A stretch of DNA of 54,337 nucleotides from Acidobacteriaceae bacterium (lineage in GTDB: Bacteria > Acidobacteriota > Terriglobia > Terriglobales > Acidobacteriaceae). How positions within the stretch are numbered: position 1 is the stretch's first letter; every line of letters starts with the position of its first letter. A model generated the notes under the pieces. It was not told the origin of the DNA. It searched no databases and saw only the letters and a program-made list of their open reading frames with translations. Positions 1-54,337 of the stretch are shown here, piece after piece. The stretch covers positions 1 to 54,337 of the forward strand of contig PLBE01000181.1 of the NCBI GenBank assembly GCA_003134435.1, given 5' to 3'. The position numbers were made by a program, and so were the translations under genes.

Positions 1-888
1 GTCGGCGGTGATGTTCTTGGCTGGTCCGCCAGTCACCGGAACGATCCAGAGATCGTTGTTGGTGGACGTGGCTTCGACCTTGTCGTGGTTCGAGGTGTAG
101 CAAATCTCCTGCCCGTCGGGAGAGAAGGCGTAGTCGTCCTGTCCGCCCAGCGAGAAGACGGGCGCGTCGAAGTCGCCGGGCGTGAGGTCGCGGGGTGGCA
201 GAAGCTGAGCGCCCGCGCTTTTTGGGAGAGGGGGAACTGGTATCACGAAAATGTGCGTGCGCAACCCGCGCTTATAAGCGCTCCAGTGTCGATAGAGCAA
301 CCGATCAAAGATGATTGCTTTGACTTTCGAGTTTTCCGCTTCCTTCACTCTTTGGGCATTACACGCTTGATCCGCGCATTCGGGATACACATCGGAAGTG
401 AAAAGAATGTTCTTGCCATCCGGAGACCAGAGTTCGCCTCCAGCTTCCGTAGCAATCGAAGTCAGCATATGCACGTCAGTAACAGCGCCCGCAGCCCCAT
501 CAAAATCGGCAATCCAGATTTGCGAGCCGCCTTCTTTGGTCGAGAGGAAGGCAAAGCGCTTGCCATCGGGAGCCCAGCGTGGACGGTCTCCGTCCTGATC
601 GGGGATGAGGATGCGTTCGGAGCCCACCCTCCGCTCCGGGGAAGGGTGGGGCACCCCCGTTTCGTTGGAGTCGGCGTTCAGGGGGACGATCCAGATGTGG
701 GGCGTCTTATTGTTGGCGGCCAGGTCCACGTCGACGGCGCTGAAAAGCACCCACTGGCCATCGGGCGAAGGAACGGGCTCGCCGACGCGCTTCAGCTTCA
801 TCATGTCTTCAAAGGTGAAGGGATGCCTGGCCTGCGAGAAGGCGGGAAGAGAAAAAAGAAGGACGACAAAAAAAGTAAGGCGGCGCAT
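1..888 (-). CDS. S9-family peptidase (prolyl oligopeptidase/acylaminoacyl-peptidase type), N-terminal part
   Basis: The frame runs open from an ATG at 888 to the window edge (296 codons), so the catalytic C-terminus lies outside. It opens MRRLTFFVVLLFSLPAFSQA, a clear Sec signal peptide, so the protein is exported. Several PD40-type beta-propeller blades follow, with motifs such as PSPDGQWVLFS, WAPDGKRFAF, WSPDGKNILF and FSPDGQEICY. This is the propeller that gates the alpha/beta-hydrolase domain in S9 peptidases, which cleave short or acylated peptides. The motif order and the segment SKVKAIIFDRLLYRHWSAY are typical of DPP/acylaminoacyl-peptidases. A palindromic repeat at 622-656 is read in frame and adds about 12 residues (GVPHPSPERRVG). 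The catalytic Ser-Asp-His cannot be checked here. Family assignment is good; exact specificity is unknown. Confidence 0.85.
   Translation of the reverse strand, partial: MRRLTFFVVLLFSLPAFSQARHPFTFEDMMKLKRVGEPVPSPDGQWVLFSAVDVDLAANNKTPHIWIVPLNADSNETGVPHPSPERRVGSERILIPDQDGDRPRWAPDGKRFAFLSTKEGGSQIWIADFDGAAGAVTDVHMLTSIATEAGGELWSPDGKNILFTSDVYPECADQACNAQRVKEAENSKVKAIIFDRLLYRHWSAYKRGLRTHIFVIPVPPLPKSAGAQLLPPRDLTPGDFDAPVFSLGGQDDYAFSPDGQEICYTSNHDKVEATSTNNDLWIVPVTGGPAKNITAD
622..656. repeat. Palindromic repeat copy A, inside the S9 peptidase gene
   Basis: CCCACCCT (623-630) pairs perfectly with AGGGTGGG (643-650), followed by GGGGCACCC. The same GCCC...GGGGC(G)CACCC layout recurs at 12552-12588, 21546-21580 and 23646-23678. 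This copy lies in frame within a coding region and is translated. Confidence 0.65.
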
Positions 889-1010
889 CAATCACCTCGG
901 CGGAACAAAAGAGTTTAGCACTGAGGTCCGAGGTTCGAGGTCAGATTGCAAGGGTGAAGGCTCCGGCGTTGTTTTACTTCAGCAATCTGACCTCATACCT
1001 CTGCAATCGA

Positions 1011-1319
1011 TTATCCCAGTTCTTCCAGCATGGAGGTCATCTCCGATTGCGCGTGCGTGTTGCCGGTGCGGCGGGCGCTGGAGATGCCATCCACCAGCCA
1101 GCGCTTGGCCTCATCGGGACGGCTGGCGGTGGCTAGCGTCTGTGCGGCCATGAAGTAGGCGGGAGTGTAGTCGGGATTTTTTGCGATCAGCGTGGTAAAT
1201 TCCTGCAACGCCTGGTCGGTTTGGCCGGCTTTTGAATACTCCAGCGCGAGTCCATAGCGGGCGAAAGAATCTTCGGGATTCGCGGTAAGAATTTCGCTTA
1301 ACAGGGCAATGCGATCCAT
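1011..1319 (-). CDS. Tetratricopeptide repeat (TPR) protein
   Basis: A 102-residue protein made almost entirely of TPR-like helices. ANPEDSFARYGLALEYSKAG and KNPDYTPAYFMAAQTLATAS are recognisable repeat halves with the usual small and aromatic positions (A/Y/G/L/A/Y). There is no signal peptide or membrane segment, so a cytoplasmic protein-protein adaptor is likely. It lies 122 bp upstream of the S9 peptidase start on the same strand and could be co-transcribed with it. Short TPR proteins of this size are common in Acidobacteriota. The partner is unknown. Confidence 0.7.
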   Translation of the reverse strand: MDRIALLSEILTANPEDSFARYGLALEYSKAGQTDQALQEFTTLIAKNPDYTPAYFMAAQTLATASRPDEAKRWLVDGISSARRTGNTHAQSEMTSMLEELG

Positions 1320-1409
1320 AAAAAGTTCTCAGTTCCCGGTTCTCAGTTCTCAGACTGCTTACCATTCATATCACGGGGCGCGTTACAATGGCTTTTCCGA
1401 GAGACGAAA

Positions 1410-1829
1410 TTGGCCTGCCCATTTTTTGTGCCGCTTGAGATTGTGAATGATGGTTCTCGGCTGCATCCTTCGCGCCTGCCACTGGGCGCGGGATGGAAGG
1501 GGAATTGTCAAGCGTCGGGGCAGGAGCTGAGGGCATCGGATGATTGTGTACGAGAATTCTGCAATCTTGGTTATGCGACGGCCTGTCCGCATCTGCCGCG
1601 GGAGCGGGACTGGGATGCGGTTCGTTTTTCGGTGGCGCGCGCGGGCCGGGAGCAGGTGACGATCTGTTTTACCTGCGAATTGGCGCATGCTCCGATTGAG
1701 CATGGAAAATTGACTTTCGATCTGGTGCGCGAGGGTTGGATCGAGTCCCATGGCGATCCGCGCGTGATGCGACTTGCTGACGCTTATCTGCGGGCTTATC
1801 GAGCGCGACACAGTGTAGTTGGTGACTGA
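1410..1829 (+). CDS. Conserved Cys-rich protein of unknown function
   Basis: 139 residues from a TTG start (MACPFFVPLEIV...). The N-terminal half has a run of cysteines: one at residue 3, one in GNCQASG, then CVREFCNLGYATACPH, and a later CFTC pair. Such spacing suggests a metal or Fe-S site, but no family could be named. The stop lies 6 bp before the thioesterase ATG, so the two are probably co-transcribed and perhaps translationally coupled. A competing ATG at 1388 gives only 16 codons in another frame, so the TTG is preferred. Confidence 0.6.
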   Translation: MACPFFVPLEIVNDGSRLHPSRLPLGAGWKGNCQASGQELRASDDCVREFCNLGYATACPHLPRERDWDAVRFSVARAGREQVTICFTCELAHAPIEHGKLTFDLVREGWIESHGDPRVMRLADAYLRAYRARHSVVGD

Positions 1830-1835
1830 GATTCT

Positions 1836-2345
1836 ATGAATAATGATAAAGCCCAGTCTCTTTGTCCCAGGCCGGTACGCGAATCGATCTCTGAAATGGT
1901 GGAGATCGTTCTGCCGAATGATGCCAACCCACTGAATGCACTGCTGGGCGGGCGGTTGATGCACTGGATCGACCTTGCCGGGGCGATGGCCGCACACCGG
2001 CACTCGCGCACTTATGTAGTGACCGCGTCGATTGATCATATGGATTTTCTGGTGCCGGTTCGGGTGGGAGATTTTGTGGTCCTGCGCTCGTCGGTGAATC
2101 GGGTGTACCACACTTCGATGGAGGTGGGGGTGAAGGTGTGGGTGGAGGATTATCGTTCGCAGGAGAACCGGCACGTGAGTTCCGCCTATCTGACTTTTGT
2201 GGCGATTGACGCCACCGGAAATAAGGTTCCGGTTCCACCGGTTGTTCCCGAGACGGAGGATGAAAGGCGCCGTTATGAGGATGCGGCACACCGTCGGGAG
2301 ATACGACGTAAGGAGTCGGTGCGGAGGAACGAAGTTCGGAGTTAG
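1836..2345 (+). CDS. Acyl-CoA thioesterase (hot-dog fold)
   Basis: 169 residues with the hallmarks of the YciA/ACOT hot-dog family: N-terminal MVEIVLPNDANPLNALLGG, followed by LMHWIDLAGAMAAHRHS (central helix with the conserved Asp) and the strand VTASIDHMDFLVPVRVGD. Members hydrolyse acyl-CoA to free fatty acid and CoA in the cytoplasm and are usually hexameric. The Arg/Glu-rich tail after about residue 140 is low complexity and probably flexible. It follows the Cys-rich gene by 6 bp. cydA starts 77 bp downstream but encodes an unrelated function. Chain-length preference cannot be told from sequence. Confidence 0.88.
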   Translation: MNNDKAQSLCPRPVRESISEMVEIVLPNDANPLNALLGGRLMHWIDLAGAMAAHRHSRTYVVTASIDHMDFLVPVRVGDFVVLRSSVNRVYHTSMEVGVKVWVEDYRSQENRHVSSAYLTFVAIDATGNKVPVPPVVPETEDERRRYEDAAHRREIRRKESVRRNEVRS

Positions 2346-2422
2346 ACGCTGCTGCGCGGAACAAGTGACAACTTAGGCTGAGTTGGTGCTAAGCTGGAGT
2401 GTTTATCACTGAGACCTGATTT

Positions 2423-3781
2423 ATGGATAGCGCACTTTTTGTTCATCGACTGCATTTCGCTTTTACGGCGACGTTTCATTATCTGTTTCCGCAACTGACC
2501 ATGGGCCTGGCGCTGCTGATCGTGGTGCTAAAGACAATCGGATTGCGGCGCAATGATCCCGTGTATCACGAAGCGGCGCGTTTTTGGGGACGGATTTTCG
2601 GGATCAATTTTGTTCTGGGAGTGGTGACTGGGATTCCGATGGAATTCCAGTTTGGCACGAACTGGTCTCATTTTTCGCGCTTCGCGGGTGGAGTGATCGG
2701 GCAGACGCTGGGCATGGAGGGGATGTTTGCCTTCTTTCTGGAATCGGCGTTTCTGGGATTGTTTCTGTACGGAGAGAAACGGCTGAGCGCGAGAGCGCAC
2801 TGGCTATCAGCCGTCGCGGTGTTTGTGGGGTCGTGGCTGTCGGGTTATTTCATCATCGCCACGGACGCCTTCATGCAGCATCCGGTCGGCTATTTCACGG
2901 CTTCGGACGGAAGTCTGCAGCTGTCGGGCTTCTGGGATTTCGTGCTGAATCCATGGGCGGGATGGCAATATGCGCACAACATGAGCGGAGCGGCGATCAC
3001 GGGCGCGTTTATCATGACCGCGGTGGGCGCGTTCTATCTGCTCTCGGGCAAGTGGACGACGCACGGCCGCATCTTTGTCAAGGCGGGCGTGATTGTTGGT
3101 TGCGTGTTCAGCGTGTTGCAGATTTTTCCGACCGGAGATCGGCAAGGGAAAATGGTCAGCGACCAGCAACCGGTGACGCTGGCGGCAATGGAGGGCCTAT
3201 TTCAAGGCCAGACGGGGGCTCCGCTGGTCATTGTGGGTCAGCCTGACGAAAAGGAAGGTAAGATCGACAACCCGATCGAAGTTCCGGGGATGTTGAGCAT
3301 GCTGACTTATAAGCGCTGGAATGCCAACGTCCGCGGCCTCGACGCTTTCCCGAGACAAGACTGGCCGGATAACATTCCACTGCTTTATTACAGTTATCAC
3401 ATCATGGTTGGCTTGGGGACGTTCTTTGTGGCGGTAATGGTGGTGTCATTATTTCTACTGTGGCGAGGCAAACTTTTTAATGCGCGGTGGATGCTTTGGA
3501 TATTGATGCTGGCAGCGCCATTTCCTTACATTGCGAATACAGCCGGATGGATGACCGCCGAACTTGGCCGGCAGCCCTGGTTGGTCTATGGGTTGATGCG
3601 GACGGAAGCGGGCTACTCCACGATGGTATCGGCGGGTAACGGTATGTTCACGCTGTTGGGATTCATGGGGATATACATGGTGCTGGGTATTCTGGGTCTT
3701 TTCCTGATCCGGCGCGAAATTGAGAACGGTCCTCTGGCGGGGACCGGATTCGCGTCAAATCTACATCCGGAGGTGAAGTAA
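2423..3781 (+). CDS. cydA: Cytochrome bd quinol oxidase subunit I
   Basis: 452 residues, an integral membrane protein carrying the haems b558, b595 and d; with CydB it oxidises quinol and reduces O2 to water with high affinity. Diagnostic features are the N-terminal FVHRLHFAFTATFHYLFPQL segment with haem-ligand His, FGTNWSHFSRFAGGVIGQ, and the GRQPWLVYGLMRT motif near the C-terminus. The Q-loop between the middle helices is short, as in the short-loop (CioA-like) class. cydB starts 2 bp after the stop, giving a tight cydAB unit. No cydX or cydCD is in the window. It would serve respiration at low oxygen. Confidence 0.96.
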   Translation: MDSALFVHRLHFAFTATFHYLFPQLTMGLALLIVVLKTIGLRRNDPVYHEAARFWGRIFGINFVLGVVTGIPMEFQFGTNWSHFSRFAGGVIGQTLGMEGMFAFFLESAFLGLFLYGEKRLSARAHWLSAVAVFVGSWLSGYFIIATDAFMQHPVGYFTASDGSLQLSGFWDFVLNPWAGWQYAHNMSGAAITGAFIMTAVGAFYLLSGKWTTHGRIFVKAGVIVGCVFSVLQIFPTGDRQGKMVSDQQPVTLAAMEGLFQGQTGAPLVIVGQPDEKEGKIDNPIEVPGMLSMLTYKRWNANVRGLDAFPRQDWPDNIPLLYYSYHIMVGLGTFFVAVMVVSLFLLWRGKLFNARWMLWILMLAAPFPYIANTAGWMTAELGRQPWLVYGLMRTEAGYSTMVSAGNGMFTLLGFMGIYMVLGILGLFLIRREIENGPLAGTGFASNLHPEVK

Positions 3782-3783
3782 AT

Positions 3784-4821
3784 ATGGTGAGCCTCTGGTT
3801 CTGGATTGTGGCGGCGATGGTGGCGACCTACGTTGTGCTGGACGGCTTCGACCTGGGCGCGGGGGCGATTTATCTGATTGCGGCCAAGACGAACGAAGAG
3901 CGGCGGCGCGTCCTGCGGGCCATAGGACCTGTGTGGGATGGCAACGAAGTATGGTTGCTCGCGGCTGGGGGGATACTCTATTTCGCCTTCCCACAACTTT
4001 ACGCGTCGAGCTTCAGCGGATTCTACCTGCCGCTGACGATTGTGCTGTGGTTGTTGATACTGCGCGGCATCGGCATTGAGTTTCGCGCCCACATTGAAAC
4101 CCCGATCTGGCAGGACTTCTTCGACGTGGTGTTCAGCGTGTCGAGCATTCTGTTGGCGGTGTTTTTTGGCGCGGCGTTAGGCAATGTGGTGCGCGGAGTT
4201 CCGCTGGATGTAACGGGGTATTTCTTTGAACCGCTGTGGACCAATTTCAAACTGGGGCCGCAGACGGGCATTCTGGATTGGTACACGGTGCTGACCGGAG
4301 TGATGGCGCTGGTGACGCTGACGGCGCACGGATCTTATTATGTGGCGCTGAAAACGGACGCGGACCTCGGCCGCCGGGCGCGGGGTTTCGCGTTGCTGTG
4401 CTGGCCCTTGCAGTTTTTTCTGACCTGTATTTCCATGGTTGCGACTTATTTTATTCGGCCTGAAATCATGGGGAACTACGAGAGGCACCCGATCGGGTTG
4501 CTGATTCCGATCGTTGTGATCCTGAGCCTGGCTATGATGCTGTGGGCGAACCCGAAGGGAAAAGAGAAACTGGCGTTCATCGCATCGAGCCTTTATTTGG
4601 CCTTTATGCTGGTGGGCGCGGCGTTTGCGCTCTATCCAGTTGTGCTGCCTGCTCGCGACCACCAATACGATCTCACCATCTACAATACCGCGGCCAGCAT
4701 TCATGGACTGAGCGTTGGCCTGGTCTGGTGGACGCTGAGCGCAATGCTCGCGGTGGGGTATTTTGTTTTTGTCTACCGTATGTTCCGCGGCAAGGTGCAG
4801 TTGGGAGAAGGACACTACTAA
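3784..4821 (+). CDS. cydB: Cytochrome bd quinol oxidase subunit II
   Basis: 345 residues with about eight to nine membrane helices. The N-terminus VLDGFDLGAGAIYL is the CydB signature, followed by RRVLRAIGPVWDGNEVWLLA, the most conserved stretch of this subunit. CydB has no haem in most members and stabilises CydA. The start ATG is 2 bp after the cydA stop, so translation is probably coupled. The stop codon falls inside a short tandem repeat. Confidence 0.96.
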   Translation: MVSLWFWIVAAMVATYVVLDGFDLGAGAIYLIAAKTNEERRRVLRAIGPVWDGNEVWLLAAGGILYFAFPQLYASSFSGFYLPLTIVLWLLILRGIGIEFRAHIETPIWQDFFDVVFSVSSILLAVFFGAALGNVVRGVPLDVTGYFFEPLWTNFKLGPQTGILDWYTVLTGVMALVTLTAHGSYYVALKTDADLGRRARGFALLCWPLQFFLTCISMVATYFIRPEIMGNYERHPIGLLIPIVVILSLAMMLWANPKGKEKLAFIASSLYLAFMLVGAAFALYPVVLPARDHQYDLTIYNTAASIHGLSVGLVWWTLSAMLAVGYFVFVYRMFRGKVQLGEGHY

Positions 4822-4850
4822 GGATTGCTGTCAGCTAAGGATTGCTGTCA
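4819..4850. repeat. 15-bp tandem duplication at the cydB stop
   Basis: TAAGGATTGCTGTCA occurs at 4819-4833 and again at 4836-4850, a 17-bp period. The first copy supplies the cydB stop codon. It looks like a recent slippage duplication; no function is evident. Confidence 0.7.
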
Positions 4851-4981
4851 ACGGTCAACTCTCAGATCTAAGCGTCCTCAGTTCCAGACAACACAGGAGT
4901 GTATTCCGAGTTCTGGCACCGGCGAGCTAATGCTCATGGCGGGCGGCTGATGGCTTGTTACTCCTCCCGTATAATCAATGA

Positions 4982-5830
4982 ATGAGCGCACACTCGCACC
5001 ATCCGGGGCAGCAGCAGCCCAGCCCGCAACCTCTACCTGGTGTCAAAGCCATCATCGCCGTCGGTTCCGGCAAGGGCGGGGTCGGAAAGACGACGCTGTC
5101 GGTGAATCTTGCCATCGCGCTGACGAAAATGGGGTACAAAGTGGGGTTGCTCGACGCCGACGTGTACGGGCCGAACGTCCCACTGATGCTTGGCACCAGC
5201 GAGCAACCAAAAGTGATTGACGAGGGGCAGATCGCGCCTATCAACTCACATGGGCTCAAGGTGATTTCGGTCGGGTTTCTGAATCCGGGAGACAAGCCGT
5301 TGATCTGGCGCGGTCCCATGCTGCATTCGATCATCAAGCAATTTCTGGGCTCGGTGCAGTGGGGACAGCTTGACTATCTGGTGATTGATCTACCTCCGGG
5401 GACGGGAGACGTGGCGCTTTCGCTGATTCAGACGGTGCCGTTGACCGGGGCGATTGTGGTCTCGACGCCATCGGATGTTGCGCTACAGGATGCACGCAAA
5501 GCGATCGAGATGTTCCGTCAGATGAAGGTGGACATCGTGGGCATGGTCGAGAATATGAGCTATTTCGTGTGTCCACACTGTCAACATGAGATCGACATTT
5601 TTTCGCGGGGCGGCGCGGAGAAGACAGCGAAACAGTTTGACATCGCCTTTCTCGGCAGTGTCGAACTCGACCCGGAGATTCGAAAGTCTGGTGACGGCGG
5701 CGCACCGGCCGTACTTCAGGGTGAGGATTCGGCTCATGCGAAGTCGCTGTTCGCATTTGCGCGCAATGTAGTGTCGCGGGTGGAGGAGATCAAGGCCGGC
5801 AGTTCGGAAAGCGTGATTCAGATTCAGTAG
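4982..5830 (+). CDS. mrp: Mrp/ApbC-type Fe-S cluster carrier ATPase
   Basis: 282 residues. After a His/Gln/Pro-rich N-terminal tail comes the deviant Walker A GSGKGGVGKTT (about residues 28-38), then LLDADVYGPNVPLMLG, VIDLPPGTGDVALSL and ENMSYFVCPHC, whose CPHC (about residue 200) is the dimer-bridging cluster ligand pair of Mrp/NBP35 proteins. These P-loop ATPases carry and deliver [4Fe-4S] clusters. The N-terminal DUF59 domain found in many Mrp proteins is absent, which is common in shorter homologues. It is a single gene, 160 bp after cydB, closed by a strong hairpin. Confidence 0.9.
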   Translation: MSAHSHHPGQQQPSPQPLPGVKAIIAVGSGKGGVGKTTLSVNLAIALTKMGYKVGLLDADVYGPNVPLMLGTSEQPKVIDEGQIAPINSHGLKVISVGFLNPGDKPLIWRGPMLHSIIKQFLGSVQWGQLDYLVIDLPPGTGDVALSLIQTVPLTGAIVVSTPSDVALQDARKAIEMFRQMKVDIVGMVENMSYFVCPHCQHEIDIFSRGGAEKTAKQFDIAFLGSVELDPEIRKSGDGGAPAVLQGEDSAHAKSLFAFARNVVSRVEEIKAGSSESVIQIQ

Positions 5831-5847
5831 GATCGGTGAGCTTTCAG

Positions 5848-5869
5848 CCGGCTGGCGGTTGCCAGCCGG
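5848..5869. terminator. Hairpin between convergent genes
   Basis: CCGGCTGGC-ggtt-GCCAGCCGG is a perfect 9-bp stem with a 4-nt loop. It sits 18 bp after the mrp stop and 17 bp before the end of the convergent collagen-like gene. There is no clear T-run, so it may be a bidirectional or weak terminator. Confidence 0.6.
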
Positions 5870-5885
5870 AATCAGAGGAGCGGGC

Positions 5886-6674
5886 TTACTTGAACTGCAA
5901 GTGCAACTGGTAGAGGCTGACTTGAGTAGCGCCGGCGCCCGAATTGAAAGTGACGAGGCGCACGACGTAATCGCCATTCGCTCCGGTGGGCATTCCCTCC
6001 CAGGCAGTCGAGTAGATCCCGAAGGGGGTAGTCAACGGTACTCTCCCCGAAAGCGCAAACCAGTTCATTCCGTCGGGTGTGTATTCGGCCTCGGCAAAAC
6101 TTCCGGCGGGCAGAACGTAGGTTCCCAGCGTGAGCACGAGGCGAACCGTGGTCGCACTGAGCATATCGATCTGATTGCGATAGAGGGTATATCCGATTTC
6201 GCTCCAACCAGAATTCGCGCTGAACCAGCCCCATCCGGAAAAGCTATAGTCGGCGGGAGCAGCCAATGTTCCGGGCGTACCCGGGGGGCCCTGGACTCCT
6301 GGTGGACCCTGGGCTCCGGTATGGCCTGATGGACCTGGAGCTCCTTGAGGACCTGCTGGTCCGTTTGCTCCTTGAGTTCCGGGGGGTCCCACCAGGGAGT
6401 GATAACTCTTGCCATTGTCCGATTCCAGAATCATGCCGCCGGCGATGGACAGAGTGTATTGCCCGGCGAGCGGGGCCGGAGTGGGCAATCCAAGATCAAC
6501 GAACGTGATTGCAGATTGGCGGGTGTTACCGGCCTGCGGCTGGATGCTCAGGGGGCCAGTGCAATTCGTGCCCGGACTGCCAACGGCGCACTGCGCCCAT
6601 GCGATTCCAGGAAACAGGCTTACTGTGGCGATCAATATACAGTGCTTCAAATAGTGCTTTGAATAGTGTTTCAC
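5886..6674 (-). CDS. Secreted collagen-like protein
   Basis: 262 residues. An N-terminal signal peptide (MKHYSKHYLKHCILIATVSL, then FPGIAWAQ) is followed by a short globular part, then about 13 uninterrupted Gly-X-Y triplets at residues ~97-137 (GPPGTQGANGPAGPQG and so on, Pro-rich), and a ~125-residue C-terminal domain with aromatic-rich beta motifs (WGWFSANSGW, YTPDGMNWFALSG). Bacterial collagen-like proteins form triple-helical stalks that display the C-terminal domain outside the cell. The companion gene 6690-7034 lies 15 bp upstream and also encodes a signal peptide, so they form a secreted pair. The ligand is unknown. Confidence 0.8.
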   Translation of the reverse strand: MKHYSKHYLKHCILIATVSLFPGIAWAQCAVGSPGTNCTGPLSIQPQAGNTRQSAITFVDLGLPTPAPLAGQYTLSIAGGMILESDNGKSYHSLVGPPGTQGANGPAGPQGAPGPSGHTGAQGPPGVQGPPGTPGTLAAPADYSFSGWGWFSANSGWSEIGYTLYRNQIDMLSATTVRLVLTLGTYVLPAGSFAEAEYTPDGMNWFALSGRVPLTTPFGIYSTAWEGMPTGANGDYVVRLVTFNSGAGATQVSLYQLHLQFK

Positions 6675-6689
6675 TAGGGTCTCCAGACT

Positions 6690-7034
6690 TTATGGGATCA
6701 CGGCTACGGCTTCGTCACTGTATCCGCTCTCGCCGTTGCCGTTAACCGCAGTGGTGACGTAGTAGAGCGTTTGCTTTCCGTTTAATTGGACTTCTGTGTA
6801 AGTTAAAGTGACGATTCCGGAGGCCAGTGGTGCGTATGGGCCTCCATGCGCATTGCCGCAGTAGAGGTTGTAGCTCGACCCATTCTGACTAGCGGTCCAC
6901 GTCAGGACGACGGAATGCCCGGTAAGGGCGATTGTGGTGTTGCCACCGAGGGTTATGTTGCCTTGCAAGCCTGCCTGGGCGTTGCCGATTCCCGGGCATC
7001 CCAGAAGCAGGCAGATGGCGAATAGTGGTTTCAT
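6690..7034 (-). CDS. Small secreted fibronectin type III-like protein
   Basis: 114 residues starting MKPLFAICLLLGCPGIGNAQ, a signal peptide. The rest is a single FN3-like beta sandwich: SVVLTWTASQNGSSYNLYCG, then GPYAPLASGI, YTEVQLNGKQTLYYVTTAVN and a GESGYSDEAV end. This pattern (W in strand B, tyrosine corner, SxYSxE end) is usual for FN3 modules. It is first in a two-gene minus-strand unit with the collagen-like protein. Confidence 0.72.
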   Translation of the reverse strand: MKPLFAICLLLGCPGIGNAQAGLQGNITLGGNTTIALTGHSVVLTWTASQNGSSYNLYCGNAHGGPYAPLASGIVTLTYTEVQLNGKQTLYYVTTAVNGNGESGYSDEAVAVIP

Positions 7035-7414
7035 GGGATGGCGCTCATTCCGGTTGCATGCGCGGCAGAGTCTCTGAGCCGGGCGATCGTTGTAAAAATG
7101 TTGTAAACGATGTTCGGTTTTGGCAGCAGGGCGCCGCGGTTCACGGGAACCGCCGAAAGCAGTGCTGGGACTTATTGTCCGTGGTTACTATCCGGCGGAT
7201 TGTGTTACTACTCGCCGAAGCTGGATGATTCCTGACGATGATCCAGCTTCGCAGAAAGCAGATATCTTGTAAGTGACCCAGGTACAGAGAATTCGTGATG
7301 AATGCACTGGTGAGTAATTTGATTGGTTGTCTTGCATCCGAGTATTTGAGCAGCGCTGATGGTGCGCTCGATTTGTTTCGAATGTTGAACCTCATTCGAA
7401 GTGTCCGCCTGAAA
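7035..7414. other. Intergenic region without a supported gene
   Basis: About 380 bp between the FN3-like start and the IS remnant. It should hold the promoter of the secreted pair. Short frames on the minus strand (7141-7395) show no recognisable domain, and I see no repeat or RNA. Confidence 0.5.
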
Positions 7415-7936
7415 CCACAGTAGAAGTGTCCCGTTTTAGAGTTCCTTGGACGAGGAAGAACCGAGTGGGGAGAACAGGATTGAGCAAGAAAGAGCTAAGG
7501 CACCGCCGCCGTCCGACGGCCCGGCAACTGGACGAAGTGTTCTGGCTGGAGGAAGAACGCGTGGTCAGTGAGGACTGGGTGGTGCGCTATCACAACCGGC
7601 TGCTGAAACGGGAACGGCAGAGCCGGCACTGGGCGCCGGCCAGGAGTCGTGAACTGGTGCGGGAAAACGAAGCTGGAGCGGTTGCGATTCACTATCACGG
7701 TCAGCGTGTGGGCTTCCGCGAGGGGAAGGCTTCTATAGCGCTGGTCGAGGGAAGGGGCGCTGCCCCTTCCCCCGCGCCCCCTTCCCCGCCCCTCCGACGC
7801 AATCTTCCTCCAGCCGCGAATCATCCCTGGAGACTAGGCTTTCAACAGCGAAAAATGGTCCACGTTTCCGGACCAACGTGAACCACGACCCGGGGACATT
7901 TCTATTGTGGAGAACGCGGGGACACTTCTATTGTGG
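7415..7936 (+). mobile_element. Internally deleted IS remnant with both inverted ends (ISNCY-like)
   Basis: The left end CCACAGTAGAAGTGTCCCG (7415-7433) is the reverse complement, with one mismatch, of the right end at 7917-7936. A second right-end-like copy CGGGGACATTTCTATTGTGG lies at 7891-7910. Between them is only the 3' part of a transposase gene. The ~520-bp unit therefore keeps both ends but has lost most of the transposase. A perfect 10-bp hairpin (GGGAAGGGGC/GCCCCTTCCC, 7749-7771) lies inside. No target duplication is obvious. Confidence 0.7.
7426..7881 (+). pseudogene. Transposase C-terminal fragment (integrase-core, ISNCY-like)
   Basis: The frame encodes KELRHRRRPTARQLDEVFWL, EEERVVSEDWVVRYHNRLLK and RERQSRHWAPARSRELVREN, followed by IHYHGQRVGFRE. 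This is the C-terminal tail of rve-type transposases, where the DNA-binding strand motif WVVRYxNRLLQ follows the catalytic core. The DDE core is missing, and after about 7735 the frame becomes Pro/Ala-rich noise. It is therefore a dead remnant framed by the two inverted ends. The subfamily name is from memory of similar transposases and is less certain than the fact of the remnant. Confidence 0.7.
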
Positions 7937-8049
7937 TATGAGAACGACAACTGCCGGTACTTGACATCCTGCGCTAACCGCCGCAAAATATTCGGAAACT
8001 CAGGTACACAGCCTATTTCCCATCGAGATTTAGACAGTCGACCACGTTT

Positions 8050-8244
8050 ATGACGCCTAGCCAGCCGTCGCGATCCTCCCCAGAGAAAGTCAGCCCTGAA
8101 CAGTGCAAGCACCCTCGAGTGCAAATCGTCTCTCGCGACGACGAAGCCGAATATGTGGAATGTCAGGAGTGTGGGGATGTTTTCGAGTCCAGTGAATTGA
8201 AGGACATGGCGATCGAGGAAAAGAAAGAGCCCGACGAAGAGTAA
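8050..8244 (+). CDS. Small zinc-ribbon protein
   Basis: 64 residues: a Ser/Pro-rich head, then CKHPRVQIVSRDDEAEYVEC and QECGDVFESSEL, ending in an acidic tail. The C-x3-type and CxxC pairs (C...C, CQEC) resemble a one-knuckle zinc ribbon, of the sort seen in small nucleic-acid or RNA-polymerase associated proteins. It is isolated, between the IS remnant and the cyclase gene. Codon use is compatible with neighbours, but the short length limits certainty. Confidence 0.6.
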   Translation: MTPSQPSRSSPEKVSPEQCKHPRVQIVSRDDEAEYVECQECGDVFESSELKDMAIEEKKEPDEE

Positions 8245-8523
8245 ACCGCACAGGAACTGTCTTTCACCCCTTGCTTTGCGGTCCATGGATCGATTTTCAA
8301 CCATTGTGTTGTTTTCCGGTACGGAGACAGGATGATCTCACGAAGGCGGGGCCGAGATCGCGAAGATCATGCCGAAGTACGATACCAGGCCGCTAGGAGC
8401 GCCGCCGCATCGAACGAGGCGGATATCTGCGGACTCGCCTGCTTCGCCGCCGGCGCAAGAGCGGCGCAGCGGGTGCCAGAAACATAACCGCGCTCCTCAC
8501 CCGGGCTGCCGTATTCTGGAGAA

Positions 8524-9828
8524 ATGAGCGGGAGGACCTGGAAGGCATGGCTGGTACCGGGCGGCCTGATGCTGACGCTGACAACGGCGCTCGTCAACAG
8601 CTCACTCTTGGCGCAGGTCGCGCCCTCGTTGGTTTTTTACTACGTTGCGGTGTTCGCCGCTGGACTGCTTCTCGCCTGGCGCTTCAATTCCAGCCGCGTT
8701 TTGTTTTCCCTGCTGGTGTTGTTGCTCGCCCATCGCGCGGTCGACTTCTTTTCCAATGGCCAGATCTCAACTGGGTCTGGCCGCACCGCTGTCGCGCTCG
8801 CGGCACTGCTGACTCCGCTGAACTTCGTCGTGTTCGCATTCATGCGCGAGCGCGGGCTCATCATTGCCGGCATCGCGCCGCGCTTCGGCTTGCTGTTCCT
8901 CGAATCGGTCGTCTTCGCCGTGTTATGCCGCCCCGAAAATAGTCCCGCCGCTCCCCTTCATTCCGGCGCAACCGCGATCCCGCGCTGGATTCTGCTGAGC
9001 TTTGTGGCCGCTATCGCGGTATTTGTCCGGCGTTTCTTTGAAACGCGCAAGCCGATCGAGCCGGGATTTGTCTGGTCGGTGGCCGCCGTTTTGCTCTGGC
9101 TCGAGTTCTCCCCGATCGGCAGGATGTCGGATGCCTACGTTGCTACCGCCGCCCTGATTCTGGGCGCTTCGCTGATCGAGACATCGTACATGCTCGCCTA
9201 CCACGACGAACTCACCGGCATCCGCGGGCGCCGGGCATTCAACGAGTCTCTGCATTCGCTCGACCAGCAATATGCCATCGCCATTGTCGATATCGATCAT
9301 TTCAAGAAATTCAACGACACCTACGGACACGATGTTGGGGATCAGGTGCTGTGCATGGTTGCCAAACGGCTATCCGAGGTGGGCGGCGACGGCCAGGCAT
9401 TCCGCTGCGGAGGCGAAGAATTTGCCATCACCTTTCGCAACACTTCGGCCAAAGAAGCCTTGGAGCATCTGGACGCGCTGCGTCACAGGATTGAACAATC
9501 GACGTTTCAGGTGCGGGGCTCGGAGCGAAGAGCGGAGAAAAAAAACGAGCTTGGGAAGGATCTCAGGGCAGCAGAGTCCGATCGCAGAAAGTCCGCAAAA
9601 AAGAAAACGGCAGCGGGCCCCCAGCACTCGCACGATCATTTATCCGTCACCGTCAGCATCGGCGTTGCCGAGCCCAATACCCGGTACCGGCAGCCGGAAC
9701 AGGTGATTCAGGCCGCCGACCAGGCTCTTTATCGCGCCAAACAAAAAGGAAGGAACCGCGTGGAACTGGCGACAACCGCCCCGCTCAAGCTGGCCCCATC
9801 GAAGCGCGCCAAGGCATCGCGCTTGTGA
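8524..9828 (+). CDS. Membrane-bound diguanylate cyclase (GGDEF domain)
   Basis: 434 residues. The first ~220 form about seven hydrophobic helices (VPGGLMLTLTTALVNSSLLA, FYYVAVFAAGLLLAW and others), an integral sensor of unassigned type. The C-terminal GGDEF domain starts at YHDELTGIRGRRAFNE and has the metal-binding IVDIDHFKKFNDTYGHDVGD and the active site RCGGEEF (residues 296-300). Both key catalytic features are present, so c-di-GMP synthesis from GTP is expected. A Lys/Arg-rich insertion (about residues 335-370, RAEKKNELGKDLRAAESDRR) interrupts the domain before SVTVSIGVAEP. Insertions here occur in some GGDEF proteins, but this one is long. Confidence 0.9.
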   Translation: MSGRTWKAWLVPGGLMLTLTTALVNSSLLAQVAPSLVFYYVAVFAAGLLLAWRFNSSRVLFSLLVLLLAHRAVDFFSNGQISTGSGRTAVALAALLTPLNFVVFAFMRERGLIIAGIAPRFGLLFLESVVFAVLCRPENSPAAPLHSGATAIPRWILLSFVAAIAVFVRRFFETRKPIEPGFVWSVAAVLLWLEFSPIGRMSDAYVATAALILGASLIETSYMLAYHDELTGIRGRRAFNESLHSLDQQYAIAIVDIDHFKKFNDTYGHDVGDQVLCMVAKRLSEVGGDGQAFRCGGEEFAITFRNTSAKEALEHLDALRHRIEQSTFQVRGSERRAEKKNELGKDLRAAESDRRKSAKKKTAAGPQHSHDHLSVTVSIGVAEPNTRYRQPEQVIQAADQALYRAKQKGRNRVELATTAPLKLAPSKRAKASRL

Positions 9829-9849
9829 TCAAGCGCGCAGTTCGCTAAA

Positions 9850-11067
9850 TCACCACTCGAAAAGATGCATCAGAAACAGAATCACCGTCGCCCCCAGCGG
9901 CAGCAACAACCCCGCCCGCAGGCTTCCCGAAGCATGGGAAATCACACCCACCATCCACGGAATCACGGCCGGGCCCACCGCTGCCAGGGAGAACATGACA
10001 GCGCCGATGCTGCGAGCGGCGACGCCGAAGCGCTGCGACAGCCGGGCCACGGTGATCGGATAAAGGGTTGCGAAACTCAATCCCGTGATCAGCGCTCCCG
10101 CAATTACTCCTGGAAGGGTGGGAGCGGCGAGCATGAGAGCGATGCCCGCCGCGCCCGCGGCGAAGCCAGCGCGCAAAACCCGACGTTCCGAGAAGTGACG
10201 CAGGAATGCGGTACCGGCAGCGCGGCCTGTCGTCAGCGCCGACCAGAAGAACGCGGGCATCATCGATGCCATCGCCGCCCCGTTCGCTCCCAGCCGCGAA
10301 ACATAGGAGCCAATCCACCCGCCCACCGCCGTCTCCGCTCCCGGGTATAGAAAGAACACGGCTGCGAAAAGCCAAAGCGCGGGACTCTTCGCCAGTTCGC
10401 GCCAGGAAAAGGAGAGCAAGGGATCGGAGGATTTCGCCGCCTCGGGAAAAGGCAGGTTGCGCATGGCCAAGGCCAGCAAGACCAGGAACGCCGCCACCGA
10501 GCCAAGAAAGAATGGCAATAGTTTGTGCGCCGCGCTCCAAGCCACCATCAAGGAACAAAACACGGCGCCCACGCCCCAGAAAAAATTCAGCAGGCTCACC
10601 GCGCTGGCTCCAGAACTCGATCCCGAATCAACCTTCGAACTGCCCGCACTCGGACCCGCGCCCGAACCGGACCCTATCTCCGCAATCAGCAGATTATCTG
10701 ACGGGATAATCAACCCCAGTCCGAGACCATAGGTCGCCAGCGCGACGAGCCCCAGCCATAGCGAGCCCATATAGAGCGTGGCGACGCCACCCGCCATCAA
10801 CAGCAGACCGGACAGGAATGCAGGACGAAATCCCCAGCGTGCCAGCAGCACTCCCGAGAGTTGCACACCGACCAGCATCGCCAGGAATTGCACGAGAAAG
10901 AGATTGCCGGCCTGGGTGTCATTCATTGCCCAACGCGCGATCAGGATGGGCAACATGGGACCCAGGAGGGTGGTCAGAATGCCGGTGGGTAAGAAGGCAA
11001 TCTGGCCCGCGAGGATCAGTCTGCGGTTTGATGCTGACCGGGATAGCTCGGAGGGAAGGTTGGCCAT
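9850..11067 (-). CDS. MFS transporter
   Basis: 405 residues with 12 predicted membrane helices. The first half shows MNDTQAGNLFLVQFLAMLVG followed by LARWGFRPAF in the loop 2-3 position, the second half SYVSRLGANGAAMASMMPAF and LYPITVARLSQRFG. The layout resembles FucP/bypass-of-stop MFS members. The middle loop is low complexity (GSGSGAGPSAGSSKVDSGSS). The substrate is not deducible. The gene converges on the cyclase gene (22-bp gap) and diverges from tRNA-Ser. Confidence 0.85.
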   Translation of the reverse strand: MANLPSELSRSASNRRLILAGQIAFLPTGILTTLLGPMLPILIARWAMNDTQAGNLFLVQFLAMLVGVQLSGVLLARWGFRPAFLSGLLLMAGGVATLYMGSLWLGLVALATYGLGLGLIIPSDNLLIAEIGSGSGAGPSAGSSKVDSGSSSGASAVSLLNFFWGVGAVFCSLMVAWSAAHKLLPFFLGSVAAFLVLLALAMRNLPFPEAAKSSDPLLSFSWRELAKSPALWLFAAVFFLYPGAETAVGGWIGSYVSRLGANGAAMASMMPAFFWSALTTGRAAGTAFLRHFSERRVLRAGFAAGAAGIALMLAAPTLPGVIAGALITGLSFATLYPITVARLSQRFGVAARSIGAVMFSLAAVGPAVIPWMVGVISHASGSLRAGLLLPLGATVILFLMHLFEW

Positions 11068-11156
11068 GCGAAAAAGTATGTCCGAACCTGATGTCGGGCA
11101 GTTTCAGCATAACGCAGTCGAGCCTCGCCAGTGGTAAACTATAATTCCGCAACGCC

Positions 11157-11250
11157 GGAGAGGTGGCCGAGAGGCTGAAGGCGGCGGTTTGCTAAACCGT
11201 TATACGGGCTAACACCTGTATCGAGGGTTCGAATCCCTCCCTCTCCGCCA
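11157..11250 (+). tRNA. serX: tRNA-Ser(GCU)
   Basis: A complete type-II tRNA: acceptor GGAGAGG (11157-11163) pairs with CCTCTCC (11240-11246), discriminator G and encoded CCA at 11248-11250. The anticodon loop reads TTTGCTAAA with GCT at 11191-11193, decoding AGC/AGU. A long variable arm (TATACGGGCTAACACCTGTA) and the T-loop GGGTTCGAATCCC confirm serine. The gene is followed by mobile-element debris. Confidence 0.95.
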
Positions 11251-11325
11251 CGCAGTCTGGAGTGCAGAGAAATCGTGCGTGCGTTCCTGGAAATGAATCG
11301 CGAAAAAGCCCGCCAATTCGCGGTT
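11243..11325 (+). repeat. tRNA 3' flank shared with 41.1 kb
   Basis: The sequence from the tRNA-Ser CCA onward (CGCAGTCTGG...GCAGAGAAATCG...AAAGCCCGCCAATTC) matches the minus strand at 41112-41184 with only a few differences and small indels. Either two serine-type tRNA loci share a duplicated 3' flank, or the same family of element inserted at both. Confidence 0.7.
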
Positions 11326-11330
11326 TTCTT
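11299..11330 (+). terminator. Possible tRNA-Ser terminator
   Basis: CGCGAA (11299-11304) pairs with TTCGCG (11317-11322), followed by the T-rich GTTTTCTT. The stem is short but the position, ~50 bp after the tRNA, fits. Confidence 0.4.
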
Positions 11331-11556
11331 CCCTTGAATCGGACCGGAGAGAATGCAACGCCAGTGCTCCCACGCCCCTACAGCCTTCATTTTCTCTGGT
11401 CGGCGAATTGGCAGTCCGGTATCAGCATTCCTGCTTAGGCGAACCGAATGCGATCAAAACAGCGTGCCGCCAAAGTAGATCCCCCTGCCCGTTCATCTGC
11501 GCGCTCACCCCAAAGGCGGACACATACTCGGGATTGCCTCTCCGCTCGAATGGCAA

Positions 11557-12111
11557 ATGACCGCAGCGCCAGTATTGCCCCCGCCAATCCCGGTTTTGGC
11601 AGAGCGTGGCGGCACCCAGCTCAGGGTGCCGCGTGCCGTGGTACTGGTGGACACTCGGGAACAGACGCCTTTCGATTTCTCGCGCTTCTCTGGCTGGTTC
11701 GTAGGAGTCGAGAAAAAGGCTCTCAGTGTTGGAGACTACACCATCGCTGGGCTGGAGGACATCTGCGCCGTGGAGCGGAAGGATCTCCCCGACCTGATTT
11801 ATTCCTTCACGGTGGATCGTCCGGCGTTTATCAATCGGCTCCGGTTCATGAGCTCCTTCCCTCATCGGCTATTAGTAATCTCTGCCGCACTGAGCCAAGT
11901 GAAGTCTCCATTTGCTCATTCCGACATTGACCCCAACCGTATTCTGCAGTCTTTGATAGCGATCCTCGCGGGACTGAACATCCCTTTTCTGTGTACGGAA
12001 ACCCACGAACTCGGCGAGGAAATCGTCGCCTCTTATCTGTACCAGATTCATCTGTACAACTGGCTCGAAACCATAGGCACTCAGGCCGCTGGCCATCCCT
12101 TCACTTTGTGA
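11557..12111 (+). CDS. ERCC4/XPF-type nuclease domain protein, C-terminally truncated
   Basis: 184 residues. VVLVDTREQTPFDFSRF opens the ERCC4 nuclease fold, and the full metal motif GDX(n)ERKX3D is present: GDYT at 59-62 and ERKDLPD at 73-79. Such stand-alone ERCC4 proteins are typical of phages and integrated elements, where they act on branched DNA. The last ~14 residues (TIGTQAAGHPFTL) are not family sequence: they come from antisense reading of the RHS fragment that begins near 12066, so the native C-terminus was lost. The catalytic half is intact, but the truncated protein may not fold or bind DNA normally. Confidence 0.75.
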   Translation: MTAAPVLPPPIPVLAERGGTQLRVPRAVVLVDTREQTPFDFSRFSGWFVGVEKKALSVGDYTIAGLEDICAVERKDLPDLIYSFTVDRPAFINRLRFMSSFPHRLLVISAALSQVKSPFAHSDIDPNRILQSLIAILAGLNIPFLCTETHELGEEIVASYLYQIHLYNWLETIGTQAAGHPFTL

Positions 12112-12745
12112 AGCATACGGCGCGTGCGATTCCGACTCCTCCAGGGGGTCGGGCCGATTGATCTCCGAATCAAACCACGCCTGCATTTCGGCGCATCCCA
12201 GACAGTCCGGCAACAGGCCGCCCAAATCGATCTTACTCAGCGGATCGTTGTCGGCATAGGCGTACTTGTTGCCCGTGCCTCGCATCGGGTCGGGACTGAT
12301 CCAGCGGCCCTGTCCGCCGTGTTCTTCCCGGGCCGTGAAGTCGTATTCGTCGCTCACCAACTGGTCGGGACTGCCCGTGAAACTGTCCACATTATACGGA
12401 GCGCCCTTCAGCGCGTAGCGCTCGCCGAACGGAGCGAACGCCAGCGACTCGCTGAACGCCCGGGTCGTCGGATTCGACTCGGCGCGAATCGTCCCTTCCC
12501 AATTCCCGCGTTTTTCGAGAAGTGGGCGGCCAGACTGCAGACCTTGGAGCGGCCCACTTCTCGCAAAGGGCGCGAGAAATGGGGCACCCACAGTCTAGGC
12601 GGGTTAGACGTCCGCCACCCGACTCCATCAGTTCGCGGTGCAACCGGTCGAGCGCGCGCTTGGCGTCGGCGTTTGGGCTACATGCCCACGTTCCGCCCGG
12701 CCCAGTCGTGGATTTCGTCAAATTGCCGAACGAGTCCGTACCGTA
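12066..12745 (-). pseudogene. RHS-repeat protein fragment
   Basis: Read on the minus strand, 12745 to ~12600 encodes FTYGTDSFGNLTKSTTG (a YD/RHS repeat), and 12480 to ~12066 encodes SFTGSPDQLVSDEYDFTARE, GRWISPDPMRGTGNKYAYAD and NDPLSKIDLGG, the RHS-associated core end. Between them is a palindromic repeat and a frame break. After the core comes a short variable tail. It lacks the N-terminus and the repeat array, so it is a dead tip fragment that overwrote the 3' end of the ERCC4 gene. Confidence 0.72.
12516..12588. repeat. Palindromic repeat copy B
   Basis: CGAGAAGTGGGC pairs perfectly with GCCCACTTCTCG (12552-12563), and the latter also pairs imperfectly with CGAGAAATGGGGC (12573-12585), followed by ACCCA. 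The second hairpin is the copy related to those at 622, 21546 and 23646. It splits the RHS fragment. Confidence 0.6.
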
Positions 12746-12770
12746 GGTGAAGACTAGGGAGGGCCGTTGG

Positions 12771-13481
12771 TTAGCCGATCCAGAGCCCCTCGAGTCGAAC
12801 CTGCAGCCCTTTCGGTGTGCGGTTGATGAAGTTCACCAGCCCGGAGTGCCGCCATTGCAGCATGCACATCCGAGGCTGAAAGTAGTAGCGGCAGCCAATC
12901 CTGATCTCGGACTTGGCCTCCGTGATCAGCCCTTCGTAACCTTCCGCGATGTAGTAGCCTAGATCCTTAAAGCCTTGCGCGCGCGGCGCGAGAGGACCGG
13001 TAACACACCAGACGATGACGCCGGTCCGTTGATCCACTTCCATGGCCACGCCGCAATGGGTAATGGGACAACCGCAGGACATACCCAGGGGCCGCCCAAT
13101 GAGAACGTCGCCTTTTTTTACGGGAAGCTCCCGGGTAATCATCGGGTTGTGAGGAATGATGATCTCGCGCGGGCCCGGATCTTCAGGAAAATGTTCGAGG
13201 TAAAAATCAAAATCACGGCCCAGAGTGTCGATGAAAGGCGCGAGCTTCGCGGGCCGTGGACGGCCAGCGGCAACGGGAGTCACGGGAACCGGCGGAAGGT
13301 CCTTGCCCGGCAGGGTGCTCGCATTGGCAGTGGTCGCGTCGACGCGATCATCCGAGATTTGGATGCATCGTTTCAGAAGCTCTGGGCGCAAAACTAACTC
13401 CCGTTCCAGTTCCTCACAATGCTTGAATCCGCACAAACCGCAGTCCAAGCCGGGCAGCGTCACTTTGGTTGTTTCTGGCAT
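12771..13481 (-). CDS. Fe-S protein with ACS/CODH-gamma-type cluster motif
   Basis: 236 residues. The N-terminus LPGLDCGLCGFKHCEEL, with cysteines 14, 17, 22 and 39 (C-x2-C-x4-C-x16-C), is the 4Fe-4S motif of PF04060, as in the corrinoid Fe-S protein of acetyl-CoA synthase and in RnfB. After a Pro-rich linker comes an unassigned domain with a second cluster-like group MSCGCPITHCG (C136, C138, H142, C143), a lone C159, and IRIGCRYYFQPRMCML near the end. Soluble, no signal peptide. It is last in a four-gene operon, 15 bp after the cysteine desulfurase. A role as scaffold or client of metallocofactor assembly is inferred from context only. Confidence 0.75.
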   Translation of the reverse strand: MPETTKVTLPGLDCGLCGFKHCEELERELVLRPELLKRCIQISDDRVDATTANASTLPGKDLPPVPVTPVAAGRPRPAKLAPFIDTLGRDFDFYLEHFPEDPGPREIIIPHNPMITRELPVKKGDVLIGRPLGMSCGCPITHCGVAMEVDQRTGVIVWCVTGPLAPRAQGFKDLGYYIAEGYEGLITEAKSEIRIGCRYYFQPRMCMLQWRHSGLVNFINRTPKGLQVRLEGLWIG

Positions 13482-13496
13482 TGCAGCCTCCTTAAA

Positions 13497-14678
13497 TTAA
13501 CGGGCAAAGCCGCCATAACTGGCGACCGGTCTCAGTGCATTCACAGCCTGGGGCAGAATCTGGAGGAAGCGGTCTACTTCCGATTTTGTGTTGAAGCGTC
13601 CGAGGGTAACGCGCAGCGTTCCCCGCGCGCGGATTGGGTCGAAACCCATCGCAAGCAGAACGTACGAGGGCTCGGAGGCCTTGTGGGCACTGCACGCGCT
13701 GCCTGAGGAAATGGCGACACCGGCCTCGTCCAGACTGAGCAGCAGCCGGATCGATTCACCTTCCTGTCCGGCAAAACCCAGGCAAACGTGTCCGGGAAGC
13801 CGCTTGAAAGAATGACCGATCAGATAGGCCTGGGGGAGAGCCTGCTGCAGACCGGCCAACAGGTGATCGCGCAGCTGCACCAACCGCACCGCCTCTTCGG
13901 TCATATCGGCCAAGGCGAGTTGAGCCGCAGAGCCGAATCCCACGAGGCCGGCGACATTCTCCGTGGCGGAACGCAGTCCATGCTCCTGTCCTCCACCAAA
14001 GATCAGCGGTTGCAGCCGAACTCCGCTACGAACATAGAGTGCCCCGATTCCTTTCGGACCATGCAGTTTGTGAGCCGAGATGGACACCATGTCCACGGGC
14101 TCGCGGGTGACATCGAGCGGAACCTTACCGGCGGATTGCACCGCGTCGGTATGGAACAGGACCCCGCGCTCCCTGGCGATACGGGACAAGTCGGCAATCG
14201 GTTGGAGGGTTCCGACAACGTTGTTGGCGGCCATGATCGACACCAGCCGAGTATCGGGGCGAAACGCCCGGGCCAGATCGTCGGGGTCGACGAGTCCGTG
14301 CTGATCGACTGGCAGGTAAGTGACCTGAACGCCGTTGTGTTCCAGAAAGCGGCAGGTCTCGAGGATCGCCGGATGCTCGATCGCGCTTGTGATCAGGTGA
14401 CCGGGCGTGGTCTCAGAGTCGAGCCGAAAAACTCCGAGCAAGGCGAGATTGTCGGCCTCGGTACCGCTGGCGGTGAAGACAATCTCGGAAGCGGTGGCAT
14501 GGAGAAGCGCCGCCACCTGATGTCGAGCGTGGTCCACCAACTCACGGGCTTGGCGTCCTTCCGAGTGCAGGCTGGAGGGATTGCCGAAGGTTTCAACATT
14601 CGCCAGGTTCATGACGAAAGCAACCCGGGGATCGAGGGGAGCGGTCGCGGAGTGATCGAAATAGATACGGTCTGGCAT
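13497..14678 (-). CDS. Cysteine desulfurase (NifS/IscS type)
   Basis: 393 residues, a class V PLP aminotransferase-fold enzyme that takes sulfur from cysteine (giving alanine) and hands it on for Fe-S or thio-cofactor building. It starts IYFDHSATAPLDPRV; the PLP lysine is K204 in SISAHKLHGPKG; the persulfide-forming cysteine is C329 in SSGSACSAHK. The HTDAVQSAGK and ATENVAGLVGFG motifs are also present. The SSGSACS loop places it in group I (IscS/NifS), not SufS. Its start lies 3 bp after the GTPase stop. With no iscU or nifU nearby, a dedicated role for this operon is more likely than housekeeping. Confidence 0.93.
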   Translation of the reverse strand: MPDRIYFDHSATAPLDPRVAFVMNLANVETFGNPSSLHSEGRQARELVDHARHQVAALLHATASEIVFTASGTEADNLALLGVFRLDSETTPGHLITSAIEHPAILETCRFLEHNGVQVTYLPVDQHGLVDPDDLARAFRPDTRLVSIMAANNVVGTLQPIADLSRIARERGVLFHTDAVQSAGKVPLDVTREPVDMVSISAHKLHGPKGIGALYVRSGVRLQPLIFGGGQEHGLRSATENVAGLVGFGSAAQLALADMTEEAVRLVQLRDHLLAGLQQALPQAYLIGHSFKRLPGHVCLGFAGQEGESIRLLLSLDEAGVAISSGSACSAHKASEPSYVLLAMGFDPIRARGTLRVTLGRFNTKSEVDRFLQILPQAVNALRPVASYGGFAR

Positions 14679-14681
14679 GGA

Positions 14682-15383
14682 TCACTCTCCGCGGTAGAAG
14701 GTCTGGTTTTCGAGCGCGCGTACGACGCCAAAGTGGGATTGCCAGCCGATTTCCTTTTTCCCGACACAGATCGTGCACGTGCCGATCGGCGGGTTGCCCC
14801 GCAGAAACAGAGGAGGCTCTACTTCCGCGGCGCGTTGGATGCGGCGCACAAGCGGCTCGATCCCGATACCATAGAGCGCGTTCGATTCGACGATCGCCGT
14901 GCCCGGCGCCGCTTCCTGAATACGGGCGCGGAAAACTTCGCGCTCCGCCTGCGAGACCAGATCGATCTTCGTCACCACGGCCACGTCGGCCAAAGAAAGC
15001 ATCGGCCCGATCTTGCGCGGTAGATTCATGCCGCTGGTTGCTTCCAGCACCACAATTCCAAGGAGTCCGTCGACGTAGGGGGAACATCGCAGACACAAAC
15101 CAGCGGTCTCGACCATTAAGAGGTCTGCGCCCGATTCCTCGGCCCATTTCAGCGCATCCCCCAGCACCATGACCGTGCAATGATCGGGGCACAGATCTCC
15201 CGAATAAACCTTGCGGGTCGGGATGGAGAACTCTTTGTGAAAGATCTCGTCTTCGTCGGCGTATTGCACGTCGATTTTCAGAAAGCTGACCTTGATTTGT
15301 TTCGCCAGAAGGCGTTTGGTGACTTGCCGCAAAACCGTCGTCTTACCGCAAGTGGGCGGTCCCGCACAGATAACGAGTTTCAT
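14682..15383 (-). CDS. HypB/CobW-like GTPase with extra cysteine pairs
   Basis: 233 residues. The Walker A is AGPPTCGKTT (residues 7-16), switch/Walker B VETAGL, and the guanine motif VVTKIDLV; together they place it with the SIMIBI-class metallochaperone GTPases (HypB, UreG, CobW), which load nickel, cobalt or zinc. It has unusual extra Cys groups: DLCPDHC (C65, C69), CLRC (97-100) and a C-terminal CTIC (203-206), all of which could bind a metal or cluster. It lies 30 bp after the ATPase and 3 bp before nifS. Metal insertion or cluster delivery is inferred. Confidence 0.8.
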   Translation of the reverse strand: MKLVICAGPPTCGKTTVLRQVTKRLLAKQIKVSFLKIDVQYADEDEIFHKEFSIPTRKVYSGDLCPDHCTVMVLGDALKWAEESGADLLMVETAGLCLRCSPYVDGLLGIVVLEATSGMNLPRKIGPMLSLADVAVVTKIDLVSQAEREVFRARIQEAAPGTAIVESNALYGIGIEPLVRRIQRAAEVEPPLFLRGNPPIGTCTICVGKKEIGWQSHFGVVRALENQTFYRGE

Positions 15384-15413
15384 AGGTTTCCTCTCTTTTC
15401 CGTTCCGGTCCCT

Positions 15414-16262
15414 TCAGGCCATGTATCCCAGGGCGCGAAGCTGTTCATGGAGTTGGTCGAGATTCAGTTCTTCGCCAATGCGAATTCGCTGGCGCAGTCC
15501 CAGGAGGAGGTCGTCGAGCTTGCGGATCTCATTGGCCACTCCCTTTTCCTCATCTTGGGTGACGATCAATTTCTGCATGCCGCCGTCGCGCATGACGATG
15601 CGGTAATCCGATAGCAGAGCAATGCGCGGATCGTGGGTAACGAAAATGAAGATCTTTTCGTAGCCCTTGAGCATTTCGAGAGCGCGGGTGCGATGGATCC
15701 CGGCATTTTCGATTTCATCGAGAAGAATGATGGGCGAGTTGCCGATGACGATGGCGTCGGCGATCAGGAGCGACCGGGTTTGGCCGCCCGAGAGCTCGGT
15801 CATGGCGTTCTCCAGAATGATCGGCTCGCCCGTAAGCTGGTTGGCGAAGTTCACCGTCTCTTCCACGGCACGAACCGGCGATGCCACGCCCCGGATGCGC
15901 GCGTGCGTTTCCAGAAATACCTTGACGGGGAGATCGGAAAGAAAATTTGTATGTTGGGAGATTAGCGCGATCGGATTGGCGGATGGATCCCACAAATAGT
16001 CCTCCGGAAGGGGCTCGCCATTGATCAGGACCGTGCGACCGGTGGGAGTGTTGCGATTTGCATACAACTCGATGTCATTAATCAAGGTGGTTTTGCCACA
16101 ACCGGTGGGCCCGACGACGCTGACGATGTCGCCCATTTTGAGGTCCACCTGACGTAGAGGTTCGGGCAACCCGTTCTTGCCCTGCCCTCCAAGAATGGTG
16201 ATGGTGTGGATTTCGCGAGTGGGAGCGGCGAGGGGCTGCTCCAGGACGTGAGAGTTCGGCAT
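15414..16262 (-). CDS. ABC-type ATPase without membrane partner
   Basis: 282 residues with a complete ABC nucleotide-binding domain: Walker A GPTGCGKTT (51-59), Q-loop ISQHTNF (Q103), signature LSGGQTRS (157-164), Walker B IILLDEIE (178-185) and H-loop VTHD (H210). A ~50-residue C-terminal helical tail follows. No permease gene is adjacent, so this is probably a soluble ABC ATPase, as in SufC or the methyl-CoM reductase activator A2. AGGAGA sits just before the ATG (16262). It is first in the four-gene operon, behind a palindrome at 16329-16352. Confidence 0.82.
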   Translation of the reverse strand: MPNSHVLEQPLAAPTREIHTITILGGQGKNGLPEPLRQVDLKMGDIVSVVGPTGCGKTTLINDIELYANRNTPTGRTVLINGEPLPEDYLWDPSANPIALISQHTNFLSDLPVKVFLETHARIRGVASPVRAVEETVNFANQLTGEPIILENAMTELSGGQTRSLLIADAIVIGNSPIILLDEIENAGIHRTRALEMLKGYEKIFIFVTHDPRIALLSDYRIVMRDGGMQKLIVTQDEEKGVANEIRKLDDLLLGLRQRIRIGEELNLDQLHEQLRALGYMA

Positions 16263-16328
16263 AAGTTCTCCTGCGACGGTCGCTGATTGCGGGGGAGATG
16301 TTCCGGAGGGACGGAACTTTAACTATGT

Positions 16329-16352
16329 TGACAGACTTACTAGAGTTTGTCA
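16329..16352. promoter_or_regulatory. Candidate operator upstream of the four-gene operon
   Basis: TGACAGAC (16329-16336) and GTTTGTCA (16345-16352) form an inverted repeat with one mismatch and an 8-bp spacer. It lies 67-90 bp upstream of the ATPase start and between two divergent units. ATGTCA recurs nearby (twice in 16358-16385). The binding protein is unknown. Confidence 0.45.
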
Positions 16353-16442
16353 GTGATGGATGTCACGTAGCCCTGTGATGTCAGAACCCCAGCCAGTGCA
16401 GGCTCACACCCGCGGACTCTCTCACAATATCAATTATGTCGA

Positions 16443-16471
16443 TTGACATACTGTACATTTATGGATATGCT
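16443..16471 (+). promoter_or_regulatory. Near-consensus sigma-70 promoter for the TonB-dependent receptor
   Basis: TTGACA (16443-16448), a 17-bp spacer, then TATGCT (16466-16471). It implies a transcription start near 16478, so the first ATG at 16436 cannot be used; the receptor starts at 16538, behind GGAGGAGA. Confidence 0.65.
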
Positions 16472-16537
16472 GTTCGCGTAGCGGAGTTCAGCCCCGCAGC
16501 ACAACCGGGTGCGCCACCACCCGGAGGAGACTCGGAG

Positions 16538-19500
16538 ATGTCATCAGGAAGCGTAGCTGGATTGACCCGGATTCTGGTTCTTGTTTTTGCCGTGGTTCTA
16601 ATCCTGGATTCCACATCCGCGCCGGCGCAGACATTTCGCGGCGGTATTCATGGCGTAGTCGAGGACCCGTCTGGCGCACTGCTGGCGGATGCGGTAGTGA
16701 TGGCGGAAAACGACGGAACCGACCAGGTCTACTCGACGGTTACTACATCAGCCGGGGAGTTCACGTTTCAGGATCTTCCGCTGGGCAGTTACACCGTGAG
16801 CGTGACCCGGACCGGCTTTGACGCCCTTAGGGTTTCGCAAGTCACGGTGCGGGCTGGCGGCATTTACCACCTGCCGCTGAAGTTGGCAGTAGCTTCCGTG
16901 GCCACCCAGGTCGATGTCGCTGCCGCCGCCCTGGCGGTCGATACCACAACAGCGGTTCAAACGGAGGACCTGGCGACGAGTACGGTGCAGACCATTCCGA
17001 TGAACGGTCGGGATTTCACACAACTGCTCACCGTGACTCCCGGCTATGCCGGCTATGGCGTGGGTTTTCTGAGCGCGATCAATGGTTCGCAAGCCACCCA
17101 AACCAACTGGCAGATTGAAGGCGCGGACAACAATGACGCGTGGAATAACACCTCCGCTGTGAACCAGGGCGGTGTGTACGGGATTCCAGGCATATTGCTG
17201 CCGCTCGATTCGGTGGACGAATTTTCGCTAGTCACGCAAGGCGGCGCGGAGACGGGACGCAACCCCGGCGGAACGGTCAACCTGGTCCTGAAATCGGGCA
17301 CCAATAGCCTGCACGGCAGCGCTTACTATTACAACCGCAACGAAGCGCTGGCGGCCTCACCGGTCTTCGCAGCGAATGGCTCAAATACCCCGCAGAAGAG
17401 CAAATTGCGCGACCAGCAGTACGGCTTCTCCGTGGGCGGCCCGATCATCAAGAACAAGACGTTTTTCTTTTTCAGCTTTGAACACCAGAGCTTCGACATC
17501 GGAAATCCGACCCTGGTTACGGAGCCGTCACAGGATTACCAGACGGAGGCCTTGGCTGTCTTGGCGAACGCGGGCGGCGCATACGGAAACTACGCACCGG
17601 TTCCCGTCAATCCAGTCTCCCAGAATCTTCTATCCGCGTTATGGCCGGCGACGGCGCTAACCGGTCCCGCCCAGACCGACAACTACTTCAATCCCGGCAC
17701 AGAGAATGGGTACAGCAATAATGGCATCCTGAAACTGGACCATGCTTTCAACGAAAGCAACCACCTGTCGCTGCGAGCCTTTGTCGCGCAAGGTCACCAG
17801 ACCGCGCCCACCAGTTCCTTCCTCTCTCCTTACTTTGAATCGTCTCCTATGCACGTGGAGAACTGGGCGTTGGTATACAACTCGACGTTTTCGCCGCGGC
17901 TGGCGAATCAATTCCTCTTCGGCTTCAACTTCTTTGATCAGACGCTCTCCGATGCCGACACCAACTTCAACCCCATTGCTCTGGGCTTGAACACGGGGGT
18001 TAGCGATCCGCAGCTCGCCGGAGCGCCGAGCATCACCATCGGAGCTTTCGATCCGATCGGGTTGAACCCATATTCCGGACGGCAGGATATGACGTGGCAT
18101 CTGAACGATTCCGCGAGCTACAACGTGGGCCGGCATCAGTTGCGCTTCGGCGGAGAATTTCGACGCACAAGGGTGGATGAGTTCTACCACGAAGGCCAGC
18201 GCGGAACCTTCAACTTCAACGGCTCCCAGGGGCCCTGGGCCACAAGCCCCGACATTACGGATGGAAACCTGCTGGCGTTGGCGGATTTCATGGCGGGTTT
18301 CGTCTATCAGTCGAGCATCGTCAGGGGCAATCCGGCGCGGACCGTTTACACGAATGGATTCTCGTTGTTCGGGCAGGACAATTTTCAGGTTACCCGCAAA
18401 CTCAACATCAACCTTGGCCTGCGGTACGACTATAGCGGCCCCATCCACGACGGCCAGAAGGATCTTTCGACGTTTATCCCGACGTCTCCGGGGGGACTGG
18501 TTCTGGCCGGCGACGGCGTCAAGTCGCTGTATCCCAGCGATTGGAAGAATTTTGGTCCGCGCGTTGGCTTTGCATTGCAGCCCTTCGACAACGGGGGCAC
18601 CGTGGTTCGCGGTGGCTTTGGACTCGCCTATGACACAGTCAACGTCTCGCCTTTCCTCGGTAACAGTTTTATCTTCAACGGAGGTCCGGCCGGAGTTCAA
18701 GGCAATCCGATTGGCACAAACTCCTCGCAAACCCTGACCCTGAACGGCTTCACCCTGCCGACGGACGGTTCATTGATCCCGTGGCCGACAAACACCAACT
18801 TCAACTTGTTTTCCGTCAGTCAGAATTTCAAGACGCCTTATCTCTACAACTACAGCCTCAATGTTCAGAAGAGCTTGGGCAAAGCGGCAATTGCTCAGGT
18901 CGGCTATGTTGGAAGCTTGGGCCGGCATCTGCTGCTCTTGCGCGATCTCAATCAGGCGGCGTTGGGCAGCGATTTCAGCTTGACCCCGGGCCAGCCCAAC
19001 CCAACACGTCCTTACTATGCGCAGTTTCCGCAGTTCGGAGTGATTGATCAGCTCGAAAGCAGTGGGACATCAAACTACAACTCCCTGCAGTCGAGCCTGA
19101 AGCTTTCGTCCTGGCATGGTCTGACGTCGCAGTTTGCGTACACCTACGCCCACACACTGGATTACGGCAGCTTTACCGCACTGCCGCAGAACAGCCTCGA
19201 TCCGGGGGCGGAGTATGGAAACAGTGACTTTGACACCAAGCACAATTTTACGGCCTATGTCTTATACGCTTTCCCCTCGACCACACATGGCCCTCGGTTC
19301 CTCTCCAACGGATGGAAGATCAGCAGCCTTCTCAGCTTCCGATCAGGCTTACCCTTTTCGGTCGATGCCTACGGCGATATCAGCGGGACGGGTGAGAATA
19401 CCGACCGTCCAGACGTGATAAGTAACCCGTATGCGGGCGTTTCGCACAGTGTCCAAGACCACCAGCCGGTGCAGTGGATTAATCCCAACGCGTTCACCGT

Positions 19501-19819
19501 CAACTATGGCGAGTTCGGAACGATGGGCCGAAACCAGCTGTTTGGCCCAGGCTTCGGCGATGTGGACTTCAGCGTTCTGAAGGACACATCGATCAGCGAG
19601 CGCGTTTCGACCCAGTTCCGCGTCGAGATATTCAACCTGTTCAATCGCATAAATCTTGGGAACCCGACGTTCACGGGAGCGAACGGATTGATTGCGATCC
19701 CAGGATATGGAAACTTCGGAATTCCCATCACCTTCACCAGTGGGTCACAGTTTGGCCTGCCGGGGATAGGCCCCGGTGAGCCGTTCAACGTCCAGTTAGC
19801 TCTCAAGGTCATTTTCTAG
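16538..19819 (+). CDS. Oar-like TonB-dependent outer-membrane receptor
   Basis: 1093 residues from ATG 16538, chosen because it has a ribosome site and lies downstream of the promoter. Signal peptide LTRILVLVFAVVLILDSTSA ends at PAQ. The CarboxypepD_reg domain follows (GGIHGVVEDPSGALLADAVV, SAGEFTFQDLPLGSYTVSVT), then a plug (IPMNGRDFTQLLTVTPGY) and a large beta barrel ending in an aromatic strand (FNVQLALKVIF), as outer-membrane proteins do. Acidobacteria carry many such proteins, thought to import glycans or other large substrates. The following gene encodes a TolB-like propeller and may be co-transcribed. Substrate unknown. Confidence 0.92.
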   Translation: MSSGSVAGLTRILVLVFAVVLILDSTSAPAQTFRGGIHGVVEDPSGALLADAVVMAENDGTDQVYSTVTTSAGEFTFQDLPLGSYTVSVTRTGFDALRVSQVTVRAGGIYHLPLKLAVASVATQVDVAAAALAVDTTTAVQTEDLATSTVQTIPMNGRDFTQLLTVTPGYAGYGVGFLSAINGSQATQTNWQIEGADNNDAWNNTSAVNQGGVYGIPGILLPLDSVDEFSLVTQGGAETGRNPGGTVNLVLKSGTNSLHGSAYYYNRNEALAASPVFAANGSNTPQKSKLRDQQYGFSVGGPIIKNKTFFFFSFEHQSFDIGNPTLVTEPSQDYQTEALAVLANAGGAYGNYAPVPVNPVSQNLLSALWPATALTGPAQTDNYFNPGTENGYSNNGILKLDHAFNESNHLSLRAFVAQGHQTAPTSSFLSPYFESSPMHVENWALVYNSTFSPRLANQFLFGFNFFDQTLSDADTNFNPIALGLNTGVSDPQLAGAPSITIGAFDPIGLNPYSGRQDMTWHLNDSASYNVGRHQLRFGGEFRRTRVDEFYHEGQRGTFNFNGSQGPWATSPDITDGNLLALADFMAGFVYQSSIVRGNPARTVYTNGFSLFGQDNFQVTRKLNINLGLRYDYSGPIHDGQKDLSTFIPTSPGGLVLAGDGVKSLYPSDWKNFGPRVGFALQPFDNGGTVVRGGFGLAYDTVNVSPFLGNSFIFNGGPAGVQGNPIGTNSSQTLTLNGFTLPTDGSLIPWPTNTNFNLFSVSQNFKTPYLYNYSLNVQKSLGKAAIAQVGYVGSLGRHLLLLRDLNQAALGSDFSLTPGQPNPTRPYYAQFPQFGVIDQLESSGTSNYNSLQSSLKLSSWHGLTSQFAYTYAHTLDYGSFTALPQNSLDPGAEYGNSDFDTKHNFTAYVLYAFPSTTHGPRFLSNGWKISSLLSFRSGLPFSVDAYGDISGTGENTDRPDVISNPYAGVSHSVQDHQPVQWINPNAFTVNYGEFGTMGRNQLFGPGFGDVDFSVLKDTSISERVSTQFRVEIFNLFNRINLGNPTFTGANGLIAIPGYGNFGIPITFTSGSQFGLPGIGPGEPFNVQLALKVIF

Positions 19820-19878
19820 ATTCGACAGCAGCAAGGCGTCTTGCACCAAAAGAGACAGAAAGGGAACTCCTAAGAAAT

Positions 19879-20940
19879 ATGAACTGCGCGATTTTCTCTC
19901 ACTCCTGGAGCATTCTGCGGAACCTGGTTTACGCGCTCTTACGGCCGGTGGCTATCGTACTGCTCAGCTTCGGTCAGGCCGGTGCGCAGACCAATTCGTT
20001 GGCTGCGAACGCTTCGCCCGAGGGGCAAGAATTGCCCGTGCACCGGATTCCGAATCTCGGAAGGGGCGCGGAATTTTATTTCTCTCCGGACGGAACTCAC
20101 ATCATCGGCAATGCCCAGCGCGAAGGCGACACGGGTTTTCGTGTCTATACGCTCAAGATTGATGGCACCGATATTCGGCGCATTGAGGACAAGGGCGATG
20201 ACGCCTGCTCGTTCTATTTTCCGGACGGCAAGCGCATTATATGGACATCGACGAAAGACCACCCGGAATTGGCGAAGTCAAATTACTCGAATCCAACCGA
20301 CTATCCGCAGGGCGCCGAGCTTTATACTTCAAACCTCGATGGCAGCGATGTAAAACGGCTGACCAACAACACGGTTTACGACGCGGAAGTCTCGGTAGCT
20401 CCGAACGGCCAATGGATTCTCTTCGGCAGCCAGCGGTCAGGCAAGATGGAACTGTGGAAGATGAAGCCCGACGGCAGCGATCCGGTGCAGATCACGCATC
20501 TCGACGGGTGGGAACCTGGCGGCGCATTCATTTTTGCCGACAATAAAACGATCATCTTCCGCGCCTGGCGTACTGCGGATTCCTTAGCAAAGAAGCATCC
20601 ACTCCCTATGACTCTGTTCACCATTCAGGAAGATGGTACCGGCTTGAAGCCGTTGACTCACGACGACGGGACGAATTGGTCGCCTTTTCCCGCTCCGGAT
20701 GGACATCACTATGTCTTCGTGAAAGTGCTTCCACCCAACAACTATGAAATTTTTCTCGGGGATCTGAAGAGCGACCAGCAGGTGCGCCTGACCTATAACG
20801 ATGCTTTCGATGGCTATCCTTCGATTTCTCCCGATGGCCACTGGCTCGTATTCACGTCCACCCGCGATTCCGCTCCGGGAGCGCCCGCTACCGGCGTTTA
20901 TCTCGAGGATATTTCGAGTTTGCATATCGGCCCGCATTAA
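19879..20940 (+). CDS. Secreted TolB-like PD40 beta-propeller protein
   Basis: 353 residues with an N-terminal signal (LLRPVAIVLLSFGQAGAQ). Repeated PD40 blades follow: YFSPDGTHIIGNAQ, FYFPDGKRIIWTSTK, LYTSNLDGSDVKRLTNN, SVAPNGQWILFGSQ, SPDGHWLVFTSTRD. The repeat count fits a six-bladed propeller. No enzyme domain is fused, so it may bind or sense an extracytoplasmic ligand. It lies 59 bp after the receptor. The 3' side is directly abutted by the IS66 fragment. Confidence 0.82.
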   Translation: MNCAIFSHSWSILRNLVYALLRPVAIVLLSFGQAGAQTNSLAANASPEGQELPVHRIPNLGRGAEFYFSPDGTHIIGNAQREGDTGFRVYTLKIDGTDIRRIEDKGDDACSFYFPDGKRIIWTSTKDHPELAKSNYSNPTDYPQGAELYTSNLDGSDVKRLTNNTVYDAEVSVAPNGQWILFGSQRSGKMELWKMKPDGSDPVQITHLDGWEPGGAFIFADNKTIIFRAWRTADSLAKKHPLPMTLFTIQEDGTGLKPLTHDDGTNWSPFPAPDGHHYVFVKVLPPNNYEIFLGDLKSDQQVRLTYNDAFDGYPSISPDGHWLVFTSTRDSAPGAPATGVYLEDISSLHIGPH

Positions 20941-20984
20941 AGGGAGCGGGCGGCGGCCCTTGCGGACCGCCAACCAGCAGCCGG

Positions 20985-21440
20985 CTGAAAAGCTTCCGCC
21001 CACCCAGTCGGCCAGCGTCGAGCGCTCCAGTTCTACATCCTGACGCGCATACATCTCGCTTTGCCGATAGAGAGGAAGATGATCGCAGTACTTGCTAACC
21101 AGAACGTGCGCCAGCAGCCCCGGCCCGGCCATGCCCCGCGCAATCGGACGACTCGGCGCTTCGGCCTGCACAATGCAGTCACACTTCGTACAGCTCAGCC
21201 TGGTATGCACGTGGCGAACCACCAAAAAACTGGCGGGCACGTACTCCAGCATCTCCGAGATATCTTCGCCTAACTTGCGCAATGCGCCCTGACATTGCGG
21301 ACACGCCGTTTCTTTCGGCTCGTGCTGGCGCGTTTGTCGCGGAAGATGTTCGGGCAGTGCGCGGCGCGTGGGTTTCGCTACCGCAGGAGTCGAAGCGGCG
21401 GTGACAGGAGCCGGTGCTGGCGCGTCGGGCTCGGGCTCGC
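20985..21440 (-). pseudogene. IS66-family transposase fragment
   Basis: The minus frame reads HEPKETACPQCQGALRKLGE, DISEMLEYVPASFLVVRHVH, then CTKCDCIVQAEAPSRPIARG, MAGPGLLAHVLVSKYCDHLP and LYRQSEMYARQDVELERSTL up to ADWVGG. This is the zinc-finger (CxxC...CxxC) and start of the core of IS66 TnpC. Both ends are lost: the N-terminus breaks at ~21440 against RHS-like sequence and the C-terminus runs out after ADWVGG. No IS66 inverted ends were found, so it is an inactive scrap. Confidence 0.85.
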
Positions 21441-21441
21441 T

Positions 21442-21588
21442 CCCGGATTAGTCGCCGTCGGCCCAAACGACTCACCCCACTGTTTGCCCGTCTACATGCG
21501 CGGCGGAGATGGAACCCACGCCCAAGAGAACTTGTTCGTCGAGAGGCCCCTTCTCAAAGAACGCGAGAAGGGGCGCACCCGGCGGTCC
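21442..21588. repeat. ~146-bp direct repeat, left copy
   Basis: From CCCGGATTAGTCGCCGTCGG to GCGCACCCGGCGG this matches 23542-23686 in the same orientation, with about ten differences. On the minus strand its right-hand part encodes GKQWGESFGPTATNPG, an RHS repeat. It ends in a palindromic element (GCCCCTTCTC / GAGAAGGGGC, 21546-21574). Confidence 0.85.
21546..21580. repeat. Palindromic repeat copy C
   Basis: GCCCCTTCTC (21546-21555) pairs with GAGAAGGGGC (21565-21574), followed by GCACCC. It lies within the left direct repeat. Confidence 0.65.
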
Positions 21589-21709
21589 TTCACCCCCCAG
21601 AATCAGGAACGGATCGGCACCCGCAGACGGCAAGGCCGCGCCACAGATCGGCGCGGCCAGCGATGGGCAGCTAAAGAAAAAACTCACCCCCGAACCTGCC
21701 AGACCCGCC

Positions 21710-22090
21710 CTATCTCAGGTAGTGTCCGACCGCCAGCACCCCGTAGGTCACGATGAGGATCGAACCGGCAACGAGGACCACGGCCAGCACAAACCGGGTC
21801 ACCGCCTTCAAGCCAACGGGAAGAGTCTCTGACTTGAAGGGCGGGATGAGGATAGTGGCAACGATTGTCGCCCCCACCGATAAGACGGCTAACACCCACC
21901 AGTAAAGGTTCGCCTTGGGACCCGCTTCCTTGAGCAGCCACGCCTGTGAAGGTCGATCATAGTTGCCACTGTAAACGGCTGCCCATCCGGCATATCTCAG
22001 GAGTGCCACTGAGGCCCCAACAACCAACGGAACTAGGGTCAGCCAGTAGTACCAGGATCGGTGCATCGAATTGGGGTTGGCTGTGTTCAT
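21710..22090 (-). CDS. Small membrane protein, possible immunity protein of the RHS tip
   Basis: 126 residues from ATG 22090 (MNTANPNSMHRSWYY), preferred over the ATG at 22102 because GGAG lies 6-9 bp before it. It has three hydrophobic helices: WLTLVPLVVGASVALL, NLYWWVLAVLSVGATIVATI and FVLAVVLVAGSILIVTYGVL. No known family was recognised. It lies 38 bp downstream of the RHS tip on the same strand, the usual place for an immunity gene in RHS loci. That role is inference from position only. Confidence 0.62.
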   Translation of the reverse strand: MNTANPNSMHRSWYYWLTLVPLVVGASVALLRYAGWAAVYSGNYDRPSQAWLLKEAGPKANLYWWVLAVLSVGATIVATILIPPFKSETLPVGLKAVTRFVLAVVLVAGSILIVTYGVLAVGHYLR

Positions 22091-22127
22091 TCCACACTCC
22101 ATTGTACGGACGCGCGTGCTCTTGAGT

Positions 22128-23540
22128 TCACTCGCAACTCTTGCTGTGATTCCCTAAGCCGTCGTCCACTTCGACGCAAGCCTTCGGCTGCGGCTTTTGC
22201 TGCTGGTTCATGTACAGCGTGAACAGCCATTGCGAAAAATTGTTCACGCCGGAAAAGTTTCGCGGATTCCCGTACTCGTTGCCCGGTGTACCGTGAACTC
22301 CCATCATCATGGTCCAGATGGGATGGGCTTGGGCATCCGCAGAGAAGTTGTTGTACACATCCGCCCAATAAGAACTTGGGAAAACATCCCCAAAATCCAA
22401 GCCGAGATCCTTCAGCACGTCTTCGCACACTGTCGTGCAGTTGTTGGTGAGCGCGGAATAGTCGGGAGTGGAGCCGTTTTTGAGTGCGTCGATTAGATTG
22501 AGTACCTTCTGGGCTTCCTCAGGAGAAGTTTGGATGGTAAGCGTGGCGAACTTGCCATCAGCATTCTGGGCGGCTCGCTCGCTCATGTTTCCTGTGTTGA
22601 ACGCACCTGGCCCTTGTCCAAGACCATTCACGTTACCGGCTGGGTAGTAGTCCAGGAACCCGACTTTTCCAGTGGCCTGATTGAGAGCGCCCAGCATGAT
22701 GTGCCCGTAGTCTCCCGACGCACCGCTCGGAGGCCGGTAGAAAATCGTGATGTCCTCGCCATCCCTGTCGATGAACTTCAGCGGGTTGTTTGCGCCATAG
22801 ACGTACTTGTTGAGCGTGTTGGTTGGGTTCACCAAACGAGCCCTGGTCAAGTTGATCGGGTCGGGCGTCATCCACCTCCCGAGCGAAGACGCATAGTGCC
22901 TTCTGCCAAAAGAATCCAGGCCCGATTCGGCATCGCGTTCTTTGCCGGTGAACTTATAATGCTGGGCCGCCGGGGTGGAGCAGTAATCGTTCTGCACTCC
23001 TCCGTACGGATAGTAATCGATATCCTGCTCGCACGCGCTGCCGGTGGCGTTCTCCACCACTCCGTGCGTGCCGAGGTGGTCGGAGAAATAATAGTGAAGC
23101 CCGTTGCTGTCGTTCCGCGCTATTCGTTGTCCGTTGAAAAAGATGTAGGTGGCGAGCACATTGCCGGATAAGTCGGTTTCGCTCAGCGCGTCGCTTCCCG
23201 CGCCCTTCCAGTAGAGCGTGCCGCTCGCGCCGCTCGTCGGACAGGCCGTGGTCGCAGTGGCGGCCACGCATTTCTCCACGCGCTCGCCGTTGCCGTCGTA
23301 GAGATAGCGGTAGCCGGGGTTGGAGTTGGTCCAGATCAGCCGATTCTCCGCGTCATACACGTAAGCCGCGCCGATGGCCGGGTTGCTGATCATGTTCCCG
23401 GCAACATCATAACCGAAACCGGAGAGCTGGTTGTTCGTTCCCACCGAGGTGCTGAGTCCCTCGGTGTTGGTCTTGCCGATGACGCCGGAGCGGTTGATCA
23501 GATTTCCCCAGGCGTCGATCCCGGAGATCGCCGGTGCCAC
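22128..23540 (-). CDS. Truncated RHS protein: core plus variable C-terminal (putative toxin) domain
   Basis: 470 residues from a GTG; the N-terminus and repeat array are missing, because a stop precedes it in the repeat at ~23590. YD repeats (GIDAWGNLINRSG, YVYDAENRLIWTNSNPGYRY) lead into the RHS core (YYFSDHLGTHGVVENATG, FTGKERDAESGLDSFGRRHY) and the hinge DPINLTRARL...YVYGANNPLKFIDRDG. The ~210-residue tip that follows is unrelated to the core: it has GDYGHIMLG (H280) and, 88 residues later, TNNCTTVCEDVL (C368). A His-then-NNCTT order recalls permuted papain-like/NlpC folds, so a peptidase or amidase toxin is possible. The small membrane gene downstream is a candidate immunity partner. With no export region it may be a silent tip cassette. 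Confidence 0.75.
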   Translation of the reverse strand: MAPAISGIDAWGNLINRSGVIGKTNTEGLSTSVGTNNQLSGFGYDVAGNMISNPAIGAAYVYDAENRLIWTNSNPGYRYLYDGNGERVEKCVAATATTACPTSGASGTLYWKGAGSDALSETDLSGNVLATYIFFNGQRIARNDSNGLHYYFSDHLGTHGVVENATGSACEQDIDYYPYGGVQNDYCSTPAAQHYKFTGKERDAESGLDSFGRRHYASSLGRWMTPDPINLTRARLVNPTNTLNKYVYGANNPLKFIDRDGEDITIFYRPPSGASGDYGHIMLGALNQATGKVGFLDYYPAGNVNGLGQGPGAFNTGNMSERAAQNADGKFATLTIQTSPEEAQKVLNLIDALKNGSTPDYSALTNNCTTVCEDVLKDLGLDFGDVFPSSYWADVYNNFSADAQAHPIWTMMMGVHGTPGNEYGNPRNFSGVNNFSQWLFTLYMNQQQKPQPKACVEVDDGLGNHSKSCE

Positions 23541-23541
23541 A

Positions 23542-23686
23542 CCCGGATTGGTCGCCGTCGGCCCGAACGTCTCACCCCACTGTTTGCCCGTCTACATGCG
23601 CGGTGGAGATGGAACCCACGCCCAAGAGAACTTGTTCGTCGAGAGGCCCCTTCTCGAAGCGCGAGAAGGGGCGCACCCGGCGAGCC
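23542..23686. repeat. ~146-bp direct repeat, right copy
   Basis: Second copy of the 21442-21588 repeat, exactly 2100 bp away at its left edge. It separates the minus-strand RHS tip (start 23540) from the plus-strand RHS fragment (start 23688). Confidence 0.85.
23646..23678. repeat. Palindromic repeat copy D
   Basis: GCCCCTTCTCG (23646-23656) and CGAGAAGGGGC (23662-23672) form a perfect 11-bp stem with a 5-nt loop, followed by GCACCC. Confidence 0.7.
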
Positions 23687-23687
23687 T

Positions 23688-24305
23688 TTGACCGAGACTA
23701 ACCTGTCCGGGAATCTCCAGAATGTGTATATCTTCTTCAACGGGAAACGCGTAGCTCGGAGCAATAGCACCGGAGCCATCCATTACTATTTTTCGAGTTA
23801 TTTGGGATCGCATGCCGTAGTCGAGAATGCCACGGGTAGCGCGTGTGAGCAAGACATCGACTATTATCCTAACGGAGGCGTCGAGGAGGATTGCTGTCCG
23901 GTCGTGTCTCAAAACTACAGATTCACCGGCAAAGAGCACGACGCGGAGAGCGGACTGGAGAATTTCGAAGCCCGCTATGATGCCTCGAGCATCGGCAGGT
24001 TCATGACGCCGGACGATGGGTCGCATCAAACGGTGGGCGATCCGCAGAGCTGGAATCTCTACGCCTACGTGCGCAACCAACCGCTCCGCTATGTAGACCC
24101 CACCGGACACGGGGATCAAGGGGCCACAGCGGCGGCATCAAGTTGCGCCCAGGATCAGGGCGGAGGAGGACATACTACATGTAATGTCGACACCTCGGGC
24201 ACAACAACCGCGCAAAATAACAACAACCACACTTTCTCTTCGTTACGCCACAAACTGCCATTCGGGATCGGATTTCAACTTCCATCGCTCAACCAGATTC
24301 ACTGA
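23688..24305 (+). pseudogene. RHS core and tip fragment, opposite orientation
   Basis: 205 codons from a TTG abutting the repeat. It carries only the core (NVYIFFNGKRVARSNSTGAI, VENATGSACEQDIDYYPNGG, FTGKEHDAESGLENFEARYD, GRFMTPDDG) and the hinge NLYAYVRNQPLRYVDPTGHG, then a short Asn/Gln/Thr-rich tip with no recognisable toxin. Its core is paralogous to the minus-strand RHS tip, so the two form an inverted pair. The 3' end overlaps the sedolisin stop by 7 bp, tail to tail. No N-terminus, so it is probably not expressed as such. Confidence 0.72.
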
Positions 24306-27300
24306 ACCACGACCGTCAAACTGACCGCATGGACCACGGCTCCTGCGCTGGCCGTCACCTGCAAACCCGTGCTCCCCGTAATCACCTGGTTGAATGGACT
24401 GGATGTGGCCCCATCATCGTTCTTGTCGCCACTGTAATTTGCCGTCAGCGCGTGCGTCCCCACGCCGAGTGCGGTGGTTTGCAATGTCGCGGCCCCGTTC
24501 GTCAATTGGACAGGATCACCCACCGCCACCGTACCGTCGAAGAACGAGACTGTTCCCGTCGGCGATGATCCGTTCGTAAGCACCGTCGCAGTCAGTCCGA
24601 CGGCGCTGCCGCTGGCAACCTTGGCGGCGGAAGAGGACAGCTCGACCAGCGTCTTCGACATCCCAGGCGTTCCGTTCCCACTACCACAACCCGGACTGGA
24701 AGCGACGAAGCAGAGCAGGGCTAGCATCGCTGCCGATTTCGGTCGCTGGCCGAGCCCAGCGCCGAGCAGAAAAACTGCAGCCAGAGCACCCGCTCCCGGC
24801 CACATCCATGAGGATGCTTTGGGTGCCGCGGGTGCGGAGGAGGCGCCCGCCGGCGAGGGCGGCGGAATACTCACCGACAGCGTTGCCGTCTGGGAGTTGC
24901 CGCTCAGCAAGAAGGTCGAAGGAGTAATGGCACACGTCGCTCCGGCTGGCACTCCGGCGCCGCAAGCGAGCGTCACCGTTCCCGTGTATCCAAGGATCGG
25001 CGACGCCGTGAAAGTCGCCGCGGCGATCGTCCCCGCCGGAATGTCCAACGTCGGCGGGCTTGCGGTCACCGTGAAATCCGGCGACTCTACCATTACGGTC
25101 ACGGGTGCGGTTGTCGCCGACGCAAAATCCTGCGCGCCCTCAAAGTATGCCGTGATGACATTGGTTCCCAACGGAAGGATCGTGCGTAAGCTGTAGACTG
25201 TCGTGGGAACGATGGGCCCTCCTATTAACTCGAAAGGTCCCGCCAGCGCTTGTGGCGAGCCTCCGTTGAGGGCATCCAGAAACACTACATAGCCATCCGG
25301 AGAACTGGACGAATTCTGGCCGACTACTCCGGTTGCCACGAAATTGAGACTGGTCTCGCTTCCTGGTAGCACATAATTGGAAGCAGTGGTCAGTGAGACC
25401 GAGGCCGCGATCTGATTGATCGTCATTGTGGCATTGCCACTGTAACTGGCCGCGTAATTGGCGTCTCCGCTGTACTGGGCGTACATCGCATAGGTCCCGG
25501 CATCAAGCGGCGGCATTGGAATAGTGACCGAGCCATTCTGTAACGTTCCACTGCCGCCCGATGCTCCCGTGCCGGAAACCTGGATCGTACCTGTGGGCGT
25601 GGGTCCCCCAGCCTTCAGCGGCTTCACCTCTACCAGCAGGTTGGCAGCTTGTCCGTAATTGGTCACAGCCGGAGAAACAACCAGCGCAACCGTGGTCGTG
25701 GCTTTGCCGATGTAAGGCATCGTCACCGTTACCCCTGTCGCATATTGCGAACTCGCGTCCACCGGAAGGTAATTGGCGTCCCCACTGTATTGCGCTGCAA
25801 TGTAGTGTTTTCCGGCGCTCAAGGGTCCAACGGTTACGTTGGCTTGGGGATATCCGATCCCACCAATCCCGTTCATCGTGATGACTCCGGGCGCGCCGAT
25901 CGGCTTTCCATTGTCATAAAACTGGACCGTGCCGGTAGGCAAAACCAGACCGATGGAGTACACCGCCGCAGTCAGCGGCCCGGCCGATCCGGGAGGAACC
26001 GCCGCGCTCGCGCCAGTGTAGGTTTGATAGCGGTTGACCATCAAAGTCACCGGAGCGGCCGCGCTCGGTGAAAAGCTGTTGTCCCCGCGGTAGGCAACGC
26101 TCAGCGTATGCGTTCCCGCTGGCAGCGTAAAAGTGGTCGTCGCAGCCGCGCCACCGCCTGGGTAAATCTGCGTACCCGATGCGTTCACCGGAAAAGAAGC
26201 GACCACCGTATTTCCATCCAGAATATTGATCGTTCCGGTCGGAGTCCCCTCGCCCGAAGCTCCAGTCACAGTCGTCGCGACGTACAGCGTCTGCCCGTAC
26301 GTCAGCGGACCAGTCAGTGGTACTAAGTTCCCGAACTGGTTGGTCGCGTCCAGAGAAAATGAAATCGAGCTGGTTTCCGGAGTCACAGTCAATGCAACTG
26401 GCTGCGAACTGCTTCCCGCGAACGTGGCGTCTCCGGCATAATGCGCGCTCAGGGTGTAGCTGCCGCCGGGGAGATTGCTGACCGAGCCCGAGTAACTGCC
26501 ATTGGTCAGTGTAAATTCACCCACCGCTCCATACTTGTCCGTCAGCAGCGAGAAATCGCCGCTCGGGGTTCCGTTCCCGTTGCCGTCCGTGACTGCGACG
26601 TCGACCGTTAAGGGAGTGCCGTGTTGCAGGCTGGTTGCCGGGGCCGCAAGAGTCGTGTTCGATGGCAGGAATGAAGCTTGCCGCCAGTTTTCAACCAGGT
26701 TGGCGGCGTTGACGCTTCCTAGTCCCGTTGCCAAATCGTATCCCGTGCCCGCAGCCCATTGTGCCTGTGACGATCCGTAGGCCGGCAATCCCGGATCGCT
26801 GTTGTTGCCATTTGTGATGTCGTAGAACATGCATGAACTGGATTGCGTGGGGTTGACTAGATTCGACGAATTGCAGGCATTCCAATCCTCCTGCGCCGCC
26901 AGTTTGTAGAGCGTGTAATTAGCCTGCCCCTGATACGCACCGTTCTGCTGTTCCACTAGCGCCATGATACCGGCCATGGCGGGCGCGGCCACCGATGTCC
27001 CGCCGACCACATCCGTTTGCGTGATCGTCACCTGCCCATTCTGAATGATGTATTCACAGGAGGAAGTGACGCAGACTACGTAGCCGTCATCGTCGGGCGA
27101 CGCATTGAGCGCGACGTCGGGAATGTCGCGAGCGTTGTCGTTCGGCACCCCGGTTCCGGTCTGCCATGCCGGCTTCGGATAACCGCTGATGCAGGTCACA
27201 CTTCCGTTCCCGTTCACCGTGGACACGCTGCAAGTGCTCGCTCCTCCGCCGCCGCCCTCGAAATTGTAGTTCTGCTGCCCGTAAACGCAGTTTGTACCCA

Positions 27301-28843
27301 CCATGGACAACGTCGGATCGCAGCTTTCGTTCCACACCTGTTCAGGTATGTACCCAATCGCCGATGAAAAATCCCCCGCGTTGTTGGCGTTCCAGTAGTT
27401 TCCGACCTGAGTCTCGCTTTCGTTAAACTGGGTTCCGCCCACCGCCACGTTATACGCTGTGGAAGCCACTCCGTTCACCGTATAACCGTAGAGCGCTGGA
27501 CCAGGCGGAATTACGCCCGCGCGTTGCAGATCGCCATCGCATTGCGCCGCTCCCGAGTCTCCCGTGGAGACCAGAACGGTTATGCCCTCGGCCGCAGCTT
27601 GCTCCCACAGCCCGTTGATAAACTGATTTTCGGCCGTGCCCAGCAACATCTCACACGCCCCGTAGCTCTCCGTCATAATGGGCGCGACCACATTGTCGAC
27701 GATGTACGCGGCGGACAAGTCCACGCCGTCCGTAGTCAACGTACTCGCTGCTTCCACCAGATTGATCGTCGCCTTGGGGGCCACCGCGCCGGCCCACTCG
27801 ACATCCAACGTCGATTCAAAGCCATCTCCCGGCGAGCCGTATCCAGGGTCTGGGCCGCTGAATATGAAGTTGGGATCGTTCGTTGGCAGGCCGAAAAGGG
27901 ACCTGAAACTCTGCACATCGCTCAGATAGACATCCGAACGGCTCACGATCGCGATGGAAATGCCCGAGCCGTCGATTCCCGACTGCAGCAAGGGCTGTAA
28001 GTTGTAAATCTTGTGGAAGTCCCCCGGAGCCACTAAGTAGTGAGTGCTGCCGTCATTAGGATCAACCACGGTGAAGTCTCCACCCGCGCCGTCGGAATAG
28101 GCGCGCGCCAACTCTCTTCCTCCTAGATCGTTCCTCTTCGCCATGATCGTTGGCGCTGCCGGCGCGCTGTGCATGGGACGCTTGACGAAGTTGTGCAGGG
28201 AAACGATGCCGCTCACCACCGGCGTCAGCGCTTGCGGAAGCGAGATGTCGGTGGCATTGGCCACATGCTTCTCGCCGTTGTCGACGTAATTGTGGATCGA
28301 GGTCTGAAAAGCGCTTTCCACCAGCGCCGCTGTTCCCGAGAATTCAATCCAGCCCGCTCCCCGCGCCACGTTCACGCCGGAAAAGCCTTGCGCCCTTAGC
28401 CAATCGGTGACCCGCGCCAGATCCTCCTGCGCGGCGCCAAATCGCTTGGAAAATTCCTCTGGAGTCAGCCATCTGTGATAGCTTGCCGACCGTCGATCTT
28501 GCTGGCTGTCGAGCAGGCCTCTCAAATCGTACTGCTGGGCGTCACTGAGTTTCAGCATCAGCAACATGCGTTCCATGGGTAGACCGGAATCGACCGTCCC
28601 CAGATCCTGGGAATGTTGCACTCGTGGATTCGTGCTTCCGGGGATGATGAAACGGGAGTTGTTATCGATAGACTGCGTGATACGCTTGGCCGGCGAAGCG
28701 GGAACCGGCGAACCTCCCCGCTGCGCCCAAGCCATCTCGCTGACCAGCAGCGCCACGTAAACCAAAAACCATCGGTTCGCAAGAAATAGGAATACCTTTG
28801 CCCTTGGGCGATAAACACTATGCCTTTTGATGCCTTCCCTCAT
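24299..28843 (-). CDS. Secreted sedolisin (S53) peptidase with Ig-like repeats
   Basis: 1514 residues. A signal/anchor segment (NRWFLVYVALLVSEMAWAQ) is followed by a kumamolisin-type pro-domain (~residues 85-220, YHRWLTPEEFSKRFG) and the S53 catalytic domain: E343 and D347 in FESTLDVEW, the oxyanion Asp D429 in STGDSG, and Ser617 in VGGTSVAAP. All catalytic residues are present, so it should be an acid-active endopeptidase after self-cleavage. From ~725 on come several bacterial Ig-like (Big_3-type) repeats ending in YSGDxxY, a hydrophobic stretch WMWPGAGALAAVFLLGAGLG, and a further Ig-like repeat. The protein is probably exported or surface-held for nutrient proteolysis. Confidence 0.93.
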   Translation of the reverse strand: MREGIKRHSVYRPRAKVFLFLANRWFLVYVALLVSEMAWAQRGGSPVPASPAKRITQSIDNNSRFIIPGSTNPRVQHSQDLGTVDSGLPMERMLLMLKLSDAQQYDLRGLLDSQQDRRSASYHRWLTPEEFSKRFGAAQEDLARVTDWLRAQGFSGVNVARGAGWIEFSGTAALVESAFQTSIHNYVDNGEKHVANATDISLPQALTPVVSGIVSLHNFVKRPMHSAPAAPTIMAKRNDLGGRELARAYSDGAGGDFTVVDPNDGSTHYLVAPGDFHKIYNLQPLLQSGIDGSGISIAIVSRSDVYLSDVQSFRSLFGLPTNDPNFIFSGPDPGYGSPGDGFESTLDVEWAGAVAPKATINLVEAASTLTTDGVDLSAAYIVDNVVAPIMTESYGACEMLLGTAENQFINGLWEQAAAEGITVLVSTGDSGAAQCDGDLQRAGVIPPGPALYGYTVNGVASTAYNVAVGGTQFNESETQVGNYWNANNAGDFSSAIGYIPEQVWNESCDPTLSMVGTNCVYGQQNYNFEGGGGGASTCSVSTVNGNGSVTCISGYPKPAWQTGTGVPNDNARDIPDVALNASPDDDGYVVCVTSSCEYIIQNGQVTITQTDVVGGTSVAAPAMAGIMALVEQQNGAYQGQANYTLYKLAAQEDWNACNSSNLVNPTQSSSCMFYDITNGNNSDPGLPAYGSSQAQWAAGTGYDLATGLGSVNAANLVENWRQASFLPSNTTLAAPATSLQHGTPLTVDVAVTDGNGNGTPSGDFSLLTDKYGAVGEFTLTNGSYSGSVSNLPGGSYTLSAHYAGDATFAGSSSQPVALTVTPETSSISFSLDATNQFGNLVPLTGPLTYGQTLYVATTVTGASGEGTPTGTINILDGNTVVASFPVNASGTQIYPGGGAAATTTFTLPAGTHTLSVAYRGDNSFSPSAAAPVTLMVNRYQTYTGASAAVPPGSAGPLTAAVYSIGLVLPTGTVQFYDNGKPIGAPGVITMNGIGGIGYPQANVTVGPLSAGKHYIAAQYSGDANYLPVDASSQYATGVTVTMPYIGKATTTVALVVSPAVTNYGQAANLLVEVKPLKAGGPTPTGTIQVSGTGASGGSGTLQNGSVTIPMPPLDAGTYAMYAQYSGDANYAASYSGNATMTINQIAASVSLTTASNYVLPGSETSLNFVATGVVGQNSSSSPDGYVVFLDALNGGSPQALAGPFELIGGPIVPTTVYSLRTILPLGTNVITAYFEGAQDFASATTAPVTVMVESPDFTVTASPPTLDIPAGTIAAATFTASPILGYTGTVTLACGAGVPAGATCAITPSTFLLSGNSQTATLSVSIPPPSPAGASSAPAAPKASSWMWPGAGALAAVFLLGAGLGQRPKSAAMLALLCFVASSPGCGSGNGTPGMSKTLVELSSSAAKVASGSAVGLTATVLTNGSSPTGTVSFFDGTVAVGDPVQLTNGAATLQTTALGVGTHALTANYSGDKNDDGATSSPFNQVITGSTGLQVTASAGAVVHAVSLTVVVQ

Positions 28844-29747
28844 GTGGACCTCCGGTAAGAGCCAGTGCCGAACAGAACGGCGTGTACTTTCCGAATCACA
28901 CGCTCAGCTGAACGGGCGAGGCCAGGCGATGTGACCGTGATGGGCGGCGTATGAGACAAAACTGCCGTGGAACTTCAGTCCATGGGGCGGGGAACCGACC
29001 GATAGAGAAGCTTGGGCAGAGCGTACTCTGATTGTCAGCAATGCCATCCCGGCCAAAACCAGATTGAGCTAAGCATTTTGCTCCGAGAGGAGTCGCCTGT
29101 CAAATCGTTATTGTTAGGGCCTTTTGCCAGAAAATGTCGGCGTTCAATCGACTCCTCTCTCCAGTCAGGGTAACGGCAGGAACCTCTGGGGTGCGGCCGC
29201 CTGGTACAACTTCGGCGTAACCGCGCACCTTGGGATGCTTGTCCTGGTCCAACCCCACTACAAGCCGCATCAGTTCATGATCGCGGACTTCGAAGCAACC
29301 GATGTCCTGCCGTCAACCCCGCCCTTGAACTACAGGAAAATCAAAAATCTCGTGCACGGCGTTGACCGAGGAACTGTGATTGAACTAGTGTCGTCGGCTG
29401 GAAAAAGCAGTCCAGATCGCTTCGAATCGTTGCGCCGCATGTATTGACGCTTTTCTGGGGATCACTCCACTGTTAGCCCGCTATTACAACTTTCCCGGCA
29501 TCTTTATCCTGGAGCAACTACAGGAAACACATCTGCGCGCGACCGAAGAGATGCTTGGGTCGGACTGAATTCCTGACCTGAAAACAGATTACGAGCGAGC
29601 CTTAGTTGGCAGAGCAAAGCAAAAGCAGCAGCAAGAGCAACGGCAAAAGCTCCAACGAGACGAAATGGCGCGCTCTTACGAGTCGACGGACCAGTGCGCC
29701 TCAAATGTACTTGACAGCGCCGACATGGTTAGAAACGCGTCGGCGCG
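28844..29747. other. ~900-bp region with only degraded coding traces
   Basis: No confident gene. A plus frame at 29124-29447 (107 codons) and an adjacent frame at ~29395-29567 (ending LGITPLLARYYNFPGIF...ATEEMLGSD) look protein-like and overlap as if one gene had been frameshifted, but I recognise no family. The left 250 bp should contain the sedolisin promoter. Confidence 0.4.
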
Positions 29748-30893
29748 TTAGCACCCCGCTACTACAGGAGTCGCCCCGTCCACGAAGTACGTATTCGGAG
29801 CAGTCGTATTACCAGACGCAGGCCTCCGTAGCCCGAATCCGGGTGTATCCACGATGGTATTGCCCGTGACAGTAAAGCCTGACGCAGTTCCCTGACCGCA
29901 CATGTCGATTCCGTACCCGCTGTAACCACCCGTGATTGTGTTACCCGTGACCGATCCGCCAGTCGCCGTACCCGTAAGCACAATGCCGACTCCGATAGGC
30001 CCAGACAATATCCTGTTGCTCTTAACGGTGTTTGCACCGCCGTTCACCTCGATCCCGGAATTCGGCGGACCATCAACGGTGCTAGCGACGATTGTGTTCG
30101 CCGTTACCGTTGCGGCGGAGCCATTGAGCAACATGCCGAAGCCGTTCCCACTGCCGCTGACCAGATTACTTTCTATGGTGCCGGATACGGAGCCTAGAAG
30201 TAATACGCCGTCGGTTCCGCCGTATACGCCGTTGTTTCCGGTGTCGTTAATTGTGTTCGATTTCACGTTGAGTGTCAGGGAACTGGGTGTATATGTCTTC
30301 CCCCATATCCCTAAACCATCAAAAGATCGGAAATCAGAGTTTTCCACGGTGACCGTCTGCAACGTATTTGCTGCCGCTATGATTCCCATCCCACCCCCGA
30401 AGTCTACCTCGTTTGCCACGGAGACACCGTTGACTGTACCTGAAGATTCCTCGTAGAAGATGGCGGCGAGATCACCATAACCATCGGGGATGTTGTTACC
30501 AGTCCCATCGAACGCGATGTCAGTAATATTTACGGGTCCTGTCGACGACACCAAAATCTGGTAGTAAACAGATCCGATAATGCCGTCATAGACGTTCCCA
30601 GTTGCACCACCCACAGGTATCTGGATTAAGACCTCGGCTGATGTCTCTGATACAGCACCCGTCAGCATCAATGGTTTTGAAATGACAACCTGTTCAGGAT
30701 ATGTCCCCGGGCAGACCTCAATCGTGGAGCCCGAAGGAACAGCATTAACCGCCGCTTGGATTGTCTGGTACCCAACCAATTTCATGTTGCAGCTGGTCGA
30801 TCCCACTGCATAGGCTACGTAGGTACGCGCGAATGAAAGTGTGCCCAAGAACATTGTTGTGACCAGAACTGTCAAGAACCTGACTCGAAACAT
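29748..30893 (-). CDS. Secreted right-handed beta-helix repeat protein
   Basis: 381 residues with a signal peptide (MFRVRFLTVLVTTMFLGTLS). The opening YQTIQAAVNAVPSGSTIEVC followed by PGTYPEQVVISKPLMLTG is the standard pectate-lyase/NosD-like start. Successive coils follow, rich in N/G/T (VTANTIVASTVDGPPNSGIE, VTGNTITGGYSGYGIDM). No catalytic cluster of a known polysaccharide lyase is visible, so it may be a structural or carbohydrate-binding helix. A ~97-bp piece of this gene is duplicated at 38628-38723. Confidence 0.85.
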   Translation of the reverse strand: MFRVRFLTVLVTTMFLGTLSFARTYVAYAVGSTSCNMKLVGYQTIQAAVNAVPSGSTIEVCPGTYPEQVVISKPLMLTGAVSETSAEVLIQIPVGGATGNVYDGIIGSVYYQILVSSTGPVNITDIAFDGTGNNIPDGYGDLAAIFYEESSGTVNGVSVANEVDFGGGMGIIAAANTLQTVTVENSDFRSFDGLGIWGKTYTPSSLTLNVKSNTINDTGNNGVYGGTDGVLLLGSVSGTIESNLVSGSGNGFGMLLNGSAATVTANTIVASTVDGPPNSGIEVNGGANTVKSNRILSGPIGVGIVLTGTATGGSVTGNTITGGYSGYGIDMCGQGTASGFTVTGNTIVDTPGFGLRRPASGNTTAPNTYFVDGATPVVAGC

Positions 30894-31014
30894 GGCTACT
30901 TCCTACGTGCCGAGGCTTCGCTTCCATACAATTTGAGCGGCGGTCACGACGTTCTTTCCCCAGCTATCTAGTGTGGAGCAATTCAGAATGTGGTGGAATA
31001 GGCCTGATGAGTGA

Positions 31015-31233
31015 GGCACGGATGCATGGGGCACAAAGGTAACCACGCGTAATCCTTGGCGCATCGAGACTTATTTGGGTGGCACCGCCAAGTTGCGCGA
31101 AATTCCGGCAGCCGAGTTGAGCCTTATTATCGAGTCGATGACCCGATTGGCAGAGGCAGGCGGGGCTGTGCAGTCCCTTCCCATCAATGTAGAAACCGTT
31201 TTCAATACCGAATGCGTCCGAAAGGCGGCATGA
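31015..31233 (+). pseudogene. Orphan C-terminal coding fragment, family unknown
   Basis: In the 670-bp gap between the beta-helix and M23 genes one plus frame reads GTDAWGTKVTTRNPWRIETY, LGGTAKLREIPAAELSLIIE and SMTRLAEAGGAVQSLPINVE before its stop. Composition is protein-like, but there is no start codon near the 5' end, so it looks like the tail of a lost gene. I cannot name the family. The rest of the gap shows nothing. Confidence 0.4.
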
Positions 31234-31564
31234 ATTTGCGAGACAGGAAAATGGCAGTTGGGTCAGTCGCTTGACGACATTGGGCTAAGACGGTCTCCCG
31301 CAATAGTCGTGCGGCTCTCTGTCAGCGCTCCTTTTTTTCTCTGTTTGCCTTTGAGACCGATGGACATGCGGGGCTACAATTGACCTGCCCGAAAGGGCGA
31401 ATTACTCACAAACGCGGAAAGCGCCCTCTCTCCATTTCCGGCTGAACCAGCACACCGACAAGGTGCAGCCTGATTGATGGATTCGAGAACTCCAAACATT
31501 GCGTAAAGTTGTCGCGTCATGACAGAGACCATGTCGCTTCTCGCTCCCGGAAGAAATCGCCAAT

Positions 31565-32626
31565 CTATTTTGCGACGAAGTACTCCCCTCGGTGAAGTGG
31601 AGCATCGATGTTTTGAAACCTGAACGGCAGCGACGGGTAACGCCAAGGCCGCGGGCCTGATTGCAGTTGATAGTGCAGGTGTGGTCCGTGTGCGCTTCCC
31701 GAGTTCCCCAACCGTCCAATGACCTGGCCCGTGGCCACAAGGTCCCCCACTTTGACAGTGACGGAGCCTGTTTGCATGTGCATCATGACGCTGTACTCGG
31801 AGTTGCCATGGTCGATGATCACGCAATTTCCCGCGTAGGCCATACTCGGGTCATGGAGTGGCTTGTAATAATCGTCACCAGGAGACGTTCCCGGGTGCGG
31901 GTTGTCGGGTACGTCATTGCGAGCGTAGACCACGGTTCCACCCGCAGGTGCCAGGATCTCGCGGCCCCAGCCCGCATCCGCCTCATTCTCGTTGGCGTCG
32001 CTGAGTTCCCCATCTTTCGCATCCAAGCCGTCGAGGTCTATGCCAAAGGCATTCGAATACTGGTGGTGGCCGCCAGTGGTGATCCAGTCCTGCCCGACAA
32101 TTCCATGACCACGAAAGGGAGCGATGAGCGTTGTCTTCTGTTGGTAGTATCGAATTGGGATCCCGAGCATCTGTTCCGCCCGATGGCCCTTCGCATCGGC
32201 GACTGTGAGCCGGACCGCTGCGGAGTCAATCGCCAATGCTTGGGGATGGCGGAAGTAAAAGAGAACGTCAAATGCCTCGGGCAGCGTAAATTCACTCGTC
32301 GGCCACGCGAACGGGTCGTTCGGGTGGATCCGATAGCTTATCTGTTTGATCTTTGCCAGCATCTCAGTGGTCCAATCCTGCCGCTCGACGATAGATCCGG
32401 CACTCGAGAGTTCCAGGCGGGCGGATATCGGGGTGAGCTCACAGTCGGTGAAGCAAATCACCGCGATATTGAACACGAATGAGGACGTGTTCAAATTTCC
32501 GGGATCGTCTACTTTGTAAACACTTGCCGGAACGACCTGGAGACGAAAATCGGGTTGCTGGGCCCATGTAGGTTGGACGGCGAACAAGCACGCAGACGCA
32601 ACTAAAAGCCGGAGAACTCGGTTCAT
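31565..32626 (-). CDS. Secreted M23 (LytM-type) metallopeptidase
   Basis: 353 residues; signal peptide MNRVLRLLVASACLFAVQPT ending WAQ. The C-terminal M23 domain has the zinc ligands in HHQYSNAFGIDLDG (H...D) and HGPHLHYQL (HxH), with YSVMMHMQTGSVTVKVGDLV between. M23 enzymes cut glycine-rich or peptide cross-links in peptidoglycan, in the periplasm. Residues ~30-190 form a beta-rich domain of unknown role. Here an acidic insertion (DGLDAKDGELSDANENEADA) lies between the first zinc ligands and the body of the domain. It stands alone, and stops ~90 bp before a 100-bp A/T-rich stretch. Confidence 0.9.
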   Translation of the reverse strand: MNRVLRLLVASACLFAVQPTWAQQPDFRLQVVPASVYKVDDPGNLNTSSFVFNIAVICFTDCELTPISARLELSSAGSIVERQDWTTEMLAKIKQISYRIHPNDPFAWPTSEFTLPEAFDVLFYFRHPQALAIDSAAVRLTVADAKGHRAEQMLGIPIRYYQQKTTLIAPFRGHGIVGQDWITTGGHHQYSNAFGIDLDGLDAKDGELSDANENEADAGWGREILAPAGGTVVYARNDVPDNPHPGTSPGDDYYKPLHDPSMAYAGNCVIIDHGNSEYSVMMHMQTGSVTVKVGDLVATGQVIGRLGNSGSAHGPHLHYQLQSGPRPWRYPSLPFRFQNIDAPLHRGEYFVAK

Positions 32627-32730
32627 GTCAGCGCAACTCCTACAATCTCGGCAACGCCGCTCTGGCCAGTCTCAGCATAGGCGACTACGCGTCCCAGTGA
32701 GCGACTCGACGGCATGCAGTCGCGGCAGCG

Positions 32731-33273
32731 CTAGCCCTGCGACTCAAGGACTTGAATATAACGACTGATCTGATGCAGGTGGGAAAGATCGTGACCGGCC
32801 AGCAATCGTGCCATTACGGCCAAGGACTCCGCGCCACGCTCATTGTGCTGCCCGCTGAGCTGCAAGTCCTCTGGTGACATTCGTCTCCACACAGACAAAT
32901 TGAGTACGCGCAGCGTCCGAAATATTTCGACAAGTTCGGACGGCTCGCGTTCATTGTGGCGCAGGGAGGCTACCCAAGCATCCTGCCTGTAGCCCAGGAT
33001 AGCCGGCTCGTCCTCGCAAAGGATCAACCTGAGACGATATCCATAAATCCATTCGGTATCGGTGAAATGGCCGATGATTTCGTTCGGAGTCCATTTCCCT
33101 TGAATTGCTCGCCCGCGCAGGACTTCCGCCGGATGCCTGGCCACAATATCGGCCAGGGTGGATGCCGTCTGCCCTAACACGTCGATCGGATCCCGGCCAG
33201 CCAGCAGGTTGAACAGCTTTTCGCGGTAGGTCCCTGGGGCCGACAGTTCCAGTCCCGGTTGTGCCGACGTCAT
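32731..33273 (-). CDS. DinB/YfiT-type putative metal-dependent hydrolase
   Basis: 180 residues from ATG 33273, chosen because AAGGAG lies 6 bp upstream (the TTG at 33279 does not fit). A four-helix DinB_2-type bundle is suggested by KWTPNEIIGHFTDTEWIYGY and AGHDLSHLHQISRYIQ, which together supply the three His of the metal triad. Members include bacillithiol/mycothiol S-transferases. Substrate unknown. Confidence 0.82.
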   Translation of the reverse strand: MTSAQPGLELSAPGTYREKLFNLLAGRDPIDVLGQTASTLADIVARHPAEVLRGRAIQGKWTPNEIIGHFTDTEWIYGYRLRLILCEDEPAILGYRQDAWVASLRHNEREPSELVEIFRTLRVLNLSVWRRMSPEDLQLSGQHNERGAESLAVMARLLAGHDLSHLHQISRYIQVLESQG

Positions 33274-33404
33274 AATCAACTCCTTGTGGTTTTGCGAAAG
33301 CCAATCTTACGACGGATTTTCTCTCCGGAAAACTCGAACACATCGCAGCCGCGGACCGCACGATTCCGCCCAGCAGATTCACTCCAATAGTATGAGCAAC
33401 GTCC

Positions 33405-33794
33405 TCAACTCCTCGCGAGATCGAAGCCTTCGTCCTTCCAGCCTTCGATCCCACCGATCATTTTCTTTACTTTTCTTCCTAGCCGGGCCAGATTCACGGC
33501 CGCGCGATCGGCACCGTTGCAGTGCGGACCGCCGCAATACACGACGAACTGAGTATCGGACGCGTAGCCGCTTAGGTTCCGCTCGTTGATCCTGCCGTGC
33601 GGCAGATTGATGGCACCGGGCACGTGTCCGGCTTGGAACAACTGTGGGCCCCTCACATCCAGCAGCACGAAATCGTGGTCCCCATTCTTCATCGCTTCAT
33701 GGACATCCCAGCAGTCGGTTTCGAGAGACAGGAGCTTCCCAAAGTGATCGAGAGCCGTTTGCGGATCGGCAACGATCTCATTGTGTATGCTCAT
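33405..33794 (-). CDS. Rhodanese-like sulfurtransferase
   Basis: 129 residues, one rhodanese domain: FVLLDVRGPQLFQAGHVPGA is the CH2A-like motif, INLPHGRIN follows, and the active-site cysteine is in VYCGGPHCNGAD. It should carry persulfide sulfur in the cytoplasm. Genes of this type are often next to GlxA-family AraC regulators, as is the case nearby (35638), with a rearranged segment in between. Its own upstream region is one arm of the 55-bp inverted repeat. Confidence 0.88.
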   Translation of the reverse strand: MSIHNEIVADPQTALDHFGKLLSLETDCWDVHEAMKNGDHDFVLLDVRGPQLFQAGHVPGAINLPHGRINERNLSGYASDTQFVVYCGGPHCNGADRAAVNLARLGRKVKKMIGGIEGWKDEGFDLARS

Positions 33795-33812
33795 AAACCA
33801 CTATTGCCCGAT

Positions 33813-34320
33813 TCAAAAACTTTGTCGATAGGCAGAAATGCCAATATGCGCTAGAATCCTGCCATGCGCTCCTGCGAAAGTGGGGCCCTCGAAGTTGGAC
33901 AACCAAACTTGATCCGCACTCTTTCCGCCGGGAAGTATATTCGTACCTCTCTGGATACCCTCGAACGAGAAGCCAAGTTTGTTAGCGATGCGTCGGCTTG
34001 CCTCATTACCGCAGGAGTGTGTGAGACCGATTCGCCGCATTCCGAGCGCACCGAAGGAATAACGCACCAAGGCATTTTCCTGCTTCAGTAGCGACCCTTG
34101 GCCTTGGGCGCTCTTGCGGACCCAGTACTCGGTGTGCATTGGCGACCTTGCCAGTCATGTCATGATGGCCACACCAGATGACTGCTTCACCGGTTGCAGC
34201 CTCGAGCCCAATCGGCTCTATGCTTTCACGCAGGATAAAACTCGCCATTACGTGTCGATTTCTGATTTCCATTGATCCAGCTGTGAAAGCCTCGCGGCTT
34301 TTTGCCCGTTGTTGCAGGGT
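33813..34320 (-). pseudogene. GNAT acetyltransferase, frameshifted
   Basis: The pieces of a RimJ/RimL-type GNAT are spread over two frames. One encodes REAFTAGSMEIRNRHVMASF, then ILRESIEPIGL; the other encodes EYWVRKSAQGQG (acetyl-CoA loop), RYSFGALGMRRIGLTHSCGN and EASRRIANKLGFSFEGIQRG. ATEAG, expected right after the loop, appears only in the first frame, so at least two indels are needed. The last 20 codons read through the inverted repeat. Dead gene. Confidence 0.75.
33823..33877. repeat. 55-bp inverted repeat, left arm
   Basis: Identical but for one base to the reverse complement of 35625-35679. It contains a copy of the first codons of the GlxA-like gene (ATGCGCTCCTGCGA) and the sequence just upstream of them. 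Confidence 0.9.
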
Positions 34321-34597
34321 TGATCGGCGGCATCGATCGAGAGCGTCGGCCAATTATCGACAGACTGCCCGCATCTTCGATCTCTCGAAGCTGTTCGGCA
34401 TACGGAAACGCGTTGTGAGCTCGTCAACTAGCGACAGCAGTTTGTCGCTGTCGTAGCGGTGACCTGCGGGCGCTTTTGCTTTCTGAAGTGCCGTCATCTT
34501 CTTATGCCTCGTCGGAGAAATCTGTGGGTCACACCTACGCTCCAATGGCGGCCGGAACCTCGGCTTGCGCGACTCTGTCACCTGCGTCGCGTGCTTG
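34321..34597. other. Gap without a clear gene
   Basis: A minus frame at 34354-34497 (MTALQKAKAPAGHRYDSDKL..., 47 codons) has protein-like composition but no family. It may be a truncated leftover between the broken GNAT and GlxA genes. Confidence 0.3.
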
Positions 34598-35638
34598 TCA
34601 GAGTGTCACGGGATTGACATGCGAAACCGCCTGACCTACAACGCATGCCGGTGTGCAATTGTGGGAAAGACGGTTTCGTCTGTCGCTTGCGAAGCGAGGT
34701 CGTTTTTTTGTATCTAAAGCCATGCGGCATCGGCAATCCACGCCGGCACCCGCCGCCGTCTGTAGCCCCACGGCTTCGGCAATCGCATCGATCCCGTCGT
34801 CGGTCTTTTCGAGACGCATCTGCGCGGCCAGGAGACGCTGGTGGGTGAGCCATTGGTGAGGCGTGGTTCCGGTCTGCTGGCGGAACCGGCGCGCGAAAGT
34901 GCGCGGCGACATGGCCGCGCGGCGAGCCAGATCCTCCACTCGCAGAGCCTGGCCCAGATGCGATTGCGCCCATTGCAAGAGCGGCGCGAGGCCTCCGGGC
35001 GCCCGGCGGTCGACTGGGTTTTGGACGTATTGCGCTTGACCGCCGTCGCGGTGCGGCGGCATGACCAGCCGGCGGGCCACGCGGTTGGCGATTTCGGCGC
35101 CATAATCGCAGCGGACGATGTGCAGGCAAAGGTCTATGCCGGCGGCGCTGCCCGCCGAAGTCAGAATGCTGCCTTCATCCACGTACAGAACGCCGGGGTC
35201 GACGCGAATCTTGGGAAACCGGGAAGCCAACTCTTCCGCGTAACGCCAGTGGGTGGTAGCGCGCTTGCCATCGAGCAGGCCGGTGGCCGCAAGAACGAAG
35301 GCTCCGGAACAAATGGAGACCAAACGTGCGCCGCAAGCGTGCGCCGAACGCAACGCTTTCAGGAGAGATTCCGGAGGAGGTTCGCGGGTTCGCTTCCAAC
35401 CCGAAATAACGATGGTCCCGGCCTGTTGCAAGGTCCGCAATCCATGACGTGCCTCGATATGAACGCCGCCGGTCGTGCGGAGCGGGCCGCGCTGGTGCGA
35501 GCAGGTCTCAAACTTGTACCAATCGACCTCCAGCTCCGGCCTCGGCAAGCCGAAAATCTCCACCACGATCCCGAACTCGAAGATGCCGAGGCCGTCGTAA
35601 AGCAGAGTAGCCACGCGGCGATGGTCGCAGGCGCGCAT
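34598..35638 (-). pseudogene. GlxA-family AraC regulator, C-terminally truncated
   Basis: 346 codons. The N-terminal DJ-1/PfpI-like domain is complete (VATLLYDGLGIFEFGIVVEI, SICSGAFVLAATGLLDGKRA), and the first AraC helix-turn-helix is present (RVEDLARRAAMSPRTFARRF, RQQTGTTPHQWL). The second HTH begins (GIDAIAEAVGLQTAAG) but breaks off near 34740 where family members continue LRHHFRR. The remaining 60 codons are Arg-rich and unrelated. DNA binding is probably lost. The 5' end lies in the 55-bp inverted repeat. Confidence 0.75.
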
Positions 35639-35679
35639 GGCAGGATTCTAGCGCATATTGGCATTTCTGCCTATCGACA
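35625..35679. repeat. 55-bp inverted repeat, right arm
   Basis: Pairs with 33823-33877 (54 of 55 positions). It covers the first five codons of the GlxA-like gene and the ~40 bp before them. Confidence 0.9.
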
Positions 35680-35934
35680 TTATCGCAAGTTTCATCTAAA
35701 GTCTGGCTATGAGGTTCCAAAATGGAGAAGTGGCGTGACGGGGGATTTTCTCGGTTATGACCTGAAGAAACGATATTCATTCCGAGCTTGGGTCGCCGAA
35801 AAGAATGTCCATTGTCCTATCGTGTTACGCGGCCAAGCACTGACTCAAGCTGCCGCGCGCGCGCTCACCGCCTTGCGAAGCGCAGCGGGGCAAAGGCGGC
35901 TGCAGCGCAATCCGTAACGCTGCCAAAGGCACAT

Positions 35935-37860
35935 ATGCTCCTCTCTCTGCGAATCACCGATAGTCACACCTGTTCGGCTCGCCGTCGGGCGAAATCGCTT
36001 TCGGTCTTCACCCTGGCCTGCCTGTGCCTACAAGGTGTATTTTGCCCGGCAGTAGCGCAAGGCGTGAACGTGCCTTTCCCGGACATTCACGTTTCATTGG
36101 AATCGACCGAGTCAGTGGCATCTCGTCTTGCCGCTCAAAATGCACTGTTCAAGGAGCAGTACGAGAATGACTTGAGGTTCTCTCCAGAGAGCGAGACTGC
36201 CAGAGGAGACTACCGGGATAACGCCATGCTGGATGATTACTCCTTGGCGGCCAGCACTAAGCAGAACGCCGCCGATCGCGCGTATCGCGCAAAGCTCGAA
36301 GCCATTTCTGCGAAGGGATTTCCCGAGCAGGACCGCATCTCACACGATCTCCTGCTTCGGGTTCTGGATAATCGCATTGTGGATTACGCGCTGAAGGATT
36401 ATGAGATGCCCATCTCGCAAATGCAGGGTATCCACAACAGATTTGCTGATCTCCCGAACTCCGTACCGCTGGATACGGTTAGGCATTATGAAGAGTACAT
36501 TGCCCGTCTCCACCAAATCCCCCGTACTTTCAAGCAAACGGTCGAAGTGCTCCGGCAAGGAGAACGAGACGGTTTGATGCCGGTCCGGAATCTGGTCGAG
36601 CAAATACCGGCGCAATGCTACGGTACTATTGCCGAAAATCCATTCTTGGCCCCGACGAAAAAGTTTCCCGCTTCCATATCGGCGGAGGACCAGAAGCGCT
36701 TGACGGAAGAGATCAAACAGGTCGTGAACTCTGAGGTGCTGCCCGCTTATCGTCGCTTCGCCGATTTTATCGCAAAGGACTATGCTCCGCATGCCCGCAC
36801 CACAATCGGATTGAACAGCCTGCCGGACGGTGCTCGCCGCTACCAGCAAGCCATTCGAGAGCAAACCACAACAGACATGTTTCCGGCGGAAATTCACGCG
36901 CTCGGGCTTCGAGAGGTCGAACGAATCAATGGCTTGCTGACGGATATTGCGATCAAAGCGGGCTACAAAGACCTGAGCAGCTTTCGCGCCGCGCTCAATA
37001 GTGATCCTAAATACGTACCGAAATCTGCAGACCAGATCGTAGAGGATTTCCGCCGCTATGTTGGCCAAATGCAGCCACGCCTGCCTGAACTCTTCGGAGT
37101 GTTCCCTAAGACCCCGCTTACGGTGGAGGCCGTGCCTGCCTCCCAGCCTAACAACCCCACTCACTATATTGGTGGTACACCGGATGGAACCAGGCCAAGT
37201 CGCGTGATCGTTGCGACTTCCAATTTTGCCCATCGGAAAACGCTCGGCGACGAGACGCAGGCATACCACGAAGGCATTCCTGGCCATCACATGCAGATTT
37301 CGATCCAGCAACGACTCACCGGCCTGCCGGAGTTTCGTCTTCACATCATCCACAACGCATACGCTGAAGGCTGGGCCGTCTATGCCGAGGCGCTCGGCAA
37401 GGAGGTCGGTTTTTTCCAGGATCCTGCCTCAGACTATGGACGGCTCAATTTGGAGTTGATGCGAGCCGTTCGCCTAGTGGTCGACACCGGCATTCATTCC
37501 GAAGGTTGGACCCGGGAGCGGGCGGCGGCCTACTTCCGCAAAAGCGGCGCAGCAGATGAGCCAACGATGCAGGCTGAAATTGACCGGTATATTGCATGGC
37601 CGGCTCAGGGCCTCAGCTACCAGATTGGTAAGCTTAAGATTCTCGAACTCCGCGATCGCGCCAAGCAGAAACTTGGCCCCCGCTTTGATATTAGGGCCTT
37701 CCATGATGAGATCCTTAGCGGAGGAAGCCTGCCGCTCAACATGCTGGAAGCGCGCGTCGATAACTGGATTCGCGATGGTGGTCGGAGGACAGACAATTCG
37801 GAAGGAACTGTTGTTAAGGCGATTACGCTCATCGGCCCTGGTTCGCGGTCGGCACGATGA
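35935..37860 (+). CDS. Secreted DUF885 protein (putative metallopeptidase-like)
   Basis: 641 residues from ATG 35935; the longer frame back to 35788 lacks family sequence. A signal peptide (SLSVFTLACLCLQGVFCPAVA) is followed by an all-helical body with the DUF885 signature AYHEGIPGHHMQISIQQRL, a gluzincin-like HExxxxH, and then AYAEGWAVYAEALGKEVGF. Also typical are RAAAYFRKSGAADEP and IAWPAQGLSYQIGKLKILEL. DUF885 members are thought to be zinc carboxypeptidases. The protein is probably periplasmic. Confidence 0.9.
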   Translation: MLLSLRITDSHTCSARRRAKSLSVFTLACLCLQGVFCPAVAQGVNVPFPDIHVSLESTESVASRLAAQNALFKEQYENDLRFSPESETARGDYRDNAMLDDYSLAASTKQNAADRAYRAKLEAISAKGFPEQDRISHDLLLRVLDNRIVDYALKDYEMPISQMQGIHNRFADLPNSVPLDTVRHYEEYIARLHQIPRTFKQTVEVLRQGERDGLMPVRNLVEQIPAQCYGTIAENPFLAPTKKFPASISAEDQKRLTEEIKQVVNSEVLPAYRRFADFIAKDYAPHARTTIGLNSLPDGARRYQQAIREQTTTDMFPAEIHALGLREVERINGLLTDIAIKAGYKDLSSFRAALNSDPKYVPKSADQIVEDFRRYVGQMQPRLPELFGVFPKTPLTVEAVPASQPNNPTHYIGGTPDGTRPSRVIVATSNFAHRKTLGDETQAYHEGIPGHHMQISIQQRLTGLPEFRLHIIHNAYAEGWAVYAEALGKEVGFFQDPASDYGRLNLELMRAVRLVVDTGIHSEGWTRERAAAYFRKSGAADEPTMQAEIDRYIAWPAQGLSYQIGKLKILELRDRAKQKLGPRFDIRAFHDEILSGGSLPLNMLEARVDNWIRDGGRRTDNSEGTVVKAITLIGPGSRSAR

Positions 37861-37955
37861 GTAGGTTGAGTGTGCCCTGCTCGTCAGCGCGGTTGCAACA
37901 TTAGCGGAATTGTTGGCGAAAGATCGCTATAGCACTCATTGTCATCTCACCGGAA

Positions 37956-38333
37956 TCAGGCGGGCTTGCGGCGGTTCCGAGATGGCGGACGGCGTGCCTC
38001 ATGCGCGGTCACAAACTTGTGAGCCATGCCGAGCAAGTCCCGCAGGACATCGGGCGTAACGCGGGACAGGCGAACCAACACGGCGCTGTAGTTGAGATAG
38101 TGGTCGGTCACGTAGTAAACATCGGGAGCCGCTGCAAGCAGTTCGGCGCGGTCGTCGAAACCGACGCGAACGGCAAGCGAACCCGGTTCAGCCGAACGAT
38201 TAACAGGCACACTTGCCAAGAGTTTTCCGTGAACCTTGAGCGCGGGTGACCCGTAGGCCGTACTCTCCTCCACGCCGGGCAGCGCCAAGCCGATCTTCCG
38301 CACAGTGTCAAAGTTAATTGCGGTTCTTGGCAT
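37956..38333 (-). CDS. MmcQ/YjbR-family protein
   Basis: 125 residues from ATG 38333 (MPRTAINFDTVRKIGLALPG); upstream codons of the same frame are not family sequence. VEESTAYGSPALKVHGKLLA, RVGFDDRAELLAAAPDVYYV and SRVTPDVLRDLLGMAHKFVT are the CyaY-like double-wing fold of YjbR proteins. Described as DNA-binding in some members; role here unknown. The C-terminus is Arg-rich. Confidence 0.85.
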   Translation of the reverse strand: MPRTAINFDTVRKIGLALPGVEESTAYGSPALKVHGKLLASVPVNRSAEPGSLAVRVGFDDRAELLAAAPDVYYVTDHYLNYSAVLVRLSRVTPDVLRDLLGMAHKFVTAHEARRPPSRNRRKPA

Positions 38334-38953
38334 AGGTGCAATTATCCGCAAGAACGGGAGCCTTTTCAATCTCGACTGCCGCGATGTACCTCGATCACCA
38401 CAAGTATGCCCCACGCACACCTTTCGCCTCGTCGACGAGCGTATGACCGAAGGCGAACGCCACAACCCCGATCAGCGCCACAACGATTCATCGGTGGTGG
38501 TGAAACTTGTCAGCGTCCTTTGTCTGAGACTCGCCTGTACAACGCAACCTGGTAAAACACAACGGCTGTCAAAATCACACCGAGGGTTTGCCCGTAAATG
38601 AGCACAGGATCGTGCCGAAGCAACGATGTCTCCGTGGCAAACGAGGTAGACTTCGGGGGCGGGATGGGAATCATCGGCAGCAAATACGATTGCAGACGGT
38701 CACCGTGGAAAACTCTGATTTCCCCGAGATCCACGACGATGATCCGGATTGAGCAATGATGATTCTCTTAGACTAGCCCTGAAGAGCGCACCGGCTGATG
38801 CAGAACGTGGTTATCATCGAGACCTTCAAGGTCAAGTCGGCTGAGTAGTAAACTATCGGAGTCGGCTCGATCAAAAAGTGTTTCGGAAACTTGGTCCAAC
38901 CATACAATCCACAGAGCGCATACAACGTCCGCGAAAAAGTTGAGAACAAATCG
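38334..38953. other. ~620-bp gap with gene debris
   Basis: Minus-strand traces of a small membrane protein appear in two frames (LIYGQTLGVILTAVVFYQVA at ~38510-38605 and ALIGVVAFAFGHTLVDEAKG at ~38400-38485). A beta-helix gene fragment lies within. No intact gene. Confidence 0.5.
38628..38723 (+). pseudogene. Duplicated fragment of the beta-helix gene
   Basis: About 97 bp (TCTCCGTGGCAAACGAGGTA ... AACTCTGATTTCC) match the reverse complement of 30329-30426 with a few indels. It is a stray piece with no start or frame of its own. Confidence 0.85.
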
Positions 38954-39143
38954 ATGAAGATGTTCGCCAAACTTTGCATGATTGGAATGCTTGTGTTTGC
39001 AGTCCTGCACTTTGTGCGACCGAACATTCCCGTTGGGCCCGGAACGGCCGAACTATTCGTGCCCCCGGATTCTTGAGAAAGACTGCTATAGCTGCCACTC
39101 GGACCAGCGACTACTACCCAAATCCGATTCTCCTCATCCTTAA
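38954..39143 (+). pseudogene. Haem-binding (Haem_bd) cytochrome-like protein, frameshifted and truncated
   Basis: The first frame encodes MKMFAKLCMIGMLVFAVLHF, a membrane anchor, then VRPNIPVGPG. Near 39070 the reading switches frame and continues ILEKDCYSCHSDQRLLPKS, which includes the CxxCH haem-c motif of PF14376 proteins. The gene then stops, so the ~100 C-terminal residues are missing. Two lesions indicate a dead gene. Confidence 0.72.
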
Positions 39144-39201
39144 GGGGTACTCTGTGGTAGAGTCTCGGGCATTCGATTTTTTCTCCAACCGGAATCATGC
39201 C

Positions 39202-40971
39202 ATGCTCCGAACCGAGCTCTTCCTCGCCGCACTTCTGACTATTCGCTCTCCCGCGTTCGGCCAACAAGATGTCGCTCAACAGCCCCCGCAATCCCAGTCC
39301 CAGACCGCACCCACCACTCCCCAAAATCGCGTCGCCCTCCCGCCGCAAGAATTGGCAAAGCTTACCGCCCGCACGAATTTGGTTCTAGTGCCCGTCATCG
39401 TGACGGATAAATCCGGTAAACACGTTTCCGGCCTGCCGAAAAGTGCGTTCCGCATCGAGGAAAACGGCAATCTCCGCAGTGCCTCCGTCTTCGAAGAAAC
39501 GAAGACCGAGAAACTGGTTGCCCGAGCCAAGGGCACCGTATTGGAGGGCTACTCCAACTTCATCCCCGGTGAGGAGGAACGTCCTTGGCGACTGACCACC
39601 ATTGTCATCGACACAATCAATACGCCTTGGATAAGACAGTTGGAAGCGAAGAGACAGCTCGTCGACTACCTGCTGCGCAGCGCCTCACACGACGAACCCT
39701 TAGCGCTCTTCGGCCTCAACGGCAGTGGCCTTCACCAACTGCATCCGTTTACCCGGGACACGAGAGTATTGGTCGACGCTCTGCAAAAACTGAAGCTGTC
39801 GTTGAGTTCAGAGGAGGCAACTCAGCCGCCAGAAATCTTCACGGACGACCCATCCGAAGAACAACAAGGCTCGGACGAGGAGGAACTTATAGGCACTTTC
39901 ATGCAGGATTTCACCGACTCGCTTTCTGCTAACTACCAACGCATCGCGACCCGCGAAACCCTGCTTGCCATGACACAACTTGCGCATGCGTTCCAGGCGA
40001 TTCCCGGCCGCAAAACGCTTGTCTGGGCCAGCGCCGGCTTTCCGTTCACCATCGACGATCCGCAATCCTTCGCCCGCCAGGGCGACGAACTGCTAAGCGA
40101 ATACGAGGAAACGTGGCGCGCCCTCAATTCCGCCAACATCGCCGTCTACCCGGTCGACTTGAACGCGCTGGATTTCACTACCAGAAATCTGCCCAGCGCG
40201 AATTCCGGAATCACCTCTACTCAAATCAATAACATGAAAGGAATCAATGGACCCAGGTCGCCAATGAAGCTGCCTTACGACAAAGGTGCACAGCAACGAT
40301 TGACCCTGCACGCCTTCGCCGATGCCACCGGCGGCCGAGCCTGCGTCACCGTCGACGAATTGGAAAAGTGCTTCGCTGAGGCCGTCGACGATTCGCGGTC
40401 CTACTATCTGCTCGCCTACTATCTCGCACGGGACACGCAACCAGGATGGCGCAAACTCAAAGTGAAAGTTCTGGGCGACGGCCTCCGCGTTCGGTACCGT
40501 AGCGGATTCTACGTCACGCCGAGAATCCAAGATTCTACCGAACTCCGGCGCAAACAACTCGTCGACGCGCTCGCATCGCCCGTTCAATACACCGGTTTGC
40601 GACTGACTGCCCGTCTCTTGCCGCCCTCCCAAAACCAACCTTCAACGTCCAGCGCTGGGAAAAAGAAGCCTGCGGAGTTCATGCTCGGGGTGATGGGCAA
40701 TTCCATAACGATCGACCGCGAAAAGGGGAATGCCATCGACCTGGAGGTGATTACTCTCGCGTTAGACGGTAACCACAAGAGCGTTTCGACCACATCGCAG
40801 GCCATCGCGACTGGACTCAAGCCAGAAATGATGCAGAAAACCTTGCAAACCGGCCTCGGAATTCCCGAGAAGCTCGATCTCCCGCCCGGCAAGTATGAGG
40901 TGAAATTCGTCGTCCGAGACAACTCGAGTGGACTGCTTGGCACCGTGAGCGTCCCCATCGAACTAAAGTAG
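39202..40971 (+). CDS. Acidobacterial VWFA-related protein
   Basis: 589 residues from ATG 39202; the longer frame upstream overlaps the dead haem gene. A signal peptide (MLRTELFLAALLTIRSPAFG) is followed by NLVLVPVIVTDKSGKHVSGL, then ETKTEKLV and TIVIDTINTPWIRQ in the metal-site position, and GRKTLVWASAGFPF. This is the TIGR03436-type VWFA-related domain, abundant in Acidobacteria. The domain normally mediates protein binding. The DxSxS metal site is not strict (VIDTINT). C-terminal YYLLAYYLARDTQPGWRKLK and YRSGFYVTP match the family. Confidence 0.9.
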   Translation: MLRTELFLAALLTIRSPAFGQQDVAQQPPQSQSQTAPTTPQNRVALPPQELAKLTARTNLVLVPVIVTDKSGKHVSGLPKSAFRIEENGNLRSASVFEETKTEKLVARAKGTVLEGYSNFIPGEEERPWRLTTIVIDTINTPWIRQLEAKRQLVDYLLRSASHDEPLALFGLNGSGLHQLHPFTRDTRVLVDALQKLKLSLSSEEATQPPEIFTDDPSEEQQGSDEEELIGTFMQDFTDSLSANYQRIATRETLLAMTQLAHAFQAIPGRKTLVWASAGFPFTIDDPQSFARQGDELLSEYEETWRALNSANIAVYPVDLNALDFTTRNLPSANSGITSTQINNMKGINGPRSPMKLPYDKGAQQRLTLHAFADATGGRACVTVDELEKCFAEAVDDSRSYYLLAYYLARDTQPGWRKLKVKVLGDGLRVRYRSGFYVTPRIQDSTELRRKQLVDALASPVQYTGLRLTARLLPPSQNQPSTSSAGKKKPAEFMLGVMGNSITIDREKGNAIDLEVITLALDGNHKSVSTTSQAIATGLKPEMMQKTLQTGLGIPEKLDLPPGKYEVKFVVRDNSSGLLGTVSVPIELK

Positions 40972-41111
40972 ACGACGTTCTTGCTCGCATGCCGGAGGCG
41001 ACGGCAAGCGCCAGCCACGGGATTTTCCAGTGTCGCCGTCTTCTTGGCATATGGCAACAACTCACAAAGGTCTGGCCCTTTGACTTTCGCGGTTCCATTC
41101 CGGGCGGAGGT

Positions 41112-41209
41112 GGAATTGGCGGGCTTTTACGCGATCATTTCAAGGAACGCAGGCCCGATTTCTCTGCGGCCAGACTGCGTGGCGGAGGGAAGTGGATTTG
41201 AACCTCCGG
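41112..41209 (-). repeat. tRNA 3'-end remnant with conserved flank (attachment-site scar)
   Basis: Read on the minus strand, 41209-41180 is a tRNA 3' end: T-loop GGTTCAAATCC, acceptor strand TCCCTCC, discriminator G, then CCA. The next ~70 bp (41179-41112) match the flank of tRNA-Ser at 11251-11320. Upstream of the T-arm no tRNA body can be folded, so only a 3' fragment is left, as at an attachment site. Confidence 0.6.
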
Positions 41210-41306
41210 TAGGTTTTGAAGAGCCGTGAACGAATCGCCGCCTGTGTTAAGTTCCCGAAATCCCTCACAAAGGATTGCCCGTTCTATGCCACTCCTGGAT
41301 TGTCGG

Positions 41307-41921
41307 CTAAGGCGGAGCATCTTCACCTTGATCTTGAAGCGGCGATTCTGGGAGCAATGGGTTCGCGGGGTTGGTGGAGGTTAATGTTGCGTGATTTTCC
41401 GGCGTTTGGGCGGAGCAAGGCTCGTCGAACAGATCGAAATCGCCGTCGCCTTCGACGGGAAGGCTCGCTGGCTCGGCGCTCCCCTCGCATTCAGGTGCGA
41501 TCGCATTCGCTTGATCAGAAGACGGACCGCTTTCTGCTTTGTCCTCACCTGAAGATTCCTCTCCCACTTCGAACATTTCGGAAAGTTTGGCTTTCAAGCC
41601 GCCAGCCATCGCGTCCATGTCCTCGGGTTTGACCATTCCGGAGGAGTAGATCATCCTGAATTTTGCGTACAGGTCGATGGCCTTCAGATCACCTCCTGCT
41701 GCCTTGTTCACCAATTGCTGACCGATGACTTCCTCCGCCGTTATGTACTTGGGGCCATTCTTACCGCGGACTAGAACTTTCCGTCTCGCAGCCTTTTCGA
41801 GTATCTCTCCGAACCCAGGGGCTTTCCGTGGACGCCCGCTCGGGTTCCCGGAACGGCCCTTCTGAAACTGAAAGTCCTTGGGTGGTTTCCGATATCCAAC
41901 ACCACACGCATCATCCGCCAC
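41307..41921 (-). CDS. DUF5681-domain protein
   Basis: 204 residues from GTG 41921, overlapping the methyltransferase stop (GTG lies within TGTGGCGGATGA), a coupled arrangement. The core YRKPPKDFQFQKGRSGNPSG, then RPRKAPGFGEIL, is the DUF5681 signature, usually near phage terminase and methylase genes; the function is unknown. The tail is acidic and Ser/Pro-rich. The sense frame upstream of 41921 is methylase shadow. Confidence 0.78.
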   Translation of the reverse strand: MADDACGVGYRKPPKDFQFQKGRSGNPSGRPRKAPGFGEILEKAARRKVLVRGKNGPKYITAEEVIGQQLVNKAAGGDLKAIDLYAKFRMIYSSGMVKPEDMDAMAGGLKAKLSEMFEVGEESSGEDKAESGPSSDQANAIAPECEGSAEPASLPVEGDGDFDLFDEPCSAQTPENHATLTSTNPANPLLPESPLQDQGEDAPP

Positions 41922-43056
41922 AGGTCGCCTCCGCAGGATTGAAGTACTGACCGGTGGAGGCGTGAATCGCTCGTTGGCCAGTTTGCCGTTCCCATCTCTT
42001 GACCGCCGTGTCGACATACAACGGATCAATCTCGATTCCGTAACAGACTCGGCCGACTTTTTCTGCCGCGAGGATGGTTGAACCAACGCCGCAGAAGCTG
42101 TCGAGAACGATATCGCCACGGGCCGAGCAGTCGAGGATCGCATCGGCAATCATCGCGACCGGCTTCACCGTCGGGTGAAGGGCTAACAGATTGCCGTCCT
42201 CTCCCTTTGACAGGGTATTCACGCCGGGATAGCGCCAAACATTCGTGCGGTTGCGCCCGAACCTCCCCAGTTGCACATGATTGCGATGCAGTGTGTTTCC
42301 TTTTCGGAAGACGAAGATCAACTCATGCTGGGAGCGATAGAAGGATCCCATTCCGCCATTGTCTTTCGTCCAGACGCAGAGATTGAGGAGCGTGTCATAG
42401 GCTTTCTTGCCGGCCAGCAAGACTTCGGCTGCATGACGCCAGTCCATGCAGATGAAGTGAACCGAGCCATCCGAGCTGTGGTTTTCGAGGTGTGCAAGTG
42501 CCTGATACAGGAAATCCGAAAACTCCCATTCGCTCATCTCCCCCGAAGCCATCGGAAATTCGGGATGGCGGATGGCTCCCTTGCCACAGACGTTGCCATC
42601 GATTCGGACGTTATAAGGAGGGTCGGCGAAGACGACATCAGCTTTCCGGCCATTCATGAGCCCGGAGTAGGTCGATTCGGCGAGTGCGTTGCCGCAGGCG
42701 AGACGATGATTTCCCAACAACCAGATGTCGCCAGACTTGGTAACCGCCGGACCAGAGACGATCTCTACCGGCTCTTCGTCTTGCTTTTCTTCTGCGGCTT
42801 CTTCGAGAATCAAATCGATTTCCGGGACCTCGAAGCCCGTGATTGTGACGTCGAACTCGAGGTCAACCGTGGTCAAATGCTGCAGCTCGATCGCGAGAAT
42901 CGAGTTGTCCCAGTCCGCTTTCTCGGCCAGCCGGTTGTCGGCCAGGATGTAGGCCCGGATTTGGTCCTCATTAAGGTTCTCCAGGCATATGGTCGGAACG
43001 GTCTTCATTCCTAACAATTTCAGGGCGTCCACGCGACCGTGGCCGGCGATGATCAT
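41911..43056 (-). CDS. ParB-like/N4-N6 DNA methyltransferase, N-terminally truncated
   Basis: 381 residues from ATG 43056. The same frame stays open back to 43140 (SKRQIRQIADSIRTFGFTNP), still ParB-like sequence, then meets a TGA, so the true start and ~15 residues of the ParB domain are lost. The ParB part (MIIAGHGRVDALKLLG, RAYILADNRLAE) is followed by a DNA methylase with DPPY (FADPPYNVRIDGN) and the SAM motif DSFCGVGSTILAAE. Such fusions occur in phages and islands. Both methylase motifs are intact; a 5' deletion joins it to the CadC-like gene. Activity is uncertain. Confidence 0.82.
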   Translation of the reverse strand: MIIAGHGRVDALKLLGMKTVPTICLENLNEDQIRAYILADNRLAEKADWDNSILAIELQHLTTVDLEFDVTITGFEVPEIDLILEEAAEEKQDEEPVEIVSGPAVTKSGDIWLLGNHRLACGNALAESTYSGLMNGRKADVVFADPPYNVRIDGNVCGKGAIRHPEFPMASGEMSEWEFSDFLYQALAHLENHSSDGSVHFICMDWRHAAEVLLAGKKAYDTLLNLCVWTKDNGGMGSFYRSQHELIFVFRKGNTLHRNHVQLGRFGRNRTNVWRYPGVNTLSKGEDGNLLALHPTVKPVAMIADAILDCSARGDIVLDSFCGVGSTILAAEKVGRVCYGIEIDPLYVDTAVKRWERQTGQRAIHASTGQYFNPAEATCGG

Positions 43057-43163
43057 GCGCGAGCGATTGACAAGGACAGGATTAGTGAAGCCGAAGGTGC
43101 GGATGCTGTCGGCGATCTGACGAATCTGGCGTTTGGAATATCAGTGAGCTAACGCAGCTTTGC

Positions 43164-45714
43164 TTACTCCACTCTGGCTTGCTTCAGAATAGGGATCTCG
43201 GAATCGGCGTCTTTCCAGAGGGTAAGGAAATCTTTGTAAGCGGCGAGCGCCCGAGTGCGCGCGGCATCAGCCTCCGCTCCTTGCAATTTTCTCGATTCCA
43301 AGGCATTAGCCCGAGCCACTCCCAGATGCGCCAACGCTCCCGTCCAGCAATTCCACACCATGCCGCTATGATCGAGAATTTTTTGAAACTCTGCAGCGGC
43401 CGCGCTGCCTTGTCCGTCTGCCAGATACGCTTCTCCGCGTACATACGCCGGATAGAGGCAGGAGACATTGAGAACGAACATAATTTGCCCGAATTCTATG
43501 GGTGGAAGACTTTGGAGCGATTGAATTGCGGCGCTCGGATTCTTTCTGTCGATTGCCAGCTGCGCCCGCACCGCAGGGAGCCAGATCGATTGCATCTGTG
43601 TATCCAGCGGGAAGGCCTTGCCCAGGTCATCTGCCAAGGACTCGGCTCGCGCCGTATCGCCCGCCAAGGCAAATCCAAGCGCCGCTTCGCTCTCGACCGC
43701 CTGACTCGTGGGGGCTAGTTTCAGAGCCGCTGCCGCCAACTGTCGAGCCTCTGGAGCATAGCCATAAGCGGCCTCCCGCTGCGCCGCAATGGCCTGCCAC
43801 ACTGCCCCGTTTTCCTTCGCGTCGCCCCGTATGGCCGAGTCCACGGCTTGCCTGGTCAGTTCCCGCGCTTTGCCTAGATGACCGCTATAGGCCTCCGTGT
43901 CGGATGCAAATTCCAGCCCAAAGTTCTCCGTGTCGGCCCGCTTCGCGAACCTCTGTTGCTCTGCCGCCATCCCCGTCGTGTCTCCCGCGAAGAACGCCAG
44001 AGCATAAAGAGATTGGTGGAGGAGAACTGGATCGATATTTCTCGCCTGCGCCTCATGGATGACCTGCCGCGCCTCATCAAAGCGCTGCAATGCGAGGGAG
44101 AAATTCGCGAGATTGACATAGCAATTGGCGCGATAGATATCCTTATCGGAAGCGAGCGGCAGGTATTGCCTTGTCGTCTCCACCGCTTTGCCATACTGTC
44201 CCAGCTCGGCATAAACATTGCCCAAATTGAGATAAGCAGGCACCGCCGGATAGTCTTCCACTTCCTGCTCAAGGACTTTCGCTGCTTTATCCAGTTCCCC
44301 AGTTACACTCTGATAGTAATTGGACGCGATATCCAGTCTCTCGGGTTCGCTGGCATGCTCCCGCAACTGGAAAGCTTTGGTAAAGTAATCGCGCGCGCAC
44401 AAACTCGCCGAGATTGTGATAGTGCATGCCCTCGCTAAGGTAAGCTGTGGCAAAATTCGGATCCAGCTCGATGGCGCGTTGAACATAAGGAAGCTCCTGG
44501 CGGAAAGGAAGACTATTGTCGTTGGCCTTGCTGTAGGCTTTCAAAGCTTCGAGCGAAGAGGTCGTAGCTTGCGCAAGCGGGACGTCATACTTCTGCACCG
44601 TGGCTAGTGATTCGCCTAACTCGCCGCGCAGTTTAGAGGCCGCTTCGCCGAGCGCGTCCAGGACCTTCTCCTTGGATGCCGCCGTCACTTGTTCCTCGGC
44701 GAGCGGGTCTCCGCTCACGCAGTTGACCGCCTTCAGGCCCAACACATACTGACTTCCCAGACTGGCAATGGATCCCGCCACATAAGCCTTGCTGCCGACC
44801 CGCTGGCAGAGCTCGCGGGTTTGCTCGGGCGTGAGCTTAGCGTCCGCCGGAAGCGCCATCAGTTTCAGTGTCTGAGTGAACTGGCGTCCCGGAAGCACGT
44901 TCAGAAAGGGCGATTGCCGCAGCGAAACATTGAGAGCCGTCTTAAGGGTGTCGTCGAAAACTGGATCGCCCGTGCTGTTGGCGAAATCGGCAAGGACAAT
45001 GGTGTCCTTGTCGGTTAGTGGCTTGCTTCGATGCGTGCGATAGTAAAGACCGCCCGCGGCCAGCAAAGCCACCAGCAGGACGGGAACCGCAATTTTCCAG
45101 AGCTTCAGTCCCTGCGCCGCAGTCACTTCGGCCTCGGTTGTGCCCGAGGCGGCAGCGGAACGATCTACTTGAAATCGATCTCCTGGAAAATGATCTCCCG
45201 AAAGATCTGCTCGATCTGGCGTTAAGCTCGCTCGCATCGTTCCATTGGTGGGAGAATCCGTCGCGGTTATCACCGCCGTTTCTTCGGCGATCTCTTCCCC
45301 AGCCTCGTCGCCGGAACCAGCTGCCACAGATTCCTGGTGATTTCCGTTGGATGGAGTGAATGTGCCGACCTGCGCCTCGACCGCGGAATCTTCTGGATCG
45401 CACACGTCAACCTCAGCCACGAATCGATAGCCCATCCCCTTTACCGTCTCGATGTACTTGGGATCAGCCAGGTCGTCGCGCAGGGCGCTGCGCAGTTTTC
45501 TGATGGCGGTGTTTACACTATTCTGGGCATCGACAAACACATCCTTTCCCCAAAGATGTTCGGCGATGGCTTCCCGGCTGACCAGCGCTCCTTTGCTCTC
45601 CGCTAAAAAGAACAGGAGTTTCAGAGGGATGCGTTCCAGTTTCACCACACGACCCTCGCGGGTCAACTGGAAGCGTCGCGAGTCCAGCTCGAAGTTCCCG
45701 AATCGGGTGACCAT
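43164..45714 (-). pseudogene. CadC-like winged-helix regulator with TPR domain, one frameshift
   Basis: From ATG 45714 the frame encodes an OmpR/CadC winged helix (FGNFELDSRRFQLTREGRVV, AIRKLRSALRDDLADPKYIE, GMGYRFVAEV), a linker, one membrane helix (WKIAVPVLLVALLAAGGLYY) and a periplasmic sensor region (VLADFANSTGDPVFDDTLKT). It breaks after HNLGEFVRAR, at a GCGCGCGC run (44389-44399). The next frame continues DYFTKAFQLREHASEPERLD, the expected TPR, to the stop at 43164. One indel restores a ~850-residue protein, typical of Acidobacteria. This may be real inactivation or a sequence error. Confidence 0.85.
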
Positions 45715-46072
45715 AGGCGCGTCTTCTCGGGGGGCTAGATCACGAAGTCTTAAATAAAGGAGGGCGACAAAATCAGGCCCGGAATCCCCACTCGGCTTAC
45801 CCAATCTCCACGGGACATTGCCGAACCGAACCTACAGAATGTTCCCCCCCACGATCTTGGGAAAGAATTGTAGCCGATTTCAGGGAACTTTTTCTACCAA
45901 TAAGAATTGCTTGTCTTCCCCATCCCCTTTCGTCTCAATCAATTGCGGCTTCAGAAATCCGACAGATTAAAACAACAGAAGTTTCATTTTGCCTCCATTG
46001 ACCGAGCCGCAGGAGAGTGCGAAGTTTCCTCGCGCAGGGGGCTTGTGGTCCTGCTGCCGAGCACTTTTGAAA

Positions 46073-46315
46073 ATGAGCGAAACCGGGCCCACGTACGCCG
46101 TCGCCGACCACGTCAAGGTGGAAATCGGAGACGAGCGGCTATGGCTCCGGGTCAATCGATGCGACGACGACCGGCGGCTGGTGTTCGGCACGCTCGAAAG
46201 CGAGCCCAGCGGCGACTACGGCGGCAAGGTCGTCCGGGGATCGGAACTGGTGGTTAGTTTCTCGCAGATTCGAGAGTACGCAAAGCATGGCTTGGCCCCG
46301 TTTCAGCCTTTTTGA
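46073..46315 (+). CDS. Small DUF2314-like protein
   Basis: 80 residues from ATG 46073 (MSETGPTYAVADHVKVEIGD); the frame upstream has no matching sequence. ERLWLRVNRCDDDRRLVFGT followed by LESEPSGDYGG and GSELVVSFSQIREY resembles DUF2314/YegJ-like small beta domains, in which VxG.L.NEP is typical. No signal peptide. It ends 31 bp before the giant secreted gene. Confidence 0.65.
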   Translation: MSETGPTYAVADHVKVEIGDERLWLRVNRCDDDRRLVFGTLESEPSGDYGGKVVRGSELVVSFSQIREYAKHGLAPFQPF

Positions 46316-46346
46316 GGACATTTCGAGGAGAAACCCAGGAGATACT

Positions 46347-49300
46347 ATGACCACTTCGACGCCGCGCACAACCACCTTTTCGACTTCCCACAGACTGACT
46401 GTATCTCCTTCCGGCTTGCGCTGCTGCGGCCGGTTCGGCTCGAAGCTTGCCGGGCGCGGGCTGGCCGCGTCCCTGCCCGTCTTTGTATTTGTCTTTATCT
46501 TTTTCGTCTTCGGCGCGGCCTTGCCTGGCTTGGCCCAGACGACCTGGACGGTGTCCGATACGTCCGATAATGCATCGGACCCGGGATCGCTGCGCTACGC
46601 GGTTAACAGTGCCCAAAATGGCGATACGATCGTCTTCAACCTGCCCAACCCCAGCACCATTACGCTGGTCAACGGCGGCCTCTACATCAACACAAGTGTC
46701 ACCATTAACGGGCCGGGCCCCTCCGCGCTCTTTATCAGCGGAGTCGGGATGAACGGACCGCCGCAGAGCCAGGACAACGTCCTCTACTTAAACAACGCTA
46801 ACGTAACGGTGAGTATCTCCGGCGTGACCATCGAGAATGGGTTTGAATTCGCCGGGGGCATCGTGAATGTTGGCACGCTGACGCTGACCAACAGTGCCGT
46901 GTCGGGCAACTCGGGCATCAACCAGAGCGGCGGCATATTGAATTTCGGCACTCTGGTGGTGGACAACAGCACTGTGTCGGGCAACACGGTCTACTCGCTC
47001 GGCGCATTCGAAACTTTCAGCGGCGGCATAAGTAACAGTGGCACGGCGATCGTGATCAACAGCAACGTGTCAGGAAACACGATTAACACGGATAATGTTA
47101 AAGAAGAACCCCAAGGGGGCGGTATCTTTAACAGTGGCACGATGACCGTGATCAATAGTACTGTGTCGGCCAACAGCGGCCTTATCGGCGGGGTTGTTCA
47201 GGGGTGTGGCGCGATCTACAACGCTGCCACGATGACGATTATCGGCAGTACCGTGTCGAACAATAACACAGGCGGGGCCATATGCAACGCGCAGTACTAC
47301 GGGAACTCCCCTGTACTCACGGTGATCAACACCACGATGTTCGGAAATGCCTATGGCGCCATTTTCCCGCTCGCCGGCAAAGTAACTGTGAGTAACAGTA
47401 CGATATTCGGCAACCAAGGACCCGGCATCTTCTTCCCCAACGGGACCCCTTTAACGCTGCGAGGCACGCTTTTGGCGGATAACCACGGCGAGGGGTTAGG
47501 CGACTGCGCCTCCCCGGTTGTATCCGAAGGCTACAACCTCGACGACGACGGCACTTGCGGCTTCAATCAGACCGGCGACCAGAGCGGCGTAACCAACGCT
47601 GCCAGCTTCCTGGGGACGTTGCAGAATAACGGCGGCCTCACCCAGACCATCGCGCTGCTCCCCGGCAGCACCGCCATTGATGCCATCCCGGCGAATGCGT
47701 GCACCGATGCGTCTGGCAATCCGGTCACCACCGACCAGCGCGGCATCGCCCGCCCGCAAGGCGCGGGTTGCGACATTGGCGCGTTTGAAGTGGCTACCGC
47801 CAACGTCTGCTCCGCCGGCCAGACCACGCCCGCGCCGTGTAGCTATGTTCAGACGCTGAACTTCTACCTCCCGCCCGGTGCCACGCTCGGCTCCAGTCCG
47901 GTGCAGATCGTCGCCCAGGGCTCAACCAGCGCCGATTTCACTTTGGTGAAGTCTGGCACCACCTGTACCAGCGGCCTGGCCGGTCCAGCCAGTTGTAACG
48001 TCAACCTCAAGTTCGCACCGGTCGCGCCTGGGTTGCGCGTGGGCGCAGTCAACCTGATCGGCTCTTCGGGCAGCCCCGTGGCGACCCAGTTGATCTCCGG
48101 CGTCGGCCAGGGGCCGGCGATCGCCTTCGGGCCGGGAACCCAGACGACAATAGGCAGCGGATGGAGTAACCCGTACGGCCTCGCGGTGGATGAAGCGGGC
48201 GACGTTTTCGTCGCGGACATAGGGAATAAACGCGTGGTCGAGATTCCGGCAGGAGGCGGCGCCCCAATCACGATCGGCAGCGGATTCAATCTCCCGGACG
48301 GGGTGGCGGTCGATGGAGCGGGCGACGTTTTCGTCGCAGATAACGGCAACGACCAAGTGGTCGAGGTTCCGGCCGGCTGCACCAGCAGCGGTTGCCAGAC
48401 CACGGTGGGCAGCGGTCTGAATTCGCCGTTCACAGCGGCGGTAGACGGAGCGGGCGACGTTTTCATCTCGGATAACGGTAACGGCGACAACCGCGTGGTG
48501 GAGGTTCCGGCGGGTTGCGCCGACGCCAGCTGCCAGAGCACGGTGGCCAGCGCGCCTGGGCCAACTGCAGTGACGGTGGACGCAGCGGGCGATGTCTTCA
48601 TCATAGGGAACGGTACGGTGTTGGAGGTGAACCGCTCGCAGCCGCCCGCGCTGAGTTTCGCCAACACGGTTGTGGGCCAGACCAGCAGCGACAGCCCGCA
48701 AGCGCTCACCATCCAGAACGTCGGCAACCAGCCGCTGAACGCAGTGGCTCCGGGCCTGGTCGTCACCGGACCGAACTTCTTGCAAGTCGCGGGTTCGGGC
48801 ACGCCCGCCGACTGCAGCGCCGGTTTTGCGCTGACGCCGGGAGCCAGTTGCAACCTGAGCATCAGTTTCGAGCCCCAAAACCCCGGCCCGCTCACCAGCA
48901 CCGCTCTCTTCACCGACAACGCGCTCAACTTTAGCCCGTCGGCGAGCCAGAGCATCGCGCTGCGAGGTGCAGGCACCGGGGGCAGTCAGGTCATCACCTT
49001 CACGGTACCGGCCCCCGCCACCGCGAAAACCGGAGATATGTTCACGGTCGTGGCCACCGGCGGAGGCAGCGGCAACCCCGTGACCTTCTCAGTTGGCGCC
49101 GGATCAGTGTGCACCCTTTCGGGCGCCGCCACCTACACTATGACCAGCGACAACGGATCCTGCTATGTGGTCGCCAACCAGGCGGGCAACACCTACTACA
49201 CGGCGGCCCCGCAGGTGACCGAGACCGTGATCGCGGTTAAGAAAGTTACCAAGGTTGCTCCCACCGTGACCTTCACCGGCGCACCTGCGAGCGCCGCATA

Positions 49301-49781
49301 CCTGTCCACGTTCACCGTGACAACTACGCAGAACTCCGGCCTCACCCCGGTCATCCGGTCGTTGACCGCCAACGTATGTTCGGTGAGCGGCGGCGTGGTT
49401 ACGATGAAGAAGGGTACGGGAACCTGTACCGTGAAAGCCTCGTGGCCGTCGGACGACTACTACTTCGCCGCGAGTCTCGAACAATCCACCACTGCCACTC
49501 TACTAGGCACGACCACAACGGTCACCAACGCCGTCGCTGAGACGGCGCACCCGCTGAAGGTGGAAGTGTACTTCACGGTAAGCAATGGGATGGCCCCAGT
49601 GACGGGCAATGTGACGGTGACGGCAGCGCCCGGCGGAGAGACCTGCACGGGATCAGTGACTATCGGCAGGTGCTTGCTGACGTTCACGGCCGCGGGGCCC
49701 GAGACGCTGACCGCGGTTTATGCGGGCAACGACGACGACAGCACCAGCGCGTCGAACTCGTACCCGCTGACGGTGCAATAG
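46347..49781 (+). CDS. Giant secreted protein: beta-helix (choice-of-anchor Q), NHL and Ig-like regions
   Basis: 1144 residues from ATG 46347, behind AGGAGA. A long signal region ends near GLAQTTWTV. Residues ~45-480 form a polymorphic outer-membrane-type beta helix (GSLRYAVNSAQNGDTIVFNL, repeated VINSTVSGNT motifs), ending in the choice-of-anchor Q pattern TDQRGIARPQGAGCDIGAFE. Then come ~5 NHL-like repeats (GLAVDEAGDVFVADIGNKRV), an ASPM-SPD-2-Hydin-like segment (LTIQNVGNQPLNA) and Ig-like repeats. All parts are extracellular types. An adhesin or surface-display role is inferred. Confidence 0.85.
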   Translation: MTTSTPRTTTFSTSHRLTVSPSGLRCCGRFGSKLAGRGLAASLPVFVFVFIFFVFGAALPGLAQTTWTVSDTSDNASDPGSLRYAVNSAQNGDTIVFNLPNPSTITLVNGGLYINTSVTINGPGPSALFISGVGMNGPPQSQDNVLYLNNANVTVSISGVTIENGFEFAGGIVNVGTLTLTNSAVSGNSGINQSGGILNFGTLVVDNSTVSGNTVYSLGAFETFSGGISNSGTAIVINSNVSGNTINTDNVKEEPQGGGIFNSGTMTVINSTVSANSGLIGGVVQGCGAIYNAATMTIIGSTVSNNNTGGAICNAQYYGNSPVLTVINTTMFGNAYGAIFPLAGKVTVSNSTIFGNQGPGIFFPNGTPLTLRGTLLADNHGEGLGDCASPVVSEGYNLDDDGTCGFNQTGDQSGVTNAASFLGTLQNNGGLTQTIALLPGSTAIDAIPANACTDASGNPVTTDQRGIARPQGAGCDIGAFEVATANVCSAGQTTPAPCSYVQTLNFYLPPGATLGSSPVQIVAQGSTSADFTLVKSGTTCTSGLAGPASCNVNLKFAPVAPGLRVGAVNLIGSSGSPVATQLISGVGQGPAIAFGPGTQTTIGSGWSNPYGLAVDEAGDVFVADIGNKRVVEIPAGGGAPITIGSGFNLPDGVAVDGAGDVFVADNGNDQVVEVPAGCTSSGCQTTVGSGLNSPFTAAVDGAGDVFISDNGNGDNRVVEVPAGCADASCQSTVASAPGPTAVTVDAAGDVFIIGNGTVLEVNRSQPPALSFANTVVGQTSSDSPQALTIQNVGNQPLNAVAPGLVVTGPNFLQVAGSGTPADCSAGFALTPGASCNLSISFEPQNPGPLTSTALFTDNALNFSPSASQSIALRGAGTGGSQVITFTVPAPATAKTGDMFTVVATGGGSGNPVTFSVGAGSVCTLSGAATYTMTSDNGSCYVVANQAGNTYYTAAPQVTETVIAVKKVTKVAPTVTFTGAPASAAYLSTFTVTTTQNSGLTPVIRSLTANVCSVSGGVVTMKKGTGTCTVKASWPSDDYYFAASLEQSTTATLLGTTTTVTNAVAETAHPLKVEVYFTVSNGMAPVTGNVTVTAAPGGETCTGSVTIGRCLLTFTAAGPETLTAVYAGNDDDSTSASNSYPLTVQ

Positions 49782-49841
49782 GAATCTGGCGCGGCTGGAG
49801 TTCTCCAGTTCACCATGGGTTCGCATAGATAGTGCAGAAGC

Positions 49842-49866
49842 GGCGAGTTAAAGAGTATAACTCGCC
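49842..49866. terminator. Hairpin after the giant secreted gene
   Basis: GGCGAGTTA (49842-49850) and TAACTCGCC (49858-49866) form a perfect 9-bp stem with a 7-nt loop, 60 bp after the stop and upstream of the convergent kinase gene. No T-run. Confidence 0.55.
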
Positions 49867-49949
49867 ACTCTGCACGCACCGACGGCACCGACCCGCCGAT
49901 CGTGTGTTGTTCAGACGCTTACTTTTGAACCACCTTGGCGGATCCTTGG

Positions 49950-51836
49950 CTAGCGGTGCGATCCAGAAGTAGGCCAAGCTTCGTCTTCGAAAAACGGCAT
50001 GGCCGAAGATTCGGGGTGCTCAAGCTCTGCAACCAGGACGGCCAAACCTACCTCACCCTTATATAAGCTATAAGGGATTCTTGGTCCGGCAGTCTTCGCC
50101 ATCATCTCTGTCTGTCTCACTGCGAGCCTGGCCATGGAGATTGCGTTGTCCAGCCAACCTGGATTGCCGGTCTGTTTGTAGAGAGTGAGCTGACTGTAGG
50201 CCTTCCCGGTGAGGCCGCAGCAGAGGGAAGGCCCCTCTTCCCGTGCGTGACGGACATCCTCGCCCGCGCCCTCGGCCAACAAAAGCCACTCAGGCTCTAG
50301 CAACAGGCGGTGTGCAAGGCTCCACAGGTGCACGAAGCCTGCGCTGCCGTTACACCAACCACCGAGTCTTGGGCTGTTGGGCCTCGTCTCGCATGGCCAA
50401 AAGACCCGTGATCCGCGCCTTTGAGCTTGGTCCGCCAGTTCTCTCAGTCTAGTTCGGACATTGTTCGGTGCCGGTACTTGCGCGGATCGCATCCAGCGAA
50501 GAGTGGCATAGAGATACCCTGCCCAGCCGTGAGCCATACCTAAATAGGTAGGGAAAGTTGGGTCTCCAATCGGACGCATTTTGTCGAACTGTTCCCACAA
50601 ACCCGTCAGCAAGCTGTTACCTGCCTCGATGAGGCTCTTAGTGTTCACCGTTGTGTCCCAGCGAAACGCGTCCACCAATAAAGAGAGCGCCAGCAAGGTA
50701 CTCGACCTGCCTAGAGTAATATCCGGATTCTCACACGCTTGACTTGAAAGCTTTAGAAAGCGCTCCGCAGCCGCAGATCGAGTCTGTACATCGCCAAAGC
50801 TGTGCGCGAGCAATGCCTGGACGCAGGCTATACCGCAAGGCGAGTGGTAAGGAGAGATACGGCCCACTGTTTCGGGAGTGATCTGGACATCCTGATGGTA
50901 GAAACCGGTGTCTTGTCCGATCTCACGTAATGCGCGATCAATCCAGCGTTCCGCCAAAGCGAACAACTGGGCGTCTTCGCGAGTGCACGCGATGCGAAAC
51001 AACCCATATGCGATGCCTGCGGACCCAAACGTAAGCGAGGCGGTTGGGAACCTCAGTCCGCAGATCGGCAAGTCAATCGTGGGATCCGATAAGGAGTTGA
51101 GCGTCGAGTCCAGCCAGTCTGTGCGGCACCGATCCTGCGCACCTCGAACTGGGTCCCTAGCAAGTGCTCGCGAGTGTTCCGGCCCTTTCGACAGAAGGGC
51201 CAAGCGACTTGAAGCAGATCGAAACTCTGCCGCCATAGCAGCCATATCCGGAAATCTTGCAGAGGGTTCTTTGCGAAGAGCACGAAACAGAACTTCATTC
51301 AATGCATCAGCGCCACGAATGCCCCGTGACGACAGAGGAAGTGGAAGATGCTCCGCAATCTGGTGGAGCATCTCTTCCTTGCCATAGGTAAAATGCAAAT
51401 AGTATTGGCCAGTCAACAAGAAGTAGATGAGTGCTGCTACAGAGTATTGCTCTCCGGCGCAACTCGACAACGGCAGCATCGAACCGGAGAGAACTGCTTG
51501 CGCGTATTCCGGTTCAAAGAAGAAACCCACGCCAGCGCGCGGCACCAACGCGAGTTCGAAATCATCGCCCTGGGAACGCGCCAGACCGTGATCAATAATT
51601 CGGACCTCTCCGTTTTCCATCACCAACAAGTTGTTGGCATGCACATCAGAATGGATCACGCCAAGGGTATGTAGCTTGGCATAGGCATCCGGGATCTCCG
51701 AACACAACGAGACAAGCTCCGGCGGAAGACGTTCCGAGTTCCTAAGATACGAATCAAAGAAGTGAAGCAGAAACGGGGTCTGGCTGCCTATGGCCGAAAG
51801 CAACAAGACCAGAATGTCAGGCTTGATCCGCTTCAT
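49950..51836 (-). CDS. Protein kinase-LanC-like protein with truncated kinase N-lobe
   Basis: Kinase and cyclase of a LanKC-like protein on one frame (open back to 52028; an ATG at 51836 is used here). Residue numbers count from 52028. Catalytic loop HSDVHANN (126-133) and IDHGLA (DFG-like) mark a kinase C-lobe; the N-lobe is absent. In its place is MKRIKPDILVLLLSAIG, like a response-regulator receiver end. The C-terminal LanC-like domain has GMAHGWAG, GGWCNGSAG and LCCGLTG, so zinc ligands C559, C603 and C604 (three Cys). LanC enzymes add cysteine to dehydroamino acids to form lanthionine. No precursor-peptide gene was found nearby. Confidence 0.78.
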   Translation of the reverse strand: MKRIKPDILVLLLSAIGSQTPFLLHFFDSYLRNSERLPPELVSLCSEIPDAYAKLHTLGVIHSDVHANNLLVMENGEVRIIDHGLARSQGDDFELALVPRAGVGFFFEPEYAQAVLSGSMLPLSSCAGEQYSVAALIYFLLTGQYYLHFTYGKEEMLHQIAEHLPLPLSSRGIRGADALNEVLFRALRKEPSARFPDMAAMAAEFRSASSRLALLSKGPEHSRALARDPVRGAQDRCRTDWLDSTLNSLSDPTIDLPICGLRFPTASLTFGSAGIAYGLFRIACTREDAQLFALAERWIDRALREIGQDTGFYHQDVQITPETVGRISPYHSPCGIACVQALLAHSFGDVQTRSAAAERFLKLSSQACENPDITLGRSSTLLALSLLVDAFRWDTTVNTKSLIEAGNSLLTGLWEQFDKMRPIGDPTFPTYLGMAHGWAGYLYATLRWMRSAQVPAPNNVRTRLRELADQAQRRGSRVFWPCETRPNSPRLGGWCNGSAGFVHLWSLAHRLLLEPEWLLLAEGAGEDVRHAREEGPSLCCGLTGKAYSQLTLYKQTGNPGWLDNAISMARLAVRQTEMMAKTAGPRIPYSLYKGEVGLAVLVAELEHPESSAMPFFEDEAWPTSGSHR

Positions 51837-51892
51837 CTCCGCACGCACGGCGATGCCAGTAGCATCAGGAGTGGCACAAGAAGGAAATCCAA

Positions 51893-52288
51893 CTATTCCG
51901 AAACCTTCGTGGCCAATGTTTCGACTACCGCGATATTTTGCAGCAGGTCCGATGGCAAGCCGTGCCTCTCTTGCAAGTAGACCGGGCTGTTGTAGGTGAC
52001 CCAGACCTTGCCGTGAGCATCTTCCCAAATCAAAATCTTTAGAGGAAGGTCGAGGGCGATACTGGGCGCCGCCAGCATCAGTGGCGTGCCCGCCTTGGGG
52101 CTTCCAAAGATCAACAGCTTGGTGGGAGGCATTTTCATTCCCACCTTCTCCGCCTCTCCGCTATGGTCAACCAGAGCGAACAGGGTAACTCCTTTCGCTT
52201 GCAGAATTCCCTTGAGCTTTTCCACCGTCTGGTCGACCGAGTGTTTGCTGGGAGTGTCGATGATCCCCTTGCCTCCGCTGGCCGTCAT
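51893..52288 (-). CDS. DUF302 family protein
   Basis: 131 residues (MTASGGKGIIDTPSKHSVDQ, TVEKLKGILQAKGVTLFALV, DHSGEAEKVGMKMPPTKLLI, FGSPKAGTPLMLAAPSIALD). GNPKAGT, followed by LPLKILIWED, is the DUF302 core; function unknown. The stop TAG lies at 51893-51895, right where the kinase frame begins to look like protein, so a deletion may have brought them together. Confidence 0.9.
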   Translation of the reverse strand: MTASGGKGIIDTPSKHSVDQTVEKLKGILQAKGVTLFALVDHSGEAEKVGMKMPPTKLLIFGSPKAGTPLMLAAPSIALDLPLKILIWEDAHGKVWVTYNSPVYLQERHGLPSDLLQNIAVVETLATKVSE

Positions 52289-52529
52289 GAATGCCTCCTC
52301 ATTTGCAGACTAAAGGTAGTATCGCCGCGTCGCCGATCAAGGGGATCGGATCGATACCATTGCTTCTGTAACATTGCTTTCAGGTGGGTGGTCTGTATAA
52401 TTTTACTACTGAGGTCGTCGTGCGGAACCGGAATGCCTGGGGTATTCTTCCCGCTCACCGCAAGGCCATTTTTGGCTACATTATTTACAGGGCTCTTGAT
52501 TGACAGGGCTCTTGGAAAGGAGGGGACCG

Positions 52530-52904
52530 ATGTTAAAGCGGCCTCAAATTGCGTCGACATACGCATTCAAGTGCGCTCTCCTCTTTTTGGCGTGTGCCGT
52601 ATTCACTTGGGGACTGCAGGCAAAACTCTCTCTTTACAAGTCCCGGCAATCTCCATCCACCGTCACTGTTGCCAAACTCTTGACGGAGAGGCGTTCCGCC
52701 CAGACGGTGGCTTTGCTTGAAAAGGCCCTCAAATTAGGTACGGCTCCGGAGACGTTGAAACTGATTCCGCTATTGGTTTTGGCCCAGGCGATTTTGTTTC
52801 TTACGTTCAGGTTTTACCAAGTTGAAATGAACTTCTGCAGATCTCACAGATGGAACTTCCACGATCCGCACCTCACGCAGCGTCCTCCTCCAGCCTTCTG
52901 TTAA
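52530..52904 (+). CDS. Small two-helix membrane protein
   Basis: 124 residues from ATG 52530, with AGGAGGGG 5 bp upstream. Helices: FKCALLFLACAVFTWGLQA and LIPLLVLAQAILFLTFRFY, with a helical loop (VTVAKLLTERRSAQTVALLE) between. The last ~25 residues (HRWNFHDPHLTQRPPPAFC) are low-confidence. No family recognised. The 5' leader has a short direct repeat ACAGGGCTCTTG. Confidence 0.55.
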   Translation: MLKRPQIASTYAFKCALLFLACAVFTWGLQAKLSLYKSRQSPSTVTVAKLLTERRSAQTVALLEKALKLGTAPETLKLIPLLVLAQAILFLTFRFYQVEMNFCRSHRWNFHDPHLTQRPPPAFC

Positions 52905-53047
52905 TCCCTCCACGGCGATATATTTACCGCAAACCCGGCCTATTCTCAAACATCGAACAGGATGTTGGTGATCGCCAGTCCATTTAAGCAATTGTGCGGT
53001 CGTCGATTCCAATCCCGAACTTGCGGGATTGAAAGTAAGGTGGCTCC

Positions 53048-54277
53048 ATGCATCGTAAGCGAATCCTCTGGATCGCGGTGCTTCCCTGCCTTTTGTTGGC
53101 AGCTCTCTTCCTGATCGTTCGAAATCACTATGGCAAAGCTCCTGCCGAGCAACCGAGGGCGGCCGCGGTCGTCGCGGTCACGCGTGGCAATCTGGCCAGT
53201 TTCCTCACCGTTGCCGGTCAATTCCAGCCCTATCAGCAGGTGGATCTTCATGCCAAAGTCTCTGGATATATCCGCTGGATCAAAGTCGATATAGGCGACC
53301 GCGTTCGTCAGGGCGAAGTCCTGGCTCTGCTGGAAGTTCCAGAGCTGCAGAACCAAGTGGAGGGCGCTCAGGCTGAGGTCCGCCACAGCCAATCGGATAT
53401 CACTCGCGCACAAAGCGAGGTCGTCAGCGCGGAGTCGACTTACTCCGCGGTGCACGCGGAGTACACCCGTCTGGAAGAAGCGTCCAAAGAAAGACCGGGA
53501 CTGATCGCGGAACAGGAGTTGGACGACGCGCGAGCCAAAGACCAGCAAGCCGCGGCACAGGTCGGCGTCGCCAAGGCCTCGCTCGATGCCATGCAGCAAC
53601 AACTCGGGGTTTCTCGCGCGACGCGCAGCAGGCTCGAAACGATGTCCAGATACGAGCAGATCATCGCCCCTTTTACAGGCGTGGTGACGAAGCGCTACGC
53701 CGATACCGGCTCGCTAATTCAAGCCGGACAGGACAACAACACGCAGACACTCCCCGTGGTACAAGTGGCCGAGAGCGACCTGCTCCGACTTCGCATGCCC
53801 GTGCCGGAGACCGACGTTCCCTGCATTCAGGTTGGTGGCGATGTGCAGGTGAAAGTCAACGCGACCGGGCACACATTTACGGGCAAGATCATCCGTTTCT
53901 CTCGCGCACTCGATACCAACACTCGAACCATGCTGACCGAGGTCGATGTCCCCAACCGTGATCTGAGTCTGAATCCAGGGATGTACGCGGACACGACGAT
54001 TCAACTCCAGCAAAGGAATGACGCTCTTATTTTACCCGCACAGGCCGTGGTGCAGAGCGGCGATCAATCTTATGTGCTGGTAGTGGATGCGACGAACCAT
54101 GTCGAGAAGCGCAATGTGACTCTCGGAATCCAAACCTCGAACCGCGTGGAGATTACCAGCGGCCTGCAGGCTGGGGACAACGTGATCGCCGCTGGACAGA
54201 CCGGCTACCAGCCCGGGGAAGTTGTGTCCCCGCATGCGGCGTTCATTCCGACGGCGGCGCAGGAGGTAAGCGAGTAA
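53048..54277 (+). CDS. RND efflux periplasmic adaptor (membrane fusion protein)
   Basis: 409 residues: an N-terminal anchor helix (ILWIAVLPCLLLAALFLIV), a barrel-sandwich half motif VDLHAKVSGYIRWIKVDIGD, then RVRQGEVLALLEVPELQNQV, a coiled-coil hairpin (~residues 105-190, rich in Ala/Gln/Glu), the second lipoyl half SRYEQIIAPFTGVVTKRYAD, and a beta-barrel ending FSRALDTNTRTMLTEVDVPN, then AVVQSGDQSYVLVVD. It links an inner-membrane RND pump to an outer-membrane channel for drug or metal export. The stop overlaps the pump ATG (TAATG). Confidence 0.92.
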   Translation: MHRKRILWIAVLPCLLLAALFLIVRNHYGKAPAEQPRAAAVVAVTRGNLASFLTVAGQFQPYQQVDLHAKVSGYIRWIKVDIGDRVRQGEVLALLEVPELQNQVEGAQAEVRHSQSDITRAQSEVVSAESTYSAVHAEYTRLEEASKERPGLIAEQELDDARAKDQQAAAQVGVAKASLDAMQQQLGVSRATRSRLETMSRYEQIIAPFTGVVTKRYADTGSLIQAGQDNNTQTLPVVQVAESDLLRLRMPVPETDVPCIQVGGDVQVKVNATGHTFTGKIIRFSRALDTNTRTMLTEVDVPNRDLSLNPGMYADTTIQLQQRNDALILPAQAVVQSGDQSYVLVVDATNHVEKRNVTLGIQTSNRVEITSGLQAGDNVIAAGQTGYQPGEVVSPHAAFIPTAAQEVSE

Positions 54278-54337
54278 TGTCCTCTTTTGCCATCAAGCAT
54301 CCATTCTTCATCCTAATGCTTTGTCTCATGGTGATCG
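54277..54337 (+). CDS. RND efflux permease, first 20 codons
   Basis: MSSFAIKHPFFILMLCLMVI, running off the window, is the standard start of an AcrB-type pump (short cytoplasmic lead, FAIKHP, first membrane helix). It overlaps the adaptor stop by one base, so the pair is coupled. Confidence 0.85.
   Translation, partial: MSSFAIKHPFFILMLCLMVI

What the first reader, a model, noticed from the sequence alone, without database searches (positions are those of the whole stretch)
49950..51896. Kinase-LanC protein with Cys-Cys-Cys zinc site and a lost kinase N-lobe
The zinc site has CCG where most LanC domains have CHG (GWCNG, LCCG), as in the high-activity, promiscuous ProcM-type cyclases. The kinase N-lobe is replaced by a short receiver-like stretch, so either it is a broken relic or a stand-alone C-lobe/cyclase. 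No precursor peptide is nearby.
Basis: partly seen in the sequence, partly recalled or inferred. Interest (0 to 1): 0.6.

Follow-up and report, generated by a model that had tools for sequence, protein, structure and literature searches.

The report
Truncated remnant of split lanthipeptide synthetase
The window holds the back half of an enzyme that closes sulfur rings in small peptides; intact relatives in several bacterial phyla sit beside a separate lyase gene and usually a cysteine-rich peptide gene, an arrangement that our literature searches did not find described.

Summary
The ORF is real: a protein-kinase C-lobe plus a LanC cyclase with three Cys zinc ligands, and no kinase N-lobe. Intact homologues show that the CCG site is normal for this family (22 of 22 loci), whereas the lost N-lobe is peculiar to this copy. 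In its place lie about 48 codons of a response-regulator receiver gene (79-89% DNA identity to four same-genus genomes, 73% over a shorter stretch to a fifth of the same family). The genome shows no lyase partner, no recognisable precursor and only this one LanC. Best read as a truncated, orphaned remnant whose cyclase half has not yet decayed (84 of 86 family-invariant columns kept).

The larger result is the intact system: a precursor with a short leader and helical tail, a stand-alone lyase with the HopA1/LxmY fold but no Pfam HopA1 match, and a synthetase with an N-terminal PqqD/RRE-like domain, kinase and CCC-type LanC. It occurs in five phyla, twice on plasmids. On one plasmid the same N-terminal domain is fused to a 2OG-Fe(II) oxygenase, as expected of a portable leader-binding module. 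It fits none of lanthipeptide classes III-VI as described. The chemistry is inferred, not shown.

The parts
49950..51725 (-). Truncated synthetase remnant: kinase C-lobe (from about 51725) followed by CCC-type LanC cyclase (51038-49989)
   Evidence: Pfam LANC_like 101 bits, Pkinase C-lobe only; family HMM positions 224-791 of 791; 84 of 86 invariant columns kept
51630..51653 (-). Kinase catalytic loop HSDVHANN (HxD...N kept)
51585..51593 (-). DFG-position motif, here DHG (of 21 intact members aligned: DFG in 18, DLG in L031 and L051, DFT in L052)
51501..51527 (-). Family motif GFFFEPEYA in the activation/P+1 region (same in 12 of 13 intact members aligned; SFYYEPEYA in L029)
50352..50354 (-). 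Zinc ligand 1, Cys of GWCNG
   Evidence: this Cys is kept in 22 of 22 loci (GWC in 20, SWC in L049 and L112)
50217..50222 (-). Zinc ligands 2 and 3, Cys-Cys of LCCG
   Evidence: LCCG in 22 of 22 loci
51730..51869 (-). Internal fragment of a response-regulator receiver gene (5' part and 3' end missing); fused in frame to the kinase C-lobe at about 51729/51730
   Evidence: 85.7-88.6% nt identity over 140 nt to G018, G007, G012; 79.3% to G017; 72.8% over 125 nt to G029
51893..52288 (-). Complete DUF302 gene just upstream; its 3' end lies about 24 bp from the receiver fragment. Bystander, not part of the system
   Evidence: Pfam DUF302 81.9 bits; 80% nt to G002 over 376 nt, ending at 51893

Best explanation
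The window ORF is the 3' remnant of a gene for an RRE-kinase-LanC lanthipeptide synthetase. The precursor gene, the lyase gene, the RRE-like domain and the kinase N-lobe are missing, and the remaining C-lobe and cyclase are joined to a piece of a chromosomal receiver gene next to a DUF302 gene (shown by sequence; that a rearrangement did this is inferred). Without the N-lobe it cannot bind ATP in the normal way, and without a lyase no dehydroamino acids would be made for the cyclase, so it is very probably inactive as a synthetase (inferred). The intact system most likely works as follows (inferred from domains and operon). The N-terminal PqqD/RRE-like domain binds the short conserved leader (M-x-F-x-V-K-x-L-x-I type) of a Cys/Ser/Thr-rich precursor. 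The kinase phosphorylates Ser/Thr in the core. The separately encoded HopA1/LxmY-fold lyase removes phosphate to give dehydroalanine/dehydrobutyrine. The LanC domain, with zinc held by three Cys, adds Cys thiols to form (methyl)lanthionine rings. The helical tail of the precursor and the export route are unexplained.
For: Intact homologues: 14 loci found with the kinase-LanC part as query, 6 lyase loci in 5 of 396 phylum genomes found with the lyase profile, 2 plasmids found with both. All 22 carry both the lyase gene and a synthetase with the N-terminal domain, and all carry LCCG; with near-duplicates collapsed this is about 17 lineages (identities). Precursor profile hits in 14 of 22 (11 of those 14 built the profile; L024, L025 and, weakly, L050 are independent) and two more by eye (L111, L112). 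The lyase model (pLDDT 78.8) best matches P. syringae HopA1-type effectors, chain B of the LxmKY dehydratase (taken to be LxmY; Foldseek E 7e-7 to 4e-6, Z 13.2-14.0) and the N-terminal lyase regions of CuvL and ThurKC. Full synthetase model pLDDT 83.9, N-terminal domain of strands then three helices. N-domain versus PqqD profile: hhalign probability 55, score 27.7, against a top score of 20.7 in 26 control comparisons. The same N-domain (98 bits) is fused to a 2OG-Fe(II) oxygenase beside lyase and precursor on a Cupriavidus plasmid. Remnant status: profile positions 1-223 missing, receiver fragment fused, no lyase in the own genome, one LanC only.
Against: The remaining ~590 codons show no stop or frameshift, and 84 of 86 invariant columns are kept, the same as in intact members, so loss of function must be recent or a truncated protein may still do something. 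The RRE assignment is only moderate: PqqD is hit below its cut-off in 2 of 10 members, best E 0.011; the PDB profile search gave no RRE; two of the 26 hhalign controls reached scores of 20.0-20.7. The lyase family has no match to Pfam HopA1 in 5 of 5 members scanned or to a PDB lyase by profile; the link is by fold alone, and its catalytic residues were not mapped. I saw no dedicated transporter or protease in the flanks, judged by eye from ORFs and annotation, not by family scans. No precursor was found by profile for L035, L049, L051 and L053. pTM of the full synthetase model is 0.53, so domain arrangement is unsure.
Confidence: 0.72

Rival explanations
1. The truncated protein is still a working stand-alone cyclase, or a kinase-fold scaffold, that acts on peptides dehydrated elsewhere.
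For: Open frame over ~590 codons; 84 of 86 invariant columns kept; all three zinc Cys present. Separate LanC cyclases are known in class I (PMC10676316, passages) and class Vb (PMC12328550, passages).
Against: No lyase by profile in the own genome (the same profile rings in 5 of 396 phylum genomes), only one LanC, no precursor found; no good start site (first in-frame candidates after the DUF302 stop are GTG 51846-51848 and ATG 51834-51836, inside the receiver piece); half a kinase left attached.
Confidence: 0.13
2. The junction is an assembly chimera of the contig, and the real gene is intact or belongs to another organism in the sample.
For: Genome of 261 contigs with 4.42% estimated contamination; no match reaching the LanC part in the 23 other same-genus genomes or 57 further relatives searched (at most 16 candidates per genome were scored).
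Against: Two separate junctions within about 160 bp, with a receiver piece truncated at both ends, are hard to get from one misjoin; the own genome has no intact copy of this receiver (next hits 23-33% identity, E 0.16 or worse); GC content is smooth across the junction.
Confidence: 0.1
3. The family is an ordinary class IV (LanL) or class III (LanKC) lanthipeptide synthetase.
For: Best NCBIfam hit is class IV LanL: 123.5 bits (window), 139.6-152 bits (three intact members). The fold search ranks class III ThurKC first.
Against: Far below the class IV (650) and class III (575) cut-offs; no N-terminal lyase domain but a different N-domain; lyase encoded separately in 22 of 22 loci; zinc triad CCC, not CCH or absent.
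Confidence: 0.05

Closest known systems
Class IV LanL / class III LanKC lanthipeptide synthetases
   Same: Ser/Thr kinase domain followed by a LanC-like cyclase; dehydration expected by phosphorylation then beta-elimination
   Different: Lyase is a separate protein; RRE-like N-terminal domain instead; CCC zinc triad; scores 4-8 times below the NCBIfam cut-offs
Class V lanthipeptide enzymes (LxmK/LxmY, SmoC)
   Same: Stand-alone HopA1-fold lyase; model of the partner matches chain B of LxmKY at Z 13.2-14.0
   Different: Kinase here is a PF00069-type kinase fused to LanC, not a separate APH-like LanK; partner shows no Pfam HopA1 match in 5 of 5 scanned
Class VI (LanKCb) of streptococci
   Same: Kinase and cyclase in one protein
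   Different: Described as one synthetase with kinase and truncated cyclase and lyase domains, short substrates, Streptococcus only (PMC10676316, PMC12328550, passages)
ProcM-type class II synthetases (CCC cyclases)
   Same: Cys-Cys-Cys zinc triad (CCG)
   Different: Dehydratase unrelated; ProcM-type enzymes also modify precursors scattered over the genome (PMC11251773), whereas here one adjacent precursor is seen in most loci; genome-wide precursors were sought in only 6 genomes
'L-CCC' synthetase combination counted in PMC11251773
   Same: Lyase-type dehydratase with CCC cyclase, 8 predicted peptides in that survey
   Different: The section and passages read name no RRE domain or split lyase, and its lyase profile was built from a VenL search. 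Whether its 8 are this family could not be checked

Membership tests
LanC-like cyclase (PF05147) | Pfam score over cut-off and zinc-binding triad | tested here: met
   101 bits versus cut-off 23.2; C559, C603, C604
Class IV lanthionine synthetase LanL (NF038150) | Score over curated cut-off 650 | tested here: not met
   123.5 (window); 143.3, 139.6, 152 for L023, L032, L028
Class IV LanL / class III LanKC | N-terminal lyase domain in the same polypeptide | tested here: not met
   Lyase profile hits a separate ORF in 22 of 22 loci; the N-terminus matches the A4 domain instead
Class III LanKC (NF038151) | Score over 575; cyclase without zinc ligands | tested here: not met
   72.5 (window), 91.6, 96.7, 73.1 (intact); all three Cys present
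Class V (LanK + LanY) | Separate HopA1-type lyase | tested here: met
   By fold: LxmKY chain B and P. syringae effectors; not by sequence: no Pfam HopA1 hit in 5 of 5 scanned
Class V (LanK + LanY) | Separate APH-like (PF01636) kinase | tested here: not met
   Kinase is fused to LanC; PF00069 outscores APH in the three intact members scanned
PqqD/RRE domain (N-terminus of intact members) | Pfam PF05402 over cut-off 23.4 | tested here: not met
   2 of 10 members hit, best E 0.011; 12.2 bits for L023
PqqD/RRE domain (N-terminus of intact members) | Remote profile similarity and strand plus three-helix order | tested here: inconclusive
   hhalign prob 55, score 27.7 versus up to 20.7 in 26 controls; predicted secondary structure fits; domain not searched alone against PDB folds
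Functional protein kinase (window copy) | N-lobe with ATP-binding Lys and alpha-C Glu | tested here: not met
   Both columns empty in the window; Lys in 20 of 21, Glu in 21 of 21 intact members aligned
Lanthipeptide producer | Thioether-containing product | not testable with these tools
   Needs mass spectrometry

The most novel reading that the evidence does not exclude
The intact operon is a separate, so far unnamed lanthipeptide class: an RRE-guided kinase-cyclase (CCC zinc site) working with a stand-alone lyase of a sequence-divergent HopA1-fold branch on long precursors with a helical C-terminal tail, spread over at least five phyla and plasmids, and recruiting a further tailoring enzyme (a 2OG oxygenase) through a copy of the same RRE.
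Probability: 0.55. Interest if true: 0.75.

Novelty: new variant of a known kind. Interest (0 to 1): 0.58.

Why it matters
A 2023 structural paper states that no core enzyme of lanthipeptide classes II-V has an identifiable RRE (PMC10604976, passages). A kinase-cyclase with its own leader-binding domain and a trans lyase would offer a modular, swappable route to ring-containing peptides, largely outside the Actinobacteria and Firmicutes that held most LanKC and LanL enzymes in an earlier survey (PMC7268733, passages). It would also give a naturally split lyase/kinase pair for testing how phosphorylation and elimination are coordinated. The window copy itself matters mainly as the pointer to that family.

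Tried and rejected
Ordinary decay of a CHG enzyme: rejected, intact relatives have CCG (22 of 22). Receiver as a designed regulatory domain: rejected, the piece lacks the receiver's first half and its last residues, and the 22 intact loci carry the RRE-like N-domain there. Phage cargo: no match in the phage collection and no relative in viral contigs (one scan). Anti-phage role: PADLOC matches of the synthetase lie on the kinase domain and look generic. Lyase N-terminus as a second RRE: suggested by one fold row (TigE, Z 7.0) but not supported by hhalign; left open. A far precursor-like match in G292 (L108, E 1e-4) proved to be a secreted-looking coiled-coil protein without the leader. PDB profile search with the N-domain gave only weak hits to an Elongator subunit. 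NCBIfam on the N-domain: nothing useful. In one search my search pattern for the GFFFEPE motif was wrong and returned nothing; the motif is cited instead.

Rows dropped: L025 from the invariant-column test (near duplicate of L023, C-terminus spoiled by ambiguous bases) and L035 from the family alignment and tree (reading frame split in two); both stay in the counts of 22. Profiles used for counting were partly built from the loci counted: lyase 9 of 22, synthetase 12 of 22, N-domain 10 of 22, precursor 11 of 22.

Full report
What is in the window. ORF 49950-52028 on the minus strand is open throughout. Its last ~590 codons encode a kinase C-lobe and a LanC cyclase. The first ~45 codons overlap a complete DUF302 gene, so the listed TTG start is unlikely. 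Zinc ligands are C559, C603 and C604. The kinase match starts at model position 99 of 263, and the family profile starts at 224 of 791. This is the only LanC found in the genome.

Homologues. With the kinase-LanC part as query, a pattern-based scan of the genome collection gave 14 loci with relatives. By their record titles they come from Acidobacteria, Eremiobacterota (Vulcanimicrobiota in the tree), Rhodocyclaceae, Roseococcus, and Bacteroidota including Dyadobacter. Apart from L025 (ambiguous bases) and L035 (split frame), open frames are 780-827 codons and align over their length (L035 left out); the window lacks the first ~223 profile positions. Among 80 relatives plus the own genome, 12 of 81 had a match at E <= 1e-10, own included, and none of the others reached beyond query residue 193, i.e. 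the kinase (at most 16 candidates per genome scored).

The CCG site. LCCG is found in 22 of 22 loci, and the first Cys sits in GWCNG or GWCHG in 20 and in SWCNG in 2. So the three-Cys site is the rule for this family. PMC11251773 (section 3.2 and passages) reports CCC triads in three cyclase clades with different dehydratases, including 8 predicted peptides next to an 'L-CCC' combination.

The operon. Upstream of the synthetase lies a ~390-aa protein without a meaningful Pfam match and, before it in most loci, a Cys-rich small ORF. The lyase-family profile found a neighbour in 22 of 22 loci (13 of the 22 were not used to build it). On the Cupriavidus plasmid it lies on the other strand. The sampling was two-way: 14 loci were drawn by the synthetase, 6 by the lyase (5 of 396 genomes of the phylum, at most 4 candidates per genome scored), 2 plasmids by both. 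Some of the 22 are near-duplicates; collapsed, they are about 17 lineages. The lyase was not found in the own genome and 100 relatives (0 of 101).

The partner is a lyase by fold. Its model (pLDDT 78.8) matches P. syringae effectors 4rsx and 4rsw (Z 14.0 and 13.1; 4rsw is named HopA1 in PMC10604976), chain B of the LxmKY complex (13.2-14.0), CuvL (12.0) and ThurKC (11.2); the first unrelated rows are near 7 (Foldseek). By sequence it has no match to Pfam HopA1 (5 of 5 scanned) or to a solved lyase. Catalytic residues were not mapped.

The N-terminal domain. Its predicted order is strands followed by three helices. PqqD is hit weakly in 2 of 10 members. Profile-profile comparison with 30 PqqD domains from relatives' genomes gave probability 55 and score 27.7 over 47 collinear columns; 26 controls (other parts of the two enzymes and column-shuffled profiles) gave at most 20.7. 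On the Cupriavidus plasmid the same domain (98 bits) heads a 2OG-Fe(II) oxygenase (47.7 bits) beside a lyase and a precursor. That is the best evidence that it is a portable leader-binding module. I call it RRE-like, not proven.

Precursors. The profile hits 14 of 22 loci, of which 3 (L024, L025, and L050 weakly, E 0.003) were not used to build it; two more were seen by eye (L111, L112); L029 and L030 begin inside the lyase gene; L035, L049, L051 and L053 gave none by profile. Nine measured precursors have 73-250 aa, 2-20 Cys, first Cys at residue 16-52 and 37-86 residues after the last Cys. The Paenibacillus one holds three tandem leader-core units, and L048 holds CYASGG repeats. The function of the helical tail is unknown. 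Genome-wide, the profile found nothing in the own genome. Among five other genomes that carry the lyase it found the precursor in three (two of them members of the profile) and missed G407 and G147, so absence from the own genome is weak evidence.

The truncation. Window 51869-51730 is 86-89% identical in DNA to three same-genus genomes, 79% to a fourth, and 73% over 125 nt to a fifth of the same family. In three of the five (G012, G017, G029) the receiver is a 114-aa ORF; in G018 it lies in a longer ORF, and in G007 it is near a contig end. In the window it begins after the receiver's first half, and identity with the receivers ends where the kinase begins. The own genome holds no other close copy of it. 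DUF302 ends at 51893, where its match to G002 also ends. Hence two junctions within ~160 bp. In the aligned part the window keeps 84 of 86 invariant columns; 12 intact members, each tested without its near kin, keep 84-85 of 85-91. The tree gives it a long end branch (1.01) and only moderate support for its nearest kin (91/96 with L024 and L028). I read this as recent loss of function, but the age cannot be measured without a close relative.

How it compares. No class III or IV cut-off is reached. PMC10604976 (passages) states that class II-V core enzymes have no identifiable RRE. Class VI is described as one protein with kinase, truncated cyclase and truncated lyase, in Streptococcus (PMC10676316, PMC12328550; passages). 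PMC7268733 (passages) put any LanC protein with a PF00069 kinase into class III or IV, so members of this family could have been counted there. I found no paper describing the RRE-kinase-LanC plus split lyase arrangement in the ten searches, of which I saw listings and, for some papers, passages; the library lacks most subscription journals, so this is not proof of novelty. In the one annotated record seen, the synthetase is called 'lanthionine synthetase LanC family protein' and the lyase and precursor 'hypothetical protein'.

Verdict. The window feature is a remnant (low interest by itself). The family it points to is a new variant of lanthipeptide machinery, with a fair chance of deserving its own class.

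Noticed in passing
L112 11396-12556 (-), Cupriavidus oxalaticus plasmid NZ_CP038636.1: The synthetase's N-terminal domain is fused to a 2OG-Fe(II) oxygenase beside the lyase and a precursor: probable RRE-guided hydroxylation of a lanthipeptide.
   Followed up: partly
L111 6858-7610 (+), Paenibacillus peoriae plasmid NZ_CP011513.1: A 250-aa precursor with three tandem leader-core-helix units, each core with three Cys, annotated as hypothetical.
   Followed up: partly
L048 9713-10240 (-): Precursor with seven CYASGG repeats followed by a less regular Cys-rich part.
   Followed up: no
L022 1-87 (+): Contig begins with the tail of a second, similar precursor, so tandem precursors occur.
   Followed up: no
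L022 733-1968 (+), residues 22-123 of the lyase model: N-terminal part of the lyase matches residues 4-86 of TigE in the PDB (Z 7.0, 80 residues); possibly a second RRE-like domain, not supported by hhalign.
   Followed up: partly
L035 4386-7777 (+): Roseococcus copy has its synthetase split over two reading frames: a frameshift or sequencing error, another possibly broken member.
   Followed up: no
L053 6110-6376 (-): A short ORF upstream of the lyase with a leader-like start and two Cys in its middle, missed by the precursor profile; possibly a precursor.
   Followed up: no
window 51893-52288 (-): DUF302 protein whose best NCBIfam match (98 bits, below cut-off 312) is the C-terminal part of a CrcB-family fluoride exporter model.
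   Followed up: no
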